Shown: one piece after another, positions 1 to 64,000 of the stretch
How positions within the stretch are numbered: position 1 is the stretch's first letter
Layout of the letters: the number at the start of each line of letters is the position of its first letter
Assembly: GCF_001512295.1 (NCBI RefSeq)
Contig: NZ_LNUP01000002.1
Location: 124,001 to 188,000 of the forward strand
Length of the DNA stretch: 64,000 bases
Reading direction: 5' to 3'
Origin: Pseudomonas sp. EpS/L25
GTDB taxonomy: Bacteria > Pseudomonadota > Gammaproteobacteria > Pseudomonadales > Pseudomonadaceae
Program-made: the position numbers and the translations under genes
Notes under the pieces: generated by a model
Seen by the model: only the letters and a program-made list of their open reading frames with translations
Databases searched by the model: none
What the model was told of the DNA's origin: nothing

Positions 1-1238
1 TTGCCCGACAGCGACCCCAGCATCTGCCCGCTCATGCGGATGTCGCGGGCGTACCAGTTGGTGTGGGAGCCGCTGTCGCCACAGAGGATGGCGTCCGGCG
101 GCAGTTGGCTGGAGAGTTCGAAGAACACCCGTTGCGGATTGATCGGATCGGCCGGGGCCAGGGCACGCTGCTTGATCGACTTCCAGGAGGCGGCCACGCT
201 TTCTTCGATGCGTGTCCGCCATTTGGCGTGGGGCTTGCTCTCCAGCAGCGGCAGCAGGCGCCTCAAGGTTTCCGCGGCATCGCCCAGCAGCGGTTGTTCG
301 ATGGGATACCTCATGCTGATGTTGCGCGCGTGCAGGTCGATCTGCACCGCCCGGGCCTGGCCTTCCTTGGGCAGGAATTCGGTGTAGGGAAAGGTCGAGC
401 CGACGATCAGCAGGGTGTCGCATTCCTTCATCAGCAGGTCGCTGGCTTCGGTGCCGAGCAAGCCTATGGAGCCGGTGACATAGGGCAGCTCGTCGGAGAC
501 TACCCCCTTGCCCAGCAGCGCCTTGGCCACCCCGGCGCTGAGCTTCTCGGCCGCTGCCATCACCTCGCTGCGCGCCTGCAGGGCACCGGCACCGACCAGC
601 ATGGCGACCTTCTGGCCAGCGTTGAGGATGTCGGCGGCGGCCTGGAGGTCGTCCTCCTGGGCATAGGGCCGCGGCGGAATGGCGCCGGCGCCGGACAGTA
701 CATTGGCGTGCTGGTGCGGCGGGCTTTCCACCGCCGGCAACTGCTGGATGTCGTTGGGGATGATCACCGTCGCCACCTGGCGCTCGGCGATGGCCACGCG
801 GAAGGCACGGTCGAGGACATGCCGCAATTGCGCCGGATGCACCACCGTTTCCACATAGGCGGAAACGTCCTTGAACAGGGTGTGCAGATCGACTTCCTGT
901 TGATAGTCGCTGCCGAGCGACGAGGCCGCCTGCTGGCCGACCAGCGCGACCACCGGCATATGGTCCATCTTGGCATCGTACAGGCCATTGAGCAGGTGGA
1001 TGGCACCGGGCCCCGAGGTGGCCAGGCAGACGCCCACCTCGCCAGTGAACTTGGCGTGGGCGCAGGCCATGAAGGCGGCCATCTCCTCGTGGCGCACCCG
1101 GACGTAGTCGAACTGCTCGGCTACCCGCCCCAGGGCGCCCATGATGCCGTTGATGCCATCGCCGGGATAACCGAAGACGCGTTCGACTTGCCATTGGCCG
1201 AGTCGCTCCCAGAGATGGTCGGCTACGGTCTTGCTCAT
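1..1238 (-). CDS. TPP-dependent pyruvate oxidase-like enzyme (PoxB/YdaP type), 3' end outside window
   Basis: Thiamine-pyrophosphate enzyme of the acetolactate synthase / pyruvate oxidase superfamily, probably decarboxylating a 2-oxo acid such as pyruvate. About 412 residues are visible: the N-terminal pyrimidine-binding domain (start [13 protein letters not shown], then [14 protein letters not shown] and the catalytic-Glu region [10 protein letters not shown]) and the central domain ([18 protein letters not shown]). The PP-binding domain begins at the edge ([14 protein letters not shown]). The start ATG at 1238 follows GAGGAG at 6 nt. The gene is transcribed divergently from prmB. The conserved Glu supports a TPP enzyme; the exact substrate is inferred. 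Alternatives are acetolactate synthase-like or benzoylformate decarboxylase-like enzymes, but the overall sequence looks most like the PoxB/YdaP group. Confidence 0.85.
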
Positions 1239-1261
1239 GTCGTTCTCCTCGTTGTTCGCCT

Positions 1262-1311
1262 AGGTTCTGTACGAAAAGTCGCCGAGCGCAGGCATTTTTC
1301 GTACAGAACCT
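1262..1311. repeat. 50-bp inverted repeat element between divergent genes
   Basis: Perfect 16-bp arms (AGGTTCTGTACGAAAA at 1262-1277 and its complement at 1296-1311) enclose an 18-nt centre. Flanks are CTA on the left and TTA on the right, as in elements that duplicate a TA-containing target. The sequence AAAAGTCGCCGAGCGCAGG just inside the left arm recurs, inverted, near the right end of the element at 53501-53686. It lies between the start codons of two divergent genes, so it could affect either promoter. Confidence 0.7.
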
Positions 1312-1400
1312 TAGGGTTAGGAAGAAGGGGGCCGCCGTTAAGTTCCTGCAGCCGGACCGGGCGCGGGTTAGAATACGCGGCTGATCATCCGGAGCCTTTC

Positions 1401-2315
1401 ATGAGCGAATCCCGCCTGCGCACCTTGCGCGACCACATCCGCTGGGCCGTCAGCCGCTTCCATGCCGAAGGGCTGTTCTTCGGCCATGGCTATGACAATG
1501 CCTGGGACGAGGCCCGCGCCCTGGTGCTGGGCGCCGTGCACCTGCCCTGGGACACCGCCGACCGTTACCTGGATTGCGCCCTGGAAGACGACGAGCGCTA
1601 CGAACTCGGGGTGCTCTTGCACAAGCGCATCCAGGAGCGGGTGCCCACCGCCTACCTGCTCGGCGAGGCCTGGTTCTGCGGGTTGCCCTTCGTGGTCGAC
1701 GAGCGGGTGCTGGTACCCCGTTCGCCCATCGGCGAGTTGATCGACGCCCGCTTCGAACCCTGGCTGCCGGCCACGCCGGCGCGCATCCTCGACCTCTGCA
1801 CCGGTTCGGGCTGCATCGGCATCGCCTGCGCCTATGCCTTCCCCGAGGCCGAGGTGGCCCTGGGCGATCTGTCCTACGACGCCCTGGCAGTGGCCTGGCA
1901 GAACATCGAGCGCCACGCTCTGGAAGATCGCGTCTACACCGTCCAGGGTGACGGCTTCGCCGGCTTGCCGGGGCAGCGCTTCGATCTGATCGTCAGCAAC
2001 CCGCCCTATGTGGACGCCGAAGACTTCGCCGACATGCCGGCCGAGTACCAGCACGAGCCCGAGTTGGGCCTGGCCTGCGGCGACGACGGCCTGGACCTGG
2101 TACGACGGATGCTCGCCGAAGCGGCCGATCATCTTACCGAGCAGGGCATCCTGATCGTCGAGGTGGGCAACAGCCAGGTCCATGTCGAAGCTCTCTATCC
2201 GGAAGTCGATTTCACCTGGCTCGACTTCGAGCGCGGTGGCCATGGCGTCTTCCTGCTCGCCGCCAGCCAGTGCCGCGAGCACCAGGCGCTGTTCCGCAGC
2301 CGTCTGCTTCCCTGA
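1401..2315 (+). CDS. prmB: Ribosomal protein L3 glutamine N5-methyltransferase PrmB
   Basis: SAM-dependent methyltransferase that methylates the glutamine side chain of ribosomal protein L3 during 50S assembly. The protein has 304 residues, the family's usual length. The SAM-binding motif [12 protein letters not shown] lies near residue 133 and the diagnostic catalytic NPPY motif at about residues 200-203. The N-terminal helical domain includes the [16 protein letters not shown] segment typical of PrmB/PrmC. The start ATG follows GGAG at 7 nt; the frame stays open upstream to about position 63, but only as a shadow of the divergent gene. PrmB rather than PrmC is preferred because of the N-terminal sequence; PrmC would normally sit beside prfA/hemA, which are not here. 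Confidence 0.93.
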
Positions 2316-2365
2316 TCACCCGTGGTCGTCCCGCGGCGGCCGCCTTTCGTTACCGAGGTTTACCC

Positions 2366-3679
2366 GTGTTTACCGAACTCGCTTTGCACGAGCGCCTGCT
2401 CAAGGCCCTCGATACCCTGGGCTTCAAGACGCCCACCCCAGTCCAGTCCGCTGCGGTGGGCCCGGCCCTGGCGGGTCATGACCTGCGCGTCACTGCCCGT
2501 ACCGGCAGCGGCAAGACCGCCGCCTTCCTGCTGCCGCTGCTGGATCGCCTGCTCAAGGACCCCAAGCCCCGGTCCGGCGCCCGCGCCCTGATCCTGTTGC
2601 CGACCCGCGAGCTGGCCCAGCAGACCGCCAAGGAAGTCGAACGCTTCGGCCAGTTCACCTTCCTCAAGGCCGGCCTGGTGATCGGCGGCGAGGATTTCCG
2701 CGTCCAGGCCGCTGGTCTGCGCAAGAATCCGGAGATCCTGGTGGCCACTCCCGGTCGCCTGCTGGAGCAGCGCAACGCCGGTAACGTCGACCTGAAGGAC
2801 ATCGAGATGCTGGTGCTCGACGAAGCCGACCGCATGCTCGACATGGGCTTCTCCGAGGACGTGCTGCAGATCGCCGCCAGTTGCGAACGCGAAGGCCGCC
2901 AGACCCTGCTGTTCTCCGCCACTGGCGGCGGCAACGCCCTGCGCCAGGTGGTCGAGCAGGTGCTGCGCGAGCCGCAGAATCTCCTGCTCGACCGCACCGG
3001 CGAGCTGAACGAAGCCGTGGTGCAACAGGTGATCCTGGCCGACGAGACGCCGCACAAGGAGCGGCTGCTGCAGTGGCTGCTGGCCAACGAGACCTATCGC
3101 AAGGCCATCGTCTTCACCAACACCAAGGTGCAGGCCGATCGCCTCACCGGGCGCCTGATCGCCGAGGGGCTGAAGGTCTTCGTGCTGCACGGCGACAAGG
3201 ACACCAAGGACCGCAAGCTGGCCGTGGAGCGGTTGCAGAGCGGTGCGGTCAAGGTGCTGATCGCCACCGACGTGGCCGCCCGTGGCCTGGACGTCGAGGG
3301 CCTGGACCTGGTGATCAACTACGACCTGCCGCGCAGTGGCGACGAATACGTCCACCGCATCGGCCGGACCGGCCGCGCCGGCGAGGCGGGGTTGGCGATT
3401 TCCTTCGTCACCCATGGCGACTGGAACCTGATGTCCAGCATCGAGCGCTATCTCAAGCTGAGATTCGAGCGGCGCCAGCTGCCGGGCCTCAAGGCCAACT
3501 ACAACGGGCCGAAGAAGCTCAAGGCCTCGGGCAAGGCTGCGGGCGTCAAGAAGAAAAAGACCGAGGGCAAGAAGGACGGCAAGGCCAAGGCCAAACCCAA
3601 GTCCGAGCGTCGCCCGGGCGCCCTGGTACCCACCTCGGCCGATGGCTTCGCCCCGCCACGCAAGCGCACGACGGAGTGA
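2366..3679 (+). CDS. DEAD-box ATP-dependent RNA helicase with basic C-terminal tail
   Basis: ATP-dependent RNA unwinding enzyme of the SrmB/RhlE type, probably acting in ribosome assembly or RNA decay. The protein has 437 residues from a GTG start at 2366, preceded by GAGG at 8 nt; an upstream ATG in the same frame lacks a ribosome site and overlaps prmB. Visible motifs in order: Q motif (GFKTPTPVQ), Walker A ARTGSGKT, PTRELA, TPGR, DEAD in VLDEADRMLDMGF, SAT in LLFSATGGG, ATDVAARGLD and HRIGRTGRAG. The last 60 residues are lysine-rich and low-complexity, typical of an RNA-binding extension. It starts about 50 nt after prmB and may be co-transcribed. Confidence 0.92.
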   Translation: MFTELALHERLLKALDTLGFKTPTPVQSAAVGPALAGHDLRVTARTGSGKTAAFLLPLLDRLLKDPKPRSGARALILLPTRELAQQTAKEVERFGQFTFLKAGLVIGGEDFRVQAAGLRKNPEILVATPGRLLEQRNAGNVDLKDIEMLVLDEADRMLDMGFSEDVLQIAASCEREGRQTLLFSATGGGNALRQVVEQVLREPQNLLLDRTGELNEAVVQQVILADETPHKERLLQWLLANETYRKAIVFTNTKVQADRLTGRLIAEGLKVFVLHGDKDTKDRKLAVERLQSGAVKVLIATDVAARGLDVEGLDLVINYDLPRSGDEYVHRIGRTGRAGEAGLAISFVTHGDWNLMSSIERYLKLRFERRQLPGLKANYNGPKKLKASGKAAGVKKKKTEGKKDGKAKAKPKSERRPGALVPTSADGFAPPRKRTTE

Positions 3680-3832
3680 TGGACTGCCATCTCTGCAAGG
3701 TGGCTGATCCAGAATGCTAGGGCGGCTGGAGTTGGCCAGCGGTGCAAGTTCTTGGCTCGCCCAAGGATGAGCGGATTCCAGCCGGGCCAGCGTGTCAGAA
3801 CCGCCCCCCAACAGGACGAACAGGCGCCGTTA

Positions 3833-4738
3833 TCAGGCGCCGTCCGGAGTACCGCCCTCCCGACGGATGAAGTCCACCAGCGCCCGTAGCGCGGCGGGCA
3901 GGTGTCGGCGGCCGGGGTAGTAAAGGAAGAACCGGCTGGGTGGTGGCTTCCAGGCGTCCAAGACCAGGGCCAGGCGTCCCTCTGCCAGGTCATCGACCAC
4001 CAGGGCTTCATAGACGTAGGCAATGCCTGCCCCAGCTCGGGCAGCCTGGATCATCGGCAGGTCGTCGTCGAAGGAGAGTGGGCCCTCCACGTCGACGCGC
4101 AGTGGCTGCCCTTCGCGCTGGAACTCCCACGCATAGACGTTGCCGCTGGGGAACCGGCGACCGATGCAGGCATGGGCCAGTAGTTCGCGTGGCGTCTGGG
4201 GTATGCCCTGTGTGGCGAGATAGTCGGGGGCGGCCACGCAGACGAAGCGCTGCGGTGGCTCGATCGGTACGGCCACCATGTCACCGGCCAGGCTCTCACC
4301 GAAGCGAATCCCGGCATCGAAGCCATCCTTCACGATATCCACCAGGCCGTCGTCGGTCACCACGTCGATCCGCACCCGCGGATAGGCCGCGACGAAGCGC
4401 GGCAGTAGCGGTGCCAGTACCAGCCGTGCGGCAGGACGTGGCACGTTCAGCCGTAACCTGCCGACGGGCTCGGCGTGCAGGGCATTCAACTCGGCCAACG
4501 CCTCAGCGACCTCGCGTAACGCAGGATCGAGCCGCGCCAGCAGCCGCTGGCCGGCCTCGGTGGGCGTCACGCTACGGGTGGTTCGATTGAGCAATCTCAC
4601 ACCCAAGCGTTCTTCCAGACCGCGTAGCGCATGGCTCAAGGCCGAGGCCGATATACCGCGCTCAGCGGCCGCCTTGCGGAAACTACGGTGGCGCGCCACC
4701 GCCGCGAAGGCGTCGAGATCATGCAGGTCGGGCGTCAT
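3833..4738 (-). CDS. LysR-family transcriptional regulator
   Basis: DNA-binding regulator of about 301 residues. The N-terminal winged helix-turn-helix covers residues 1-65 (DLDAFAAVARHRSFRKAAAERGISASALSHALRGLEERLG), followed by a LysR substrate-binding domain in the CrgA/DsdC-like subgroup (VGRLRLNVPRPAARLVLAPLLPRF). The ATG at 4738 is chosen over an in-frame GTG at 4753 because MTPDLHDLDAF is the usual spacing to the helix-turn-helix; neither has a strong ribosome site. It is divergent from the aldo-keto reductase at 4841 with two inverted repeats between them, the classical arrangement of a LysR regulator and its target. The inducer is unknown. Confidence 0.9.
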   Translation of the reverse strand: MTPDLHDLDAFAAVARHRSFRKAAAERGISASALSHALRGLEERLGVRLLNRTTRSVTPTEAGQRLLARLDPALREVAEALAELNALHAEPVGRLRLNVPRPAARLVLAPLLPRFVAAYPRVRIDVVTDDGLVDIVKDGFDAGIRFGESLAGDMVAVPIEPPQRFVCVAAPDYLATQGIPQTPRELLAHACIGRRFPSGNVYAWEFQREGQPLRVDVEGPLSFDDDLPMIQAARAGAGIAYVYEALVVDDLAEGRLALVLDAWKPPPSRFFLYYPGRRHLPAALRALVDFIRREGGTPDGA

Positions 4739-4739
4739 A

Positions 4740-4823
4740 TTGATGAAATTCACTCAGTAACTCATCAAAAATACCAGGGCTTATCGTGAGCTATCTCCGA
4801 GATGAGACTGACAACTCCTCATC
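4740..4823. promoter_or_regulatory. Divergent promoter region with two LysR-type inverted repeats
   Basis: Two palindromes share the TGATGA/TCATCA theme: TTGATGA-N15-TCATCAA (4740-4746 / 4762-4768) and GATGAG-N11-CTCATC (4801-4806 / 4818-4823). They lie between the LysR gene and the aldo-keto reductase. Repeated half-sites of this kind are expected for a LysR recognition site plus an activation site; assignment to this regulator is inference from position. Confidence 0.5.
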
Positions 4824-4840
4824 GTATGGAAGGTTACATC

Positions 4841-5851
4841 ATGCAGCAGAAACCTCTGGGTAACTCAGGCTTCAGTATTTCTCCCCTTGGGTTGGGCACC
4901 TGGGCCATCGCTGGCCCGGGTTGGGAATTCGGTTGGGGCGAACAGGACGATACCGACAGCCTGGCAACGCTGGAATACGCCCTTGAGCGTGGCGTGAACT
5001 GGATAGATACCGCCGCCGTCTATGGCCTGGGCCATGCCGAGGAGCTTGTCGGCCAACTCTTGCGTCGGATACCGGCCTCACGGCGTCCTTTGGTATTCAC
5101 CAAGGGCAGCCTGGTGTGGGAGAGCACGACGGGAAAGATCTCTCATTCACTGGCCCCTCTCTCGCTGGAGCGCGAGATCGAAGATAGTTTGCGGCGGCTC
5201 CGCGTCGAGGTGTTGGATCTCTACCAGATTCACTGGCCGGCCTTTCCACCGGGCGGCTCGGACGAGGGGCTTGAGGCCGCCATGGCGGTGCTGGCCAAGG
5301 CCCGTGACCAGGGAAAGATCCGCGCCATCGGCGTTTCCAACTTCAGCGTGGCGCAGCTCGAACGGTGCCAGGCGGTCACGGCCATCGCCTCGCTACAGCC
5401 ACCTTATTCAGCACTGATGCGCGATATCGAAGCGGATATCCTGCCTTACTGTGCTCGAGCGGGAATCGGTGTTCTGGCCTATTCCACCCTGCAGTCGGGT
5501 CTGCTGAGCGGCACCATGACCCGCGAGCGTATCGCCAGCCTGCCGGACGATGATTGGCGAAAATCGCGCAGCCCGGACTTCCAGGAGCCACGCCTGACCA
5601 GCAACCTCGCCTTGGTGGAAGGGTTCCGAGGTATCGGCGAGCGGCATGGGTTGACACCGGCGGCAGTCGCCATTGCCTGGGTGCTAAGGCAGTCGGCGGT
5701 GACCGGCGCCATCGTTGGCGCGCGGCGCCCCGAGCAGGTGGATGGCTTGATCGCCGCCGCAGACTTCCGGCTCAGCGCGGAGGAGTTGGCGCAGATCGCT
5801 CCGCTTCTGCCTGCGGGAATGGGCACCAACGTCCCTGCGAGCCGGTCCTGA
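4841..5851 (+). CDS. Aldo/keto reductase
   Basis: NAD(P)H-dependent oxidoreductase of 336 residues with the AKR (beta/alpha)8 fold. The catalytic tetrad is visible as Asp56 (WIDTAAVYG), Tyr61, Lys88 (VFTKGS) and His131 (YQIHWP). Cofactor-binding features include GVSNFS and the C-terminal AIVGARRPEQV. The start ATG at 4841 has GGAAGG 7 nt upstream; an earlier in-frame ATG at 4802 lacks one. It resembles the YajO/IolS-like general stress or sugar-type AKRs. The substrate is unknown. Likely controlled by the divergent LysR regulator through the repeats at 4740-4823. Confidence 0.92.
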   Translation: MQQKPLGNSGFSISPLGLGTWAIAGPGWEFGWGEQDDTDSLATLEYALERGVNWIDTAAVYGLGHAEELVGQLLRRIPASRRPLVFTKGSLVWESTTGKISHSLAPLSLEREIEDSLRRLRVEVLDLYQIHWPAFPPGGSDEGLEAAMAVLAKARDQGKIRAIGVSNFSVAQLERCQAVTAIASLQPPYSALMRDIEADILPYCARAGIGVLAYSTLQSGLLSGTMTRERIASLPDDDWRKSRSPDFQEPRLTSNLALVEGFRGIGERHGLTPAAVAIAWVLRQSAVTGAIVGARRPEQVDGLIAAADFRLSAEELAQIAPLLPAGMGTNVPASRS

Positions 5852-5903
5852 GTCGGTCATCTTGCGCGGCTTTGCCAAGAGACCAACGGCTTGTCCAAGG
5901 CTC

Positions 5904-7736
5904 TTAGTGCTTGGCCGCGCCATCGAACAGCTGGAATACCGGTGCGCGCCGGTTAGGGCGCTGCAGGTCCGGTTGCTGTACCAGCAGCCAGGCCTGCAAC
6001 TCGGGCTCGGCCATGGGCTTGCCGATCCAGAAGCCCTGACCCTCGTCGCAGCCCATGGCGAGGAGGCTGGCCAGAGCTTCGGCAGTCTCGATGCCCTCGG
6101 CGGTGATGCGGAAGCCCAGGTGATGGGACAGTTCGATCAGCGAGCTGACGATCAGCCGATCCTTGTCGCGATGGGGTAGCTCGCGCACGAAGCTGCCGTC
6201 GATCTTGATGGTATCGGCGGGCAGTTCGCGCAGGTGCGCCAGGTTGTTGTAGCCGGTGCCGAAGTCATCGATGGCGATGCCGATGCCCAGCTCGCGCAGG
6301 GTGGTGAGCTGGCGATGGATCAGGGTGTCGTCGCCCAGCAGGGCATTCTCGGTGACTTCCAGCTCCAGCCGCCGCGGGCTGACCGGATAGCGCTGCAACA
6401 GCGCCACGGCCTGGTCGGCGAAGTCCGGATCGTTGAGATCATGGGCGGAAATGTTGATCGCCATGCCCAGGGTCCGGCCTTCGCGTTGCCAGCCATAGGC
6501 CTGGGTGATGGCGGTGCGCAGCACCCAGCCACTCAGCGCCGTGATCAGCGCGGTCTTCTCCGCCAATGGGATGAATTCCGCCGGGCTGACCGGCCCCAGG
6601 TGCGGGTGCTGCCAGCGCAGTAGCGCCTCGACGCTGTGGCAGCGCCCGGTGGCCAGGTCGATGCGCGGTTGGTACACAAGGCTGAGCTGACCCTCGCTGC
6701 GCAGGGCCTGGGGCAGGGCGCTGAGCAGGGCGAAGGCGCGGCGATAGGCCGCGTCGTGCTGCGGATCGAAGTGGCGGCAACCACGCATCTCGGCGCGGGC
6801 ATCGTCGGCGGTGGCGATCAGGGCGCGCAGCCAGTCGGTGGGATGATCATCGGTCAGGGACATCACTCCCAGCCCGAGGCGGGTCTGGATCGGAATGCCG
6901 TTGTAGTCGATCACTCCGGTCAGCTGCTGCTGCAGGTTTTCCAGCAAGGCCTGCTGGGCCGCCTCGTCGGTGTCGTGCAGCAGGAAGCCGAAGCGTGCCA
7001 CGCCCAGGCGATACAGCGGCTGGCCGCTGGGCAGCAGGCGCCGCAGATGTTGTTTGATGGCCCGCTCCAGGCCATCGAGATGGGCCTGGCCCATGGCCTT
7101 GATGAAGTCGTTCAGGTAGCTCTGGGCGAACAGATCCGCCGCCACCGCGATCACCTCCTGGCCCGCGCGGGTCAGGGCTTCCGCATCCTGGATGAAACGT
7201 TGGCCGTTGGGCGACTGGGTGACGGGGTCCCAGTAGGCGCCCGTGCGCAGCAACTCGATGTGCTGGGCCGCCAGGCCCGCCAGTTGTTGCAGGATGAGCA
7301 AGCGGTCGGCGGGCAGGGCGGCGCGGGGCTGTTGGTCGAAGAGGCAGAGGCTGCCCAGCATCAACCCTTCGCTGGTGCGGATCGGTGCACCCAGGTAGAA
7401 GAGCACCTTGAGTGACCCGGTCGCCGCCGGCAGGTGGGCGAAGCGCTCGTCGACAGTGGTGTCCTCCACCTGCAGAGGCTGTACCCGACCTTGCAGGTGG
7501 ATGCAGAAGGATTCTTCCCGAGGCACGGAGAAGGGCCGGCAGCCGACCGTGGCCCGACAGTGCACGTCCTGGCCGTCGAGGAAGCAGATCATGGCGTAGG
7601 GGGTATCGAACAGCTTGGCAGCCAGTTCCGTGATGTCCTGGAAGGCGCGGTCCGCAGGACGGTCGATCAAGGCAAGGTCGCGCAGCAGGGCGAGACGCTG
7701 GCGTTCGTTGGCTGCAGTCAGAGGTGCAGGCTCCAT
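5904..7736 (-). CDS. GAF / degenerate GGDEF / EAL protein, probable c-di-GMP phosphodiesterase
   Basis: Signalling protein of 610 residues with no membrane segment. Domains in order: an N-terminal GAF sensor (about 20-165; DTPYAMICFLDGQDVHCRATVG ... LGSLCLFD), a GGDEF domain whose signature position reads RFGFLL so cyclase activity should be lost (about 175-325), and an EAL domain (about 340-600). The EAL domain keeps the metal and catalytic residues: EALLR, the DDFGTGY loop with KID following, and AEGIE. It probably hydrolyses c-di-GMP in response to a cytosolic signal sensed by GAF. It stands alone between convergent and same-strand genes; the target process is unknown. Confidence 0.9.
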   Translation of the reverse strand: MEPAPLTAANERQRLALLRDLALIDRPADRAFQDITELAAKLFDTPYAMICFLDGQDVHCRATVGCRPFSVPREESFCIHLQGRVQPLQVEDTTVDERFAHLPAATGSLKVLFYLGAPIRTSEGLMLGSLCLFDQQPRAALPADRLLILQQLAGLAAQHIELLRTGAYWDPVTQSPNGQRFIQDAEALTRAGQEVIAVAADLFAQSYLNDFIKAMGQAHLDGLERAIKQHLRRLLPSGQPLYRLGVARFGFLLHDTDEAAQQALLENLQQQLTGVIDYNGIPIQTRLGLGVMSLTDDHPTDWLRALIATADDARAEMRGCRHFDPQHDAAYRRAFALLSALPQALRSEGQLSLVYQPRIDLATGRCHSVEALLRWQHPHLGPVSPAEFIPLAEKTALITALSGWVLRTAITQAYGWQREGRTLGMAINISAHDLNDPDFADQAVALLQRYPVSPRRLELEVTENALLGDDTLIHRQLTTLRELGIGIAIDDFGTGYNNLAHLRELPADTIKIDGSFVRELPHRDKDRLIVSSLIELSHHLGFRITAEGIETAEALASLLAMGCDEGQGFWIGKPMAEPELQAWLLVQQPDLQRPNRRAPVFQLFDGAAKH

Positions 7737-7840
7737 AGGCGTCTTCCCGATACGCTGTAGTAGCAGATTGCTACTTAGAGCGTGATCGGGTCGAGAGTTC
7801 CCTTGCGTCGGCCATCACAGCAGCGGGTTTCCCAGGCAGG

Positions 7841-8803
7841 TCAGGCGGCGAAGTAGAAGACGGCGAACAGCTTGGCCGGGTCCGTCCAGACGCGCAGCTG
7901 TCTAAAACCGGCATCTTCGGCCAGCGCGCGGAAGCCTTCCAGGCTGTACTTGTAGGAGTTTTCGGTATGCAGGCGTTCGCCGGCGCGGAAGGTGAAGCGC
8001 CGGTCCTCCAGACGCACGGTCTGGTCGCGGGTACTGACCAGGTGCATCTCGATGCGTGCGGCGATGGGATCGAAGAAAGCCAGATGGCGGAAGCGGGTCG
8101 GGTCCAGGTCGGTGTCGAGTTCGCGGCGAATGCGTTCGAGCAGGTTGAGGTTGAACTGGGCGGTGACCCCGGCGGCGTCGTTGTAGGCGGCGTCCAGGCG
8201 CGCCTGGTCCTTGATCAGGTCCACGCCGATCAGCAGGCCGCCCGTGTGCGGCAGCATCCGGTGCAGGTTGCGCAGGAAGACGCCGGCCTCTTCGGGCGTG
8301 AAGTTGCCGATGCTCGAACCGGGAAAGAAGGCCACCGGACGCAGCCCGTCGAGACTGTCGGGCAGGGTCATCGGCCGGCAGAAGTCGGCGCAGGCCGCAC
8401 TGACGTCCAGCCAGGGATAATCCGCGGCCAGCCGCTGGGTGCTGGCCAGCAGGAAGTCGCGGGAGATGTCGATGCCGAGGTAACCCACCGGGCGCATGGC
8501 CTCCAGTAGCAGGCGCGCCTTGCGACTGGCGCCGCTGCCGAGTTCCACCAGGGCCGCATCGCGTCCGGCCAGGCGGGCGATCTCGCCACTGGCCGCGGCG
8601 AGGATGGCCTCCTCGGTGCGCGTGGGGTAGTACTCGGGCTGGCGGGTGATGGCTTCGAACAGCTCCGAGCCGCGCTGATCGTAGAAGTACTTGGGCGGCA
8701 GCGCCTTCTGCGCCTGGGCGAAACCCTGGAGCACGTCGTCCCGTAGCGAGCTGTCGGCGACGTCCGCCGGTTGCTGATCGAAGAAGCGCACGGCAAGGGC
8801 CAT
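7841..8803 (-). CDS. egtD: L-histidine N-alpha-methyltransferase EgtD
   Basis: SAM-dependent enzyme that trimethylates histidine to hercynine, the first step of ergothioneine synthesis. The protein has 320 residues, the usual length. Visible features are the SAM motif ELGSGASRKARLLLEAM, FFPGSSIGNF and the N-terminal region preceding YFYDQRGSELFEAITRQPEYYPTRTE characteristic of the EgtD/DUF2260 family. It begins 3 nt after egtB ends on the same strand, so the two are co-transcribed with egtB first. No egtA, egtC or egtE is adjacent; the lyase step would be done by enzymes encoded elsewhere. Confidence 0.95.
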   Translation of the reverse strand: MALAVRFFDQQPADVADSSLRDDVLQGFAQAQKALPPKYFYDQRGSELFEAITRQPEYYPTRTEEAILAAASGEIARLAGRDAALVELGSGASRKARLLLEAMRPVGYLGIDISRDFLLASTQRLAADYPWLDVSAACADFCRPMTLPDSLDGLRPVAFFPGSSIGNFTPEEAGVFLRNLHRMLPHTGGLLIGVDLIKDQARLDAAYNDAAGVTAQFNLNLLERIRRELDTDLDPTRFRHLAFFDPIAARIEMHLVSTRDQTVRLEDRRFTFRAGERLHTENSYKYSLEGFRALAEDAGFRQLRVWTDPAKLFAVFYFAA

Positions 8804-8806
8804 GGG

Positions 8807-10090
8807 TCAGACCTCTCTGGCCAGGCGCAGACCGGCGAACTGCCAGCGCATGGTGGGATGGAAGAAGTTGCGATAGGTGGCACGGACATGGTCCTGGGGC
8901 GTGGCGCAACAACCGCCGCGCAACACCATCTGGCCGGACATGAATTTGCCGTTGTATTCGCCGAGGCTGCCCGGCAACGGCTTGAAGCCGGGATAGGGGC
9001 GGAAGGCGCTGCCGGTCCATTCCCAGACATCGCCGAACAGCTGGCGCATGCCGCTACCTCCGCCGGCGACGGGCTGCAGATGGTCCTGCTCGACGAAATT
9101 GCCCTGGATCGGCTGGCGCGCCGCCACGGTCTCCCATTCCGCCTCGGTAGGCAGGCGGGCTCCGGCCCAACTGGCATAGGCGTCGGCTTCGTAGAAGCTC
9201 AGGTGGCAGACCGGCGCGGCAGGATCGATGGGCGTCAGGCCGCCGAGGGTGAAGTGGTGCCAGACACCGTCCAGCTTCTGCCAGTAGAGCGGTGCTTCCC
9301 AGCCCAGGCTGCGAACCGCGGCGGTGCCATCCGACAACCAGAGATCGCTGCGACCGTAGCCGTTGTCCTCGATGAAGGCCAGGTATTCGCCATTGGTGAC
9401 CAGGCGGTCGGCGAGCTGGAAGTCATCGACGAATTGCCGGTGCACCGGGGTTTCGCAATCGAAGGCGAAATCTTCGCCGGTATGGCCGACATGCCGGACA
9501 CCACCCGGATGGCTTTCCCAACCCAGGGGCGCCACCGGGGCGGCGCTGCCCTTGGCCAGGTCGGCCCGGTAGATCGGGTACAGCGGGTTCTGTGCCAGGA
9601 TGTGCTTGATGTCCATCAGCAGCAGCTCCTGGTGCTGCTGTTCGTGGTGCAGGCCCAGCTCCAGGCGCCGGGCGATCTCGGCGGCGTGTTCGGCCGGCGG
9701 AGCGCCGAGCAACTCGGCCATGGCCTCGTCGACCGCGGCGCGGAAGCGATAGACATCCTCCACGCCCGGCCGCGACAGATGCCCGCGTGCGGCCCGGGGG
9801 AAAGGCTTGCCATGGGTCTCGTAGTAGGAGTTGAACAGGTAGTCGTAGGCTGGATTGGGCGTCTGGTAGCCCTTGAGGAAGGGCTTGAGGATGAAGGCCT
9901 CGAAGAACCAGGTGACGTGGGCCAGGTGCCATTTCGGCGGACTGACGTCGGCCATGCTCTGGATGACGTAGTCTTCGACGGTGAGCGGGGCACAGAGCGC
10001 CTCGCTGGCCCGGCGTACGCGCCGATAGCGGTCGAGCAGGGTGCTGCTGGGGATACTCGCTGCGGGCAGTTCGCGGGCGAGAGGATTCAT
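8807..10090 (-). CDS. egtB: Ergothioneine biosynthesis protein EgtB (hercynine sulfoxide synthase)
   Basis: Non-haem iron enzyme that joins hercynine to a thiol donor (gamma-glutamylcysteine or cysteine) with O2, giving the sulfoxide intermediate. The protein has 427 residues. The N-terminal DinB-like domain carries the iron-ligand histidines in WHLAHVTWFFE (about residue 50) and GLHHEQQHQELLLMD (about residue 145). The C-terminal formylglycine-generating-enzyme-like domain includes RLPTEAEWE, GDVWEWTGSAF and RGGCCATP. The start ATG follows GGGAG at 7 nt. It is first in the egtB-egtD pair. Confidence 0.95.
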   Translation of the reverse strand: MNPLARELPAASIPSSTLLDRYRRVRRASEALCAPLTVEDYVIQSMADVSPPKWHLAHVTWFFEAFILKPFLKGYQTPNPAYDYLFNSYYETHGKPFPRAARGHLSRPGVEDVYRFRAAVDEAMAELLGAPPAEHAAEIARRLELGLHHEQQHQELLLMDIKHILAQNPLYPIYRADLAKGSAAPVAPLGWESHPGGVRHVGHTGEDFAFDCETPVHRQFVDDFQLADRLVTNGEYLAFIEDNGYGRSDLWLSDGTAAVRSLGWEAPLYWQKLDGVWHHFTLGGLTPIDPAAPVCHLSFYEADAYASWAGARLPTEAEWETVAARQPIQGNFVEQDHLQPVAGGGSGMRQLFGDVWEWTGSAFRPYPGFKPLPGSLGEYNGKFMSGQMVLRGGCCATPQDHVRATYRNFFHPTMRWQFAGLRLAREV

Positions 10091-10189
10091 GGCGTTCTCC
10101 CTGGTCGGCCTTTTTGGTAGTCAGGAAACCGACCGGGAGGCATAAGCAAAGTTCGGTAGGTTATGACGGGCGGTCTCGCTTGCGCCGGC

Positions 10190-11554
<1,365 letters not shown>

Positions 11555-11626
11555 TCAAGAGAATGGTTGACGTCACCAGCCTTTGCTGGCGACGCTTGGG
11601 TTTTTGGCCAGGGAAAGTGTTGCAAG

Positions 11627-12571
11627 ATGAAACCGACGTTGCTGATGGCCCCACAATTGCCTCAGGGGCTGGTCACCCAGCTCGAAGCCCACTACCGGGT
11701 GCTCGGTCCCTTTCCCTCCGCCGCGCCCGAGGCGCTGCCCGCGGGCGCCGAGGAGGCCGTGGCGCTGCTGACCATCGGCGGGCTGCCGACCCGTGCTGCC
11801 CTGCTGGACGCGCTACCGGCCCTGCGCCTGGTGGCCTGCTACGGCACCGGCTACGAAGGGGTGGAGCTGGATGCCTGCCGCGCCCGTGGTATAGCCGTGA
11901 CCACCGCCGGCGACGCCAATGCCACCGCCGTGGCCGAATTCGCCTTCGGCCTGATCCTTGCCAGCGCCCGGCGCCTGCTGCAGGGCGATGCCTTCGTCCG
12001 CAGCGGTCGCTGGCAGGGCAATGCCGTCGAGCGCATGCCCCAGGTGCCGGGCCTGGCTGGCCGCCGGCTGGGTATCTATGGACTCGGCGAGATCGGCCGG
12101 CGCATCGCCCGGCGCGGCGAGGCCTTCGACATGGAGATCGGCTACTTCAATCGCTCACCGCGGGCCGAGCTGGACTACGTCTATCACGGCAGTCTGCTGG
12201 AGCTGGCGCGCTGGAGCGATGTGCTGGTGGTGGCGGTACGCGCCAGTGCCGAGACCATCGGTGCGGTGAATGCCGAGGTCCTGGCTGCGCTCGGTGCCGA
12301 GGGGCATCTGGTCAACATCTCCCGCGGCAGCGTGGTCGATGAAGACGCCCTGGCCGATGCCCTGGAGCAGCACGTGATCGCCGGTGCCGGGCTGGATGTG
12401 TTCGCCAAGGAGCCCGAGGTCCCCGAGCGGCTGCGCCAGCAGGCCAACCTGGTGCTCAGCCCTCATGTGGCCGCCAACGCCGCCTCGGCGCAGAGTGCCC
12501 AGCAGCAGGTGATGCTGGCCAATATCGCGGCCATTCTCCAGGGCGGCGAACTGCGCAATCGCATCGCCTGA
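11627..12571 (+). CDS. D-2-hydroxyacid dehydrogenase (GhrB / 2-ketogluconate reductase-like)
   Basis: NAD(P)H-dependent reductase of 2-oxo acids such as glyoxylate, hydroxypyruvate or 2-ketogluconate, 314 residues. The Rossmann motif GIYGLGEIGRRIA lies near residue 150. The catalytic set is Arg in the VAVRASAET segment, Glu in DVFAKEPEVPE and His in LSPHVAANAA. The start ATG at 11627 is used because upstream frame (to 11567) lacks conservation; the ribosome site (AGGGAAAG) is rather distant. It is divergent from the LamB-type porin. Confidence 0.88.
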   Translation: MKPTLLMAPQLPQGLVTQLEAHYRVLGPFPSAAPEALPAGAEEAVALLTIGGLPTRAALLDALPALRLVACYGTGYEGVELDACRARGIAVTTAGDANATAVAEFAFGLILASARRLLQGDAFVRSGRWQGNAVERMPQVPGLAGRRLGIYGLGEIGRRIARRGEAFDMEIGYFNRSPRAELDYVYHGSLLELARWSDVLVVAVRASAETIGAVNAEVLAALGAEGHLVNISRGSVVDEDALADALEQHVIAGAGLDVFAKEPEVPERLRQQANLVLSPHVAANAASAQSAQQQVMLANIAAILQGGELRNRIA

Positions 12572-12596
12572 CCGCCTGACCGCCTGACCGCCTGGC
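12565..12596. repeat. Tandem octamer repeat at a stop codon
   Basis: Three perfect copies of CGCCTGAC followed by CGCCTGGC; the first copy contains the TGA stop of the upstream dehydrogenase. Because 8 is not a multiple of 3, stops recur in every frame downstream. Likely simple replication slippage in non-coding sequence. Confidence 0.75.
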
Positions 12597-12656
12597 CGGA
12601 GCCGCCACCGGTCGGGCTGGATTGAGAAGGCGCAGGGCCGCTCCCATAGTGGAGCC

Positions 12657-15600
12657 ATGACCCTATCCACGCCTGCTACCGCTGTCCTGGCGGACTTCCA
12701 CGAGGCGCCTCGCAGCTGGTTCGCGGGGCGCTTTCCCGCACCGACCGAGGCGCAGCTCCAGGCCTGGCCGGCCATTCGTGCCGGCGCCTCGGTGCTGGTG
12801 GCGGCGCCGACTGGCTCGGGCAAGACCCTGACCGCCTTCTTCGCCGTGCTCGATGGCCTGGTGCAGGAGGCGCTGCGCGACGGCGGCTTGCCAGAGGCCT
12901 GTCTCTGGCTCTATGTGTCACCGCTCAAGGCCCTGTCCAACGACATCCGCCTCAACCTCGAAGAGCCGTTGGCCGGGATCGGTGCGGCGCTGGAGGCGCG
13001 CGGACAGCCGCCGCTGGAGCTGCGCACCGCGGTGCGCACCGGCGATACTCCGCAGAAGGTGCGGGCGGCCATGCGCCGGCGGCCACCGCACCTGCTGGTC
13101 ACCACGCCGGAATCCCTCTATGTACTGCTCGGTTCGGATTCCGGTCGACGCATGCTGGCCAGCGTACGCGGCGTCATCGTCGACGAGATCCATGCCATCG
13201 CCGATGGCAAGCGGGGTAGTCATCTCACGCTCAGCCTGGCGCGCCTGGAGGCCCTCACGGGTCGTCCGCTGCAGCGCATCGGCCTGTCCGCTACCCAGAA
13301 GCCCCTGGCTGCGGTGGCCGCCTTCCTGGTCGGCCGCGATGCCCAGGGGCAACCCAAGCCCTGCACGGTGATCGACATCGGCCACCAACGCGCCCGCGAC
13401 CTGGCCCTGGAGGTGCCACCCATTCCCCTGGAGGCGATGCTGTCCACCCAGGCCTGGGAGCTCGTCTACGACCGCCTCGCCGAACTGGCCGAGGCGCACC
13501 GCACCACCCTGGTGTTCGTCAATACCCGGCGCCTGGCCGAGCGCATGGCTCGGCAGCTGTCGGATCGCCTGGGCAACGCCCAGGTCGCTGCCCACCACGG
13601 CAGCCTGGCCAAGGAGCAGCGGCTGGACGCCGAGCAGCGTCTCAAGCGCGGTGAATTGCGGCTGCTGCTGGCGACCGCTTCCCTGGAGCTGGGCATCGAC
13701 ATCGGCGACGTCGACCTGGTCTGCCAGATCGGTTCGCCCGGCTCCATCGCTGCCTTCCTGCAACGCGTCGGCCGCGCCAACCACCAGGTCGGCGGTCTGC
13801 CCAAGGGACGGCTGTTCCCCACCTCGCGGGACGACCTGGTGGAGTGCGTGGCACTGCTCGACTGCGTGCGCCGCGGTGAGCTGGACACCCTGCACATCCC
13901 CCGGGCGCCGCTGGACGTCCTGGCCCAGCAACTGGTGGCCGAGGTCGCCTGCCAGGAGTGGTCGGAAGCGGGCCTGCTGGCCGTGTTGCGCCAGGCCGAG
14001 CCCTATGCGGACCTTGGCGAGTCCGCTTACACCGCCGTGGTGGAAATGCTCAGCCAGGGCTACAGCGACCGCCGCGGGCCACGCGCGGCCTATGTGCACC
14101 GCGATGCGGTGAACGGCCTGCTGCGGGGCCGCCGCGGCGGCAAGGCCACTGCCGTGATGAGCGGCGGTACCATCCCGGAGAGTGGCGACTTCCGTGTGCT
14201 GCTGGAACCCCAGGGTCATACCGTGGGCAGCGTCAACGAGGATTTCGCCTTCGAAAGCCTGGTGGGCGATGTCTTCCAGCTCGGCAACACCGCCTATCGC
14301 ATCGTCAAGATCGAAGGCAGCCAGGTGCGGGTGGAGGACGCCAAGGGTCAGCCGCCCAACATTCCCTTCTGGCACGGCGAGGCGCCGGGGCGCAGTGACG
14401 AACTGTCGGCCGGCCTGGCACGGCTGCGGGCGGACCTCGAGCCCTTGCTGCCCGCCAAGGACGAGGGGCCGGAGGCGGCCATCGCCCGCATCGGCGCGGC
14501 CTTTGAACTGGAGGAGGGCGTCGCCCGCCAACTGGTGGATTACCTGGGACGGACGCGCCAGGTCTTGGGCGCGCTGCCGACTCAGCAGACGCTGATCATG
14601 GAGCGCTTCTTCGACCAGGCCGGCGGCATGCAGTTGATCATCCATGCGCCCTTTGGCAGCCGCATCAATCGCGCCTGGGGTCTCGCCCTGCGCAAGAGAT
14701 TCTGCCGCAATTTCAATATCGAGCTGCAGGCGGCGGCCACCGAGAACGCCCTGATTCTTTCACTGGCCACCAGCCACAGCTTCGAACTCGACGAAGTCTG
14801 GCGCTACCTGCATCCAGGCACCGCGGAACACGTCCTCGTTCAGGCCTTGCTCGACGCGCCCCTGTTCGCCGTGCGCTGGCGCTGGAACGCCACCACGGCC
14901 CTGGCCCTGCCGCGCTTCAGCGCCGGACGCAAGGTCGCTACCCAGGTGCAGCGCATGCGCAGCGAAGACCTCCTGGCCACGGTCTTTCCCGATCAGGTCG
15001 CCTGCCTGGAAAACCTGTCCGGCGAACGCCAGGTGCCGGATCACCCGCTGGTCCGCCAGACCCTGGACGACTGCCTGCACGAGTCCCTCGACAGCCGCGG
15101 CTGGCTGGCCTTGCTGGAGCGGATCGGTGCCGGCCAACTGACCTTGCTGACCCGCGATCTGCCCGCACCTTCGCCGCTGGCTGCCGAGGTGCTCACCGCC
15201 AAGCCCTATGCCTATCTGGACGATGCCCCGGTCGAGGAACGCCGGACGCTCGCCGTGCAGAACCGCCGCTTCGGTGGTGCCGATCCCGACGACCTCGGTG
15301 CCCTGGACCCGGCCGCCATCGCGTTGGTGCGCGACGAAGCCTGGCCGCGGCTGGAGACCGCCGATGACCTGCACGAGGCCTTGCTGGGCGTGGGCTTTCT
15401 CACCGAGGCGGAGGTGGCGCCACGGCGCGCCCAGGCGCTCCAACTGAGCAAGACCCGGCGCGCGGGACAGTTGCGCCTGCCCGCAGCAACGCTGTGGATC
15501 GCCGCCGAGCGTCTAGCGGCGTTCCAGCAGCTGTTTCCCGCAGCCTCCGTCGAGCCAGCGCTGAGTCAGCCGCCTGGCTTCCCGGCGCCCGTCGATGCCG

Positions 15601-17018
15601 AGGCGGCGCTGGTCGAGTTGTTGCGCGCCCGGCTGACCGCCTTGGGGCCTATCGACCAGCCCGCTCTGGCCGCCAGCCTTGGCCTGCCACCGGAACGTCT
15701 CACGGCGGCGCTGTTGGCCCTGCAGCGCGAAGGCTACGTGCTGCAGGGGCGTTTCACGCCGGAAGGTAGGGCGGTGGAATGGTGCGAGCGGCATCTGCTG
15801 GCCCGTATCCATCGCTACACCCTGGGCCGGCTGCGCAAGGCCATCGAGCCGGTGGCCCTGGCGGATTACCTGAGATTCCTGCTGGATCATCACCACCTGG
15901 CCGGACCGGCGACCCTGAGGGGCGGGGAAGGGCTGGAACAGGTGGTGGGCCAACTGGAAGGCTTCGAGGTGGCGGCTGCCGGCTGGGAAAGCGAGATCCT
16001 GCCGAGCCGTCTGCCCGACTACCTGTTCACGGGGCTCGACGATCTCTGTCGCGCCGGGCGGGCGGTCTGGTTGCGCCTGCCCACCCCGGGGCGGGGCGGC
16101 GGCGGGCCAGTCAAGAGCACGCCCATAGTCCTGCTGCCCCGGCGGCATCTGGCGGACTGGAGCGGCTTGACCATGGCGCCCGCGGCGGAGCTGCTGACGC
16201 CCAAGGCGCAACGGGTACTGGCGGTGCTGACCCGCCGGGGCGCCTCCTTCTTCGACGAACTGCTGGGCGAGGCGCGGCTCCTGCGCAGCGAGCTGGAGAC
16301 GGCGCTGGGCGAGCTGGTCGGTGCCGGGGCGATCAATGCCGACAGCTTCGCCGGGCTGCGTGCCCTGGTGCTGCCGGCGGCCAGGCGTGGCAGCCGGACC
16401 GGTTCACGCCGCGGACGGATTCCCCTCTATGGTGGCATGGACGACGCCGGTCGCTGGGCTGCGCTGCATCCGCGCGAGCCGGCTGCCGAGGCCCGGCTGC
16501 CGGACGCCTTGCTGGAGCGGCTGGTCTGGGTGCTGCTGCGGCGCTACGGAGTGCTCTGCTGGCAACTGTTGGAGCGCGAGACCACGCTGCTACCGCCCTG
16601 GCGGGATCTGCTGCGCGCCTGTCACCGCCTGGAGGCCCGCGGCGAGATCCGGGGTGGCCGTTTCATCGCCGGGCTCTCCGGCGAACAGTTCGCCGATCCG
16701 GCCGCGATCGCCCCGCTGCGGGAGTGGCGCCAGCGTCCGGCGGACGACAGCTGGGTCTGCGTTTCGGCCCTGGACCCGCTCAATCTGCTGGGCACCCTGC
16801 TGCCCGGTACCAAGGTGCCGGCCGTGGCTGGCAATCGGCTGCTCTATCGCGATGGCGTGCCCATCGCTGCGCGCATCGCCAATGAGGTCAGGTGGCTGGT
16901 GGAGCTGCCGCCTGCGGACCAGGTGCGGGCACGGCAGGCGCTGCAGCAACTGGGGCGCGAACGGCCGCACAGCGGCGCTGTCGGTCGCCCGCTACCCCAG
17001 GTGCCGAACGCCGGCTGA
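12657..17018 (+). CDS. lhr: Large ATP-dependent helicase Lhr
   Basis: Superfamily-2 3'-to-5' helicase of 1453 residues, full Lhr length rather than the short Lhr-Core. The N-terminal core shows Walker A AAPTGSGKT (about 47-55), SPLKALSND, TPESLYVLL, the DEIH box in VIVDEIHAIADGKRG (about 175), LSATQKP, VFVNTRR, ATASLELGIDIGDVDLV and QRVGRANHQ. A winged-helix and Lhr-core domain follow, then a long C-terminal extension. The proposed role is DNA repair or RNA-DNA unwinding. The start ATG has GGAG only 2 nt away, so initiation is weakly supported. It is 14 kb from the ligase/exonuclease pair at 26.9-29.7 kb, with which short relatives of this helicase are linked in other bacteria. Confidence 0.95.
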   Translation: MTLSTPATAVLADFHEAPRSWFAGRFPAPTEAQLQAWPAIRAGASVLVAAPTGSGKTLTAFFAVLDGLVQEALRDGGLPEACLWLYVSPLKALSNDIRLNLEEPLAGIGAALEARGQPPLELRTAVRTGDTPQKVRAAMRRRPPHLLVTTPESLYVLLGSDSGRRMLASVRGVIVDEIHAIADGKRGSHLTLSLARLEALTGRPLQRIGLSATQKPLAAVAAFLVGRDAQGQPKPCTVIDIGHQRARDLALEVPPIPLEAMLSTQAWELVYDRLAELAEAHRTTLVFVNTRRLAERMARQLSDRLGNAQVAAHHGSLAKEQRLDAEQRLKRGELRLLLATASLELGIDIGDVDLVCQIGSPGSIAAFLQRVGRANHQVGGLPKGRLFPTSRDDLVECVALLDCVRRGELDTLHIPRAPLDVLAQQLVAEVACQEWSEAGLLAVLRQAEPYADLGESAYTAVVEMLSQGYSDRRGPRAAYVHRDAVNGLLRGRRGGKATAVMSGGTIPESGDFRVLLEPQGHTVGSVNEDFAFESLVGDVFQLGNTAYRIVKIEGSQVRVEDAKGQPPNIPFWHGEAPGRSDELSAGLARLRADLEPLLPAKDEGPEAAIARIGAAFELEEGVARQLVDYLGRTRQVLGALPTQQTLIMERFFDQAGGMQLIIHAPFGSRINRAWGLALRKRFCRNFNIELQAAATENALILSLATSHSFELDEVWRYLHPGTAEHVLVQALLDAPLFAVRWRWNATTALALPRFSAGRKVATQVQRMRSEDLLATVFPDQVACLENLSGERQVPDHPLVRQTLDDCLHESLDSRGWLALLERIGAGQLTLLTRDLPAPSPLAAEVLTAKPYAYLDDAPVEERRTLAVQNRRFGGADPDDLGALDPAAIALVRDEAWPRLETADDLHEALLGVGFLTEAEVAPRRAQALQLSKTRRAGQLRLPAATLWIAAERLAAFQQLFPAASVEPALSQPPGFPAPVDAEAALVELLRARLTALGPIDQPALAASLGLPPERLTAALLALQREGYVLQGRFTPEGRAVEWCERHLLARIHRYTLGRLRKAIEPVALADYLRFLLDHHHLAGPATLRGGEGLEQVVGQLEGFEVAAAGWESEILPSRLPDYLFTGLDDLCRAGRAVWLRLPTPGRGGGGPVKSTPIVLLPRRHLADWSGLTMAPAAELLTPKAQRVLAVLTRRGASFFDELLGEARLLRSELETALGELVGAGAINADSFAGLRALVLPAARRGSRTGSRRGRIPLYGGMDDAGRWAALHPREPAAEARLPDALLERLVWVLLRRYGVLCWQLLERETTLLPPWRDLLRACHRLEARGEIRGGRFIAGLSGEQFADPAAIAPLREWRQRPADDSWVCVSALDPLNLLGTLLPGTKVPAVAGNRLLYRDGVPIAARIANEVRWLVELPPADQVRARQALQQLGRERPHSGAVGRPLPQVPNAG

Positions 17019-17033
17019 GCGGCGCGCGCCGGC

Positions 17034-18251
17034 TCAGCCGATGAGGGCGAGGGCGTCGGCTTCGGCCAGTGGCCTACCCAGCAGATAGCCCTGAGCGAAA
17101 TCCACCTGCAGATCGCGCAGGGTGTCGAGTTCACCGGCCGTTTCCACCCCCTCGGCCACGACCTGGGAGCCGATTTCATGGGCGAAGCCGAGCAGGCCTT
17201 TCGCCAGGGTGCGGCGGTTGCGGTCTTCGTGGATGGCACGGGTCAGGCTCATGTCGAGCTTGATGATGTCGGGCTGCAGTTGCAGGATGTGCTTCATGCT
17301 GGAGTAGCCAGCGCCGGCATCGTCCACCGCCAGGCGCATGCCCTGCTGCCGCAGCGGGACAAGGGCAGCGGCCAGCGCGGCGTAGTCCTCGATGATGGCG
17401 TGCTCGGTGATCTCCAGGGTGACGCGGGACAGGTCCTGCACGTTCTGGAACAACGGCAGCAGATGCGGCGAGGTCACTAGTTGCGGTGAGGCGTTGACGT
17501 TGAGAGCGTAGGGCGCGGCGAACGTCTCCAGGTAGGCCAGGCTCTTGCGCAGTACCCGTTCTTCCAAGCGCACGCCGATACCCGCGCGGGCGGCCTGGTC
17601 GAACCATTTGTCCGGCGAGCGTTGCGGTTCCACCTCGAAGCGCGACAGGCATTCGAAGCCATGCAGGCGCAGGTCAGCCAGCTGGAAGACCGGTTGAAAG
17701 ACGATACGGGGTGCCCCGAGCGCAAGGGCCGCTTCGATCTGGTCGCTCATGGCCTGGCGCGCACGCCGGTCGCCTTCCAGTTCGTGCAGCCGCAACGCGA
17801 GGATCTCGGCGAAGGCGCGCAGCATCTGCAGATCGCGCTCGCCCAGGCTGGTATTGGGTTTGAAGCCGAAGCAGCACAGGGTGCCATAGATATGGCCATT
17901 CACCTGGATGGGGACGCTCATGTGCGAACCGATGGGAATCGATGCGGTCGCCGGTATCTGGCGCGTCGCCGCTATCCGCGAGGTGTCCGGGATCAACTCG
18001 GGCAAGTCGCCGTTGACCACCTTCTGGCAGTAGCCTTCGGTCAAGGGAATGACCTGGCCTTCGTAGATCGGACAATCCGCGCGACTATCCACCTGTTCCA
18101 ACACCCGATCCGTCCGGCGAAAGCGCGCGAGAAAGGCCACGTCCATCCCCAGATACTGGCGTACCACCCTCAGGGACTCACGCAACTCACGCTCACCGAT
18201 GTCGTGGGACAGCAGCTTGAGTAGTGGATGAGACTGATCAGCGACCAACAT
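17034..18251 (-). CDS. GAF-EAL protein, probable c-di-GMP phosphodiesterase
   Basis: Cytosolic protein of 405 residues with an N-terminal GAF domain (about 25-165; GMDVAFLARFRRTDRVLEQVD ... YGTLCCFGF) joined directly to an EAL domain (about 175-400). The EAL signature reads ECLSR. Metal ligands are kept in NVNAS, EITEH, VDDAGAGYSS, KLD and AEGVE, so phosphodiesterase activity is plausible. The start ATG follows GGAG at 6 nt. It is convergent with lhr, 15 bp apart. Unlike the GAF-EAL gene at 5904 it has no GGDEF module. Confidence 0.9.
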   Translation of the reverse strand: MLVADQSHPLLKLLSHDIGERELRESLRVVRQYLGMDVAFLARFRRTDRVLEQVDSRADCPIYEGQVIPLTEGYCQKVVNGDLPELIPDTSRIAATRQIPATASIPIGSHMSVPIQVNGHIYGTLCCFGFKPNTSLGERDLQMLRAFAEILALRLHELEGDRRARQAMSDQIEAALALGAPRIVFQPVFQLADLRLHGFECLSRFEVEPQRSPDKWFDQAARAGIGVRLEERVLRKSLAYLETFAAPYALNVNASPQLVTSPHLLPLFQNVQDLSRVTLEITEHAIIEDYAALAAALVPLRQQGMRLAVDDAGAGYSSMKHILQLQPDIIKLDMSLTRAIHEDRNRRTLAKGLLGFAHEIGSQVVAEGVETAGELDTLRDLQVDFAQGYLLGRPLAEADALALIG

Positions 18252-18583
18252 ACGGCGCTCCTTGTCGGCAAAGGCTGGCTTCAGACGGCGACAGCCGGCT
18301 CAGTCCAGCCACTGTCGGAGCCTAGGATCGCCAATCCAGGTCGGTTCCGACAAGACCTGTGTCGAGAGCGAACCGCTCTGCCACGCTGCTCTTGGGTGAT
18401 GGGGCGAGGGTTGGCCGTGCATCTGGGGGCGCCAGGAGCACCCGACGGCCTGCTTCGCTCAGCGACTCGGTCACCGTGACACGGAGACGCGATGAGCCGA
18501 CCGTGTCAGTCGCGCCCTTGGCAAGACCTCCGGATTGCCAAGACGACCAGGATGCCAAGTAAGACGGAGCGAGGGAGCAGACG
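18252..18583. other. Gene-free interval
   Basis: Upstream of the GAF-EAL gene and leading into the first miniature element. I see no credible gene, terminator or operator here; the short frames on both strands lack ribosome sites. Confidence 0.5.
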
Positions 18584-18750
18584 CTAGTGTGGTGTTTCAG
18601 AAGTTATCTACACAATTTTGGCGGCGCTTTTTTTGCCCGGGCGGCGTTGCCACTCCTCGCCATAGCCCTGCTATGACTCGTCGCGGCGCTTAGCCAGGAC
18701 CCAAAAATCACTCGCCAATTCTTGCGCGAACTTCTGAAACGCCACACTAG
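18584..18750. mobile_element. Miniature inverted-repeat element, copy 1 (CTAG-flanked)
   Basis: 167-bp element bounded by CTAG on both sides. Terminal repeats: GTGTGGTGTTTCAGAAGTT at the left and, inverted at the right, GTGTGGCGTTTCAGAAGTT (one mismatch). The interior is GC-rich with no coding frame. A CTAG (YTAR) duplication is typical of IS5-family insertion, so an IS5-like transposase elsewhere could move it; that link is inference. The right-hand CTAG (18747-18750) is shared with copy 2. Confidence 0.8.
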
Positions 18751-18913
18751 TGTGGTGTCTCAGAAGTCAACTGCACGATTTTGGCGGCGCTTTTTTTGCC
18801 CGGGCGGCGTTGCCACTCCTCGCCATAACCCTGCTATGACTCGTCGCGGCGCCTGGCCCGGGCAAAAGAATCACTCGCCAATTCTGGCGCGAACGTCTGA
18901 AACACCCCACTAG
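18747..18913. mobile_element. Miniature inverted-repeat element, copy 2 (CTAG-flanked)
   Basis: A second 167-bp copy in the same orientation, directly abutting copy 1 and sharing its CTAG. The cores are nearly identical (for example GGCGGCGCTTTTTTTGCCCG in both), but its right terminal repeat is more diverged (CTAGTGGGGTGTTTCAGACG when read inverted). The right CTAG at 18910-18913 contains, on the minus strand, the TAG stop codon of the TorF-type gene. Confidence 0.8.
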
Positions 18914-19635
18914 AAGAAGGGATGAGAGGCCTTGAGCATCAGGGCGTTGTCGCAATAGGTGTTGTGCCCCGAATACACCGAACAGTCGGCACCTCTCAGG
19001 CTGGTGCCGCTGTAGCTGAGATTGAACAGGGTATTCACCCATTTACGGCTGAGGTTGACCGACCAGTCGTTGAACCGGCGCACCAGGCCGCCGCTATCGA
19101 CGGTTGCCGGCGTATCGAGCACATAGTTGGTGTACTTCAGGGACACGCCGGTCTCGAATAGCGGTAGCGTGCCCAGGTCGGCATAGAGCGAGGCATTCTG
19201 GCGGCCCGGATCATTGGCGAAGGCCGCGCCCAGGCGCTTGCCGAAGACCGTCATGCCGGAATACAGCTCGCGGCTGGGCTCGACGTTCTGGATCAGGTTG
19301 CTGTAGTTGATCACCCCGAATTCATAACCATAGCCGGGTGCGAAGCGATGCTTGTAGCCGGCGTAGGTATCCATCTCCAGCACGGGGGTATCGGCGGAGG
19401 AGGCGTTGTTGGTGGTCCATTGGCCGAAATACAGGCCACTGTCGTGGGTCAGGTCGAAGCCGCCGCCCATACCGGCCGAGGTCGGCGCCACCAGGCCCTG
19501 GGCCATGCTGCGGGAAGGTGCTGTGCCCATTTTCAGATCGAAATCCCCGACCTCGCGCTGCATGCCCCAGCTGGCAGCCAGCACCGGACTGCTGAGCAAC
19601 CCGAGCACGATGAGACAAGGCAACGATCTGTTCAT
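18910..19635 (-). CDS. TorF-family putative outer-membrane porin
   Basis: Probable beta-barrel of 241 residues. The start ATG at 19635 has GGGAG about 8 nt upstream and opens a signal peptide (MNRSLPCLIVLGLLSSPVLAASW); an open extension to 19818 has no ribosome site. The mature part shows the pattern of the Gcw_chp/TorF family (SMAQGLVAPTS, GGFDLTHDSGLYFGQWTTNNA, ETGVSLKYTNY). The chain ends HPFF, an aromatic outer-membrane sorting signal, so the 3' end is native even though the stop TAG lies inside the CTAG shared with the miniature element. Function in this family is unknown. Confidence 0.82.
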   Translation of the reverse strand: MNRSLPCLIVLGLLSSPVLAASWGMQREVGDFDLKMGTAPSRSMAQGLVAPTSAGMGGGFDLTHDSGLYFGQWTTNNASSADTPVLEMDTYAGYKHRFAPGYGYEFGVINYSNLIQNVEPSRELYSGMTVFGKRLGAAFANDPGRQNASLYADLGTLPLFETGVSLKYTNYVLDTPATVDSGGLVRRFNDWSVNLSRKWVNTLFNLSYSGTSLRGADCSVYSGHNTYCDNALMLKASHPFF

Positions 19636-20108
19636 GGAAGCACTCCCGCCGTGCCGGTGAATTCGATGAGTAAGGGCAGAGATATAGGGATAACAACAAG
19701 CAGGGAATACATCCGAGTGAGAACACCCTGATGACATCGTTGTTATTGGATGAGATACAGCGGCTAACCCATTCTTGCCCTTCGATGATAACCAACGATC
19801 GCGGCGTTTTTTCACCACTCGTCAGGTCGTTCCGGGTGAATTGAACTAGATGGGGATGGCTCGACCCTTGAATTTGATATGGGTTCTGATATCAGCGTAG
19901 AGGAGGGTGGGCATTCGCGGCTGGCTGCAACCCGCGCCGGAGCGGGCCGGGGGACATATTTATTGACAAAGGGCAGGGCCAGTGCGACGAACAACCGCGG
20001 GTAAGCGGATTGAATCGAGCTGGAATGACTCAATATTGTAGCGAGAGGGGTAGCGAGCGCTGCCCCGTGGTGGCTGTCCCCGATTGAGCGTTGGCTCGAG
20101 GAGTTTCC
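19636..20108. promoter_or_regulatory. 473-bp divergent intergenic region
   Basis: Noncoding and noticeably more AT-rich than its surroundings. It holds the promoter of the TorF-type gene, flanked by inverted octamers ATAACAAC (19690-19697) and GTTGTTAT (19739-19746), and the promoter and leader of the 42-codon gene. Confidence 0.5.
19963..19976 (+). promoter_or_regulatory. Anr/Fnr-like half-palindrome upstream of the 42-codon gene
   Basis: TTGAC-AAAG-GGCAG: the left half-site is perfect and the right half matches RTCAA at 3 of 5 positions. If it acts as a class II activator site centred at -41.5, transcription would start near 20011 and leave a leader of about 100 nt. Tentative. Confidence 0.35.
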
Positions 20109-20237
20109 ATGAACGACCGTATACAAGCCCTGGTGTTGGATCTGCTCGCCCGACTCGGTCTGGTGAAGGCTATCCCGATCCCCAGCCGCGAGCGCGAAAG
20201 GCTGGCCGCCCAGCGCCGCGCTCAGCAGCGGCGCTAA
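20109..20237 (+). CDS. Small basic protein of 42 residues
   Basis: Short gene with a strong ribosome site (GAGGAG 6 nt before ATG) and a TAA stop. The product has a hydrophobic/amphipathic N-terminal half (IQALVLDLLARLGLVKAIPI) and an Arg/Gln-rich tail (RERERLAAQRRAQQRR). It resembles, from memory and unverified, the short PA1414-type Pseudomonas proteins downstream of the Anr-controlled SicX RNA. A hairpin follows the stop. No function can be assigned. Confidence 0.65.
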   Translation: MNDRIQALVLDLLARLGLVKAIPIPSRERERLAAQRRAQQRR

Positions 20238-20259
20238 GCGGCAGCCGTCGCCCGCGTGA

Positions 20260-20282
20260 ACCGCAGGGCGCTGCCCTGCGGT
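20260..20282. terminator. Hairpin between convergent genes
   Basis: Perfect 10-bp stem ACCGCAGGGC / GCCCTGCGGT with a 3-nt loop, between the end of the 42-codon gene and the end of aotP. It has no T-run on either side, so it may act as a bidirectional terminator or a 3'-end stabiliser. Confidence 0.6.
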
Positions 20283-20313
20283 ATGCCCCACGCCCCTGGC
20301 GAGAGGCCCATGG

Positions 20314-21078
20314 CTATTTCAGGTTGCCGCTGAGGAACTGACGCAGGCGTTCGCTACGCGGCGCGACCAGTACCTCGTTCGGCGGACCTTGTTCCTCCAC
20401 GACGCCCTGGTGCAGGAACAGCACCTGGGTGGACACCTCCCTCGCGAAGGCCATCTCATGGGTCACCATGAGCATGGTGCGGCCTTCTTCCGCCAAGGCC
20501 CTGATCACCTTGAGCACCTCGCCGACCAATTCCGGGTCGAGCGCCGAGGTCGGCTCGTCGAACAACATGATCTCCGGCTCCATCGCTAGGGCGCGGGCGA
20601 TGGCGACCCGTTGCTGCTGGCCACCGGACAGGAACGCCGGGTACTGATCGGCGACGCGCGCCGGCAGGCCTACCTTGTCCAGATACTTGCGTGCCCGGTC
20701 TTCGGCTTCCGCCTTGCCCACGCCCAGCGCCTTGCGCGGCGCGAGGGTGATGTTGTCCAGCACACTCAGGTGACTCCAGAGGTTGAAGTGCTGGAATACC
20801 ATCGCCAGGCGGGTGCGCAGGTTCTGCAACTGGGCCGCATCGGCCACCCGGACGGCGCCGCGGTCGGCGGCCATGCGGATGGTCTCGCCATCCAGCGTCA
20901 TGGTCACCTCGTTGGGCTGTTCGAGGAAATTGATGCAGCGCAGGAAGGTGCTCTTGCCCGAGCCGCTGGCACCGATCAGGCTGACCACGTCGCCGGTCTT
21001 GGCCTGGAGCGAGACGCCCTTGAGCACTTCGTGGTCGCCGTAACGCTTGTGCAGGCCTTCGACGGTCAGTTTGTACAT
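20314..21078 (-). CDS. aotP: Arginine/ornithine-type ABC importer ATPase (AotP/HisP)
   Basis: ATP-binding subunit of a polar amino-acid importer, 254 residues. Motifs: Walker A GASGSGKST, Q-loop VFQHFNLWSHL, signature LSGGQQQR, Walker B IMLFDEPTSALDPE and H-loop VTHEM. MYKLTVEGLHKRYG matches the start expected for AotP; an in-frame GTG 15 nt earlier is less likely. It is last of five genes in the order aotJ-Q-M-O-P. In P. aeruginosa argR follows aotP; here a hairpin and a convergent small gene follow instead. Confidence 0.93.
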   Translation of the reverse strand: MYKLTVEGLHKRYGDHEVLKGVSLQAKTGDVVSLIGASGSGKSTFLRCINFLEQPNEVTMTLDGETIRMAADRGAVRVADAAQLQNLRTRLAMVFQHFNLWSHLSVLDNITLAPRKALGVGKAEAEDRARKYLDKVGLPARVADQYPAFLSGGQQQRVAIARALAMEPEIMLFDEPTSALDPELVGEVLKVIRALAEEGRTMLMVTHEMAFAREVSTQVLFLHQGVVEEQGPPNEVLVAPRSERLRQFLSGNLK

Positions 21079-21112
21079 GGATAGGGATTCCACAGCTGAA
21101 GGAGGGTAGGGA

Positions 21113-22225
21113 TCACGGCGACAGCAGGTAGCCGCTGCGGTAGGCCTCGGTACCTGCCACGTGGGCGATCACCATGCCGGCCGTGGCCATGCGGCGATTC
21201 GAGCGCGCGTAGAGGACGCCGGCGACGGCGCTGCGCACGTCCTCGACCTGATCGGTGATGGGGTCTATGACCTGGGCCAGTACCTGGCCGGCCTCCACGA
21301 GTTCGCCCACCTGCGCCTTGAGCACCAGCACACCACCCTGGCGGGTCGCCACGGGTTCGGCCGCGGCCAGCGGGGTGGCGGGCTGGCGTAGCGGTGGCAG
21401 GGGCGCCACGGTACCGGACAGGAAGCCCTGGTGACGCAGGTAATGGACGATGGCATCGGCATCCGCGCTGGCGAGGTCGTCGCGTACGTCCAGCTGGCCA
21501 CGCAGCTCCAGGGTGACGGACAGGCTGCCCATGGGCAGGCGCGCACCGAAGCGCTGGTTGAGATTCCACCAGAGCAGGGTGAAGCATTCGTCGAAGGACT
21601 GGCCGCCGGAATCGGTGGCGAGCAGGCTGGCCTCCGAACCGAAGTAGCGCGCCAGGGGTTCCACCTGGGGCCAGGCTTCCGGCGTGGTGTAGAGATGGGC
21701 CACGGCGTCGAAATCGCAGTGCAGGTCGAGCACCACCTCGGCGTCGCAGGCCAGGCGCTGCAGGGTCAGGCGCTGGCTGTCCAGCTGGGTACCGGCGGTT
21801 TCCGTGGCCAGGGCGGTGCGGAAGGCCTGGCGCACCAAGGCCTGGTTGGCGGCTGCGTCGTCCCCCAGGCGCTCGGCCACGGCGGCCTCCACCTGGGCGG
21901 TCATGTCGCGGAAGCGGCGGTTGAAGTTCTGCCCGCTCTCCAGCTCGTAGCGGCCGAGGTGGACGTCGGCGACCTGCTGATCCTGGCCGATGGGGTTGGC
22001 CACCGGCACCAGCACCACTTCCGCCAGCAGTTCGCCGGCGGCTTCCAGCGCCCTGAGGCGCTGCTTGAGGTGCCAGGCGGTGAGCATGCCGGGTAATTCG
22101 TCGGCATGCAGGGAGGCCTGGATGTAGACCTTGCGGCCACTGTCGGCAGGGCCGAAGTGGAAGCTGTGGATGCAACGCTCGGTCCCGGGGACGGGCGCGA
22201 CGAGCGGATGGGTGAGGTGGCGCAT
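21113..22225 (-). CDS. aotO: Succinylglutamate desuccinylase / aspartoacylase-family protein (AotO-like)
   Basis: Zinc carboxypeptidase-fold hydrolase of 370 residues. Zinc ligands are visible as His and Glu in SLHADELPG (about residues 40-43) and His in LDLHCD. The C-terminal part forms a beta-rich, lipoyl-like extension (VATRQGGVLVLKAQVGELVEAGQVLAQVID). The gene occupies the aotO position between the permease and ATPase genes, as in P. aeruginosa. Its role beside the importer is not established; deacylation of an imported substrate is a guess. Confidence 0.88.
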   Translation of the reverse strand: MRHLTHPLVAPVPGTERCIHSFHFGPADSGRKVYIQASLHADELPGMLTAWHLKQRLRALEAAGELLAEVVLVPVANPIGQDQQVADVHLGRYELESGQNFNRRFRDMTAQVEAAVAERLGDDAAANQALVRQAFRTALATETAGTQLDSQRLTLQRLACDAEVVLDLHCDFDAVAHLYTTPEAWPQVEPLARYFGSEASLLATDSGGQSFDECFTLLWWNLNQRFGARLPMGSLSVTLELRGQLDVRDDLASADADAIVHYLRHQGFLSGTVAPLPPLRQPATPLAAAEPVATRQGGVLVLKAQVGELVEAGQVLAQVIDPITDQVEDVRSAVAGVLYARSNRRMATAGMVIAHVAGTEAYRSGYLLSP

Positions 22226-22262
22226 GACTACTCCGGAGCCGCGCGGGGCGCGGCTGCTTGGG

Positions 22263-22973
22263 TCAGTGGGTCGGGCCGAGGAAGGCCAGCCAGCGGCGCT
22301 CCGCCAGGCGGAACAGTCCGATCAGGATGAAGGACACCACCAGGTACAGCAACGCGGCGAGGCCGAAGGCCTGGAAGGTCAGGAAGGTCGCGGTGTTGGC
22401 ATCCCGGGCGACCTTGAGCAGGTCCGGCACGGTGGCGGTGAAGGCCAGCGTGGTGGAGTGCAGCATCATGATCACTTCGTTGCTGTAGAAGGGCAGCGAA
22501 CGGCGCAGTGCCGAGGGCAGGATCACGTGCACGTACAGCCGCCAGCCGTCCAGGCCATAGGCCTTGGCCGCCTCGACCTCGCCGTGGGGGGTGTTGCGGA
22601 TGGCCCCGGCGAAGATCTCGGTGGTGTAGGCGCAGGTGTTCAGGGCGAAGGCCAGGATGGTGCAGTTCAGGCCGTCGCGGAAGAAGCTGCCCAGCAGCGG
22701 CTGGTCACGCACGAAGCCCAGGCTGTAGATGCCGGTGTAGCAGATCAGCAGCTGTAGATAGAGCGGCGTGCCGCGAAAGACGTAGGTATAGAATCCGATG
22801 GGCCAGCGCAGCCAGCGCCGCTCCGAGACCCGGGCCACCGACAGCGGTACCGAGACCAGGAAGCCGATCACCACCGAGGCCACCAGCAGCCAGAGGGTCA
22901 TGGCCAGGCCGGTGATGTGGTAGCCATCGGTCCACAGCAGCGGTTTCCAGTATTGCTTCAGGAGTTCGATCAT
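22263..22973 (-). CDS. aotM: ABC amino-acid importer permease AotM
   Basis: Inner-membrane permease of 236 residues in the HisM family, with about five membrane segments. The cytoplasmic EAA loop, which docks the ATPase, reads EVEAAKAYGLDGWRLYVHVILPSA. The start ATG overlaps the aotQ stop by 4 nt (ATGA), implying translational coupling. It forms the heterodimeric channel with AotQ. Confidence 0.93.
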   Translation of the reverse strand: MIELLKQYWKPLLWTDGYHITGLAMTLWLLVASVVIGFLVSVPLSVARVSERRWLRWPIGFYTYVFRGTPLYLQLLICYTGIYSLGFVRDQPLLGSFFRDGLNCTILAFALNTCAYTTEIFAGAIRNTPHGEVEAAKAYGLDGWRLYVHVILPSALRRSLPFYSNEVIMMLHSTTLAFTATVPDLLKVARDANTATFLTFQAFGLAALLYLVVSFILIGLFRLAERRWLAFLGPTH

Positions 22974-23707
22974 CGCTTGGCCTCCCGCACGCCGACGTGG
23001 TAGCGCCGTTCCAGCGCGCCGAGGATGGCGTTGGTCACGGCGGTGATGAGCAGATAGATGACGCCGGCGACGATCAGGAAGTAGAACAGCTTGAAAGTCC
23101 CCTTGCCGGCTTCCTGGGAGGCGCGCACCAGATCGGCCAGGCCGATGATGGAGACCAGCGCGGTGGCCTTGAGCAGTACCTGCCAGTTGTTGCCGATGCC
23201 GGGCAGGGCGAATCTCATCATCTGCGGGAAGGTGATCAGGGTGAAGGTCTGCCAGCGGCTCAGGCCGTAGGCCAGGGCTGCCTCCCCCTGGCCGCGCGGC
23301 ACGGCGAGGATGGCGCCGCGGAAGGTTTCGGTGAAATAGGCGCCATAGATGAAGCCCAGGGTGGCGATGCCGGCCGCCATGGGGTCGATGTCGATGTAGT
23401 CCCAGCCCATGTAGTCGGTGAGGGCGCCCAGCCAGTTCTGCAGGCTGTAGAAGATCAGCAGCATGAGCACCAGATCGGGTACGCCACGGATCAGGGTGGT
23501 GTAGCTCTGGGCGACGAAGCGCAGGGGCGTGAAGCGCGACAGCTTGGCGGAGGCGCCGAGCAGGCCGAGGATGACGGCCACCACCAGCGCGAAGCCGGCG
23601 AGCTTGAGGGTCGTCAGGGTGCCTTCCAGGATCAGGGGGCCGTAGCCGTGCAGGCTGAACGCGCCCAAGCCGATGGACTGCAAGAAGGAGTCGAAGGAAT
23701 TCTGCAT
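22970..23707 (-). CDS. aotQ: ABC amino-acid importer permease AotQ
   Basis: Inner-membrane permease of 245 residues in the HisQ family. The EAA loop is GQGEAALAYGLSRWQTFTLITFPQMMRFALPG. Start ATG at 23707, 99 nt downstream of the aotJ stop across a strong hairpin. Partner of AotM. Confidence 0.93.
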   Translation of the reverse strand: MQNSFDSFLQSIGLGAFSLHGYGPLILEGTLTTLKLAGFALVVAVILGLLGASAKLSRFTPLRFVAQSYTTLIRGVPDLVLMLLIFYSLQNWLGALTDYMGWDYIDIDPMAAGIATLGFIYGAYFTETFRGAILAVPRGQGEAALAYGLSRWQTFTLITFPQMMRFALPGIGNNWQVLLKATALVSIIGLADLVRASQEAGKGTFKLFYFLIVAGVIYLLITAVTNAILGALERRYHVGVREAKR

Positions 23708-23767
23708 GCGTCTAGGGGAATCGCCTGGTGAGACCGCGGGCGGCGCGCGCCGACGGCCATGCGTAGA

Positions 23768-23792
23768 ACGCCCCCGGTGGCACCGGGGGCGT
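23768..23792 (-). terminator. aotJ-aotQ intergenic hairpin
   Basis: Perfect 11-bp GC-rich stem (ACGCCCCCGGT and its complement) with a 3-nt loop, followed on the minus strand by TTCTACG rather than a clean T-run. Hairpins here in ABC operons usually raise binding-protein output over permeases by partial termination or mRNA protection. Confidence 0.65.
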
Positions 23793-23806
23793 CGACCGTG
23801 CGGACC

Positions 23807-24586
23807 TTACTTGGGATCGTAGAGGTTCAGGTCGCCGAAGTATTTCTTCTGGATCTTGTCGTAGGTGCCGTCGGCGTGGATGGCCGCGATGCCCTTGTTG
23901 ACGAAGGTCTTGAACTCGTCGTTGCCCTTGCGGATACCGATGGCGGTATCGGCCGGCAGCAGCTCGTCGTGGATGGCGGTGTTAACGTAGCCCTTGCCCT
24001 GGGGCGACTTCATGAAGCCACCTTCGGCCTGCAGCATGTCCTGCATGGCGACGTCGATACGGCCCGACACCAGGTCGGCATAGACCTGGTCCTGGTTCTG
24101 GTAGCTCTGGACGTTGACGCCGTTGGGCGCCAGCTTCTGCTTGGCGAAGGTTTCCTGGATGGTGCCCTGCTGGACGCCCACGGTCTTGCCCTTGAGGCTT
24201 TCCGGAGTGGCCTGCAGGTTGGCGCCTTCCTTGGTGACCATGGAGGAGGGGCCGGACCACAGCAGGTCGGAGAAGTCGATCTGCTCGGCACGGGCCGGGG
24301 TCTTGGTCAGCGAGGACAGGATGCCGTCGAACTTGCGCGCGCGCAGGCCGGGGATCAGGCCGTCGAAGTCACTCACCACCCACTTGCACTTCACGTCCAG
24401 CTTCTGGCAGATGGCCTCACCCAGCTCGATGTCGAAACCGACGAAGCTGCCGTCGGCGGCCTGGGACTCGAAGGGCGGGTAGGTGGTGTCCACACCGAAG
24501 CGGATCTCTTTCCATTCCTTGGCCATCGCCGAACCGGCGGCCAGGCACAGAGCGAGCGCAGAGAGAGTCAGCCAGCTTTTTTTCAT
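23807..24586 (-). CDS. aotJ: Periplasmic arginine/ornithine-type binding protein AotJ
   Basis: Substrate-binding protein of 259 residues (SBP_bac_3 family). The start ATG at 24586 follows AGGATC at 6 nt and opens a signal peptide (MKKSWLTLSALALCLAAGSAMA). The mature part begins KEWKEIRFGVDTTYPPFES and contains GFDIELGEAICQKL and SSLTKTPARAEQIDFS, typical of lysine/arginine/ornithine/histidine receptors. It is first in the importer operon. Specificity for basic amino acids is inferred from family and gene order. Confidence 0.93.
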   Translation of the reverse strand: MKKSWLTLSALALCLAAGSAMAKEWKEIRFGVDTTYPPFESQAADGSFVGFDIELGEAICQKLDVKCKWVVSDFDGLIPGLRARKFDGILSSLTKTPARAEQIDFSDLLWSGPSSMVTKEGANLQATPESLKGKTVGVQQGTIQETFAKQKLAPNGVNVQSYQNQDQVYADLVSGRIDVAMQDMLQAEGGFMKSPQGKGYVNTAIHDELLPADTAIGIRKGNDEFKTFVNKGIAAIHADGTYDKIQKKYFGDLNLYDPK

Positions 24587-24937
24587 GTCGGATCCTAGTG
24601 CGAATGTGGATGAAATCATGACGCCAGTACGGCGCCCGTGCCCTCGCGGGAGCAATAAGCTTACCAGGCGGGGAAAATCGTCCCAAATCTATACGCAGTT
24701 GCCGCGCTGGTTACATCTGGTAGCAGGTAGGAGCGGAGCGTGGGGCGCATTATGCACCGGAAGGATGCGGCTTTCCTGCATGGTGCGGACGAACGCACCA
24801 CTTTGGGTCTGAAAAGAGGCGAATCCTCCTGGGGTGGGCAAAAAGGTAGCAAAACCGCATCAGTCAGCGAGACGTCCGACCTGATCGGTAGCAACGGCTA
24901 CTGGGGCTGGGTGCAAAGGAAACGGGAGCAGGAGTCG
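24587..24937. promoter_or_regulatory. 351-bp divergent intergenic region (aotJ / acetyltransferase)
   Basis: Noncoding region with the outward promoters of the aot operon and the GNAT gene. The GNAT frame is open through its right half, but only the ATG at 24938 has a ribosome site. I could not pick out a convincing ArgR or sigma-54 site. Confidence 0.45.
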
Positions 24938-25384
24938 ATGACGATGGATGAAGGCGGCAGACCAGGCGTGGCCTGCGAGATCCTCGCGGCGACGCGGGCC
25001 CAGGCGGAGACGGTGGAACGGGGCTTCGCCCGCTTCGTGAGTGCCCAGCATCCAGGGCTGGCGGACGAGTCGGCCGACATACCCGTGCGCCTGGTGATCA
25101 GCGACGCGACAGGTGTTATCGCCGGACTGCTGGGCAAGGTGTTCTGGCAGGGGCTGGAAATCGAGGTGCTCGGGGTCGCCGAGGCCTATCGCGGCGGCGG
25201 ACTGGGCCAGCGGCTTTTGCCGCGGGCAGAAGCCGAGGCCCGAGTCCTGGGCGCCACGGTGGCCTATCTGCGCACGGCACGGGCGGCGTCCTTCTATGAG
25301 CGCTGCGGTCATCGTCACTGCGGCTACCTACCGCGTCCTCCGGGTACCGGGTTGCACGGCTTTCATGAGGAGCTGGCAGGGTGA
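24938..25384 (+). CDS. GNAT-family N-acetyltransferase
   Basis: Acetyl-CoA-dependent acetyltransferase of 148 residues. The acetyl-CoA pyrophosphate loop reads YRGGGLGQRLL in VLGVAEAYRGGGLG, followed by LRTARAASFYERCGH, the usual C-terminal GNAT pattern. The start ATG at 24938 follows GGAG at 4-5 nt; a second ATG two codons later is possible. The stop overlaps the next gene's GTG start (GTGA), so the two are co-translated. Substrate unknown. Confidence 0.82.
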   Translation: MTMDEGGRPGVACEILAATRAQAETVERGFARFVSAQHPGLADESADIPVRLVISDATGVIAGLLGKVFWQGLEIEVLGVAEAYRGGGLGQRLLPRAEAEARVLGATVAYLRTARAASFYERCGHRHCGYLPRPPGTGLHGFHEELAG

Positions 25385-25881
25385 CCGTGCGGGAATGGGG
25401 CCTTGCCCTGGGGCGGCTGGGCGTCCTGGTCGGCCTGGCGGCGATCTATGGGGCCTTGCACGATCAGCTGAGCTACGGCATCGGCCCGGAATACTTCACC
25501 TGCCTGAAGTTTCCCCAGTTCGGCCTGCTCGACGAGTCCATCGCGCCGCGCTGGCGGGTAGCCCAGGTCGGGCTGCTGGCCGGGGCGGCGGCCGGCCTAC
25601 CGCTGGGATTGGCGCTTTCCTGGTGGGTGCAGCGCCGGAGCGGTACGGGCAGGTCGCTCTGGCGGGGCGCCGCCTGGGTAGGGCTGGGCGCGGTGATCCT
25701 GGCGACCCTCGGCCTGGTCCTCGGTGGGCTGGCCCTGGAGGTTGGCAGCGCGCAACGCGTGCCGGCCTGCGTGCAGGACGCCCACGGCTTCCTGCTGGCG
25801 GCCTGGATGCACGACGGCAGTTACCTGGGGGCCCTGGCCGGCCTACTGGCTTTCTTCTGGCGCAGTCGGCGCCAGCGCTGA
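25381..25881 (+). CDS. Hypothetical membrane protein with four predicted membrane segments
   Basis: Protein of 166 residues starting at GTG 25381, overlapping the acetyltransferase stop. Hydrophobic segments lie at about 8-25, 60-80, 98-120 and 142-158. Between the first two is YGIGPEYFTCLKFPQFGL, a pattern I recognise from an uncharacterised bacterial family of small membrane proteins. No function known. Its last 61 bp overlap, in antisense, the end of the FUSC gene. Confidence 0.78.
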   Translation: MTVREWGLALGRLGVLVGLAAIYGALHDQLSYGIGPEYFTCLKFPQFGLLDESIAPRWRVAQVGLLAGAAAGLPLGLALSWWVQRRSGTGRSLWRGAAWVGLGAVILATLGLVLGGLALEVGSAQRVPACVQDAHGFLLAAWMHDGSYLGALAGLLAFFWRSRRQR

Positions 25882-26915
25882 AGGCGCGAAAGCCGCCGTT
25901 CGACGGTGCCTTCGAGGGCGAGGAAGGCCAGGGCGACCCCGCCACCGAGCAGGGTACTGCCCAGGCGTTCGCGGGCGACGCTGGCCTCGGGAGCGCCCGC
26001 CAGGGCGACCATCAAGACCGTGGTACCGGTGATGAACAGGGTCTGCAGCGAGTAGCGGCCGTCCTGCAGCAGGTAGGCGCCCAGGGCGCAGGCCAGGCAG
26101 GCCGCGGCCAGCACGGCGGGCGTGGCATCGATCCAGACCACCGTGCCCGCCAGCAGGCAGCCGGCCAGGGTACCGCCCAGGCGTCCCAGCCCTCGGCGCC
26201 AGGTATCGTCCAGGCGTGGCTTGAGCACCAGCAGGGCGGTCATCGGTGCCCAATAGCCATGGCCGTAGTCGAGCATGCTGCTGAGGAGCTGGCAGAGAGC
26301 GACCACGGCGGCGGCGTAGAAACCGTAGCGGCCCAGGCGCAGTCTGTCTTCGAACAGCACCACGACGGCGTGCAGATGCTTTCTGAGGGAGCCGCTGTGC
26401 AGGCGCCACTGGGAGCGGTAGAGCGCCTTCTGCAGCAGGGCGAAGAGCAGCAGCTGCAGCAGGCCTCCGGCGAGCACCAGGCCGCCGCGCAGCAGTGCCT
26501 GTTGTCCATCGCCCGGAAAGCCGCCGGCCACCAGCAGGGCCACGGTCCACTGCTGGGTGATCCACCAGGGGCCGTTGCCGACCGCGAACAACCAGGCGCA
26601 GCAGGCGGCCCAGAGCGCGCCGGCCAGCACCAGGGCGGGCAGGTAGTGGCCCAGCAGCGAGCCCACCACGGCGGAAAAGGCCATGCCCAGCGCGGCCACC
26701 AGCATGGGCGCCAGGGGCTCGTCGGCGAAGCTCTTGTAGGCACCGAAGCCGACGGTATAGGCACCACCCAGGGCCACCACGCAGGGCAGCCAGGCCTGGG
26801 TCAGCAGGCCGAGCAGCAGGATCGCCGCCAGGGCGGGCAGGCAGGCGAGTGCCAGCGTCCAGCGGGGTTCCCGGGGCGCGCCGGGGCCGCCAGCGGCTGG
26901 GGCGTCGTCACCCAT
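25821..26915 (-). CDS. FUSC-family membrane protein (aromatic-acid/fusaric acid exporter-like)
   Basis: Inner-membrane protein of 364 residues with two blocks of hydrophobic helices (about 20-150 and 205-320) separated by a cytoplasmic stretch (QKALYRSQWRLHSGSLRKHLHAVVVLFEDRL). The second block contains the FUSC hallmark YGHGYWAPMTALLVLKPRLDDTWRRGLGRLGGTLAG. Known relatives export hydroxylated aromatic acids, but no partner membrane-fusion protein is here. It starts 3 nt after the ligase ends and so belongs to the exonuclease-ligase transcription unit. Confidence 0.85.
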   Translation of the reverse strand: MGDDAPAAGGPGAPREPRWTLALACLPALAAILLLGLLTQAWLPCVVALGGAYTVGFGAYKSFADEPLAPMLVAALGMAFSAVVGSLLGHYLPALVLAGALWAACCAWLFAVGNGPWWITQQWTVALLVAGGFPGDGQQALLRGGLVLAGGLLQLLLFALLQKALYRSQWRLHSGSLRKHLHAVVVLFEDRLRLGRYGFYAAAVVALCQLLSSMLDYGHGYWAPMTALLVLKPRLDDTWRRGLGRLGGTLAGCLLAGTVVWIDATPAVLAAACLACALGAYLLQDGRYSLQTLFITGTTVLMVALAGAPEASVARERLGSTLLGGGVALAFLALEGTVERRLSRLQRWRRLRQKKASRPARAPR

Positions 26916-26918
26916 CGC

Positions 26919-28640
26919 CTAGAGCAACAGGTTCTGCAGGATGTCGAGGGTATCCGCCTCGGCCACCGGCTTGTCGTGGCGCCAGCGCAGCATGCGCGGG
27001 AAGCGCACGGCGACGCCGCTCTTGTGGCGCTTGGACAGGGCGATGCCCTCGAAGCCCAGCTCGAACACCAGGGTCGGCTCGACGCTGCGCACCGGGCCGA
27101 ATTTCTCCACGGTGGTACGCCGGACGATGGCGTCGACCTTGCGCATCTCTTCGTCGGTCAGTCCCGAGTAGGCCTTGGCGAAGGGCACCAGGGTCCGCTC
27201 CGAGCTGCCCGGCGGGCCGTCCCACACCGCGAAGGTATAGTCGGAGTAGAGGCTGGCGCGCCGGCCATGGCCGCGCTGGGCATAGATGAGCACCGCGTCC
27301 ACCGAGAACGGATCGACCTTCCATTTCCACCAGGTGCCCATGTCCTTGGTCCGGCCGACGCCATAGAGCGAGTCCTGCGCCTTGAGCATCATGCCTTCCA
27401 CGCCCAGGGTGCGCGAAGCCTCGCGCTGGCGGGCGAGCTCCTGCCAATCGCGACCATGCAGCAGTGGCGAGGGCCGCAACAGGGGGCTGGCGCAGCCGGT
27501 CACCACCTGTTCCAGCTGGCGGCGGCGCTGCCGTTGAGGCTGGCTGCGCAGGTCCTGCCCCTGCCACTCCAGCAGGTCGTAGGCGAGCAGGATCACCGGT
27601 ACGTCCTCAAGGATCTTCTTGCCCAGGGTCTTGCGGCCGATGCGCTGCTGCAGCAGGGCGAAGGGCTGGACGCCGAAGGGGATGGGCGCGGCCGGATCGC
27701 GTTGGTCCTGGTGTTCGCTGACTTCCTCGCTGCTGAGCAGGGTGTCGGGGGCGGCGTCTTCCTTCCAGACCACGATCTCGCCATCGATCACGGCCCCGTC
27801 GGGCAACAGCGCCGCCAGCGGGTGCAGTTCGGGAAAGCGGTCGGTGATCAGGTCCTCGCCCCGCGACCAGAGCCACAGGCGGCCATCACGCTTGACCAAC
27901 TGGGCGCGGATGCCGTCCCACTTCCATTCCACCTGCCAGTCTTCGGCCGGGCCGAGTTGCGCCTCGAATTGCTCCACCGGCAGTTGCAGCGCGTGGGCGA
28001 GAAAGAAGGGGTAGGGCTGGCCGCCGCGCTGGGCATGTTCGTCCGGACTCTCCGCGGCGACCAGGCGGCCATAGCCCTCGGCGGTGGGGCGGTGGGAGAG
28101 GTCGGTATAGCCCACCAGGCGCTGGGCAACGCGTTTGGGATCGAGCTCGGCCAGGGTGGCCAGGGCGCGGGTCACCAGCAGCTTGGAGACACCGACGCGG
28201 AATTCGCCGGTGATCAGCTTGATGCAGACCATCAGGCTCTGCCGATCCAGTTGCGCCCAGAGCGGCGGCAGGCGTTCGGCCAGTTCCTCCGGTGGCAGGC
28301 CGCGCAGTGGCAACAGGTATTCCTCCAGCCAGAAGGCGAGCCCCTCGGCATTGGCGGCATCGGCAGTGGGAATCAGCAGCGACATGGTCTCGGCCAGGTC
28401 GCCCACCGCCTGGTAGCTCTCCTCGAACAGCCACTCGGGCAGGCCGGAGAGGGCCATGGTCAATTCGCGCAATTGGCGGGTCGGCACCAGGCGGCGCGGG
28501 CGCCCGCCAGCGAGGAAGTACACCGCCCAGGCCGCGTCCGCGGTCGGTGCGCTGCCGAAGTAGTCCACCAGGGCGGCCAGCTTGGCGTTGCTGGAAGTGG
28601 TGGCGTCGAGACGGCCATAGAGTTCGGCGAAGGCCTTCAT
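26919..28640 (-). CDS. ATP-dependent DNA ligase (ligase/exonuclease-associated type)
   Basis: DNA ligase of 573 residues that seals nicks through a lysine-AMP intermediate. The active-site motif is KWDGIR in WKWDGIRAQLVKRDG (Lys near residue 238). Further nucleotidyltransferase motifs are SRGEDL, DGEIVVWK, EGMMLKAQDSLY and WWKWKVDPFSVDAVLIYAQRGHG (motif V, KVDPF). An N-terminal helical DNA-binding domain precedes them and an OB-fold follows. The stop of the exonuclease overlaps its start by 4 nt. This type is distinct from NHEJ LigD and from replicative LigA. Confidence 0.93.
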   Translation of the reverse strand: MKAFAELYGRLDATTSSNAKLAALVDYFGSAPTADAAWAVYFLAGGRPRRLVPTRQLRELTMALSGLPEWLFEESYQAVGDLAETMSLLIPTADAANAEGLAFWLEEYLLPLRGLPPEELAERLPPLWAQLDRQSLMVCIKLITGEFRVGVSKLLVTRALATLAELDPKRVAQRLVGYTDLSHRPTAEGYGRLVAAESPDEHAQRGGQPYPFFLAHALQLPVEQFEAQLGPAEDWQVEWKWDGIRAQLVKRDGRLWLWSRGEDLITDRFPELHPLAALLPDGAVIDGEIVVWKEDAAPDTLLSSEEVSEHQDQRDPAAPIPFGVQPFALLQQRIGRKTLGKKILEDVPVILLAYDLLEWQGQDLRSQPQRQRRRQLEQVVTGCASPLLRPSPLLHGRDWQELARQREASRTLGVEGMMLKAQDSLYGVGRTKDMGTWWKWKVDPFSVDAVLIYAQRGHGRRASLYSDYTFAVWDGPPGSSERTLVPFAKAYSGLTDEEMRKVDAIVRRTTVEKFGPVRSVEPTLVFELGFEGIALSKRHKSGVAVRFPRMLRWRHDKPVAEADTLDILQNLLL

Positions 28641-29656
28641 GCCTGGGCCTCCGCGGTAACCAGCGTATCGTCTTCCTCGCCGTATTCGGTGGTGAAGCCC
28701 TGGGCATCCAGCCCCTGGTCACGCAGGTAGCGCACCAGGATGGCGACCGAGCCGTGGGTCACCATCACCCGCTCGGCGCCGGTCTGTTCGATGGCCCACA
28801 GCAGCCCGGGCCAGTCGGCGTGGTCGGAGAGCACGAAGCCGCGATCCACCCCGCGCCGCCGGCGCGTGCCGCGCAGCATCATCCAGCCGCTGGCGAAGGC
28901 ATCGCTGTGTTCGCCGAAGCGGCGGATCCAGGTGCTGCCGCCGGCCGAGGGTGGGGCGATGATCAGCGCCTGGCGCAGCGTGGGGTCGCTCTTCTTGAAG
29001 TCGCCGGCGTAGTGGGTTTCCGGGATGCGGATGCCGGCTTCGCGGTAGACCCGATTCAGGGGCTCCACCGCGCCATGGGCGAGGATGGGACCGATCTCTG
29101 GATCCAGGCCGTGCAGGAGCCGTTGCGCCTTGCCGAAGGCATAGCTGTAGAGCACGCTGGCCAGCCCCTGGGCCTGGTTGGCGCGCCACCAGGCATTGAC
29201 CTCGGCGAAGATCTCCGCCTGGGGGCGCCAGCGATAGATCGGCAGGCCGAAGGTGGATTCGGTGATGAAGGTGTGGCAGCGCACCGGCTCGAAGGGGGCG
29301 CAGGTGCCATCGGGTTCGACCTTGTAGTCACCCGAGGCTACCCAGACCTCGCCGCGGTATTCCAGGCGCACCTGGGCCGAGCCCAGCACGTGGCCGGCCG
29401 GGTGGAAGCTCAGCTTGACCCCATGGTGGTCGATGACCTCGCCGTACTCCAGGGTCTGGAGGTTGATGTCGGCACCCAGCCGGGCGCGCAGGATGCCGGC
29501 GCTGCCCGACGTAGCCAGGTAATGACCGTTGCCCACCCGGGCGTGATCGCCATGACCATGGGTAATGACAGCGCGCTCCACGGGATGCCAGGGATCCAGG
29601 TAGAAGTCGCCTGGCGGGCAATAGAGGCCATCGGGGCGGGCGATGACAAGATCCAT
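28637..29656 (-). CDS. Ligase-associated metallo-beta-lactamase-fold DNA exonuclease
   Basis: Predicted nuclease of 339 residues with an MBL/beta-CASP fold related to SNM1/Artemis-like nucleases. The metal motif HGHGDHA lies at residues 33-39, with further ligands in FHPAGHVLGSAQV, SGDYK, ESTFGLP and LSDHADW. It is translationally coupled to the DNA ligase, the standard arrangement of this repair pair. In many bacteria a helicase and a phosphoesterase complete the cluster; both are missing here. Confidence 0.92.
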   Translation of the reverse strand: MDLVIARPDGLYCPPGDFYLDPWHPVERAVITHGHGDHARVGNGHYLATSGSAGILRARLGADINLQTLEYGEVIDHHGVKLSFHPAGHVLGSAQVRLEYRGEVWVASGDYKVEPDGTCAPFEPVRCHTFITESTFGLPIYRWRPQAEIFAEVNAWWRANQAQGLASVLYSYAFGKAQRLLHGLDPEIGPILAHGAVEPLNRVYREAGIRIPETHYAGDFKKSDPTLRQALIIAPPSAGGSTWIRRFGEHSDAFASGWMMLRGTRRRRGVDRGFVLSDHADWPGLLWAIEQTGAERVMVTHGSVAILVRYLRDQGLDAQGFTTEYGEEDDTLVTAEAQA

Positions 29657-29787
29657 GGGCGAACGTCCTCGGCGAGTTATGGGGAAATTGGCGCCAAATT
29701 ACCGTCCTTTTCAGGGCTTCATGGCAGAAGGCGGCAAATAGCTGACGAATAACCCGGTCGTGATAGTGCTTTGATATCGGAACTGGG

Positions 29788-29804
29788 TCACAATTTGGTT
29801 GTGA
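29788..29804. promoter_or_regulatory. Palindrome upstream of the exopolysaccharide operon
   Basis: Perfect TCACAA-N5-TTGTGA inverted repeat, 127 bp upstream of the first EPS start codon and in the only sizeable gap before the operon. Its form suits a dimeric repressor or activator. It does not match Vfr/CRP (opposite half-site orientation) or FleQ boxes. Confidence 0.45.
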
Positions 29805-29930
29805 AGTGAAACGGTTATTCCCGTTCCGGGTGATAGCGGTTTTCGGTGTCGTCTGTTTGGACCGGTGGCGTAAAGGCCCGGTTCGTTCGACGTGGGACTG
29901 CCAGGCGGCAAGGATTTTTCTGGAGCGAAC

Positions 29931-31370
<1,440 letters not shown>

Positions 31371-31441
31371 GCCAACCCTCAGCCCCGCCACCCCATTATC
31401 CGGATCGTTGTTTCATCGTCGTATCGCACTGGAGTGCCTTG

Positions 31442-32353
31442 ATGAAGACCGCGCTGATCATTCCGACTCGCAATGCCGAGCGTTATCTCGACCGCCTGTT
31501 GCCGGCCCTGGCCGCCCAGACCCTGCAACCCGACGAATTGCTGGTGGTCGATACCCAGTCCCAGGACGCCACGGCGGAGCGCTTCCGCGCCTTCGGCGCG
31601 CGCGTCGAGGTGATCCAGCCGCAGCAGTTCAACCATGGCGGTACGCGGCGCTGGGCCAGCCGGCAGGTGGATGCCGAGGTGCTGATCTTCCTCACCCAGG
31701 ACGCCATTCCCGCCGACCCGGACTGCCTGGCCAATCTGCGCGACGGGCTGTTCGCCGCGCCGGACATCGGCGTCGCCTACGGCCGCCAGTTGCCGCACCT
31801 TGACGCCGGCATCCTCGGCGCCCAGGCGCGGGCCTTCAACTACCCGGTCGAGAGCCGCATCAAGCGCCTCAGCGATGCGCCCCAGCTCAAGGTCAAGACC
31901 TGCTTCAGCTCCAACTCCTTTTCCGCCTATCGCCGCAGTGCGCTCAAGGATGCCGGCGGTTTTCCCACCGACGTGATCGGCAGCGAGGACGCCTATACCG
32001 CGGCGCGCATGCTGCTGCGTGGCTGGGCGGTGCACTACGTGGCCGAGGCCCAGGTGCGGCATTCCCACGACTACCGGCTGCTGGAGGAATTCCGCCGCTA
32101 CTTCGACATCGGCGTCTTCTACGGTCGCGAAGACTGGATCGCCTCCGCCTTCGGCGGGGCGGCGGGCGAGGGGCGGCGCTTCGTCGAGGCGGAGATCCGC
32201 GCCCTGCGCGCCGCCGGCAAGCCCTGGCGGATTCCCGAGGTCCTGCTGCGCAGCGCCTGCAAGCTGCTCGGCTATCGCCTCGGCCATCGGGAGCGGCTGC
32301 TGCCCAATGCGCTGAAGCGGCGCATCAGCATGTTTTCCACCTACTGGGCCTGA
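31442..32353 (+). CDS. Family 2 glycosyltransferase (rhamnosyltransferase-like)
   Basis: Cytoplasmic inverting transferase of 303 residues with a GT-A fold. The start MKTALIIPTRNAERYLDRLLPALAAQ is typical of GT2, with metal-binding TQDAIP at the DxD position and a GSEDAYTAARMLLRGW acceptor-region ED motif. It resembles RfbF-type rhamnosyltransferases. The start ATG has GGAG 7 nt upstream and follows the previous gene by 71 nt; the frame is open far upstream as a shadow of that gene. Adds a sugar to the lipid-linked unit; donor unknown. Confidence 0.9.
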   Translation: MKTALIIPTRNAERYLDRLLPALAAQTLQPDELLVVDTQSQDATAERFRAFGARVEVIQPQQFNHGGTRRWASRQVDAEVLIFLTQDAIPADPDCLANLRDGLFAAPDIGVAYGRQLPHLDAGILGAQARAFNYPVESRIKRLSDAPQLKVKTCFSSNSFSAYRRSALKDAGGFPTDVIGSEDAYTAARMLLRGWAVHYVAEAQVRHSHDYRLLEEFRRYFDIGVFYGREDWIASAFGGAAGEGRRFVEAEIRALRAAGKPWRIPEVLLRSACKLLGYRLGHRERLLPNALKRRISMFSTYWA

Positions 32354-32358
32354 TCCCT

Positions 32359-33171
32359 ATGAAGCGTCGTTTCCTCCGCGGCCTGTTGCTCGGGCCTCTG
32401 CTCCTGCTGCTGGGCGCCTGCGGCACCCCGGCCAAGATCGGCCTGCCCGATGCCCGCACCCTGGAGGCGGGGCATGCCGCCTATGCGCAACTCGCCCTGC
32501 AGCCGACGCCGCCGGTGCTGGTGCAGCCGGGCGATACCCTGCGCATCTCCCGCGACGCCCGCAGTCCGGCGGAGGAGGATCGCCAGACGCTGTTCGTGGT
32601 GCAACCCGATGGCTACATCCACTATCCCTATGTCGGTCGCCTGGCGGTGGCCGGACTGACCCCGGACCAGGTGTCCCAGCGGCTGACCGCGGCGGGCACC
32701 CAGCTCTACCGCGAACCCCGGGTCACGGTGAACATCGCCGTGGCGCCGAGCAACCGCATCTTCGTCGGGGGCGAGGTGCACAATCCCTCGGTCTACGAAC
32801 TCAATGGCCAGGCTTCGGTGGAACAGGCCCTGATCGGCGCCGGCGGCCTGTTGCCCAGCGCTGACAGCGGCAACATCGCCCTGGTCCGGCGGGACGCCAG
32901 CGGGCACTACCAGCGCTACTTCTTCGCCTTCAGCGACCTGCTCAGCGGCAACCTGCCGCCGGTAGCGCTGCAGCGGGGCGATCTGATCTTCGTGCCCAAG
33001 TCGGGTATCGGCAACGCGGTGGAGGCGGTGGACATGTACTTCACCCGCCTGATTCCCATCAACAAGGGCATCGGCGTGGGCCTCAACTACGACCTCAACC
33101 AGAGCGACGTCAGCAACAGCGGCAACACCAACATCCGTACGGTGTGCAGTGCCGGAGCGAATTGCCAATGA
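32359..33171 (+). CDS. Polysaccharide export lipoprotein (Wza family)
   Basis: Outer-membrane export channel subunit, 270 residues. A lipoprotein signal ends at the lipobox LLGAC (Cys about residue 21). The polysaccharide export sequence domain runs QPGDTLRISRDA ... GYIHYPYVGRLAVAGLTPDQV, followed by a SLBB domain (FVGGEVHNPSVYELNG). It is shorter than E. coli Wza and lacks the extended C-terminal helix, as in PslD/GumB-type exporters. The stop overlaps the next start by ATGA. Confidence 0.92.
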   Translation: MKRRFLRGLLLGPLLLLLGACGTPAKIGLPDARTLEAGHAAYAQLALQPTPPVLVQPGDTLRISRDARSPAEEDRQTLFVVQPDGYIHYPYVGRLAVAGLTPDQVSQRLTAAGTQLYREPRVTVNIAVAPSNRIFVGGEVHNPSVYELNGQASVEQALIGAGGLLPSADSGNIALVRRDASGHYQRYFFAFSDLLSGNLPPVALQRGDLIFVPKSGIGNAVEAVDMYFTRLIPINKGIGVGLNYDLNQSDVSNSGNTNIRTVCSAGANCQ

Positions 33172-35171
33172 TCGAGATCCGTTCCCTGCGCGATCTGTTG
33201 CGCCTGTTCTTCATCTTCCGACGCGAATTCCGCCTGGCCTTCTTCGTCACCGTGGTGGTGGCCATCCTCGGCGCCTTCCTGCTGCCGCGGCAGTACGAAT
33301 CCACCGCTCGCCTGCTGGTCAAGCCGGGTCTGAACAATACCTTGCCGATCGAGGCCAGCGACCGGCAGACGCTGGTGGCGCCCAGCACCCAGCGCGATCC
33401 CATCCTCGACGAGGAGCAGCTCTTCACCGGCCGGCCGATCGCGCTCAGGGTGGCCGAGAGCTATCTGCAGCTGAGTGCCGGCGCCCGGCCCGATGGCCTG
33501 TGGAAGACCATCAAGTGGCAGTTCAAGCAGGCCCTCAACGCGGTAAAGGACGGCCTGCGCGTGGTCCTGCAGAGCCTCGGGCTGGCCGAGGCGCAGAGCC
33601 CCGCGGAGCGTCTGGCGGGCGAATTGATCAAGCGCCTGAGCGTCACCCACGAGCCGGGCTCCTCGGTGATGGTCGCCAGCCTACGCTGGGACGATCCGGC
33701 GGTGGCGCAGCGGCTGGTCCAGGTATGGGTGGATGCCTACCTGGAATCCCGGACGACGAGTCTGGAGCGCAAGAGCCTCTATGCCTTCTATCAGGAGCAG
33801 GCCACCAGCACCGGACGCCGGGTGGAGCAACTCAAGGTGCAACTCGCCGGCTACCTGGGGCGGATCGGCAGCAGCAGCGTGCAGGACTACCTGCATGACC
33901 AGAGCAACGCCCTGCAGCGCATGACCGCGGAGCGTTTCCAGACCAGTGCCGAGATCGCCAGTCTCACGACCTCCCTGAACAGCGCCCGGCAGCAGATCGC
34001 CGCCCTGCCGCAGCAGGTGATCACCGAGGAATCCAGCACGCTCAACCCGGATCGCCTGGACCTGCAGCGGCAGCTCAATGGCCTGATCGTCGAGCGCGAG
34101 CGCCTGCTGCGGGTGTTCCTGCCGGGTACCGAGCCGCTCAAGCAGATCGACCAGAACATCGCCGAGCTCCGGCAGCAGGTGAACCAGCAGGCGGAGCACG
34201 TCAAGAGCAGCACCAACCGGGCACCCAACAGCATCGTGGTCAATCTCAGGCAGCAACTGGCCGACGGCACCGTGCGCCTGGCCAGCCTCAAGGCCCAGCT
34301 GGCCCAGCAGGACCTGCAGATCAACGGCGTGCGTGCCGAGCTGGAGAAGGTGATGGCCGAGGAGCCGGAGATCAGCCGGGTCATGCGCGAACTGCAGGTC
34401 GCCCAGCAGAATTTCCTGCTCTACGCCGACAACCTGGAAAAGGCACGGATCGACCGGGCGCTGGACAGCAGCCGCATCAGCAACATCGCCATCATCGAGC
34501 AGCCAACCTTCAATCCCAGCCGGGTGTTTCCCAAGAGTCTGCTGATCATCCTGCTGTGCATCCCGGCGGGCCTCGCGGTCGGCCTGTTGGTGATCTACCT
34601 GTGCTACCTGCTCGATCAGCGCATCCACGATGGCGGGCGGTTGCAAGCCCGTTTCGGGGTACCGCTGTGGACCACGCTGCAGGAGCTGGATGATCCACGG
34701 CGCGACGACCCGGCCTTCACCGCCAGTCTCTATCGGCTGCTGAGTCAACTGCCGCTGGAGCGGATCCGCGAGCAGGGGCTCAGGCTCGGGCTGACCTCGG
34801 CGCGGCATGGCGAAGGTTGCAGCTTCGTCGCCGAGCGGCTGGCCGCCCTGCTGCGTGACCAGGGCTTCAGCGTTCGCCTGCTCGACAGTGCCCAGGACGC
34901 GCCGCCGGAAGTCGTGGCGCCGCAGCCGGGCGAGGTCGTGCTGCTGGTGGCCTCGGCCCTCGCCGCCAACAGCCAGGCCTTCCTCTATCTGCACCAGGCC
35001 GATCTCATCGCCCTGGTGGTGCGGGCGCGCTCGGGTACCGTGCCGATGCTGGAAAGCACCCTGGCGATGCTCGACACCGCCTTCAAGCGCACCGACGGCA
35101 TCATCGTCAACTTCCGCCGCTTCGAGGTACCGTCGCGGCTCCTCGATTTCCTGCACCGGACCCGGGGGTAA
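33168..35171 (+). CDS. Wzz/GumC-type chain-length regulator with degenerate tyrosine-kinase domain
   Basis: Inner-membrane polysaccharide co-polymerase of 667 residues. Membrane helices lie at about 23-41 and 456-482 and bracket a long periplasmic coiled-coil region rich in Gln and Leu. The C-terminal cytoplasmic part corresponds to a BY-kinase, but at its Walker A position (about residue 540) it reads SARHGEGCSFVAERLA, with Cys-Ser-Phe instead of Lys-Ser/Thr-Thr, and it ends without a tyrosine cluster. The kinase is therefore predicted inactive; control of chain length would not use autophosphorylation. The ATG start overlaps the wza-like stop. Confidence 0.9.
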   Translation: MIEIRSLRDLLRLFFIFRREFRLAFFVTVVVAILGAFLLPRQYESTARLLVKPGLNNTLPIEASDRQTLVAPSTQRDPILDEEQLFTGRPIALRVAESYLQLSAGARPDGLWKTIKWQFKQALNAVKDGLRVVLQSLGLAEAQSPAERLAGELIKRLSVTHEPGSSVMVASLRWDDPAVAQRLVQVWVDAYLESRTTSLERKSLYAFYQEQATSTGRRVEQLKVQLAGYLGRIGSSSVQDYLHDQSNALQRMTAERFQTSAEIASLTTSLNSARQQIAALPQQVITEESSTLNPDRLDLQRQLNGLIVERERLLRVFLPGTEPLKQIDQNIAELRQQVNQQAEHVKSSTNRAPNSIVVNLRQQLADGTVRLASLKAQLAQQDLQINGVRAELEKVMAEEPEISRVMRELQVAQQNFLLYADNLEKARIDRALDSSRISNIAIIEQPTFNPSRVFPKSLLIILLCIPAGLAVGLLVIYLCYLLDQRIHDGGRLQARFGVPLWTTLQELDDPRRDDPAFTASLYRLLSQLPLERIREQGLRLGLTSARHGEGCSFVAERLAALLRDQGFSVRLLDSAQDAPPEVVAPQPGEVVLLVASALAANSQAFLYLHQADLIALVVRARSGTVPMLESTLAMLDTAFKRTDGIIVNFRRFEVPSRLLDFLHRTRG

Positions 35172-35173
35172 GC

Positions 35174-36364
35174 ATGCGAATAGCGCTATTGGCACCCCTC
35201 CCGCAGGAGCGCAACGGCATCGCCGACTATGCCGTGCATTTCCGGCGGGCCCTGGAGGAGGAGGGGATGGAGGTGCTCATCCCGCTGCGCCATCCCGAGC
35301 AGGGCGGCCGCCCCGCGCGGCGGCTGACCGATTTCGACTGGCTCAGCGTGGACGTGGTCCATGCCGAGCTGGGCGGCGGCCGGGTACGGGAGTACGAGAC
35401 CCTGCTGCGGTTGCGCCAGCGCTATCCGCGGCTGCCCATCACCGTCACCGTGCACGATCCGGAGCGCCTGGTGTGGCGGCGCCGGCAACAGCCCTGGCCG
35501 CTGAGCCTGCTCATGCAGCAGCGCTCGCCCTGGCCACAGGTGGCCACCGTCCTGGGCGATCCCTTCACCCTACGCGAGGAGCGGGCGCTGGCGGCGAGTC
35601 TGACGCAACTGGTGACCCTCACCGAGACCGGCGCCGAGGCGCTGCGTCGCCGTCTACGCCTGGTGCCGGCCAAGGTCTCCGCTGTACCCCATGGCAACGC
35701 CTCGCTGCCCTGGGCCCCGTTGCCACCCCGCGAGCCCCTGCGACTGCTCTACTTCGGCTTCATCTATCGCGGCAAGGGCATCGAGGATCTGCTGGACGCC
35801 TTCGCCACGCTGCTGACCCAGCGCCCCGACTGGCGTGGTCGCATCCGTCTCACCCTGGCCGGGGGAACCGCGCCGGAGATCACCTTCGCTGCCCAGAGCG
35901 ATTACCTGGGTGAGCTGCGTGAGCGCGCCAGTCGCCGCGGCCTGGACGACTGCCTGGACTGGCAGCTGGACGTTCCGCAGGAGGCCATCGCCCCGACCAT
36001 CCAGGCCCATCATCTGCTGGTGCTGCCCTACCGGGAGTCGCGCAAGCTGGCGATCCTCGGCGCCCAGCGGGGCACCAGCGGGGTACTGTCCTGGGCCCTG
36101 GCTTGCGGCCGGGGGGTGATCGCCTCCGACGCCCGCGCCTTCGCCGAGGAGCTGTCCCATGGCAACGGCGTCACCTATCCCCAGGGCGACGTGGCCGCCC
36201 TGACGCGGCGCCTGTGCGAGTTGGTCGACCAGCCCGCCTGCCTGGACGCCTGGGCGGAGCGGGCCGCGCGACTGGGTCATGAGCGCCAGTGGCGGATCAC
36301 CGCCCAGCGTTTCCGTCAGGTATTCGAGCAGGCCAGCCGAGGGCATACCGATGCGCGTCATTAG
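35174..36364 (+). CDS. Family 4 glycosyltransferase
   Basis: GT-B transferase of 396 residues. The N-terminal domain begins MRIALLAPLPQERNGIADYAVHFRRAL and the C-terminal donor domain contains RLLYFGFIYRGKGIEDLLDAFATL, VLPYRESRKLAILGAQRGTSGVLSWALACGRGVIASD. It starts 2 nt after the previous stop, and its last 14 bp overlap the PslG-like gene. Donor and linkage unknown. Confidence 0.88.
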   Translation: MRIALLAPLPQERNGIADYAVHFRRALEEEGMEVLIPLRHPEQGGRPARRLTDFDWLSVDVVHAELGGGRVREYETLLRLRQRYPRLPITVTVHDPERLVWRRRQQPWPLSLLMQQRSPWPQVATVLGDPFTLREERALAASLTQLVTLTETGAEALRRRLRLVPAKVSAVPHGNASLPWAPLPPREPLRLLYFGFIYRGKGIEDLLDAFATLLTQRPDWRGRIRLTLAGGTAPEITFAAQSDYLGELRERASRRGLDDCLDWQLDVPQEAIAPTIQAHHLLVLPYRESRKLAILGAQRGTSGVLSWALACGRGVIASDARAFAEELSHGNGVTYPQGDVAALTRRLCELVDQPACLDAWAERAARLGHERQWRITAQRFRQVFEQASRGHTDARH

Positions 36365-37664
36365 AAAGGGCGGCTTGGCGGCCGCCTGCGTGCTCGCGCT
36401 ACTCGGCGCCACCCAGGGGCTGGCCGAGCAACGGCTACAGGGGCCGCGGCCGGTGGTCTGGCGGGATTTCCTCGGCGTCAACGCGCACTTTCTCTGGTTC
36501 AGCCCGGAGCAGTACCAGCGGCAGATGGACCGTCTGCAAGACCTCGGCCTGGAATGGACTCGCGTCGACCTGCACTGGGACATCATGGAGCCGGAGCAGG
36601 GCCGCCTGCGCACCGCGGAGCTGGATCAACTGACCCAGGTCATGAGCGCCCGCCAGCTGAAGACGGAAATGTACCTGGTAGGCAGCCCGGACTTCGCCAG
36701 CAGCGGTCCGTTCGGCATCGCCAATCGCGGCGCCTATCCCCCCCGGGACCCGGCGCTCTATGCCGCGAGCCTGGTGAAGTTCGCCCAGCGCTATCCCTCG
36801 GTGCAGGCCTGGCAGGTGTGGAACGAGCCCAACCTGCCCAGCTTCTGGCAACCCTTCGAAGATCCGGAACGCTACGCCCGACTGCTGCAGGTCAGTGCCG
36901 CCGCGCTGCGTGCCGAGGCGCCTGGCCGCCAGGTGGTGATGGGGGGCATGGCCTACTACAGTCAGATGCCGATACGGGGTGGCCTGATGCTCGAGGCCCT
37001 GGGCAAGCTCGGGGTGGCCCAGCTGGGCACGGTCATCGCCTACCACCCGTACTCGCAGTACCCCGAAGGCGACGATCCCAAGGCTCGCGACTTCGTCGAG
37101 CGTGCCCAGTTGCTCAATGCCCGGTTGCGCGCCATCCAGCCGCCGGCGATCTGGGCGGACGAGTGGGGCTGGTCGAGCTATCCCGGGCCCAAGGAAGAGC
37201 AGGACATCATCGGCGAACAGGGGCAGGCGGACTTCGTCCTGCGCCGCCTGGCGTTGATGAGCGCCCTGGACTACGACCGTATCTTCCTCTTCGCCCTGAG
37301 CGACCTGGACAGCCGCGCCAGCGTCCGTGACCAGCACTACGGCCTGCTGCGTCTGGATGGCAGTCCCAAGCCGGTGTACCAGGCCCTGCAGCGGTTCCTG
37401 ACCCTCACCGGTCCGCGCCTGCTGCCCGAGACGCCGCCTGTCCTGGTCGGGGCGCCCGATGACCTCTACAGCATCGCCTGGCGCCGCGACGACGGCAGCC
37501 GGATCTGGCTGTTCTGGTCGGCCGGGCAGGAGCGAGTCCATCTGCCGGGAATCACCCAGGCGACGCTGCACGATCCCCTGACTGGCGAAAGCCGCGAGCT
37601 GAGCGGGGCCGACGGCGTCGACGTCCAGGCCAAGGGCAGTTTGCAGCTGCTGACGTGGAAATGA
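36351..37664 (+). CDS. PslG-like secreted glycoside hydrolase (GH39/GH5-type)
   Basis: Predicted periplasmic endoglycosidase of 437 residues. A signal peptide (MRVIRKGGLAAACVLALLGATQGLAEQ) starts at ATG 36351. The TIM-barrel shows FLGVNAHFLWFSP, WNEPN with the acid/base Glu159, and the putative nucleophile Glu271 in WADEWGW. A small beta domain follows (YSIAWRRDDGSRIWLFWSAG). The length matches P. aeruginosa PslG (about 440 residues), which trims Psl polymer in the periplasm. It probably edits or degrades the polymer made by this operon. Confidence 0.85.
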   Translation: MRVIRKGGLAAACVLALLGATQGLAEQRLQGPRPVVWRDFLGVNAHFLWFSPEQYQRQMDRLQDLGLEWTRVDLHWDIMEPEQGRLRTAELDQLTQVMSARQLKTEMYLVGSPDFASSGPFGIANRGAYPPRDPALYAASLVKFAQRYPSVQAWQVWNEPNLPSFWQPFEDPERYARLLQVSAAALRAEAPGRQVVMGGMAYYSQMPIRGGLMLEALGKLGVAQLGTVIAYHPYSQYPEGDDPKARDFVERAQLLNARLRAIQPPAIWADEWGWSSYPGPKEEQDIIGEQGQADFVLRRLALMSALDYDRIFLFALSDLDSRASVRDQHYGLLRLDGSPKPVYQALQRFLTLTGPRLLPETPPVLVGAPDDLYSIAWRRDDGSRIWLFWSAGQERVHLPGITQATLHDPLTGESRELSGADGVDVQAKGSLQLLTWK

Positions 37665-37671
37665 GGCTGCC

Positions 37672-38907
37672 ATGACCTTCGCCTGCCGCGAGTTACGCCT
37701 TCTCTGGGTACTGCCCTATCTGCCCTGGCCGCTATCCAGTGGCGGCAAGACCCGCGTCTACCATCTACTGCGGGCCCTGGCCCAGCGCGGGCATCGCATC
37801 ACCCTGCTGGCGCAGAGCAAGACACCGCCAGACGCCACGGCCCGCGCCGCCCTCGAACCCTGGCTGGAGCGCCTGGTGATCCTGCCGCGGCGCCCCTTGC
37901 GCCATCCGCAGACGCTGGCCGCCATCCTGTTTTCGTCCTGTCCGCTCTTGGCGAGCGTCAATGGCTTCTCCACGGCCACCCGGAAGACCTTCGGCGAGTT
38001 GCTGGAACAGTCGTGGGATCTCGTCCACATCGATCATAGCTACAGCTGCGAGCCTTATCTGCCGCTGCTCGATAGCCGCGCCCAGCCCTGGGTGCTCATG
38101 GAGCACAACCTGGAATCCGCCCTGGGCGGGGCCACCTACGGCCAGCTGCCGCGGGCACTCGCCGGCTTCGTGCACTACGACCAGTGGCGCTACCGGCGTT
38201 GGGAACGCCGCGTACTGGGCGCCGCCGACCAGGTGGTGGCGGTGACCGACGACGATGCGCGGTTGCTGGCGCAGGTGACCGGGCGTTCGGTACCGGTGGT
38301 GGTCAATGCCGTGGACAGCGCCCGCTTCGCCAGCGTGAGTCCCGATTTCGGCAGCCAGCGCCTGCTCTTCGTCGGCAACTTCGAGTACGCCCCCAATCTG
38401 GATGCGGTGGAGTGGGCGGTGCGCGAGATCATGCCGCGGCTCTGGCAGCGCTTTCCGCAGGCGCGCCTGCAGATCTGCGGTCATGCCATGCCCGAACACT
38501 GGCCGCAGACCTTCAGCGATCTGCGCCTGGAGTGGTCCGGCTTCGTCCCCGACCTGCGCGATGCCCAGGGGCAGGCGGCGATCTTCCTGGCGCCGTTGCG
38601 CCAGGGTGGTGGTTCCAAGCTCAAGGTGATCGAGGCCCTGGCCGCGGGGCTGGCGGTGGTCAGTACTCGGCAGGGCGCCTCTGGTCTCGGGGTTCAGCCG
38701 GGACGGGAGCTGCTGCTGGCGGACGACGCGGCCGGCCTGGCCGCGGCCCTGGCGGACCTGCTCGACCAGCCGAACAGAGCGGCGGCCCTGGGTGAGGCCG
38801 GACGGACCTATGCCCGTGCCCGGCACGACTGGCAAACCGCGGCCACCCAGCTGGAAACCGTCTATGCGGACGTCCTGACGCAATGGGAGAAGGCAAGGTG
38901 CTCGTAG
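37672..38907 (+). CDS. Family 4 glycosyltransferase
   Basis: GT-B transferase of 411 residues. The N-terminal LLWVLPYLPWPLSSGGKTRVYHLLRALAQRGH and C-terminal LLFVGNFEYAPNLDAVEWAVREI, IFLAPLRQGGGSKLKVIEALAAGLAVVSTRQGASGL are typical of sugar-nucleotide GT4 enzymes. ATG start 7 nt after the previous stop. Overlaps the next gene by about 10 bp. Confidence 0.88.
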   Translation: MTFACRELRLLWVLPYLPWPLSSGGKTRVYHLLRALAQRGHRITLLAQSKTPPDATARAALEPWLERLVILPRRPLRHPQTLAAILFSSCPLLASVNGFSTATRKTFGELLEQSWDLVHIDHSYSCEPYLPLLDSRAQPWVLMEHNLESALGGATYGQLPRALAGFVHYDQWRYRRWERRVLGAADQVVAVTDDDARLLAQVTGRSVPVVVNAVDSARFASVSPDFGSQRLLFVGNFEYAPNLDAVEWAVREIMPRLWQRFPQARLQICGHAMPEHWPQTFSDLRLEWSGFVPDLRDAQGQAAIFLAPLRQGGGSKLKVIEALAAGLAVVSTRQGASGLGVQPGRELLLADDAAGLAAALADLLDQPNRAAALGEAGRTYARARHDWQTAATQLETVYADVLTQWEKARCS

Positions 38908-39986
38908 GTCTGGATTATCGTCCGGCGCTGATCGCGCCCCATTCCGGCATCGGCCGCCAGGTCCGGGCGCTGGAAACCTACCTGGAGCAGTTGCCGGGCG
39001 TGGCGGTGCGCCGCTTCGGTTGCCTGCCGGTGGGTTATCCCCTGCGCGGTCAGGTGGAGACACCGGTCCAGGACATGCCCCTGCTCGGTCAGCACCGACC
39101 GCGGCAGCGCCTGGTCTTCGAGGCGGGCTTTCTGCCCGGACGCCTGCGGCAGCTCAAACCCGATGTCTACATCGCGACCGCCAACATGGGACTGCCGTTG
39201 GGGCGCGTACCCGGTGTGCGCCAGGTAGTGCTGATCCATGATCTCTTCCAGTTGACCCAGGTCAATCGCCACGCCTCGGCCTGGCGCGCCAAGGCCTATC
39301 GCCTGATCGACCGGTCTTCCATCGCCTATTCACTGGCTAGGGCGACCCGCATCTGGACCCCTTCGGCCTTCACCGCGGCAGACGTCGCCGCGCTTTTTCC
39401 ACGGGTTAGCCAACGAATCCGACTGCTGCCCAATCTGGTCGAACTGTCCTCGGAGCCCGCTGCAGACGTACCCGGGCTGGTGCCGGGCTACTGGCTGGCG
39501 GTGGGCACCCGGGAGCCGCGCAAGAACATCGCCCGGCTGGTGGCGGCCTGGCAGGCGGCGCGCGCCGTCGCCGCCGTGCCGGACCTGGTACTGCTCGGCC
39601 AGGCGGTCGACCTGCCGCCCGAACTGCGCGGGCTGCCCGGACTGATCTGCCTGGACGGCCTCGACGAAGGCCAGCTCAAGGGCCTCTACCGCAACGCCGA
39701 TCGCCTATGGCAACCTTCCTACGCCGAGGGCTTCGGCCTGCCGGTGGTGGAAGCCCTGGCCATGGGCACGCCGGTGGCCTGCGCCTGGGGCTCGTCGCTG
39801 GACGAAGTGACGCCGCCCTGGGCACCGCGCTTCGATGCCTTCGACGTACCGGCCCTGAGCCGCCTGATGGTGGAGCTGGCTACGCCGGCGCCCCGTGACG
39901 AGCAGGGGCCGGCCTGGTTCGCGCGCTTCGCCGGTCCGGCCTACGCCGCACGCCTGGCCGAGGCGCTGCAGGAATTGCTGCAGTGA
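38898..39986 (+). CDS. Family 4 glycosyltransferase
   Basis: GT-B transferase of about 362 residues (MLVGLDYRPALIAPHSGIGRQVRALE ... GYWLAVGTREPRKNIARLVAAW ... PSYAEGFGLPVVEALAMGTPVAC). I prefer GTG 38898, preceded by GGAGAAGG, over ATG 38883, which has no ribosome site. Resembles mannosyltransferase WbaZ/PslF-type enzymes. Overlaps both neighbours, so it is tightly coupled. Confidence 0.87.
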   Translation: MLVGLDYRPALIAPHSGIGRQVRALETYLEQLPGVAVRRFGCLPVGYPLRGQVETPVQDMPLLGQHRPRQRLVFEAGFLPGRLRQLKPDVYIATANMGLPLGRVPGVRQVVLIHDLFQLTQVNRHASAWRAKAYRLIDRSSIAYSLARATRIWTPSAFTAADVAALFPRVSQRIRLLPNLVELSSEPAADVPGLVPGYWLAVGTREPRKNIARLVAAWQAARAVAAVPDLVLLGQAVDLPPELRGLPGLICLDGLDEGQLKGLYRNADRLWQPSYAEGFGLPVVEALAMGTPVACAWGSSLDEVTPPWAPRFDAFDVPALSRLMVELATPAPRDEQGPAWFARFAGPAYAARLAEALQELLQ

Positions 39987-41383
39987 GTCGGCTCGGCACC
40001 CTGGTCGCCCTGGTCTTCGGCGTGTTGTTCGGCGCCTTGCTGTGTTTCTTGCCGGTGGCCAAGGTCGTCATCGTCGCCGCCGGGTTCGTCCTGCTGCTGG
40101 TGCTGTTGCAGCACCCCTTGCTGGGGCTGCTGCTGTTCGCCGTGACGGCCACCGCGATCCCCTACACCACGGTGGAAGTGGGGGTGCGCACCACGGTGAG
40201 CGAGGCGCTGTTGGGCATGACCTGGCTCGGGGTGGCGTGGCAGGCCTTTCTCGGCCGCTACGACCGGCAGTGGCGCTGGCTGTCGACCGAGCGGGCCCTG
40301 CTGGCGCTGATGCTGTTCAGTGCCGTGTCCTTCGTGGTGGGGCAGGTGATCATCGCCGCCCCCGGCAGCGGGCCGGTCAACTGGGTGCGCTGGCTGCTGA
40401 ATCTGTCGGTGCTGTTCCTGGTGCCCCTGCTGCTGCCCGACGAGCGCGCCCGCGATCGGCTGCTGGTGGCCCTGTTGCTGGGCAACCTGCTGATGCTGGT
40501 GGTCTCCATCGGCTACTTCCTCAAGGATCGCAACGCCATGGGCATGCTGCCGCTGCTCACCTCCCTGAAGTACGCCCATCCCGAGGCGGTCAAGGACATC
40601 TTCTCCGGCAACTACACGCGCATGGCCTCGCCCTGGGTCCATCCCAACCTCACCGGCGGCGCCCTGGCGCTGTTCATTCCCCTGGCACTGTTCTATGGCT
40701 GGACGCAGGCTGGCTGGCGGCGCTGGCTGGGCTTCGCCGTGGCACTGCTGGGCTGCGCCGGCCTGCTGCTGAGCATCTCGCGAGGCGCCATCCTGGCCCT
40801 GGCGCTGGTGTTGCTCTGGCTGAGCTCGCGCAAGGTGCCCTACAGCGGTCGCATCATCGGCCTGGCGATCCTGGTCGGCGTGCTGTTGGTGGCCGCCTAT
40901 CCGCCGCTGCAGGAGCGGCTGGCGACCATGTTCTCCGCGACCAACGCCAGTACCGAGGTGCGGATGGATGAATACACCCATTTCCCCGAGGTCATGACCC
41001 GTTATCCGCTGGGCATCGGCTTCAAGGTCGACCCGCCGGTGCCGGGCAGCGGCCTGCTGGGCATCTCCAACCTCTGGCTCAACTTCATCTACAAGATGGG
41101 CATTCCCGGCATGCTGCTGTTCGTCTTGGTGACCCTGCGCTGGTGGCACGAGTGCCGGCCGCGCGGGCCCATCCCCCAGGTCACCCGGGACAATGCCCTC
41201 TGGCTGGGCAGCAGTTGCGGGGTGGCGGCGGCCCTGCTCACCGGCCTCTTCGATCACTATTTCAGCTTCACCAACGTGCTGATCGCGCTGTTCTGGCTGC
41301 TGCTCGCCCTGAGCCTGCAGCAGGCCCGCGCCCATCCGGAATTCGCCGGCCCCGAAACCCCGCCACGGACGACCCCACCATGA
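39983..41383 (+). CDS. O-antigen polymerase/ligase-family membrane protein (putative Wzy)
   Basis: Polytopic inner-membrane protein of 466 residues with about ten hydrophobic helices and a long periplasmic loop (about 180-215; KDRNAMGMLPLLTSLKYAHPEA, SPWVHPNLTGGALALF). The LLLSISRGAILALALVLLWLSSRK segment is the O-antigen ligase/polymerase (Wzy_C) signature. Expected to polymerise lipid-linked repeats at the periplasmic face. The GTG start overlaps the upstream stop (GTGA), and the stop overlaps the next ATG (ATGA). Confidence 0.87.
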   Translation: MSRLGTLVALVFGVLFGALLCFLPVAKVVIVAAGFVLLLVLLQHPLLGLLLFAVTATAIPYTTVEVGVRTTVSEALLGMTWLGVAWQAFLGRYDRQWRWLSTERALLALMLFSAVSFVVGQVIIAAPGSGPVNWVRWLLNLSVLFLVPLLLPDERARDRLLVALLLGNLLMLVVSIGYFLKDRNAMGMLPLLTSLKYAHPEAVKDIFSGNYTRMASPWVHPNLTGGALALFIPLALFYGWTQAGWRRWLGFAVALLGCAGLLLSISRGAILALALVLLWLSSRKVPYSGRIIGLAILVGVLLVAAYPPLQERLATMFSATNASTEVRMDEYTHFPEVMTRYPLGIGFKVDPPVPGSGLLGISNLWLNFIYKMGIPGMLLFVLVTLRWWHECRPRGPIPQVTRDNALWLGSSCGVAAALLTGLFDHYFSFTNVLIALFWLLLALSLQQARAHPEFAGPETPPRTTPP

Positions 41384-42201
41384 AGCATCGTGTTGCCATA
41401 CCCCTGGATCTGCGTGCCGAGCTGGCGCAGGAAGCCCGCGCGCTGGGCGTGGACGAAGCCCAGCTGGCCGAGGCGCTGGCGTGGATGCTGGCGAACGACG
41501 TGGCCTTCGAAGAAGGCGAGGGCCAGGCCCGTCGCTACTCGATCTGCTCGGTGGACATCGAGCCACGCATCACCCATCCCCTGGCGCAACGCTGGTTCGC
41601 GCGCCTCAAGCGTCTGGTGCCCGCCAGTTTCGTGCCGCTCTATGGCTACAATCTGGCTACCCTGCGTGATCGCGGCCTGCGGGTCTGGGAGCAGCTCTAC
41701 AACATCTTCATCAACAAGATTCCCAGCCACACGGTGCGCCTGGCCTGGCTGCGCCTGGGTGGTGCCAGGATCGGCAAGGGTTCCTCGATCTGGCGCAATA
41801 CCGAGGTGCTCGGCATCGAGAACCTGCGCATGGGCGCGGACAGTGTCATCGCCTGGCACTGCCAGGTGGACGCTCGCGCCGGGCTGATCATCGGCGACCA
41901 CGTCGCCATCGCTTCCCATGTGCTGATCATCGCCGGCAGCCACGACCTGGCCGCGCCGGAGTTCTGGTCGGTGTCGGCGCCCATTCGCATCGACGACTAT
42001 GCCTGGATCGCTTCCCGTGCCCTGGTCGGCCATGGCTCCCACATCGGCCGTGGCGCCGTGGTCACCGCCAATACCGTTGTGGCCAAGGTGGTGCCGCCCT
42101 ACAAGATCGTCGGCGGCAGCGGCGCCAAGGTGATGGGGGAGCGGCCCCATGAACTGAATTATCGGGTGGGTGGCAAGGGGCTGTTCACCTTCCTGCATTG
42201 A
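41380..42201 (+). CDS. Left-handed beta-helix acyltransferase (WcaF/WcaB-like)
   Basis: Cytoplasmic O-acetyltransferase-type protein of 273 residues. The N-terminal 120 residues are helical; hexapeptide repeats follow (GGARIGKGSSIWRNTEVLGIENLRMGADSVIAWHCQVDARAGLIIGDHVAIASHVLIIAG, ALVGHGSHIGRGAVVTANTVVAKVVPPYKIVGG). The catalytic His is probably in AGSHDL. It would acetylate a sugar of the repeat. Start overlaps the polymerase stop by 4 nt. Confidence 0.88.
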   Translation: MKHRVAIPLDLRAELAQEARALGVDEAQLAEALAWMLANDVAFEEGEGQARRYSICSVDIEPRITHPLAQRWFARLKRLVPASFVPLYGYNLATLRDRGLRVWEQLYNIFINKIPSHTVRLAWLRLGGARIGKGSSIWRNTEVLGIENLRMGADSVIAWHCQVDARAGLIIGDHVAIASHVLIIAGSHDLAAPEFWSVSAPIRIDDYAWIASRALVGHGSHIGRGAVVTANTVVAKVVPPYKIVGGSGAKVMGERPHELNYRVGGKGLFTFLH

Positions 42202-42209
42202 GGATCGCC

Positions 42210-43622
42210 ATGTTCGGCTCCACGCTCTGGTTGACGCTGGCCACCCTGGCCGGGCTGGTCCTGGGTTTCGCCCGGGAGTGGCTGCTGGTGCACGCCTGGG
42301 GCGCGGGCCTGACCAGCGACGCCTTCCTGGTCGCCCTGTTCCTGCCCGAGGCGCTGCGCACCGCCCTGGCGGCGGGACTGCTGAGCAACGCCGCTTTGCC
42401 GCTCTATCAGCAGCGCCTCGGGGCCGACCGCGCGCGGTGGCTGGCGGCCCTGGCCCCGAGCATGCTGTTGCTGGGCGCTGGGCTGGCCCTGCTGCTGACC
42501 CTGGGCGCCGGCGCCTGGACCGGCGTGGTGGGCGCCGGTCTCAGCGAGACGGGGGGGGAACTGGCCGCCGAGGCGCTGAAGATCCTCGCCTGGTGCCTCC
42601 CGGGACTGCTGCTGCATGGCCTGTTCGGCGTGGCGGCGCTCACCCGCGAGCGCTACCTCCTCACCGGTTGCGGCTCGCTGCTGTTCAACCTGCCGCCGGT
42701 GGCCTGCCTGCTGCTGCGCGGCAGTGCCGTCTCGGTCGAGGAGCTGGCTTGGAGCTGCGTGGCCGGCAGTCTGCTGATGCCGCTGTCGCTGCTGCCCACG
42801 GCCTGGCGCGAAGGCTGGCGGCCCTGGCGCTGGCCGGATCCCGGTGCCGTCGGTCGCGAGCTGGCGACACGCCTGGGGCCATTGCTGGCCAGCGCCCTGG
42901 CCAGCAATGGCCTGGCGCTGTTGGAGCGGATGGTGGCGTCCTGGCTGGGGGAAGGCGTGGTGACCTGGGTCAACCTGGCGCGCAAGCTCATCAACCTGCC
43001 GCTGGTGGCCCTGATGAGCCTCAACCAGATTCTCATGGCGCTGATGAGCGGCCGTGTCTGGGATGCGCGCCTGGCCCTGCTGCGGGTGGGGCTGCAGTGC
43101 GCCGTGCTGCTGACGGTGCCGGCCATGGTCGGCATCGTCACCACGGCGCCGGCGCTGGTGGCCCTGTTGCTGCCGACGCAGGCCGGCAGCGAACGCCTCG
43201 CCCTGTTGCTGGTGTGGTTTTCGGCGCCCCTGGCGGTGGGGGCCTGGAATGCCATGCTGGCCCGCTATGCCTATGCCGGCGGCGATACCCGCCTGCCGCT
43301 GCGCTGCGAGTTGGCGGGCAATCTGGTCAATGCCCTGGCGCTGCTGGTACTGCCCAGTGTCCTGGGCACGGTGGGCATCGCCGTGGCTGCCTTGTTCGGG
43401 CTGCTGACCACCACGGCCTGTCTGCTGCGGCGTCTCGAGCTGTTCGCCGAGGTCGCCTGGCGCGATCAGGGGCTGCTGGCCTTCTGCAGTTTCTGCGTGG
43501 CGCTGTTGCTGGGGGACTGGTGGCGCACCTTGCCCAGCCTGCCTCTGCTGGCGCTCGGCATCCTGGCCGGGGCGGTCCTGCTGGGCGCCCTGGCCTGGCG
43601 CTGGAAGCCCTGGCGCGCCTGA
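42210..43622 (+). CDS. MurJ/MviN-like flippase (putative Wzx)
   Basis: Inner-membrane lipid-linked oligosaccharide flippase of 470 residues in the MVF/MOP superfamily, with about 13 hydrophobic helices (for example LTLATLAGLVLGFAREWLLVHAWGAG, VTWVNLARKLINLPLVALMSLNQILMALM). ATG 42210 has AGGA 5 nt upstream; TTG 42198 overlaps the previous stop but is less likely. It is last in the EPS operon and serves as its flippase. Its TGA stop lies in the CTGAG that flanks the miniature element. Confidence 0.86.
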   Translation: MFGSTLWLTLATLAGLVLGFAREWLLVHAWGAGLTSDAFLVALFLPEALRTALAAGLLSNAALPLYQQRLGADRARWLAALAPSMLLLGAGLALLLTLGAGAWTGVVGAGLSETGGELAAEALKILAWCLPGLLLHGLFGVAALTRERYLLTGCGSLLFNLPPVACLLLRGSAVSVEELAWSCVAGSLLMPLSLLPTAWREGWRPWRWPDPGAVGRELATRLGPLLASALASNGLALLERMVASWLGEGVVTWVNLARKLINLPLVALMSLNQILMALMSGRVWDARLALLRVGLQCAVLLTVPAMVGIVTTAPALVALLLPTQAGSERLALLLVWFSAPLAVGAWNAMLARYAYAGGDTRLPLRCELAGNLVNALALLVLPSVLGTVGIAVAALFGLLTTTACLLRRLELFAEVAWRDQGLLAFCSFCVALLLGDWWRTLPSLPLLALGILAGAVLLGALAWRWKPWRA

Positions 43623-43623
43623 G

Positions 43624-43864
43624 AACCTGTTCACGATCCGCTGCGCGTCGGCCAAACCGCGTTGAAAATGGCCTGGGTCGCCAGCCCGGCCTGGGCGGCT
43701 CCGTCGCACTGCTCATTTACCACGCGTGAACCCGAGCGCGAGTCCGACCCGCTTCCTCAGCCCTTTGATTCGCTGGCGCTCACCCTGCGGGCCAGCCGTT
43801 GGCTGTTACTCCCGTTGGTCGTTGCGCCTGGTTTGGCTCTAGCTCGCGAGATCGTGAACAGGTT
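43624..43864. mobile_element. Miniature inverted-repeat element with 5-bp CTGAG duplication
   Basis: 241-bp element bounded by CTGAG on both sides (43619-43623 and 43865-43869). Terminal repeats AACCTGTTCACGATC and its exact complement (15 bp). No coding frame. A 99-nt core (43661-43759) is 88/99 identical by hand count to 53539-53637. It exactly fills the gap between the convergent flippase and cobA genes, and the left CTGAG contains the flippase stop codon. Confidence 0.85.
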
Positions 43865-43872
43865 CTGAGGAA

Positions 43873-44625
43873 TCAGGCGCTGGCCTGGTCGGCGAAGCTC
43901 AGCGCCTGCTGCAGCGCCGCCTGGCCCACCACCTCGCCGATCACCAGGATCGCCGGGCTCTTCAGCTGGAAGAGGGCGGCGTCCACCTGCAAGTCCTGCA
44001 GCGTCGAACGGCATTCGCGCTGGCTGGGCAGGGAGGCGTTCTCGATCATGGCCACCGGAGTGGTCAGCGCCAGGCCACCTTCCAACAGGCCCTGCTGGAT
44101 TTCGACCAGGCGAGCGACGCCCATGTAGACCACCAGGGTGGTACCGGTCGCCGCCAGGGCGCTCCAGTTGGGCGCGCTGTCGTCCTGGGTGTGGGCGGTG
44201 ACCAGGGTCACGCCGCGGGCCACGCCCCTCAGGGTCAGAGAGATGCCGCAAGCGGTGGCACCGGCGAGGCCGGCGGTGATGCCGTTGACGATCTCGCTGT
44301 GCACGCCACGGGCGGCCAGCCATTCGGCTTCCTCGCCGGCGCGGCCGAAGATGCAGGGATCACCGCCCTTGAGCCGGGCCACGCAGCGACCCTGGCGGGC
44401 GTAACGCAGCATCAGGCGATGGATGAAGGCCTGGGGCGTGGAACGGCAGCCGCCGCGCTTGCCCACGCGAATCACCCGGGCACCGGGGCAGTGTTCGAGG
44501 ACAGCCGGATTGACCAGGTCGTCGATCATCACCACCTCGGCCTCGCCCAGGGCGCGCACGGCCTTGAGGGTGAGCAGCTCGGGATCGCCGGGGCCGGCGC
44601 CGATCAACCAGACTTTCCCGCTCAT
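43873..44625 (-). CDS. cobA: Uroporphyrinogen-III C-methyltransferase CobA
   Basis: SAM-dependent enzyme that converts uroporphyrinogen III to precorrin-2, supplying siroheme for nitrite and sulfite reductases. The protein has 250 residues, the length of the monofunctional SUMT. Motifs: VWLIGAGPGDPELLTLKA, DDLVNPAVL, GKRGG, RLKGGDPCIFGRAGEE, GITAGLAGATACGISLTLR and VVYMGV. It lies behind its own sigma-54 promoter and a NasR-type attenuator, tying it to nitrate assimilation. In other pseudomonads it usually follows nirB-nirD and the nitrate reductase gene. Confidence 0.95.
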   Translation of the reverse strand: MSGKVWLIGAGPGDPELLTLKAVRALGEAEVVMIDDLVNPAVLEHCPGARVIRVGKRGGCRSTPQAFIHRLMLRYARQGRCVARLKGGDPCIFGRAGEEAEWLAARGVHSEIVNGITAGLAGATACGISLTLRGVARGVTLVTAHTQDDSAPNWSALAATGTTLVVYMGVARLVEIQQGLLEGGLALTTPVAMIENASLPSQRECRSTLQDLQVDAALFQLKSPAILVIGEVVGQAALQQALSFADQASA

Positions 44626-44662
44626 GGGGGTTACCTCTCGTGTTCAGGGGTGACTGTAACGC

Positions 44663-44706
44663 AAAAAAAAGGCGTCCCGCTGCATGCAGCTGGGACGCCT
44701 TTGTCC
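44663..44706 (-). promoter_or_regulatory. NasR-type (ANTAR) attenuator in the cobA leader
   Basis: Read on the minus strand: a small hairpin GGAC-[AAAGGC]-GTCC (44693-44706) whose six-base loop has the A1/G4 pattern of ANTAR targets. It overlaps an intrinsic terminator with stem GGCGTCCC / GGGACGCC (44671-44699, inner GCTGCATGCAGC) followed by eight Ts (44663-44670). The hexaloop's right arm is the terminator's left arm, so the two are mutually exclusive. A second AAAGGCGCTCC copy lies just upstream and may form the first ANTAR hairpin. Confidence 0.75.
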
Positions 44707-44756
44707 TGGAGCGCCTTTCCTCGCCGTTGAAGAAAGACCTATGTTGTCTGGGGGTT

Positions 44757-44773
44757 TGCAGGCTTCGTGCCAG
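44757..44773 (-). promoter_or_regulatory. Sigma-54 promoter of cobA
   Basis: Minus strand CTGGCACGAAGCCTGCA matches the -24/-12 consensus (TGGCAC-N5-YTGCA) with exact spacing. Transcription should start near 44746, giving a leader of about 120 nt that contains the attenuator. Nitrogen control by NtrC is expected, but I saw no clear NtrC site. Confidence 0.8.
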
Positions 44774-44824
44774 TTGCCCGTGCGAGTCGAACCGCGGCTT
44801 CGCGTGCTGTGCGGGCAGCAAGAT

Positions 44825-44861
44825 CGCCCCGTTTCGAGGCAAGGTGCCTCGAAACGGGGCG
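44825..44861. terminator. Strong hairpin terminator after nrtC
   Basis: Perfect 17-bp stem (CGCCCCGTTTCGAGGCA and complement) with a 3-nt AGG loop, 6 nt beyond the nrtC stop. No good T-run follows, but its strength and position favour transcript 3'-end formation. Confidence 0.75.
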
Positions 44862-44866
44862 AATCC

Positions 44867-45667
44867 TCAGGCCACGGCGCCGGGGTGGCCGTGCTTCTCG
44901 TAGAGGAAGCTCAGCACCGCGTGGCGATAGCCGTTGTAGCGCGGATCGTCCACCAGGGTGATGCGATCCCGCGGCCGCGGCAGGTCGATGGTGAGGATCT
45001 CGCCGATGGTGGCCGCCGGGCCGTTGGTCATCATCACGATGCGATCCGAGAGCAGCACCGCCTCGTCCACGTCATGGGTGATCATCATGACGGTGTTGCG
45101 CAGTTCGCTCTGGATGCGCATCACCTCGTCCTGCAAATGCGCCCGAGTGAGGGCGTCCAGGGCGCCGAAGGGCTCGTCCAGCAGCAGCACCTTGGGCTCC
45201 ATGGCCAGGGCGCGGGCGATGCCGACCCGCTGCTTCATGCCACCGGAAATCTCGCTGGGCCGCTTGTGCAGGGCATGGCTCATGTTGACCATTTCCAGGT
45301 TGTGCAGCGTCCAGGCCTGGCGCTCTGCCTTGCTCTTGGTGCCCTTGAACACCTTGTCCACCGCCAGGGCGACGTTCTCGTAGACCGTCAGCCAGGGCAG
45401 CAGCGAGTGGTTCTGGAACACCAGACTGCGCTCCGGGCCGGGACCGCGGACCTCGCGGTTCTCCAGCAGGATCGAGCCTGAGGTGGGTTCGATCAGGCCG
45501 GCGACGATGTTGAGCACCGTCGACTTGCCGCAGCCGGAGTGGCCGATGATGGAAATGTACTCGCCGCGTTCGATCTTGAGGTTGACGTCGCGCAGCACCG
45601 TGGAGGTCATGCCGTTGCGGGTGAAGCTCTTGTCGACCTGCTCGATGCTGAGATAAGGCTGGGCCAT
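44867..45667 (-). CDS. nrtC: Nitrate ABC importer ATPase (NrtC/NasD type)
   Basis: ATPase subunit of the nitrate/nitrite importer, 266 residues. Motifs: GHSGCGKST, VFQNHSLLPWLTVYENVAL, signature EISGGMKQRVGIARALA, LLLDEPFGALD and ITHDVDEA. The start ATG at 45667 follows GAGGAA at 7 nt; the longer open frame upstream is a shadow of nrtB. It is the short single-domain form, without the regulatory NrtA-like domain of cyanobacterial NrtC. Last gene of nrtABC. Confidence 0.93.
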   Translation of the reverse strand: MAQPYLSIEQVDKSFTRNGMTSTVLRDVNLKIERGEYISIIGHSGCGKSTVLNIVAGLIEPTSGSILLENREVRGPGPERSLVFQNHSLLPWLTVYENVALAVDKVFKGTKSKAERQAWTLHNLEMVNMSHALHKRPSEISGGMKQRVGIARALAMEPKVLLLDEPFGALDALTRAHLQDEVMRIQSELRNTVMMITHDVDEAVLLSDRIVMMTNGPAATIGEILTIDLPRPRDRITLVDDPRYNGYRHAVLSFLYEKHGHPGAVA

Positions 45668-45678
45668 GGGGAATTCCT

Positions 45679-46524
45679 CTAGTTCGCGGTGCCGCGGGTG
45701 ACCAGGCGGCCGATGAGGGCCACCAGCCGGTCGAGCAGGAAGCCGATGACGCCCACGTAGACCAGCGCCAGGATGATGTCGCTGATGCGCGAGGCGTTCC
45801 AGGCATCCCAGATGAAGAAGCCGATGCCCACGCCACCGATCAGCATCTCGGCGGCGATGATGGCCAGCCACGACAGACCGACGCCGATCCGCAGGCCGGA
45901 GAAGATGTAGGGCGCCGCCGCTGGCAGCATGATCTTCTGGAAGTATTCCCAGCCGTTCAGGCGCAGGACCCGTGCCACGTTGCGGTAATCCTCGGGGATG
46001 TTGCGGATGCCTACCGAGGTATTGATGATGATTGGCCAGATGGCGGTGATGAAGATGACGAACAGCGCCGAGGGGTGGCTGTCCTTGAAGCCGGCCAGGG
46101 ACAGCGGCAGCCAGGCCAGCGGCGGCACGGTGCGCAGTACCTGGAACAGCGGGTCGAGGCCGCGCATGGCCCAGGCCCACTGGCCCACCAGCACGCCCAG
46201 GGCGATGCCGGCCACGGCGGCCATCAGGTAGCCGTAGGCGACGCGCTCGAGGCTGGCCAGCAGTTGCCAGGCCATGCCCACGTCGTTGCCGCCGTTGTCG
46301 TAGAAGGGCTGGGTGATCAGCTCCCAGGTGTCGCTGACCACCTGGCTCGGGGGCGGCAGGGCCGCACCGGGGCGACTGCACAACAGTTGCCAGACGATCA
46401 GCAGCACGGCGCCCACCACCAGCGGGGGCAGGCCGTTGCGCAGCACCTGCTGGCCGAAGCGACGCAGACGGGTGTGCGGGCGAAAGGTCGCGAGGGCCTT
46501 GGGCGGCCGGGTGTGGGCGTTCAT
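45679..46524 (-). CDS. nrtB: Nitrate ABC importer permease (NrtB/NasE type)
   Basis: Inner-membrane permease of 281 residues with about six helices. The EAA-type loop reads EDYRNVARVLRLNGWEYFQKIMLPAAAPYIFSGLRIGVG and LRTVPPLAWLPLSLAGF is typical of nitrate/sulfonate permeases. ATG 46524 has GGAG 8 nt upstream; an in-frame GTG 9 nt earlier would overlap that site. It sits 11 nt before nrtC. Confidence 0.92.
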   Translation of the reverse strand: MNAHTRPPKALATFRPHTRLRRFGQQVLRNGLPPLVVGAVLLIVWQLLCSRPGAALPPPSQVVSDTWELITQPFYDNGGNDVGMAWQLLASLERVAYGYLMAAVAGIALGVLVGQWAWAMRGLDPLFQVLRTVPPLAWLPLSLAGFKDSHPSALFVIFITAIWPIIINTSVGIRNIPEDYRNVARVLRLNGWEYFQKIMLPAAAPYIFSGLRIGVGLSWLAIIAAEMLIGGVGIGFFIWDAWNASRISDIILALVYVGVIGFLLDRLVALIGRLVTRGTAN

Positions 46525-46552
46525 GGGCGGCACTCCTAGGGGGATGGGGACG

Positions 46553-47878
46553 TCAGGCCTTGAGCGTCAGGCTGGCGAGATAGGCCTTGGGGTCGGCGGG
46601 ATCGAACACCTTGCCGTCGAAGAAGGTTTCCTTGCCGCGCGAGTTGCCGCTGGGGATGTCGCCGGCCGGGACGCCGATGGCCGCCGCCGCTTCACGCCAG
46701 AGATCGGAGCGGTTGACCTTGGCGATCAGGCCCTGGGCATCCAGGTCACCGGGCAGATAGCCCCAACGCTGGTTCTCGGTGATGAACCAGAGGTCGTGGC
46801 TCTGGTAGGGGAAGGAGGCATGTTCGTTCCAGAACTTCATCAGGTGCGGACTGTTCTGTACCACCCGGCCGGTGCCGTAGTCGAAGGTGCCCTGCAGGCG
46901 GCCGACCACGTCCTCGGCGGGCGCGCCGATCCAGCGACGCTTGGCGCAGATCTCGGCGACCTTCGCCTTGTTTGCCGCCACGTCGCAGTATTGCTGGGCT
47001 TCCAGCACCGCCTTGAGCAGCGCCACGGTAGCCTTGGGATTGGCCTGGACGTAGTCGCCGCGCAGGGCCAGGGCCTTTTCCGGGTGATTGGCCCAGAGCT
47101 CGCCGGTGGTCAGGGCGCTGTAGCCGATGTTCTGCTTGATCAGCTGGGCGTTCCAGGGCTCGCCGACGCAGAAGGTGTCCATGTTGCCCACCTTCATGTT
47201 GGCCACCATCTGCGCCGGGGGCACCACCATGGTGGTGATGTCCTTGTTCGGATCGATGCCGTTGGCCGCCATCCAATAGCGAATCCAGAGGTCGTGGGTG
47301 CCGCCGGGGAAGGTCATGGCGGCCGAGGTCTTCTTGCCGCTGGCCTGGCGTGCGGCCAGGGCGCTCTTGAAGCCGCTGGCGTCGAGGCCGATATTCTGTT
47401 CCCTGTAGTCGTTGGACAGGGAGATCCCCTGGCCGTCGACGTTCAGCCGTGCCAGCAGCGCCATGGGCAATGGCTGGCCATTGGGCGTGATCTTGCCCGC
47501 GGCCAACTGATAGACCATGGGCGTGAGGATGTGCGCGCCGTCGATGCCATTGGCCGCCGAGCCCAGCACCAGGTTGTCGCGGGTGGTGCCCCAGGAAGAC
47601 TGCTTGAGCACCTCCACCTCGGTCATGCCGTACTTGGCGAACAGCCCCAGCTCATCGGCGACGAACAGTGGTGCGGCATCGGTGAGGGCGATGAAGCCAA
47701 GCTTGGCCTTGGGCGTCTCCACGGCATCGCTGCCGGCTGCCCAGGCGGCGGACCTCAGGCCAGCCGGCAGCAGCGTGAGCGCGGCGCCAGCGCCCAGTAC
47801 GCCGAGCGACTGCTTGAGAAAACTGCGGCGGGGGAGTCCGCGACCGGCCTGGTCATCGTTACGGGAGCTGTCGTCCAT
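46553..47878 (-). CDS. nrtA: Nitrate-binding periplasmic protein (NrtA/NasF type), Tat signal
   Basis: Substrate receptor of the nitrate importer, 441 residues. The N-terminus carries a twin-arginine signal, RRSFLK at residues 17-22, followed by a hydrophobic stretch ending AAWA. The mature part shows KAKLGFIALTDAAPLFVADELGLFAKYGM, SWGTTRDNLVLG, NVDGQGISLSN, FCVGEPWNAQLI and KRRWIGAPAEDVVGRLQG, matching NrtA/NasF. The start ATG at 47878 lies just below the leader terminator; the longer upstream frame would run through that leader and is rejected. First gene of nrtABC. Confidence 0.94.
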   Translation of the reverse strand: MDDSSRNDDQAGRGLPRRSFLKQSLGVLGAGAALTLLPAGLRSAAWAAGSDAVETPKAKLGFIALTDAAPLFVADELGLFAKYGMTEVEVLKQSSWGTTRDNLVLGSAANGIDGAHILTPMVYQLAAGKITPNGQPLPMALLARLNVDGQGISLSNDYREQNIGLDASGFKSALAARQASGKKTSAAMTFPGGTHDLWIRYWMAANGIDPNKDITTMVVPPAQMVANMKVGNMDTFCVGEPWNAQLIKQNIGYSALTTGELWANHPEKALALRGDYVQANPKATVALLKAVLEAQQYCDVAANKAKVAEICAKRRWIGAPAEDVVGRLQGTFDYGTGRVVQNSPHLMKFWNEHASFPYQSHDLWFITENQRWGYLPGDLDAQGLIAKVNRSDLWREAAAAIGVPAGDIPSGNSRGKETFFDGKVFDPADPKAYLASLTLKA

Positions 47879-47905
47879 CGTCCTATCCTTATTTCTCGGG
47901 CACAA

Positions 47906-47961
47906 AAAAAGGCATCCACTCTCGGCAGGCCTTGGCTGCGAGCGTGGACACCTTCGTCCGG
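47906..47961 (-). promoter_or_regulatory. NasR-type (ANTAR) attenuator in the nrtA leader
   Basis: Minus strand: hairpin GGAC-[GAAGGT]-GTCC (47948-47961) overlaps an intrinsic terminator with arms 47941-47954 and 47913-47926 (13 of 14 positions paired) followed by seven Ts (47906-47912). The same arm sharing is seen in the cobA leader. A further hairpin, GAGCGC-CTG-GCGCTC, lies at the predicted 5' end of the RNA (47976-47990). The loop here starts with G rather than the usual A. Confidence 0.72.
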
Positions 47962-48000
47962 GGATTGCTGTGGGAGCGCCAGGCGCTCGACAGGACTTTT

Positions 48001-48017
48001 TGCAGGGACTGTGCCAA
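48001..48017 (-). promoter_or_regulatory. Sigma-54 promoter of nrtABC
   Basis: Minus strand TTGGCACAGTCCCTGCA fits the -24/-12 consensus with exact spacing. Transcription should start near 47990, immediately before the 5' hairpin, giving a leader of about 112 nt. Confidence 0.82.
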
Positions 48018-48165
48018 GCCCGAAATCCCGGCCGATCCACACCTTTTACCGGTCTCGGGCGCACAGTCGCGGGGCGTTCCGGTGCCTGGGTGCGCCCTGG
48101 CGGCGCATGGAGGGTGCTGGATTGGCTAGTGCTCGAAGATGGCCCGCGCTGAATGCTGAATAATG

Positions 48166-49410
48166 CTAGAGCTCCTGCCCGAGCAACTGCCGGACCAGCT
48201 CGGGCAACGGTCGGCCGCTGCGCATCGCCAGTTGCTGCAGATGCTGGTGGGCGTCTGCTTCCGGCAGCTGCAGCTGCTGCATGAGTTGTTGCTTGGCTCG
48301 CTCCAGCAGCTTGCGCTCGACCAGGGAACGGCGGCTTTCCTGGAGTTCCGCCTCCACCTCGTGCAGGCGGCGGGTCTGCTCGTGCAGCAACTCGAGGATG
48401 CCGGGCTGGCCTTCGCCCGGCCGGGCTTCAGCCAGCGGATTGGCGGTCAGGCTGAACAGCAGCGGCGTGCTCGGCTCACGGTCGAGTTCGGCCAGGCGCC
48501 GGGACAGCTTGCGATGGCTGTCCAGGTCCGCCTGGGCCTGGGCGATGCTCTTCGCACAGCGCGCGCGGAGTTCCAGTACCAGGTGCTGGGCGACGGCCTG
48601 CATGGCGTCCAGGCGGCGGGTATTGAGTTCGAACCAGAGTTCGGCCAGCGCCGGCTCCACCTGGGCACTCGCCGAGGTGCGCTGGGCGACGCCACGCAGC
48701 CGTTCGATCTGCTGCCGCGAAGCGCAATCCTGCACCTCGTGCCAGAGCGCCAGGGCCTGGGGATCGGCATGATCGAGGAAGCCGGCGAAGCAACGGGCCT
48801 GGCCACTGTCCAGGTCGTCGAGACGGGCCAGCAGGACGACATCGAAATGACCTTGGGCGAAGCCGACCACTCCGGTCGCCCGGGCCTGGCCCGCCAGTTC
48901 CTTGCCCTGCATGAAGTTGAACAGCGCCACCAGGGTTCGGCTGAGACCAGGGTCGCTCGCCGTGTCGGCAGCCTCGAAGATGACCGCCAGCAAGCCGCCG
49001 ATCAGGTGCGAGAAGGCCGTGGTGGCCTCTTCCATCCCCAGGCGCCGGTCGAGAATGCCGCGCCTCAGGCCGGGCAGGCCATCGAGCAGATGCAGGACGC
49101 AGGCGATACGGTTGAGCAGGCGCGGGCGATCCTGGGCCACGCTGGCGTCGAGGGTGTCCAGGCATTCGCGCAGGCGCGTCTCGCTGCAGCGCGTCGTCGC
49201 CGAATGCTGTTGCAGGGCGCTGCAATAGCGATCGCTGCCCGTCCCCAGCAGGATATTGCTGAAACCGCGTTCACGTTGCAGGTCATGCACCAGAGCGCTG
49301 GCGTCCTCCACCAGCTCGCAGGTCAGGGCAAGGCCCTCCAGTTGCTGCAGTTCGCAACGGCGGGCCGCAAGCATGAAACGCAGGGCAGGGGGCATCTGGC
49401 GATCGGACAT
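48166..49410 (-). CDS. nasR: Nitrate-responsive transcription antiterminator NasR (NIT + ANTAR)
   Basis: RNA-binding antiterminator of about 414 residues. An N-terminal NIT sensor domain (about 30-290; ELVEDASALVHDLQRERGFSN, FFxG-like segments, LFNFMQGKELAGQARA) binds nitrate/nitrite. A coiled helix (LLHEQTRRLHEVEAELQESRRSLVERKLLERAKQQLMQQ) leads to the C-terminal ANTAR RNA-binding domain (LQLPEADAHQHLQQLAMRSGRPLPELVRQLL). ATG 49410 is chosen; an in-frame TTG at 49440 is possible. It lies directly upstream of nrtABC, the usual place for the regulator of the leader attenuators seen here. Confidence 0.92.
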   Translation of the reverse strand: MSDRQMPPALRFMLAARRCELQQLEGLALTCELVEDASALVHDLQRERGFSNILLGTGSDRYCSALQQHSATTRCSETRLRECLDTLDASVAQDRPRLLNRIACVLHLLDGLPGLRRGILDRRLGMEEATTAFSHLIGGLLAVIFEAADTASDPGLSRTLVALFNFMQGKELAGQARATGVVGFAQGHFDVVLLARLDDLDSGQARCFAGFLDHADPQALALWHEVQDCASRQQIERLRGVAQRTSASAQVEPALAELWFELNTRRLDAMQAVAQHLVLELRARCAKSIAQAQADLDSHRKLSRRLAELDREPSTPLLFSLTANPLAEARPGEGQPGILELLHEQTRRLHEVEAELQESRRSLVERKLLERAKQQLMQQLQLPEADAHQHLQQLAMRSGRPLPELVRQLLGQEL

Positions 49411-49477
49411 GGGGCGAGACTCGGACAGGAGGCTGGCCAATGGCCTGCAAAAGCTGCTCCAATCCGCGCTTTCTCAG

Positions 49478-49614
49478 AACCTGTTTACGATCTCTTGGAC
49501 TAGAGCCAGACAAGGCAAAAACAGCTGAGGAAGCGCAGTCTACAAGTTGTAAATGAGCATTCCGAAGCTGTTTTAACGCCGTATGGCCGACGGCCAGAAG
49601 ATCGCAAACAGGTT
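49478..49614. mobile_element. Miniature inverted-repeat element with 5-bp CTCAG duplication
   Basis: 137-bp element bounded by CTCAG (49473-49477 and 49615-49619). Terminal repeats AACCTGTTTACGATC and AACCTGTTTGCGATC (one mismatch) are the same family as at 43624-43864. The interior, in opposite orientation, shares AATGCTCATTTAC with the other copies but is shorter. Read on the minus strand the flanking repeat is CTGAG, and it contains the TGA stop of the phosphatase-kinase gene. Confidence 0.85.
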
Positions 49615-49615
49615 C

Positions 49616-51286
49616 TCAGTGGCGATAGAGCCACAGCAGCACCATTACCAGGTTGCCGAGCAGCGACAGGGCGGCGACCACCTGCCAGGTGCGCAGTGGA
49701 TCGCGGTGCAGCAGCGGTAGGGCGCGGACGGCGGGTTGCCGCTCGCCCTGTTCCAGTCGCAGCAGGGCCTCCTCGGCGGTCTCGAAGCGATCCCTGGGGT
49801 CGACCGCCACGGCGCGCTGCAGCCAGTCCTCCAGCCACGCCGGCGCATCGGGGCGGCGCCGCAGCACGCTGGCGGGGGTGGCGAAACGCGGTCGCTGGAA
49901 GGGCTCGACTTCGCCATAGGGATAGCTGCCGGTGAGCAGCTCGTAGAGCGTGACGCCGGCGGCGTAGAGATCCTGGGCCGGACTCGGGATGGCACCTTCG
50001 AAGGACTCGGGGGCTCGGTAGCTCGGCGTGCCGGGAGTGTCCTGCAGGTCCTGGGACAGCTGGGGGCAGTAGGCCAGGCCGAAGTCCAGCAGGCGCAGTT
50101 CGCCATCCTGACCACGGTGCAGGTTGTCCGGCTTGATGTCGCGGTGGAGGATGTTGCGCCTGTGCAACTGACCGAGGGCGCGCAAGAGGCGGGAGGCTAC
50201 GTCCAGCCAGTCGGCCAGCGCCAGGGGGCCTTCGCTGCGCAGTTGCTGCGCCAGGGTGCGGCCGGAATATTCCCGCTGCACGAAGTAGAGGTGGGCTCGT
50301 CGCGGCAGCGGATGCACCTCGACGAAGGCGCGTCCGGCAACGCGGCGCAGGAACCATTCCTCCATCAGCAGGGCATGGCCGGCGAGGGTGTCGTGCTGGA
50401 GGTTGGCTGGCAGCGTCTTGAGCAGCCAGGGGCGACCGTTCTCGTCCTGGACCCGGTAGAGCAGCGACTGGCGCGACTCGCCGAGCCGCTCCAGCACCGT
50501 CCAGCCTTCGAAGCGCTGGCCGGGCTTGAGGGCCGGCAGCGGCGGCCAGGTGTCCGCGCTGGCCAGGGTGTCGGCCAGGGACACGTCGGGCAGCCGGTCG
50601 ACGCGCACCAGCAAGGCGCTGGCATTGTCCTGGCCACCGGCATGCAGGGCCCCGGCCACCAGGGCCTGGGCGGTGGCGTCCGGGTCGCTCACGCCATCGG
50701 CGAGGATGCGCCTCATGCTGTCCTCGCCCAGGGCCGCCCAGACGCCATCGCTCACCAGCAGCAGGGTCTCGCCGGCTTCGAGTTCGCCTTCGCGGAAGTC
50801 CACTACCAGGTGAGTCTCCAGCCCCAGGGCCCGGGTCAGCACATGCTGCATGCCGGTCTGCTGCCAGACGTGGTCGACGGTGAGGCAGGTCAGCTTGCCG
50901 CCGTGCCAGCGATAGGCGCGGCAATCGCCAACATGGGCCAAGGTAAAACGCCGTCCGCGGATCACCAGGGCGGTCAGGGTGGTCAGCAGCGGCTGGCCGT
51001 TGCCGGCGGCCTGCAACCAGCGATTCTGCGCCAGCAGCAGCCGTTCCAGGGCCTGGGCCACCGGCCAGGTTTCCGGAGTGGAATAGTAATCCTGGGCCAG
51101 GGCCTGCAGGGTGGCGCGGGCGGCCAGGCCACCGTCCGGGCAGCCACTGACGCCATCGGCCAGGGCGAACAGATGCCCCTTGGTCGCCGCCAGGGCCGCA
51201 CTGGGCTGGACGCTGCGCAGGGCATCCTGGTTTTCCTTGCGCGGGCCGGTCGCGGTGGCTTCGGCGGTGACGAGTTCTAGGGGCAT
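49616..51286 (-). CDS. PP2C phosphatase - Ser/Thr kinase fusion, membrane-anchored
   Basis: Bifunctional signalling protein of 556 residues. The N-terminal PP2C domain (about 1-240) shows GPRKENQDA, ADGVSGCPDGGLAA, HVGDCRAYR, SDGVWAAL and GGQDNAS. The C-terminal Hanks kinase domain (about 255-520) has Lys in LLKTLP (about 288), catalytic HRDIKPDN (about 382), LLDFGLAYC and a GTPSYRAPE activation segment. One membrane helix closes the protein (WQVVAALSLLGNLVMVLLWLY). Such fusions lie beside nirB and the nitrate reductase gene in pseudomonads (PA1782-like). Its target is unknown. The stop is in the element's CTGAG flank. Confidence 0.92.
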   Translation of the reverse strand: MPLELVTAEATATGPRKENQDALRSVQPSAALAATKGHLFALADGVSGCPDGGLAARATLQALAQDYYSTPETWPVAQALERLLLAQNRWLQAAGNGQPLLTTLTALVIRGRRFTLAHVGDCRAYRWHGGKLTCLTVDHVWQQTGMQHVLTRALGLETHLVVDFREGELEAGETLLLVSDGVWAALGEDSMRRILADGVSDPDATAQALVAGALHAGGQDNASALLVRVDRLPDVSLADTLASADTWPPLPALKPGQRFEGWTVLERLGESRQSLLYRVQDENGRPWLLKTLPANLQHDTLAGHALLMEEWFLRRVAGRAFVEVHPLPRRAHLYFVQREYSGRTLAQQLRSEGPLALADWLDVASRLLRALGQLHRRNILHRDIKPDNLHRGQDGELRLLDFGLAYCPQLSQDLQDTPGTPSYRAPESFEGAIPSPAQDLYAAGVTLYELLTGSYPYGEVEPFQRPRFATPASVLRRRPDAPAWLEDWLQRAVAVDPRDRFETAEEALLRLEQGERQPAVRALPLLHRDPLRTWQVVAALSLLGNLVMVLLWLYRH

Positions 51287-51374
51287 GGACGAGGCGCCAG
51301 GGCAGGGGTAGGCAGGCCGATGCAAAAGCGATACCCACTACCCGGGCGCCCAGCCGCCCGTCCGCTCGGCGCCA

Positions 51375-53408
51375 TCACCAGATTTCCACGCGCTTGTCCG
51401 CCGGCCGCACCATGGCGTCGCCGGCCTGGCAGCTGAATGCCTGGGCGAAGGCCGGCATGTTGGACGGCGCCCCGATGGCGCGGAATCTCATGGGCGCATG
51501 GGGATCGGTGTTGAGCGAAAGCCGCAGCTGTTCCTCGCGTACCGAGCTGCGCCACACCCGCGCCCAGTTGAGGAAGAAGCGCTGCTGCTGGGTGTAGCCG
51601 TCGATCTTCCGGGCAGCTTCTGTCGGCTTCTTGGCCAGCGCCAGTTGCAGGGCATCGTAGGCGGCATTGATGCCGCCAAGGTCACCGATGTTCTCGCCCA
51701 GGGTGAGCTTGCCGTTGACGTGCAGCTCGGGGTGGTCCGGCAGGGGGTGATAGTTGTCGAATTGCTCGACCAGCTTGCCGGTGCGGGCCTCGAAGGCCTT
51801 CCGGTCGGCCGAGGTCCACCAGTCCACCTGGTTGCCGGCACCGTCGAACTTGCTGCCCTGGTCGTCGAAGCCATGGCTGGCCTCGTGGCCGATCACCGCG
51901 CCGATGCCGCCGTAGTTGATGGCATCGTCACCGTCCGGATAGAAGAACGGCGGCTGCAGGATGGCGGCCGGGAAGTTGATGGTGTTGTCGGTGGAGCTGT
52001 AGTAGGCATTGACCGTCTGCGGGTACATGCCCCATTCCTGGCGGTCGGTGGGCTTGCCGATCTTGGCCAGGTCGTGGTGATAGTTGAAGCGCGAGGTGGC
52101 CTCCAGGTTGGCATAGAAGCCCTGGGGTTTGAGCGTCAGGCCGCTCCAGTCGCGCCAGCGCTCCGGATAGCCGATCTTGGGCAGGAAGCTGTCCCACTTG
52201 GCCAGCGCCTTCTGCTTGGTCTCCGGGCTCATCCAGTCGAGCTTCTCGATGCGCGCCCTGAGCGCCTGCATCACATTGTCCACCAGTTCCTGGGCGCGGG
52301 CCTTGGCCTGGGGCGAGAAGTGCTCTTTTACGTAGAGTTGGCCCAGGCCTTCGCCCATGGCGCCGTTGACCGCGCGCAGCACGCGCTTCCAGCGGTCGCT
52401 CTGCTGCTGCTGGCCGCTCAGGGTCTGCTGATTGAAGGCGAAGCTCTCCTGCTGGAAGGGCTTGGACAGCCAGGGTGCGGCGTCATCGATCACGTGGGCG
52501 CGCAGATAGGCCTGCCACTGCTCGATGGGCGTCTCCGCCAGCATGCGATCGAATTCGGCGAAAAAGCCCGGCTGGGATAGCGAGAAACCCTGCTGGCCGG
52601 TCACGCCCTGGCTGGCGAAGAAGGCCTGCCAGTCGAAGTGCGGCGTCACCTGGTTGGCCTCGGCGAAGCTCAGGTAGTGATACTGGTTTTCCGGATTGCG
52701 CAGCTCCACCGGCTTGACCGAGGCGCGCGCCAGGCGACTCTCGAAGGCCAGCACCAGCTCGGCCTGGGCCGTGGCCTGGGCCTTGGGTACGCCGGTCAGG
52801 ACCAGCAGCCGGGCGATATGACCCAGATAGGCCTGGCGCAGCTCGGCGTAGTCGGCTTCCGTGTAGTAATCGGGGGTCGGCAGGCCCAGGCCGCCCTGGT
52901 AGGCATAGGCGATCTGCTGCTTGGCGTTCTGGTAGTCGGCGCCGGAGCCGAAGGAGAACACCTGCATGTCGCCACGGGCGAAGCTCTGCTGCAGATAGCG
53001 CACCACATCGGCGGTTGTCCGCAGCCGTTCGATGGCGGCCAGTTGCGCCTGGATCGGCCGATAGCCGGCGCGCTCGATGGCGGCCTCGTCCATGCCCGAG
53101 CGATACAGCCAGCCAATCTTCTGCTCCACCGAGCCTGCCGGTGCGCGATCCGCCTCGTGGGCGGCGCGTTGCAGGATGGCGTGCTGGTCGTTGAGGGATT
53201 TTTCGCCCAGCGCCATGAAGGAGCCCCAGCGTGACTTGTCCGGTGGGATGGGATTGGCCGCGACCCATTTCTGGTTGACGAAGGTGTCGAGGTCGGTACA
53301 GGCGGTGGCCGGGTCACCCAGTTCGGTGACGTCGAAGACGGGGGCCGCGAGCGCCTGGCTGCCGAGCAGCAGGCCGATGGCGAGGGTGAGGGGTTTCAAC
53401 GCAGGCAT
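51375..53408 (-). CDS. M13-family zinc metallopeptidase (PepO/neprilysin-like)
   Basis: Secreted or periplasmic oligopeptidase of 677 residues. A signal peptide (MPALKPLTLAIGLLLGSQALAA) starts at ATG 53408; the open extension to 53594 runs into the repeat element and is rejected. Substrate-binding NAYYS (in VNAYYSSTDNTINFPA), zinc motif HEASH (about residue 505, in VIGHEASHGFDDQG), third ligand Glu in LGENIGDLGG, and the C-terminal Trp are all present. The family normally reads HEITH/HELTH, so HEASH is a mild variant. Physiological substrate unknown. Confidence 0.93.
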   Translation of the reverse strand: MPALKPLTLAIGLLLGSQALAAPVFDVTELGDPATACTDLDTFVNQKWVAANPIPPDKSRWGSFMALGEKSLNDQHAILQRAAHEADRAPAGSVEQKIGWLYRSGMDEAAIERAGYRPIQAQLAAIERLRTTADVVRYLQQSFARGDMQVFSFGSGADYQNAKQQIAYAYQGGLGLPTPDYYTEADYAELRQAYLGHIARLLVLTGVPKAQATAQAELVLAFESRLARASVKPVELRNPENQYHYLSFAEANQVTPHFDWQAFFASQGVTGQQGFSLSQPGFFAEFDRMLAETPIEQWQAYLRAHVIDDAAPWLSKPFQQESFAFNQQTLSGQQQQSDRWKRVLRAVNGAMGEGLGQLYVKEHFSPQAKARAQELVDNVMQALRARIEKLDWMSPETKQKALAKWDSFLPKIGYPERWRDWSGLTLKPQGFYANLEATSRFNYHHDLAKIGKPTDRQEWGMYPQTVNAYYSSTDNTINFPAAILQPPFFYPDGDDAINYGGIGAVIGHEASHGFDDQGSKFDGAGNQVDWWTSADRKAFEARTGKLVEQFDNYHPLPDHPELHVNGKLTLGENIGDLGGINAAYDALQLALAKKPTEAARKIDGYTQQQRFFLNWARVWRSSVREEQLRLSLNTDPHAPMRFRAIGAPSNMPAFAQAFSCQAGDAMVRPADKRVEIW

Positions 53409-53500
53409 GGGAGAAAGCGTCTCCAGAAAAAGAACGAATGAGGAGCGGGGTAGGGCGTCGGCAGGGTAGCGGGCCGTGGATGGCCCTGCCAAGGGCAAGC

Positions 53501-53686
53501 GGCCTTGTCTGAAAAGTGCCTGCGCTCGGTCATGCGGTGTTGAAAATCCGCTGGATCGCCAGCTCGGCCTGGGCGGCCCCGTCGCAATGCTCATTTACCA
53601 CTCGTAAACTCGAGCGCGAGTCCGATCCGCTTCCTCACGGATTTTTGCCGTGCCTGACCTGCGCTCGGCGACTTTTCAAACAAGCC
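53501..53686. mobile_element. Miniature inverted-repeat element, variant ends
   Basis: 186-bp element with imperfect ends GGCCTTGTCTGAAAAGT and, inverted, GGCTTGTTTGAAAAGT. Its core (53539-53637) is 88/99 identical to the core of the element at 43624, but its ends differ; CCTGCGCTCGGCGACTTTT near its right end is the inverse of the segment inside the 1262-1311 repeat. No clear target duplication. Located between the M13 peptidase start and the nuoN terminator. Confidence 0.7.
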
Positions 53687-53701
53687 ATGGGCCTAGAAAC
53701 G

Positions 53702-53727
53702 ACGATCCCCGCCGAAGCGGGGATCGT
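53702..53727 (-). terminator. nuo operon terminator
   Basis: Perfect 11-bp stem (ACGATCCCCGC and complement) capped, on the minus strand, by a TTCG tetraloop and followed by CGTTTCT. It begins 16 nt beyond the nuoN stop and ends the nuo operon. Confidence 0.8.
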
Positions 53728-53742
53728 GGCCAACGCCCTGGA

Positions 53743-55194
53743 TCAGAACACCGTCAGCTGCGCCAGTTGCAGCAGCGGCTGCGGATAGACGCCGAGGACG
53801 AAGGTGGCGATGGAAATGGCGATCAGCATCACGCCACCGGCGCGCTGCCCCCAGTTCATCGGCGCATCGTGGCGCTGCAGACCCTGCTCGGTCAGGTACA
53901 GGGTGACCATCACGCGCAGGTAGTAGAACAGGCCAATGGCGCTGCCCAAGACGATGGCCGCGGTCTGCCACCACATGCCCGCTTCCACGCCTACGGTAAT
54001 GACGTAGAACTTGCCGATGAAGCCAGCGGTGAGCGGGATGCCGGCCAGGGACAGCATCATCACCGTCAGCGCCGCGGTCAGGTACGGACGGCGCCAGAAC
54101 AGGCCGCGGTACTCGAACAGCGCATCGGCGTCACGCTGGCCGTTGCTCGGGCTGGACATCAGGGTTATCACGCCGAAGGCGCCCAGGCTGGTGAACACAT
54201 AGGTCACCAGATAGACGGCCACGGCTTCCATCGACAGGCCTTCGCCGGAGGCTACCGCCACCAGCAGGTAGCCGAAGTGGGAGATGGAGGAGTAACCCAG
54301 CAGGCGCTTGAGGTTGCTCTGCATCAGCGCCAGCAGGTTGCCCACCAGCATCGAGGCGATGGCGATGAAGGCGATGGTGTCGTGCAGCCAGCCGTCTTGG
54401 GAGGCCATGGGCATGGTCTGGAACACCCGCACCAGCACGGCGAAGACGGCGACCTTGCTGGCGGTGGCCAGGAAGGCGCCTACCGGCGCTGGCGAGCCTT
54501 CGTAGACGTCCGGCGTCCAGAGGTGGAAGGGCACCAGCGACAGCTTGAAGCCGAGCCCGACGATCAACATGCCGAGGCCGATTTCCATCAGCAGGCCGGT
54601 GCTCGCCGGAGCGTCCATCTGCATGCCGATGTCGGCGAAGTTCAGGCTGCCGGACTGGGCATAGAGCAGGGCCATGCCGAACAGCAGGATGGCCGAACCG
54701 GCGGCGGACAGCACCAGGTACTTCATGCCGGCTTCCAGGGAGCGGCGATTGAAGTAGCTGTAGGCGACCAGGCCATAGACCGGTACCGACAACAGCTCCA
54801 GGCCGATGAACAGGCCGGCGACGTTCTGCGCCGCCACCAGCACCAGACCGCCGGTGGCGGAGATCAGCAGCAGCAGGTACAGCTCTTCGCGGTTGCCCGG
54901 GTAGCCTTCCATGTAGGCGTGCGACAGGGTCATGCAGGCCAGGGTGGCGATCAGGATCAACGCCATGTAGAAGCAGGTGAAGCCGTCGATGCGCAGCAGC
55001 GGGGTGACGTCGATGGCGCCGACGCCCAGGGCCGGAATGCAGGACAGCAGGGCCAGGTTGAGGCCGATCACGCCCAGGGTCGGGATGATGGTGTGATCCC
55101 GCCGCCAGGCGATGCCCAGCATCACCACCACGGCGGTGAGGCCGGTGATGATGATCGGCAGGAGGGCGATGAGGTGTTGGTAGGTAAAGGTCAT
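53743..55194 (-). CDS. nuoN: NADH-quinone oxidoreductase subunit N
   Basis: Antiporter-like membrane subunit of complex I, 483 residues with about 14 helices. Conserved charged positions for proton translocation lie in LGLELLSVPVYGLVAY (Glu) and GLGFKLSLVPFHLWTPDVYEGSPAPVGAFL (Lys, His). ATG 55194 is used; the open frame to 55356 is a shadow of nuoM. Last gene of the operon. Confidence 0.97.
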   Translation of the reverse strand: MTFTYQHLIALLPIIITGLTAVVVMLGIAWRRDHTIIPTLGVIGLNLALLSCIPALGVGAIDVTPLLRIDGFTCFYMALILIATLACMTLSHAYMEGYPGNREELYLLLLISATGGLVLVAAQNVAGLFIGLELLSVPVYGLVAYSYFNRRSLEAGMKYLVLSAAGSAILLFGMALLYAQSGSLNFADIGMQMDAPASTGLLMEIGLGMLIVGLGFKLSLVPFHLWTPDVYEGSPAPVGAFLATASKVAVFAVLVRVFQTMPMASQDGWLHDTIAFIAIASMLVGNLLALMQSNLKRLLGYSSISHFGYLLVAVASGEGLSMEAVAVYLVTYVFTSLGAFGVITLMSSPSNGQRDADALFEYRGLFWRRPYLTAALTVMMLSLAGIPLTAGFIGKFYVITVGVEAGMWWQTAAIVLGSAIGLFYYLRVMVTLYLTEQGLQRHDAPMNWGQRAGGVMLIAISIATFVLGVYPQPLLQLAQLTVF

Positions 55195-55201
55195 GGCGCT
55201 C

Positions 55202-56734
55202 TTACCGGGCGGAAACGAGAGAGGAGAAGGCTTCGCCGAGCCACTGCTGGACACCGGCCATGCTCGCGGCCGAGGTATCCAGCACCGGCTGGGGATAGAC
55301 GCCGAGCAGCACCAGCAGCACGCCAAGCAACAGCAGCATCGACAGCTCGCGCGCATTCAGGCCATGCAGTGCGCCCTCGGCCTTGGCCGGACCGAAGTAG
55401 GCGCGGTGGATCATGATCAGCGAGTAGACCGAGGCGAACACCAGGCCGAAGGTGGCGATGACGGTGATCATCGGCACCACCGGGAAGGCACCCAGCAGGA
55501 TCAAAAATTCGCCGACGAAGTTGCCGGTACCTGGCAGGCCCAGGGAGGCCGAGGCGAAGAACAGGCTCAGCGCCGGCAGGTAGGGCATCCGCGCCCAGAG
55601 ACCGCCCATCTGGCGCATGTCACGGGTGTGCAGGCGCTCATAGAGCTGGCCGCAGAGGATGAACAGGCCGGCGGCGGAGAGGCCGTGGGCGATCATCTGC
55701 ACCACCACGCCCTGCAGCGCCTGGGGGCTGCCGGAATAGATGCCGATCAGCACGAAGCCCATGTGCGAAACGCTGGAGTAGGCCACCAGGCGCTTGATGT
55801 CGGTCTGGGCGAACGACAGGATGGCGCCGTAGAAGATACCGATGATGCCCAGCCACATGGCGATCGGCGCGAATTCCGCCGAGGCGTTGGGGAACAGCGG
55901 GATGGCGAAGCGCAGCAGACCGTAGGCCGCGGTCTTGAGCAGGATGCCGGCGAGGTCGACGGAACCTGCGGTGGGGGCCTGGGCGTGGGCATCCGGCAGC
56001 CAGGAGTGCACCGGCACCACCGGCAGCTTCACCGCGAAGGCGATGAAGAAGCCCAGCATCAGCAGGTACTCCAGCTTCGGATCCAGCTGCAGTTGCAGCA
56101 GGTCTTCGTAGTCGAAGGTCAGGACGCCGGTGGCACCGTAGTTCACCAGCACCAGGGCGATGATCGCCACCAGCATGATCAGGCCGCTGGCCTGGGTGAA
56201 GATGAAGAACTTGGTGGCGGCGGTGATGCGGCTCTTCTTGCCGTCCGCGGAGCTATGGCCCCACAGCGCGATCAGGAAGTACATCGGCACCAGCATCATT
56301 TCCCAGAAGAAGAAGAACAGGAACAGGTCCAGCGCCAGGAATACCCCCACCACGCCGCCGATGATCCACAGCAGGTTGAGGTGGAAGAAGCCGACGTGGC
56401 GCTGCACTTCGCGCCAGGAGCAGGTCACCGCCAGCACACCGAGCAGGCCGGTGAGCAGGATCATCAGCAGCGATAGCCCATCGAGGCCGAAGTGCAGGCT
56501 GATGCCGAAACGCGGAATCCAGCTCATCTGGAATTCCGCGGTCCAGGCGGTTTCGGCGCCGGGTGCCGGAGCCAGGCTGTAGTCGCCGTGGGCCCACAGC
56601 CACAGGCCGAGCACCAGCTCCAGCAGCATGGTGAACAGGGCGATCCAGCGGGGCACCAGCGGGCCGGTCTTTTCCGTGAGGAAGCAGAGCAGGCCGCCGA
56701 TGAAGGGGATCAGGATTAGCCAGGGCAGAAGCAT
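55202..56734 (-). CDS. nuoM: NADH-quinone oxidoreductase subunit M
   Basis: Antiporter-like membrane subunit of complex I, 510 residues with about 14 helices. Key residues are in FFWEMMLVPMYFLIALWG (Glu) and FAVKLPVVPVHSWLPDAHAQAPTAGSVDLAGILLKTAAYG (Lys, proton path). Separated from nuoN by 7 nt. Confidence 0.97.
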   Translation of the reverse strand: MLLPWLILIPFIGGLLCFLTEKTGPLVPRWIALFTMLLELVLGLWLWAHGDYSLAPAPGAETAWTAEFQMSWIPRFGISLHFGLDGLSLLMILLTGLLGVLAVTCSWREVQRHVGFFHLNLLWIIGGVVGVFLALDLFLFFFFWEMMLVPMYFLIALWGHSSADGKKSRITAATKFFIFTQASGLIMLVAIIALVLVNYGATGVLTFDYEDLLQLQLDPKLEYLLMLGFFIAFAVKLPVVPVHSWLPDAHAQAPTAGSVDLAGILLKTAAYGLLRFAIPLFPNASAEFAPIAMWLGIIGIFYGAILSFAQTDIKRLVAYSSVSHMGFVLIGIYSGSPQALQGVVVQMIAHGLSAAGLFILCGQLYERLHTRDMRQMGGLWARMPYLPALSLFFASASLGLPGTGNFVGEFLILLGAFPVVPMITVIATFGLVFASVYSLIMIHRAYFGPAKAEGALHGLNARELSMLLLLGVLLVLLGVYPQPVLDTSAASMAGVQQWLGEAFSSLVSAR

Positions 56735-56761
56735 GACGTGTACTTATCCTTAGTCAGAGGG

Positions 56762-58609
56762 TCAGGCCAGCAGCAGCGCGCCGAGCAACAGCACGGCGCC
56801 CCCCACGATGGACGCTGCGTACCAGCGCAGACGGCCGTTCTCGGTGATGCTCAGTGCCAGGTTGCCACCGCGCGCCAGCAGCGGGATCAGGCCGATGGCC
56901 TGGTCGATGGGGTCGCGGCGCAGCAGGCGGGCCAGCAGCAGGTACGGCTTGACGAAGATCAGGTCGTACAGCCAGTCGAAGCCCCAGGCGTGATACCACC
57001 AGGTCCCGAAGAAGCGACCCGGTGCGCTCTTGGCCAGGCCGCTCACGAAGGAGCGCTTGCCGAGGAATAGCAGGGCGGCCAGCAGGATACCGGCGATGGC
57101 GATGGCGCCCGAGGTGATCTCCAGCGCGTGCTGGCCTTCACCACCGGCATGGCCGACCGATTCCGGCAGCACCCCGGCCAGCGGCGGGGTGATCAGCGCG
57201 CCGACGAAGGTCGAGAGCACCAGCAGCACCGCCAGCGGCAGGTTGTGGGCGATACCATGGCCGGCATGGGCCTCGGTGTGGGCCTGGCCATGGAAGGTGA
57301 TGAAGATCAGGCGGAAGGTGTAGATCGAAGTCAGGAAGGCACCGGCCAGGCCTGCGTAGAGCAGATAGGTGTGACCACTGGCGAAGGCTTCCCAGAGGAT
57401 CTCGTCCTTGGAGTAGAAGCCCGCGGTGACCAGTGGCAGCGCCGCCAGGGCCGAACCGCCCACCAGGAAGCTGGCATAGGCCAGGGGGATCTTCTTCCAC
57501 AGGCCGCCCATCCTGAAGATGTTCTGCTCGTGGTGGCAGGCCAGGATCACCGAGCCCGAGGCGAGAAACAGCAAGGCCTTGAAGAAGGCATGGGTCATCA
57601 GGTGGAAGATCGCCGCCTGCCAGGCACCGACACCCAGGGCCAGGAACATGTAGCCGATCTGGCTCATGGTGGAGTAGGCCAGGATGCGCTTGATGTCGGT
57701 CTGCACCAGGGCGGCGAAACCGGCCAGCACCAGGGTCACGGCACCGACGATGCCCACCAGGTGGAGGATCTCCGGCGCCAGCGCGAACAGGCCATGGGTC
57801 CGGGCGATCAGGTAGACGCCCGCGGTCACCATGGTCGCCGCGTGGATCAGGGCCGAGACCGGGGTCGGACCGGCCATGGCGTCCGCCAGCCAGGTCTGCA
57901 GTGGCAGCTGGGCCGACTTGCCCACGGCACCGCCGAGCAGCGCCAGGGTGGCCAGCACGATCAGCGGATCACCGCTGGCGAAGACGTCGGGCGCCTTCTG
58001 CAGCAGCTCCTGGATGTCCAGGGTGCCCAGGGTCATGAACAGGATGAACAGGCCGAAGGCCATGAAGACGTCGCCGACGCGGGTGACGATGAAGGCCTTC
58101 AGCGCCGCGTTGCCGTTGGCGCGCTCGCTGTAGTAGAAGCCGATCAGCAGGTAGCTGCACAGGCCCACGCCTTCCCAACCGAAGTACAGCAGCAGCAGGT
58201 TGTCGCCGAGGACCAGCAGCAACATGCTGAAGATGAACAGGTTGGTGTAGGCGAAGAAGCGCGAATAGCCCTCTTCACCACGCATGTACCAGGAGGCGAA
58301 CAGGTGGATCAGGAAGCCGACGCCGGTGACCACGCCGAGCATGGTCAGCGACAGGCCATCCAGGTAGAGCGCCATGTTGGGCGCGAAGCCCTCCACGTTC
58401 ATCCACTGCCAGAGGACGATGGTCAGGTGGCCGTCGGCGGGCGGCGCGACGTGGAAGTTCCAGCCGACCCAGGCGGCGACCAGCGCCGCCAGGCCCACCG
58501 AACCCACGCCGATCAGCGCGGAGAGATTCTCCGACAGCCGGCCGCGGGAGAAGGCCAGCAGGAAATAGCCGACCAGGGGAAAGGCGAAGGTGAGGGGTAG
58601 CAGGTTCAT
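56762..58609 (-). CDS. nuoL: NADH-quinone oxidoreductase subunit L
   Basis: Largest antiporter-like membrane subunit of complex I, 615 residues, including the long C-terminal amphipathic helix that runs along the membrane arm. Markers are [21 protein letters not shown] (Glu), [38 protein letters not shown] (Lys and His) and [20 protein letters not shown] 58609 overlaps the nuoK stop by 4 nt. Confidence 0.97.
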
Positions 58610-58914
58610 CCGTGCATCTCGCTGGCGGCATCGACGTCGAGGGTGTGGAAGCGGCGATAGAGCTGCAGCAGGATCGCCAGGCCGATGCTGGCCTCGGCGG
58701 CAGCCAAGCTCAGGATCAGGATGAACATCACCTGGCCGTCGGGCGCGCCCCAACGGCTACCCGCGACCACGAAGGCCAGGGCGGCGGCGTTCATCATGAT
58801 TTCCAGACTCATGAGCACGAAGAGGATGTTGCGGCGGACCATCAGGCCCACCAGGCCAAGGGCGAACAGGGCACCGGCGAGGGCCAGTCCGTGTTCCAGA
58901 GGTATGGCATTCAT
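58606..58914 (-). CDS. nuoK: NADH-quinone oxidoreductase subunit K
   Basis: Small membrane subunit of complex I, 102 residues with three helices. The conserved buried glutamates are in [21 protein letters not shown] and [22 protein letters not shown] 58914; an upstream extension is a shadow of nuoJ. Confidence 0.97.
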
Positions 58915-58939
58915 TGGCTGTTCTCCAGTCCTTGGCGAC

Positions 58940-59452
58940 TCACTCGCCGATCCCGTCTTTGACGTCGCTGCGGCCCAGGTGATAGGCCGCGACCAGGGCA
59001 CCCAGGAGCAGCATGGAGGCCAGCTCGACCGCCAGCAGATAGGGGCCGAACAGGCTGATGCCCACGGCCTTGGCTTCCACCGAGGTATGGCCGATGGTGG
59101 CACCGCCCGGGGTCCGCGAGAGCACCACCAGCAGTTCCACCAGCAGCGCCGCGGCGAGGACCGACGGACCGATCCAGACCTTGGGCGTCAGCCACTTGCG
59201 CTCCTGGTCGGAGACCACCGGACCGAGGTTGAGCATCATCACCACGAAGACGAACAGCACCATGATGGCGCCGGCGTAGACGATGATCTCCAGGGCCCCG
59301 GCGAAGGGTGCGCCCAGGGCGAAGAACACCATGGACACCGCCAGCAACGAGATGATCAGGTACAGCAGGGCATGCACCGGATTGGTGTTGGTGATCACCC
59401 GGAAGGTGGCCAGGACGGCCACCCCGGCGGAGAAATAGAAGGCGAATTCCAC
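58940..59452 (-). CDS. nuoJ: NADH-quinone oxidoreductase subunit J
   Basis: Membrane subunit of complex I, 170 residues with five helices ([42 protein letters not shown], the latter carrying the pi-bulge helix 3 implicated in coupling). The start is GTG with AAGGAG 5-6 nt upstream. Confidence 0.96.
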
Positions 59453-59461
59453 GACAGCTCC

Positions 59462-60010
59462 TTAGGGCAGCAGGCTCTTCACGTTGATCGGCTCTGCCTC
59501 GCTCTGCGCGGCACCCTTGGGCTTGCCCGCGATGGCCATGCCGGCCACCCGGTAGAAGTTGTATTCCGGATACTTGCCCGGACCCGAGATCAGCAGGTCC
59601 TGCTTCTCGTACACCAGCTCCTGGCGGTTGAACTCGGACATCTCGAAGTCCGGGGTCAGCTGGATGGCGGTGGTGGGGCAGGCCTCCTCGCACATGCCGC
59701 AGAAGATGCAGCGCGAGAAGTTGATGCGGAAGAACTCGGGGTACCAGCGGCCGTCCTCGGCCTCGGTCTTCTGCAGCGAGATGCAGCCGACCGGGCAGGC
59801 CACGGCGCACAGGTTGCAGGCCACGCAGCGCTCCTGGCCGTCGGGGTCGCGGGTGAGGACGATGCGGCCACGGTAGCGCGGCGGCAGGTACACGGGCTCT
59901 TCGGGGTATTGCAGAGTGTCGCGCTTGCGGAAGGCGTGACCGAAGATCATCACCACGCTGCGCAACTGGGTGTAGGTGCCATGCAGGATGTGCAGGATTT
60001 CCTTGATCAT
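59462..60010 (-). CDS. nuoI: NADH-quinone oxidoreductase subunit I
   Basis: Peripheral-arm ferredoxin-like subunit of complex I, 182 residues. Two [4Fe-4S] motifs, [12 protein letters not shown] and [12 protein letters not shown], bind clusters N6a/N6b that pass electrons to the quinone site. Ends 9 nt before nuoJ starts. Confidence 0.97.
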
Positions 60011-60020
60011 GACGAATACC

Positions 60021-61031
60021 TCACTGGCCGATGGCCGGCTGGGCGTTGTAGAGCACCACAGCGCCGGTCACCAGCAGGTTGATCAGGGTCAGGGGCAGGC
60101 AGAACTTCCAGCTGAAGGCCATTACCTGGTCGTAGCGCGGGCGGGGGACCGAGGCGCGCAGCAGGATGAAGATCATGATGAAGAAGGCGGTCTTCAGGGC
60201 GAACCAGAAGAACGACAGCCAGGGCAGGGTGTCCAGGAAGGGACCGTGCCAGCCGCCGAAGAACAGGGTCACCAGCAGCGCCGAGATCAGCACGATGCCG
60301 ATGTACTCGCCGACGAAGAACATGCCCCACTTCATGCCCGCGTATTCGATGTGGTAGCCGTCGGCGAGCTCCTGCTCGGCTTCCGGCTGATCGAAGGGGT
60401 GACGGTGGGTGACGGCGATGCCGGCGATGAAGAAGGTGCAGAAGCCGAAGAACTGGGGAACGATGAACCACCAGCCCTGGTGCTGCGCCTCGACGATCTC
60501 CCTCATGTTGAAGGAGCCGGTCACCGCCACGATGCCCATCACCGACAGCCCCATGAACACCTCGTAGGAGAGGGTCTGGGCCGAGGCGCGCATGGCACCC
60601 AGCAGGGAGAACTTGTTGTTGCTCGCCCAGCCGGCGAAGAGCACGGCATAGACGTTGACGCCGGCCATGGCGAAGAAGAACAGCAGGCCGATGTTCAGGT
60701 CCGCCACGCCCCAGTAGGGGGTGATGGGGATGACCGAGAAGGCCACCAGCAGCGACCCCATGGCGATCACCGGCGCCAGGGCGAAGATCATCTTGTCGGC
60801 GAACGGGGGTGTCCAGTCCTCCTTGAAGAACATCTTCAGCATGTCGGCGCCGAGCTGGAAGGCGCCGAAGGGGCCGACCCGGTTGGGACCGTAGCGGTCC
60901 TGCCAGAGACCCAGCAGACGCCGTTCGACGAAGCTCAGCAGCGCCCCGCAGATGACCACCGCCAGGAGGATGACGATGGCCTTGAGGATGCCGATGACCA
61001 CGGCGACGAGGGTAGGGGTGAGCCAGGTCAT
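60021..61031 (-). CDS. nuoH: NADH-quinone oxidoreductase subunit H
   Basis: Membrane subunit of complex I that forms part of the quinone-binding pocket, 336 residues with eight helices. Signatures are [41 protein letters not shown] and the conserved Glu/Asp loop [31 protein letters not shown]. Start overlaps the nuoG stop by 4 nt. Confidence 0.97.
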
Positions 61032-63745
61032 GCCGCGGCCTCCTGCAGTCCTTCCACGGTGAGGCCGGCGAAGTCCACCGGAATCCCTTCGAAGCCGGCG
61101 GGCAGGCCGACCAGGCCAGCCGACAGCTCGGGCTTGATCTGCAGCGGCAGGCGCAGCTCCTGGCCGGCGACCTGCAGGCGCAGCAGGGCGCCTTCGTTGA
61201 CCCCCAGGCGGTCGGCATCGGCCTTGGCCAGGGCCACGTAGGCGGCCGGGATACGCTCGCGCACCGGCTCGGCGCGGGAAGAGGTCTCTTCGCTGCCGAA
61301 CAGGTGATACAGCGGCACGGCCTGGAAGCCGGACCCGGTGCCGCGCACGGCGGCAGCCGGGACGGCGAACCAGCTGAGGCGGTCACCCTGGGACTCGATC
61401 AGACGGACGCCCGGATCGCCGGCACGCAGGTGACCACCGACTTCGTCCTGGAACTTGTTCCAGGCCTGGGGCGAGTTCCACCCCGGCGACCAGGCGAAGG
61501 GGATCTGCTGACGCGGCTCGACGCTGCCGGCATAGCCTTCCATGGAGAAGGCGAAGGCGGTGTCGGCGTCCTGCGGCGCGCGCGGTTCGTGCACGCTGAG
61601 GTTGGCGCGCATGGAGGTTCGGCCACTGTAGCGGTGCGGTTCGCGGGCGAGCTTGAGGCCCTTGACCCGGAAGCTGGCGTTGGGCGCGGCGTCACGGATG
61701 CCCTCCAGCTGCGGTGCGGCGGTGGCCACGGCGTCGGTGACATGGTCCAGCTGGGTCCAGTCCACCGGGCGGTTGTCCAGGGTATTGCGCAGGGCGTGCA
61801 GCCAGCGCCAACCCTCGCGGACCAGGCTGGAGGGATCGTAGTAGCTCGGCTCATAGACCTGGAAGAAGCGCTGGGCGCGACCTTCCTGGCTGACCAGGGT
61901 ACCGTCGCCTTCGGCGAAGCTCGCCGCCGGCAGCACCAGGTCGGCGCGCTGGGCGGTGGCGGTGCGCTGGTGATCCAGCACCACCAGCACCTGGGCGCGG
62001 GCCAGGGCCTGGTCCACCTGCTGGGCAGGGGCGCGGCGATAGAGGTCGTTTTCCAGCACCACCAGGGCATCGGCCTCGCCACTTTCCAGGGCGGCGAAGG
62101 CGGCTTCGACGGACTCGCCGCCGTAGAGCGCCAGGCCCAGGCTGTTGGCTTCGGGCACCACCAGGCTCAGGGAGCCGGCCTTGCCCTTGGCGGCCAGGGC
62201 CTTGGCCAGGTTGGCGGCGGCTTCGATCAGCGCCGGTTCACCCAGGGAGGTACCGGACACCACCAGCGGCCGCTCGGCGGCCAGTAGGGTCTCGGCCAGC
62301 AGGCGGGCCTGCTCGGCGACGTCGTCGCTCAGGCCGTCGACAGCAGGGGCGCTGGCGTCGATGGCATGGGCCACGGCATGGCCGAAGCGGGCCAGTTCCA
62401 GCGGCGAGCCATGCAGGCGGGCATCGGCGACGTCGTCCAGGCGGGTCGCGGCGACGCTGGCGATGAACAGCGGATTGCGTTCGCTCTGGCCGATGTTCTG
62501 CACGGCGGCGTTCAGCCAGGGCTGGATCTTCTGCGCCGCGGCCATGGCCTCGGGCTTGCCCTTGACCGCCTGACGCAGCGACAGGGCCAGGCGGGCCGCG
62601 GTCTGGGTCAGGTCCTCGCCGAGGACGAAGACGGCATCGTGCTTCTCCATGGCGCGCAGGGTCGGGACGGGCAGGGGACTATCCTGCAGCACCTGCAGAG
62701 CCAGGCGCACATTGGCCAGGTCACGGGCGCTCATGCCGCTGGAGAAGTTCTCGGCGCCGACCAGTTCGCGCAGGGCGTGGTTGCTTTCCAGGCTGGCGCG
62801 GGGCGAGCCGATGCCGATCACCTTCTTGCCACGCAGGAGCAGGGCGGCGCGATCCAGGGCGGCGTCGATGCCGGTCTCCAGGCTGCCGTCCTTCAGCAGG
62901 GCCTGGCGCGGACGATCCTTGCGATTGACATAGCCATAGCCGAAGCGGCCACGGTCGCAGAGGAAGTACTGGTTCACCGAGCCGTTGAAGCGGTTCTCGA
63001 TGCGGCGCAGTTCACCGTAGCGCTCGCCGGGGCTGATATTGCAACCCGAGGAGCAGCCATGGCAGATGCTCGGGGCGAACTGCATGTCCCACTTGCGGTT
63101 GTAGCGCTCGGAGTGGGTCTTGTCGGTGAACACCCCGGTGGGGCAGACCTCGGTCAGGTTGCCGGAGAATTCGCTCTCCAGGGCACCGTCCTCGACGCGG
63201 CCGAAATAGACGTTGTCGTGGGCACCGTAGACGCCCAGGTCGGTACCGCCGGCGTAGTCCTTGTAGTAGCGCACGCAGCGATAGCAGGCGATGCAGCGGT
63301 TCATCTCGTGAGCGACGAACGGGCCGAGGTCCTGGTTCTGGTGGGTACGCTTGGTGAAGCGATAACGGCGCTTGTTGTGGCCGGTCATCACCGTCATGTC
63401 CTGCAGGTGGCAATGGCCACCTTCTTCGCAGACCGGACAGTCGTGGGGATGGTTGGTCATCAGCCATTCGATGACCGAGCTGCGGAATTCCTTGGCTTCG
63501 GCGTCTTCGATGGAGATGTAGGTCTTGTCGCTGGATGGCGTCATGCAGGACATGACCAGGCGCCCGCGGGTGTCGTTCTCGTCGGCGAACTGCTTCACCG
63601 CGCACTGGCGGCAGGCGCCGACGCTGCCCAGCGCCGGGTGCCAGCAGAAATAGGGGATGTCGAGCCCCAGGGACAGGCAGGCTTCGAGGAGGTTGTCCGC
63701 CCCGTCGACCTCGTACGTCTTGCCGTCTACATGGATGGTGGCCAT
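61028..63745 (-). CDS. nuoG: NADH-quinone oxidoreductase subunit G
   Basis: Largest peripheral-arm subunit of complex I, 905 residues. The N-terminal [2Fe-2S] domain ([20 protein letters not shown]) and the His-Cys cluster motif ([17 protein letters not shown]) are followed by [14 protein letters not shown]. The cluster N7 motif [11 protein letters not shown] is present, as in E. coli-type NuoG. A molybdopterin-oxidoreductase-like domain without catalytic function follows. It is separated from nuoF by 136 bp. Confidence 0.97.
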
Positions 63746-63759
63746 AGGGTTTTCTTCTC

Positions 63760-63776
63760 ACCCGCGCGATGCGGGT
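63760..63776. repeat. Small hairpin in the nuoF-nuoG gap
   Basis: 6-bp stem ACCCGC / GCGGGT with a 5-nt loop, inside the 136-bp space between nuoF and nuoG. No T-run follows on the minus strand, so it is more likely an mRNA-processing or stability hairpin than a terminator. Confidence 0.4.
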
Positions 63777-63881
63777 CTGGCTAATGGGAAAACGTTCGCG
63801 CCGTCCTGGCGATCGCCAGTGGCAGCGCCGGCCGGGTCGCGCCCGGCCAGAAAGCTGTGAAGACGGCCCTGGGGCCGATCT

Positions 63882-64000
63882 TCAGGTCACGCTCGCGGAA
63901 GCGGTCGGCCGCGGCTCGCTGGGCGCCTTGCGCACACCGGCCTCGAACTCCTCGCGGAAATACTTGATGGCACTACCCAGGGGCTCGACGGCACCCGGTG
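63882..64000 (-). CDS. nuoF: NADH-quinone oxidoreductase subunit F, C-terminal fragment at window edge
   Basis: Only the last 39 codons are visible ([21 protein letters not shown], then a short Pro/Ser/Ala tail ending ASVT). [12 protein letters not shown] is the conserved end of the NADH- and FMN-binding subunit NuoF. The gene continues beyond the right edge with nuoE and the rest of the operon expected upstream. Confidence 0.9.

Follow-up and report, generated by a model that had tools for sequence, protein, structure and literature searches.

A putative single-hexaloop NasR attenuator before nrtABC in Pseudomonadaceae

The closest described relative of the locus studied here is nasR-nasFEDCBA of Klebsiella oxytoca, where a NIT-ANTAR regulator is likewise encoded beside a nitrate-assimilation operon, the first genes of which we take to encode a transporter. 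The nasF operon is reported to be under Ntr activation (PMC5424462) and the second hairpin of its leader, P2, to overlap an intrinsic terminator (PMC3369936), two features that recur at our locus. According to the latter source, Klebsiella NasR needs the stem of the first hairpin, P1, together with A1 and G4 of the P1 loop, while SELEX with NasR is reported to have yielded two hairpins with C:G closing pairs, A1 and G4 (PMC7496416). The eut leaders read by EutV, which in Enterococcus are under two-component control, share with our leader the mutual exclusion of P2 and terminator as well as G4. They differ in having two hexaloops at a set spacing (PMC3369931, PMC8934654). From the EutV structure a single hexaloop is reported to be the minimal binding site, yet antitermination required both (PMC8934654).

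Two Rfam families are also comparable. The narK RNA (RF03032) has a sigma-54 box and hexaloop hairpins in its consensus, as our leader does, but includes a P1; the family resembles a dual-hexaloop ANTAR leader complete with its -24/-12 promoter. The NalA leader of Pseudomonas nirBD, which we take to be the family P11 (RF00625), combines a -24/-12 promoter, a P2 hexaloop and a terminator in the same compact manner, although the P11 consensus has a first hexaloop hairpin. NalA is reported to follow the same two-layer logic, with control by NtrC/sigma-54 and, as a difference from the system proposed here, by NasS-NasT (PMC12830290).

The joining of sigma-54/NtrC promoters to ANTAR antitermination is thus already known. 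What is new is a P1-less, single-hexaloop class of leader; in the titles and abstract openings that we went through, P1-less NasR leaders from Pseudomonadaceae were not described.

The nrtABC control region

The window, that is, the whole 64 kb stretch of DNA analysed, contains the following features.

48166..49440, minus strand: nasR, encoding 424 aa with a NIT domain (Pfam, 159.2 bits) and an ANTAR RNA-binding domain (44.4 bits)
48091..48107, minus strand: NtrC-type dyad TGCGCC-N5-GGCGCA, its centre some 110 bp ahead of the predicted +1, 12/12 to the consensus
48001..48017, minus strand: sigma-54 -24/-12 promoter TTGGCACAGTCCCTGCA, between nasR and nrtA, from sequence
47990, minus strand: predicted transcription start, 12 nt past the -12 C, placed by promoter spacing
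47974..47988, minus strand: 5' hairpin GAGCGC-CTG-GCGCTC, without a hexaloop, at the place of P1, from fold energy
47969..47972, minus strand: YACA box, here CACA, after the 5' hairpin and before P2, from conservation in family leaders
47946..47959, minus strand: P2 antiterminator hairpin GGAC-GAAGGT-GTCC, four pairs, loop with G1 and G4, -5.5 kcal/mol
47904..47955, minus strand: intrinsic terminator, stem 47908-47955 and T7 tail 47904-47910, from fold energy and covariation
46553..47878, minus strand: nrtA, nitrate-binding protein (Pfam NMT1_2, E 2.4e-100), ATG at 47878
45679..46533, minus strand: nrtB, ABC permease (Pfam BPD_transp_1)
44867..45700, start approximate, minus strand: nrtC, ABC ATPase (Pfam ABC_tran)
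44671..44784, minus strand: sigma-54/ANTAR leader of cobA, the second of its kind here, carrying the two hexaloops AACGGC and AAAGGC
43873..44625, minus strand: cobA, tetrapyrrole methylase (Pfam TP_methylase), behind nrtABC

By eye, the nrtA product has a twin-arginine motif. Upstream of nasR lies a gene for a fusion of a PP2C phosphatase with a Ser-Thr kinase (window 49616-51325, minus strand).

We confirmed that the nrtA control region is real and of a known kind. The promoter has GG at -24 and GC at -12 with 10 bp between them, and both TGGCAC and the -12 GC are invariant in 27 distinct nrtA leaders of the family. Among 198 Pseudomonadaceae genomes 35 have nrtA, and in 34 of those 35 nasR directly precedes it in the same orientation; leaders were obtained from 29 of the 35, in six genera, and 27 of these leaders are distinct. 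Outside the set are four unfetched genomes (G168, G192, G156, G189), one with no P2 upstream of nrtA (G080) and one with other sequence there (G182). This other sequence, possibly an insertion element, parts nrtA (L073) from a leader that still lies beside nasR (L039). One same-genus nrtA was matched as two overlapping pieces (G003:C1:847334-848655), a pattern that points to a frameshift or to an error in the sequence.

The composite of a promoter box, a C:G-closed hexaloop with at least four pairs and a T-run occurs at two places in the window, before nrtA and before cobA. A scan for sigma-70-type promoters and terminators gave no promoters and listed neither ANTAR terminator. Elsewhere in the genome, genes that by eye are narK-like (L082), nasA-like and nirB-like (L004) are each preceded by a sigma-54/ANTAR leader, and the leaders of the divergent pair nasA and nirB lie back-to-back.

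Going by the NtrC consensus, we take the upstream dyad to be a predicted NtrC site. It stands at the same position in all eight same-genus genomes with nasR, with 12/12 matches in seven and 11/12 in one. The arms are kept while the spacer varies (two different spacers), and single-base shuffles give P from 0 to 0.007 in this genus. In the other genera no dyad was found at a shared place: their best matches reach 9 to 11 of 12, three of them with shuffle P <=0.02 at differing distances and the others unremarkable.

Much of a preliminary description of this region stands. The consensus -24/-12 promoter that it placed at 48001-48017 is there, on the minus strand; its leader of about 112 nt agrees with a +1 near 47990 and the nrtA ATG; and the gene it named nasR, immediately upstream, is a NIT and ANTAR protein by Pfam. 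Its terminator with seven Ts does compete with a hexaloop hairpin for the same arm, and the loop (GAAGGT) begins with G, off the ANTAR consensus, as it had said. The hairpin had been put at 47948-47961 and really lies two bases away, at 47946-47959. It had overlooked the lack of a P1 hexaloop, the NtrC-type dyad, the presence of NasT as another ANTAR protein of the genome, and the similar but fuller leader of cobA.

P2, the terminator and the first base of the loop

The fold energy of the terminator is -28.4 kcal/mol (z -4.76). Its 5' arm consists of the P2 loop and the P2 3' arm, and the two structures are therefore mutually exclusive. Across the 27 distinct leaders parts of the terminator are invariant, 86.9% of its cells are paired and 9 of its 20 pairs have changed on both sides, giving a covariation of 0.259; shuffles give 0.155 and slid partners 0.05-0.12. 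All 108 cells of the P2 stem are paired, but the stem scarcely varies, three of its four pairs being invariant, and is therefore uninformative by covariation; in a 28-nt piece its -5.5 kcal/mol equals that of shuffles (z -0.01). P2 has the C:G closing pair, the G4 (27/27) and the overlap with the terminator.

At loop position 1, G is found in all eight genus members, and the A1 of the dual-hexaloop motif in the other 19 of the 27. In the EutV structure G4 is reported to be the sole base-specific contact, and A1 is suggested to prevent cross-loop pairing (PMC8934654). A 1-6 cross-loop pair is possible in 19/27 P2 loops; its computed probability is 0.50 and 0.96 in two G1 loops, 0.76 in an A1-U6 loop and 0 in AACGGC. 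The idea that A1 is present solely to prevent such pairing was not upheld, as A1-U6 loops can pair as well. G1 still pairs, as G-U, with the U tract of the terminator.

When named genomes were scanned for leaders with a G-first loop, 73 stretches came up; as only G-first loops were sought, this yields no frequency relative to A. Fifty are leader-like with a terminator, including three kept by hand (L113, L129, L151), and the 23 matches without a T-run were set aside as probable chance. Six of the 50 are from Pseudomonas of the P. oryzihabitans group, all P1-less and before nrtA (one of these, read out of frame, was assigned from its leader), and the other 44 are largely from Comamonadaceae nirB. 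By a stricter criterion P1 is present in 41/50, a few of them doubtful (e.g. L138, L141). Because G-first loops recur in other lineages, G1 is, going by the genomes compared, a recurrent variant and not private to this locus. A single ANTAR match was found in 12 of the 16 G-first genomes examined, six of the 16 being MAGs by title. Two Acidovorax-type leaders (L116, L148) have a G-first P2 and no canonical P1, with one ANTAR match per genome.

The place of P1

As P1 we counted a hairpin between promoter and P2 with a C:G closing pair, A1, G4 and at least three pairs. Not one of the 27 distinct nrtA leaders of Pseudomonadaceae has such a hairpin (shuffling predicts 0.29). Outside the family 16 of 19 NasR-linked leaders have it (0.67 by shuffling), and so do all four other leaders found in this genome, those of cobA, nirB, nasA and narK (0.11 by shuffling). 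The P1 of the ANTAR dual-hexaloop RNA (Ramesh 2012), a hexaloop with A1 and G4, is by this count absent from the nrtA leader. The 19 outside leaders, which include nrtA leaders proper (e.g. L042), came from 31 genomes with a NasR match; in the remaining 12 no leader with box and P2 was recognised. The three that miss P1 are L049, with a hexaloop on a mismatched stem, L216, with U-G closing (both by eye), and L207. Another genome with NasR outside the family (G250) has two P2-bearing leaders without P1 by eye, which were left uncounted: one at C1:927475-927545 and one in which P2 and a T-run follow a poor box (L050). P1-less leaders are therefore not confined to Pseudomonadaceae.

When the P1 criterion was relaxed to any closing pair and three Watson-Crick pairs, one stray appeared between promoter and P2 among 29 leaders (G085). 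A hidden P1 with G-U closing, TGTCG[AGCGCC]TGGCG, was rejected at -2.1 kcal/mol and a probability of 8e-7; by eye it cannot be drawn in G006, G010, G008, G009 or G003. The preliminary description had taken the leader for an ordinary ANTAR attenuator save for a single unusual base. This part of it does not hold, P1 being missing both from this leader and from those of nrtA in the other Pseudomonadaceae examined. The best reading of these sequences is that the nrtA leader is a single-hexaloop NasR attenuator, belonging to a P1-less class in Pseudomonadaceae.

For the 5' hairpin that stands in P1's place the fold energy is -9.4 kcal/mol when the stretch between +1 and P2 is folded (p 0.03 against shuffles) and -9.9 kcal/mol in a 28-nt piece (z -1.42). 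All eight genus members have it, with variable loops and one compensatory change of a C-G to an A-U pair. Across the 27 leaders the best fold starts at most 3 bases from the predicted +1, and in most of them it is a hairpin, with a loop of 3 to more than 10 nt in which we saw no common bases. The shuffle p is <=0.05 in 18 of the 27 distinct leaders and 0.14 to 0.36 in four family leaders; in two (G113, G101) the best 5' fold is wider and encloses YACA.

In all but one of the 27 leaders (26/27) a YACA box precedes P2 by 13-17 nt, a count for which the range of distances was chosen post hoc and the genomes are related. At 13-20 nt before P2 it occurs in 0/26 other family leaders, and in nirB leaders it stands 18 nt (G024) and 20 nt (G018) before P2. 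We regard the association as a lead, short of proof.

The same hairpin could be a real P1 that the NasR of Pseudomonadaceae reads differently, by its stem, by YACA or by another loop, so that two hairpins would remain. It does lie near +1, as P1 does in L043 and L044 (by eye), it is stable in most leaders by the shuffles above, and YACA follows it in the 26 of 27. A loop of such variable length without common bases speaks against this, as do the four leaders that fold much like their shuffles and the two folds that take in YACA, and we consider an altered P1 somewhat unlikely.

NasR, NasT and the proposed control

The sole solved-structure match of the nasR product, in which NIT is joined to ANTAR, is Klebsiella NasR (4akk, E 4e-44). 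In 15 pairs from six of the eight genus genomes dN/dS is 0.12-0.23 over the protein and 0.04 to 0.34 over its ANTAR part; the protein is therefore under constraint. Aligned with the RNA contacts of EutV (one unreadable row, L043, was left out), the genus NasR keeps R142, K143, K149, E160 and M172. K147 is R, Y164 is H and R168 is Q, each of which is also seen in other ANTAR rows, while N173 is R or H and R175 is G. R177, a contact to the loop backbone, is P or A in 8/8 genus members, and V stands at an Ala that is kept by all other readable rows but one (L048, G). We rejected G1 as a NasR-specific code or as tracking the R177 change: Comamonadaceae G1 genomes keep K or R at this position in 16/17 ANTAR loci by eye, the equivalent being readable in 17 of 22 ANTAR loci from G1 genomes.

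These substitutions, along with G1 and the absence of P1, would be expected of a decaying attenuator, one that lost P1, changed A1 and its NasR contacts, and by now would, with or without nitrate, mainly terminate or leak. However, the P1-less nrtA leaders of six genera keep the promoter, the P2 stem and a terminator with compensating changes, nasR has the dN/dS just given, and G-first P2 loops recur in other lineages. Decay is very unlikely.

NasR is present in 8 of 13 genus genomes searched and 43/198 of the family, and NasT in 147/198. By Pfam this genome has two ANTAR proteins, NasR and NasT, the latter beside a NasS homologue. We scanned 42 genomes for leaders, drawing on 41 family genomes for the surroundings of nasR or nasT and adding two loci of our own genome. 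At least one leader was obtained from 24 of the 42, making 34 leaders after removal of a spurious row (G052, L258); known leaders were missed in G158 (by the box pattern) and G123 (by the terminator rule), so that a missing row does not mean absence. Eight of the leaders either adjoin nasR or come from a genome with no NasT match: six of nrtA, which overlap with the set of 27, and those of nirB in G018 and G024. None of the eight has P1. It is found in 24 of the other 26, and by eye the two exceptions (G027, G032) have the loop on an imperfect stem. All of these 26 lie within about 12 kb of nasT save one, the nirB leader of this genome. Where a genome has NasT and no NasR match, P1 is present in 18/20 leaders. 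In two genomes with both proteins (G101, G188) the nrtA leader is P1-less and the nirB leaders are P1-bearing, as is narK in G188. The nirB leader of G123 also lacks P1; all three P1-less nirB leaders (G018, G024, G123) come from genomes with NasR and no NasT match.

Could NasT antiterminate nrtABC, with NasR merely a neighbour that has other targets? The genome does encode NasS-NasT, NasT is the commoner protein in the family, and a Pseudomonas leader, NalA, is reported to be under NasT control (PMC12830290). On the other hand, nrtA lies behind nasR in nearly every genome that has it, and P1, which the leaders of NasT-only genomes nearly always carry, is missing from the nrtA leader here. Among ten family genomes tested, two (G024, G158) have nrtA leaders of the same build with NasR as the sole detected ANTAR protein. 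G048 (78% complete) also has nrtA with NasR as its sole detected ANTAR protein, and G080 has nrtA with neither an ANTAR match nor a P2 upstream. NasR is therefore favoured as partner. Taken together, the sequences point to NasR as the partner of the nrtA leader, and NasT could still act in this genome; that NasT is the antiterminator of nrtABC in place of NasR is unlikely.

We think it probable that nrtABC is controlled in two stages, by NtrC/sigma-54 at initiation and by NasR antitermination on a single-hexaloop leader. Under nitrogen limitation, phosphorylated NtrC on the upstream dyad would activate sigma-54 polymerase at the -24/-12 promoter. By default the leader is computed to fold into the terminator, and transcription would end before nrtA. 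With nitrate or nitrite, if the Klebsiella nasF model applies, the NIT domain would release the ANTAR domains of NasR, which would hold P2; the held P2 would take the 5' arm of the terminator and polymerase would read through. NasR would be offered one ANTAR hexaloop, with the hexaloop-less 5' hairpin and YACA replacing P1. This is unlike nasF, which needs its P1; here the hairpin in P1's place has no hexaloop, P2 is G-first and YACA precedes P2. The two-layer control of the preliminary description agrees with the sequence, with how it is conserved and with two systems already characterised, while its canonical attenuator does not.

A single-hexaloop mechanism has support in G-first P2 loops with terminators, which exist in genomes with one ordinary ANTAR protein. 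Against it, one hexaloop may be too weak: NasR is reported to bind P2 alone at ~12 uM and both hairpins at 1 uM (PMC7496416). We also count against it the requirement of Klebsiella NasR for P1 and of EutV for both hexaloops, the R177 and Ala changes in the genus NasR, the possible 1-6 pair in many P2 loops, the lack of a shared-place NtrC dyad in other genera, the several leaders in which the 5' hairpin is no better than shuffles, and the P1-less leaders outside the family (L049, L207, L216 and, by eye, G250).

More tentatively, and with slightly less than even confidence, we suggest a division of labour in Pseudomonadaceae. NasT would have retained dual-hexaloop leaders and NasR would read single-hexaloop ones with a hexaloop-less hairpin and YACA, often in the same cell; this difference would keep the circuits apart, and the P1 hexaloop would be dispensable in nature. 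If so, homologous RNA-binding regulators would be separated by RNA architecture. Natural single-hexaloop NasR leaders, some of them in NasR-only genomes, also make the question of one or two hexaloops directly testable. The nirB leader of our own genome (L004 1508-1690, plus strand) has P1 (AACGGC), then a second hairpin and after it, as NasR-type leaders do, TTACAG, which stands nine bases ahead of P2; this leader may respond to both inputs.

Searches with dual-hexaloop models may miss targets of this kind. The window has no Rfam match at gathering scores, and RF00625 and RF03032 both miss the nrtA leader at threshold. Against P11 it scores 19.3 bits (gathering 70), and we rejected its membership; against the narK RNA (gathering 43.2) it has no match at E <=10. 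The cobA leader is the better relative of P11/NalA in the window and the top P11 match of the genome, at 51.5 bits (E 7.3e-10 in the genome), below the gathering score. The nasA (L004 1212-1284) and narK (L082) leaders of this genome match RF03032 at 53.3 and 58.9 bits, respectively.
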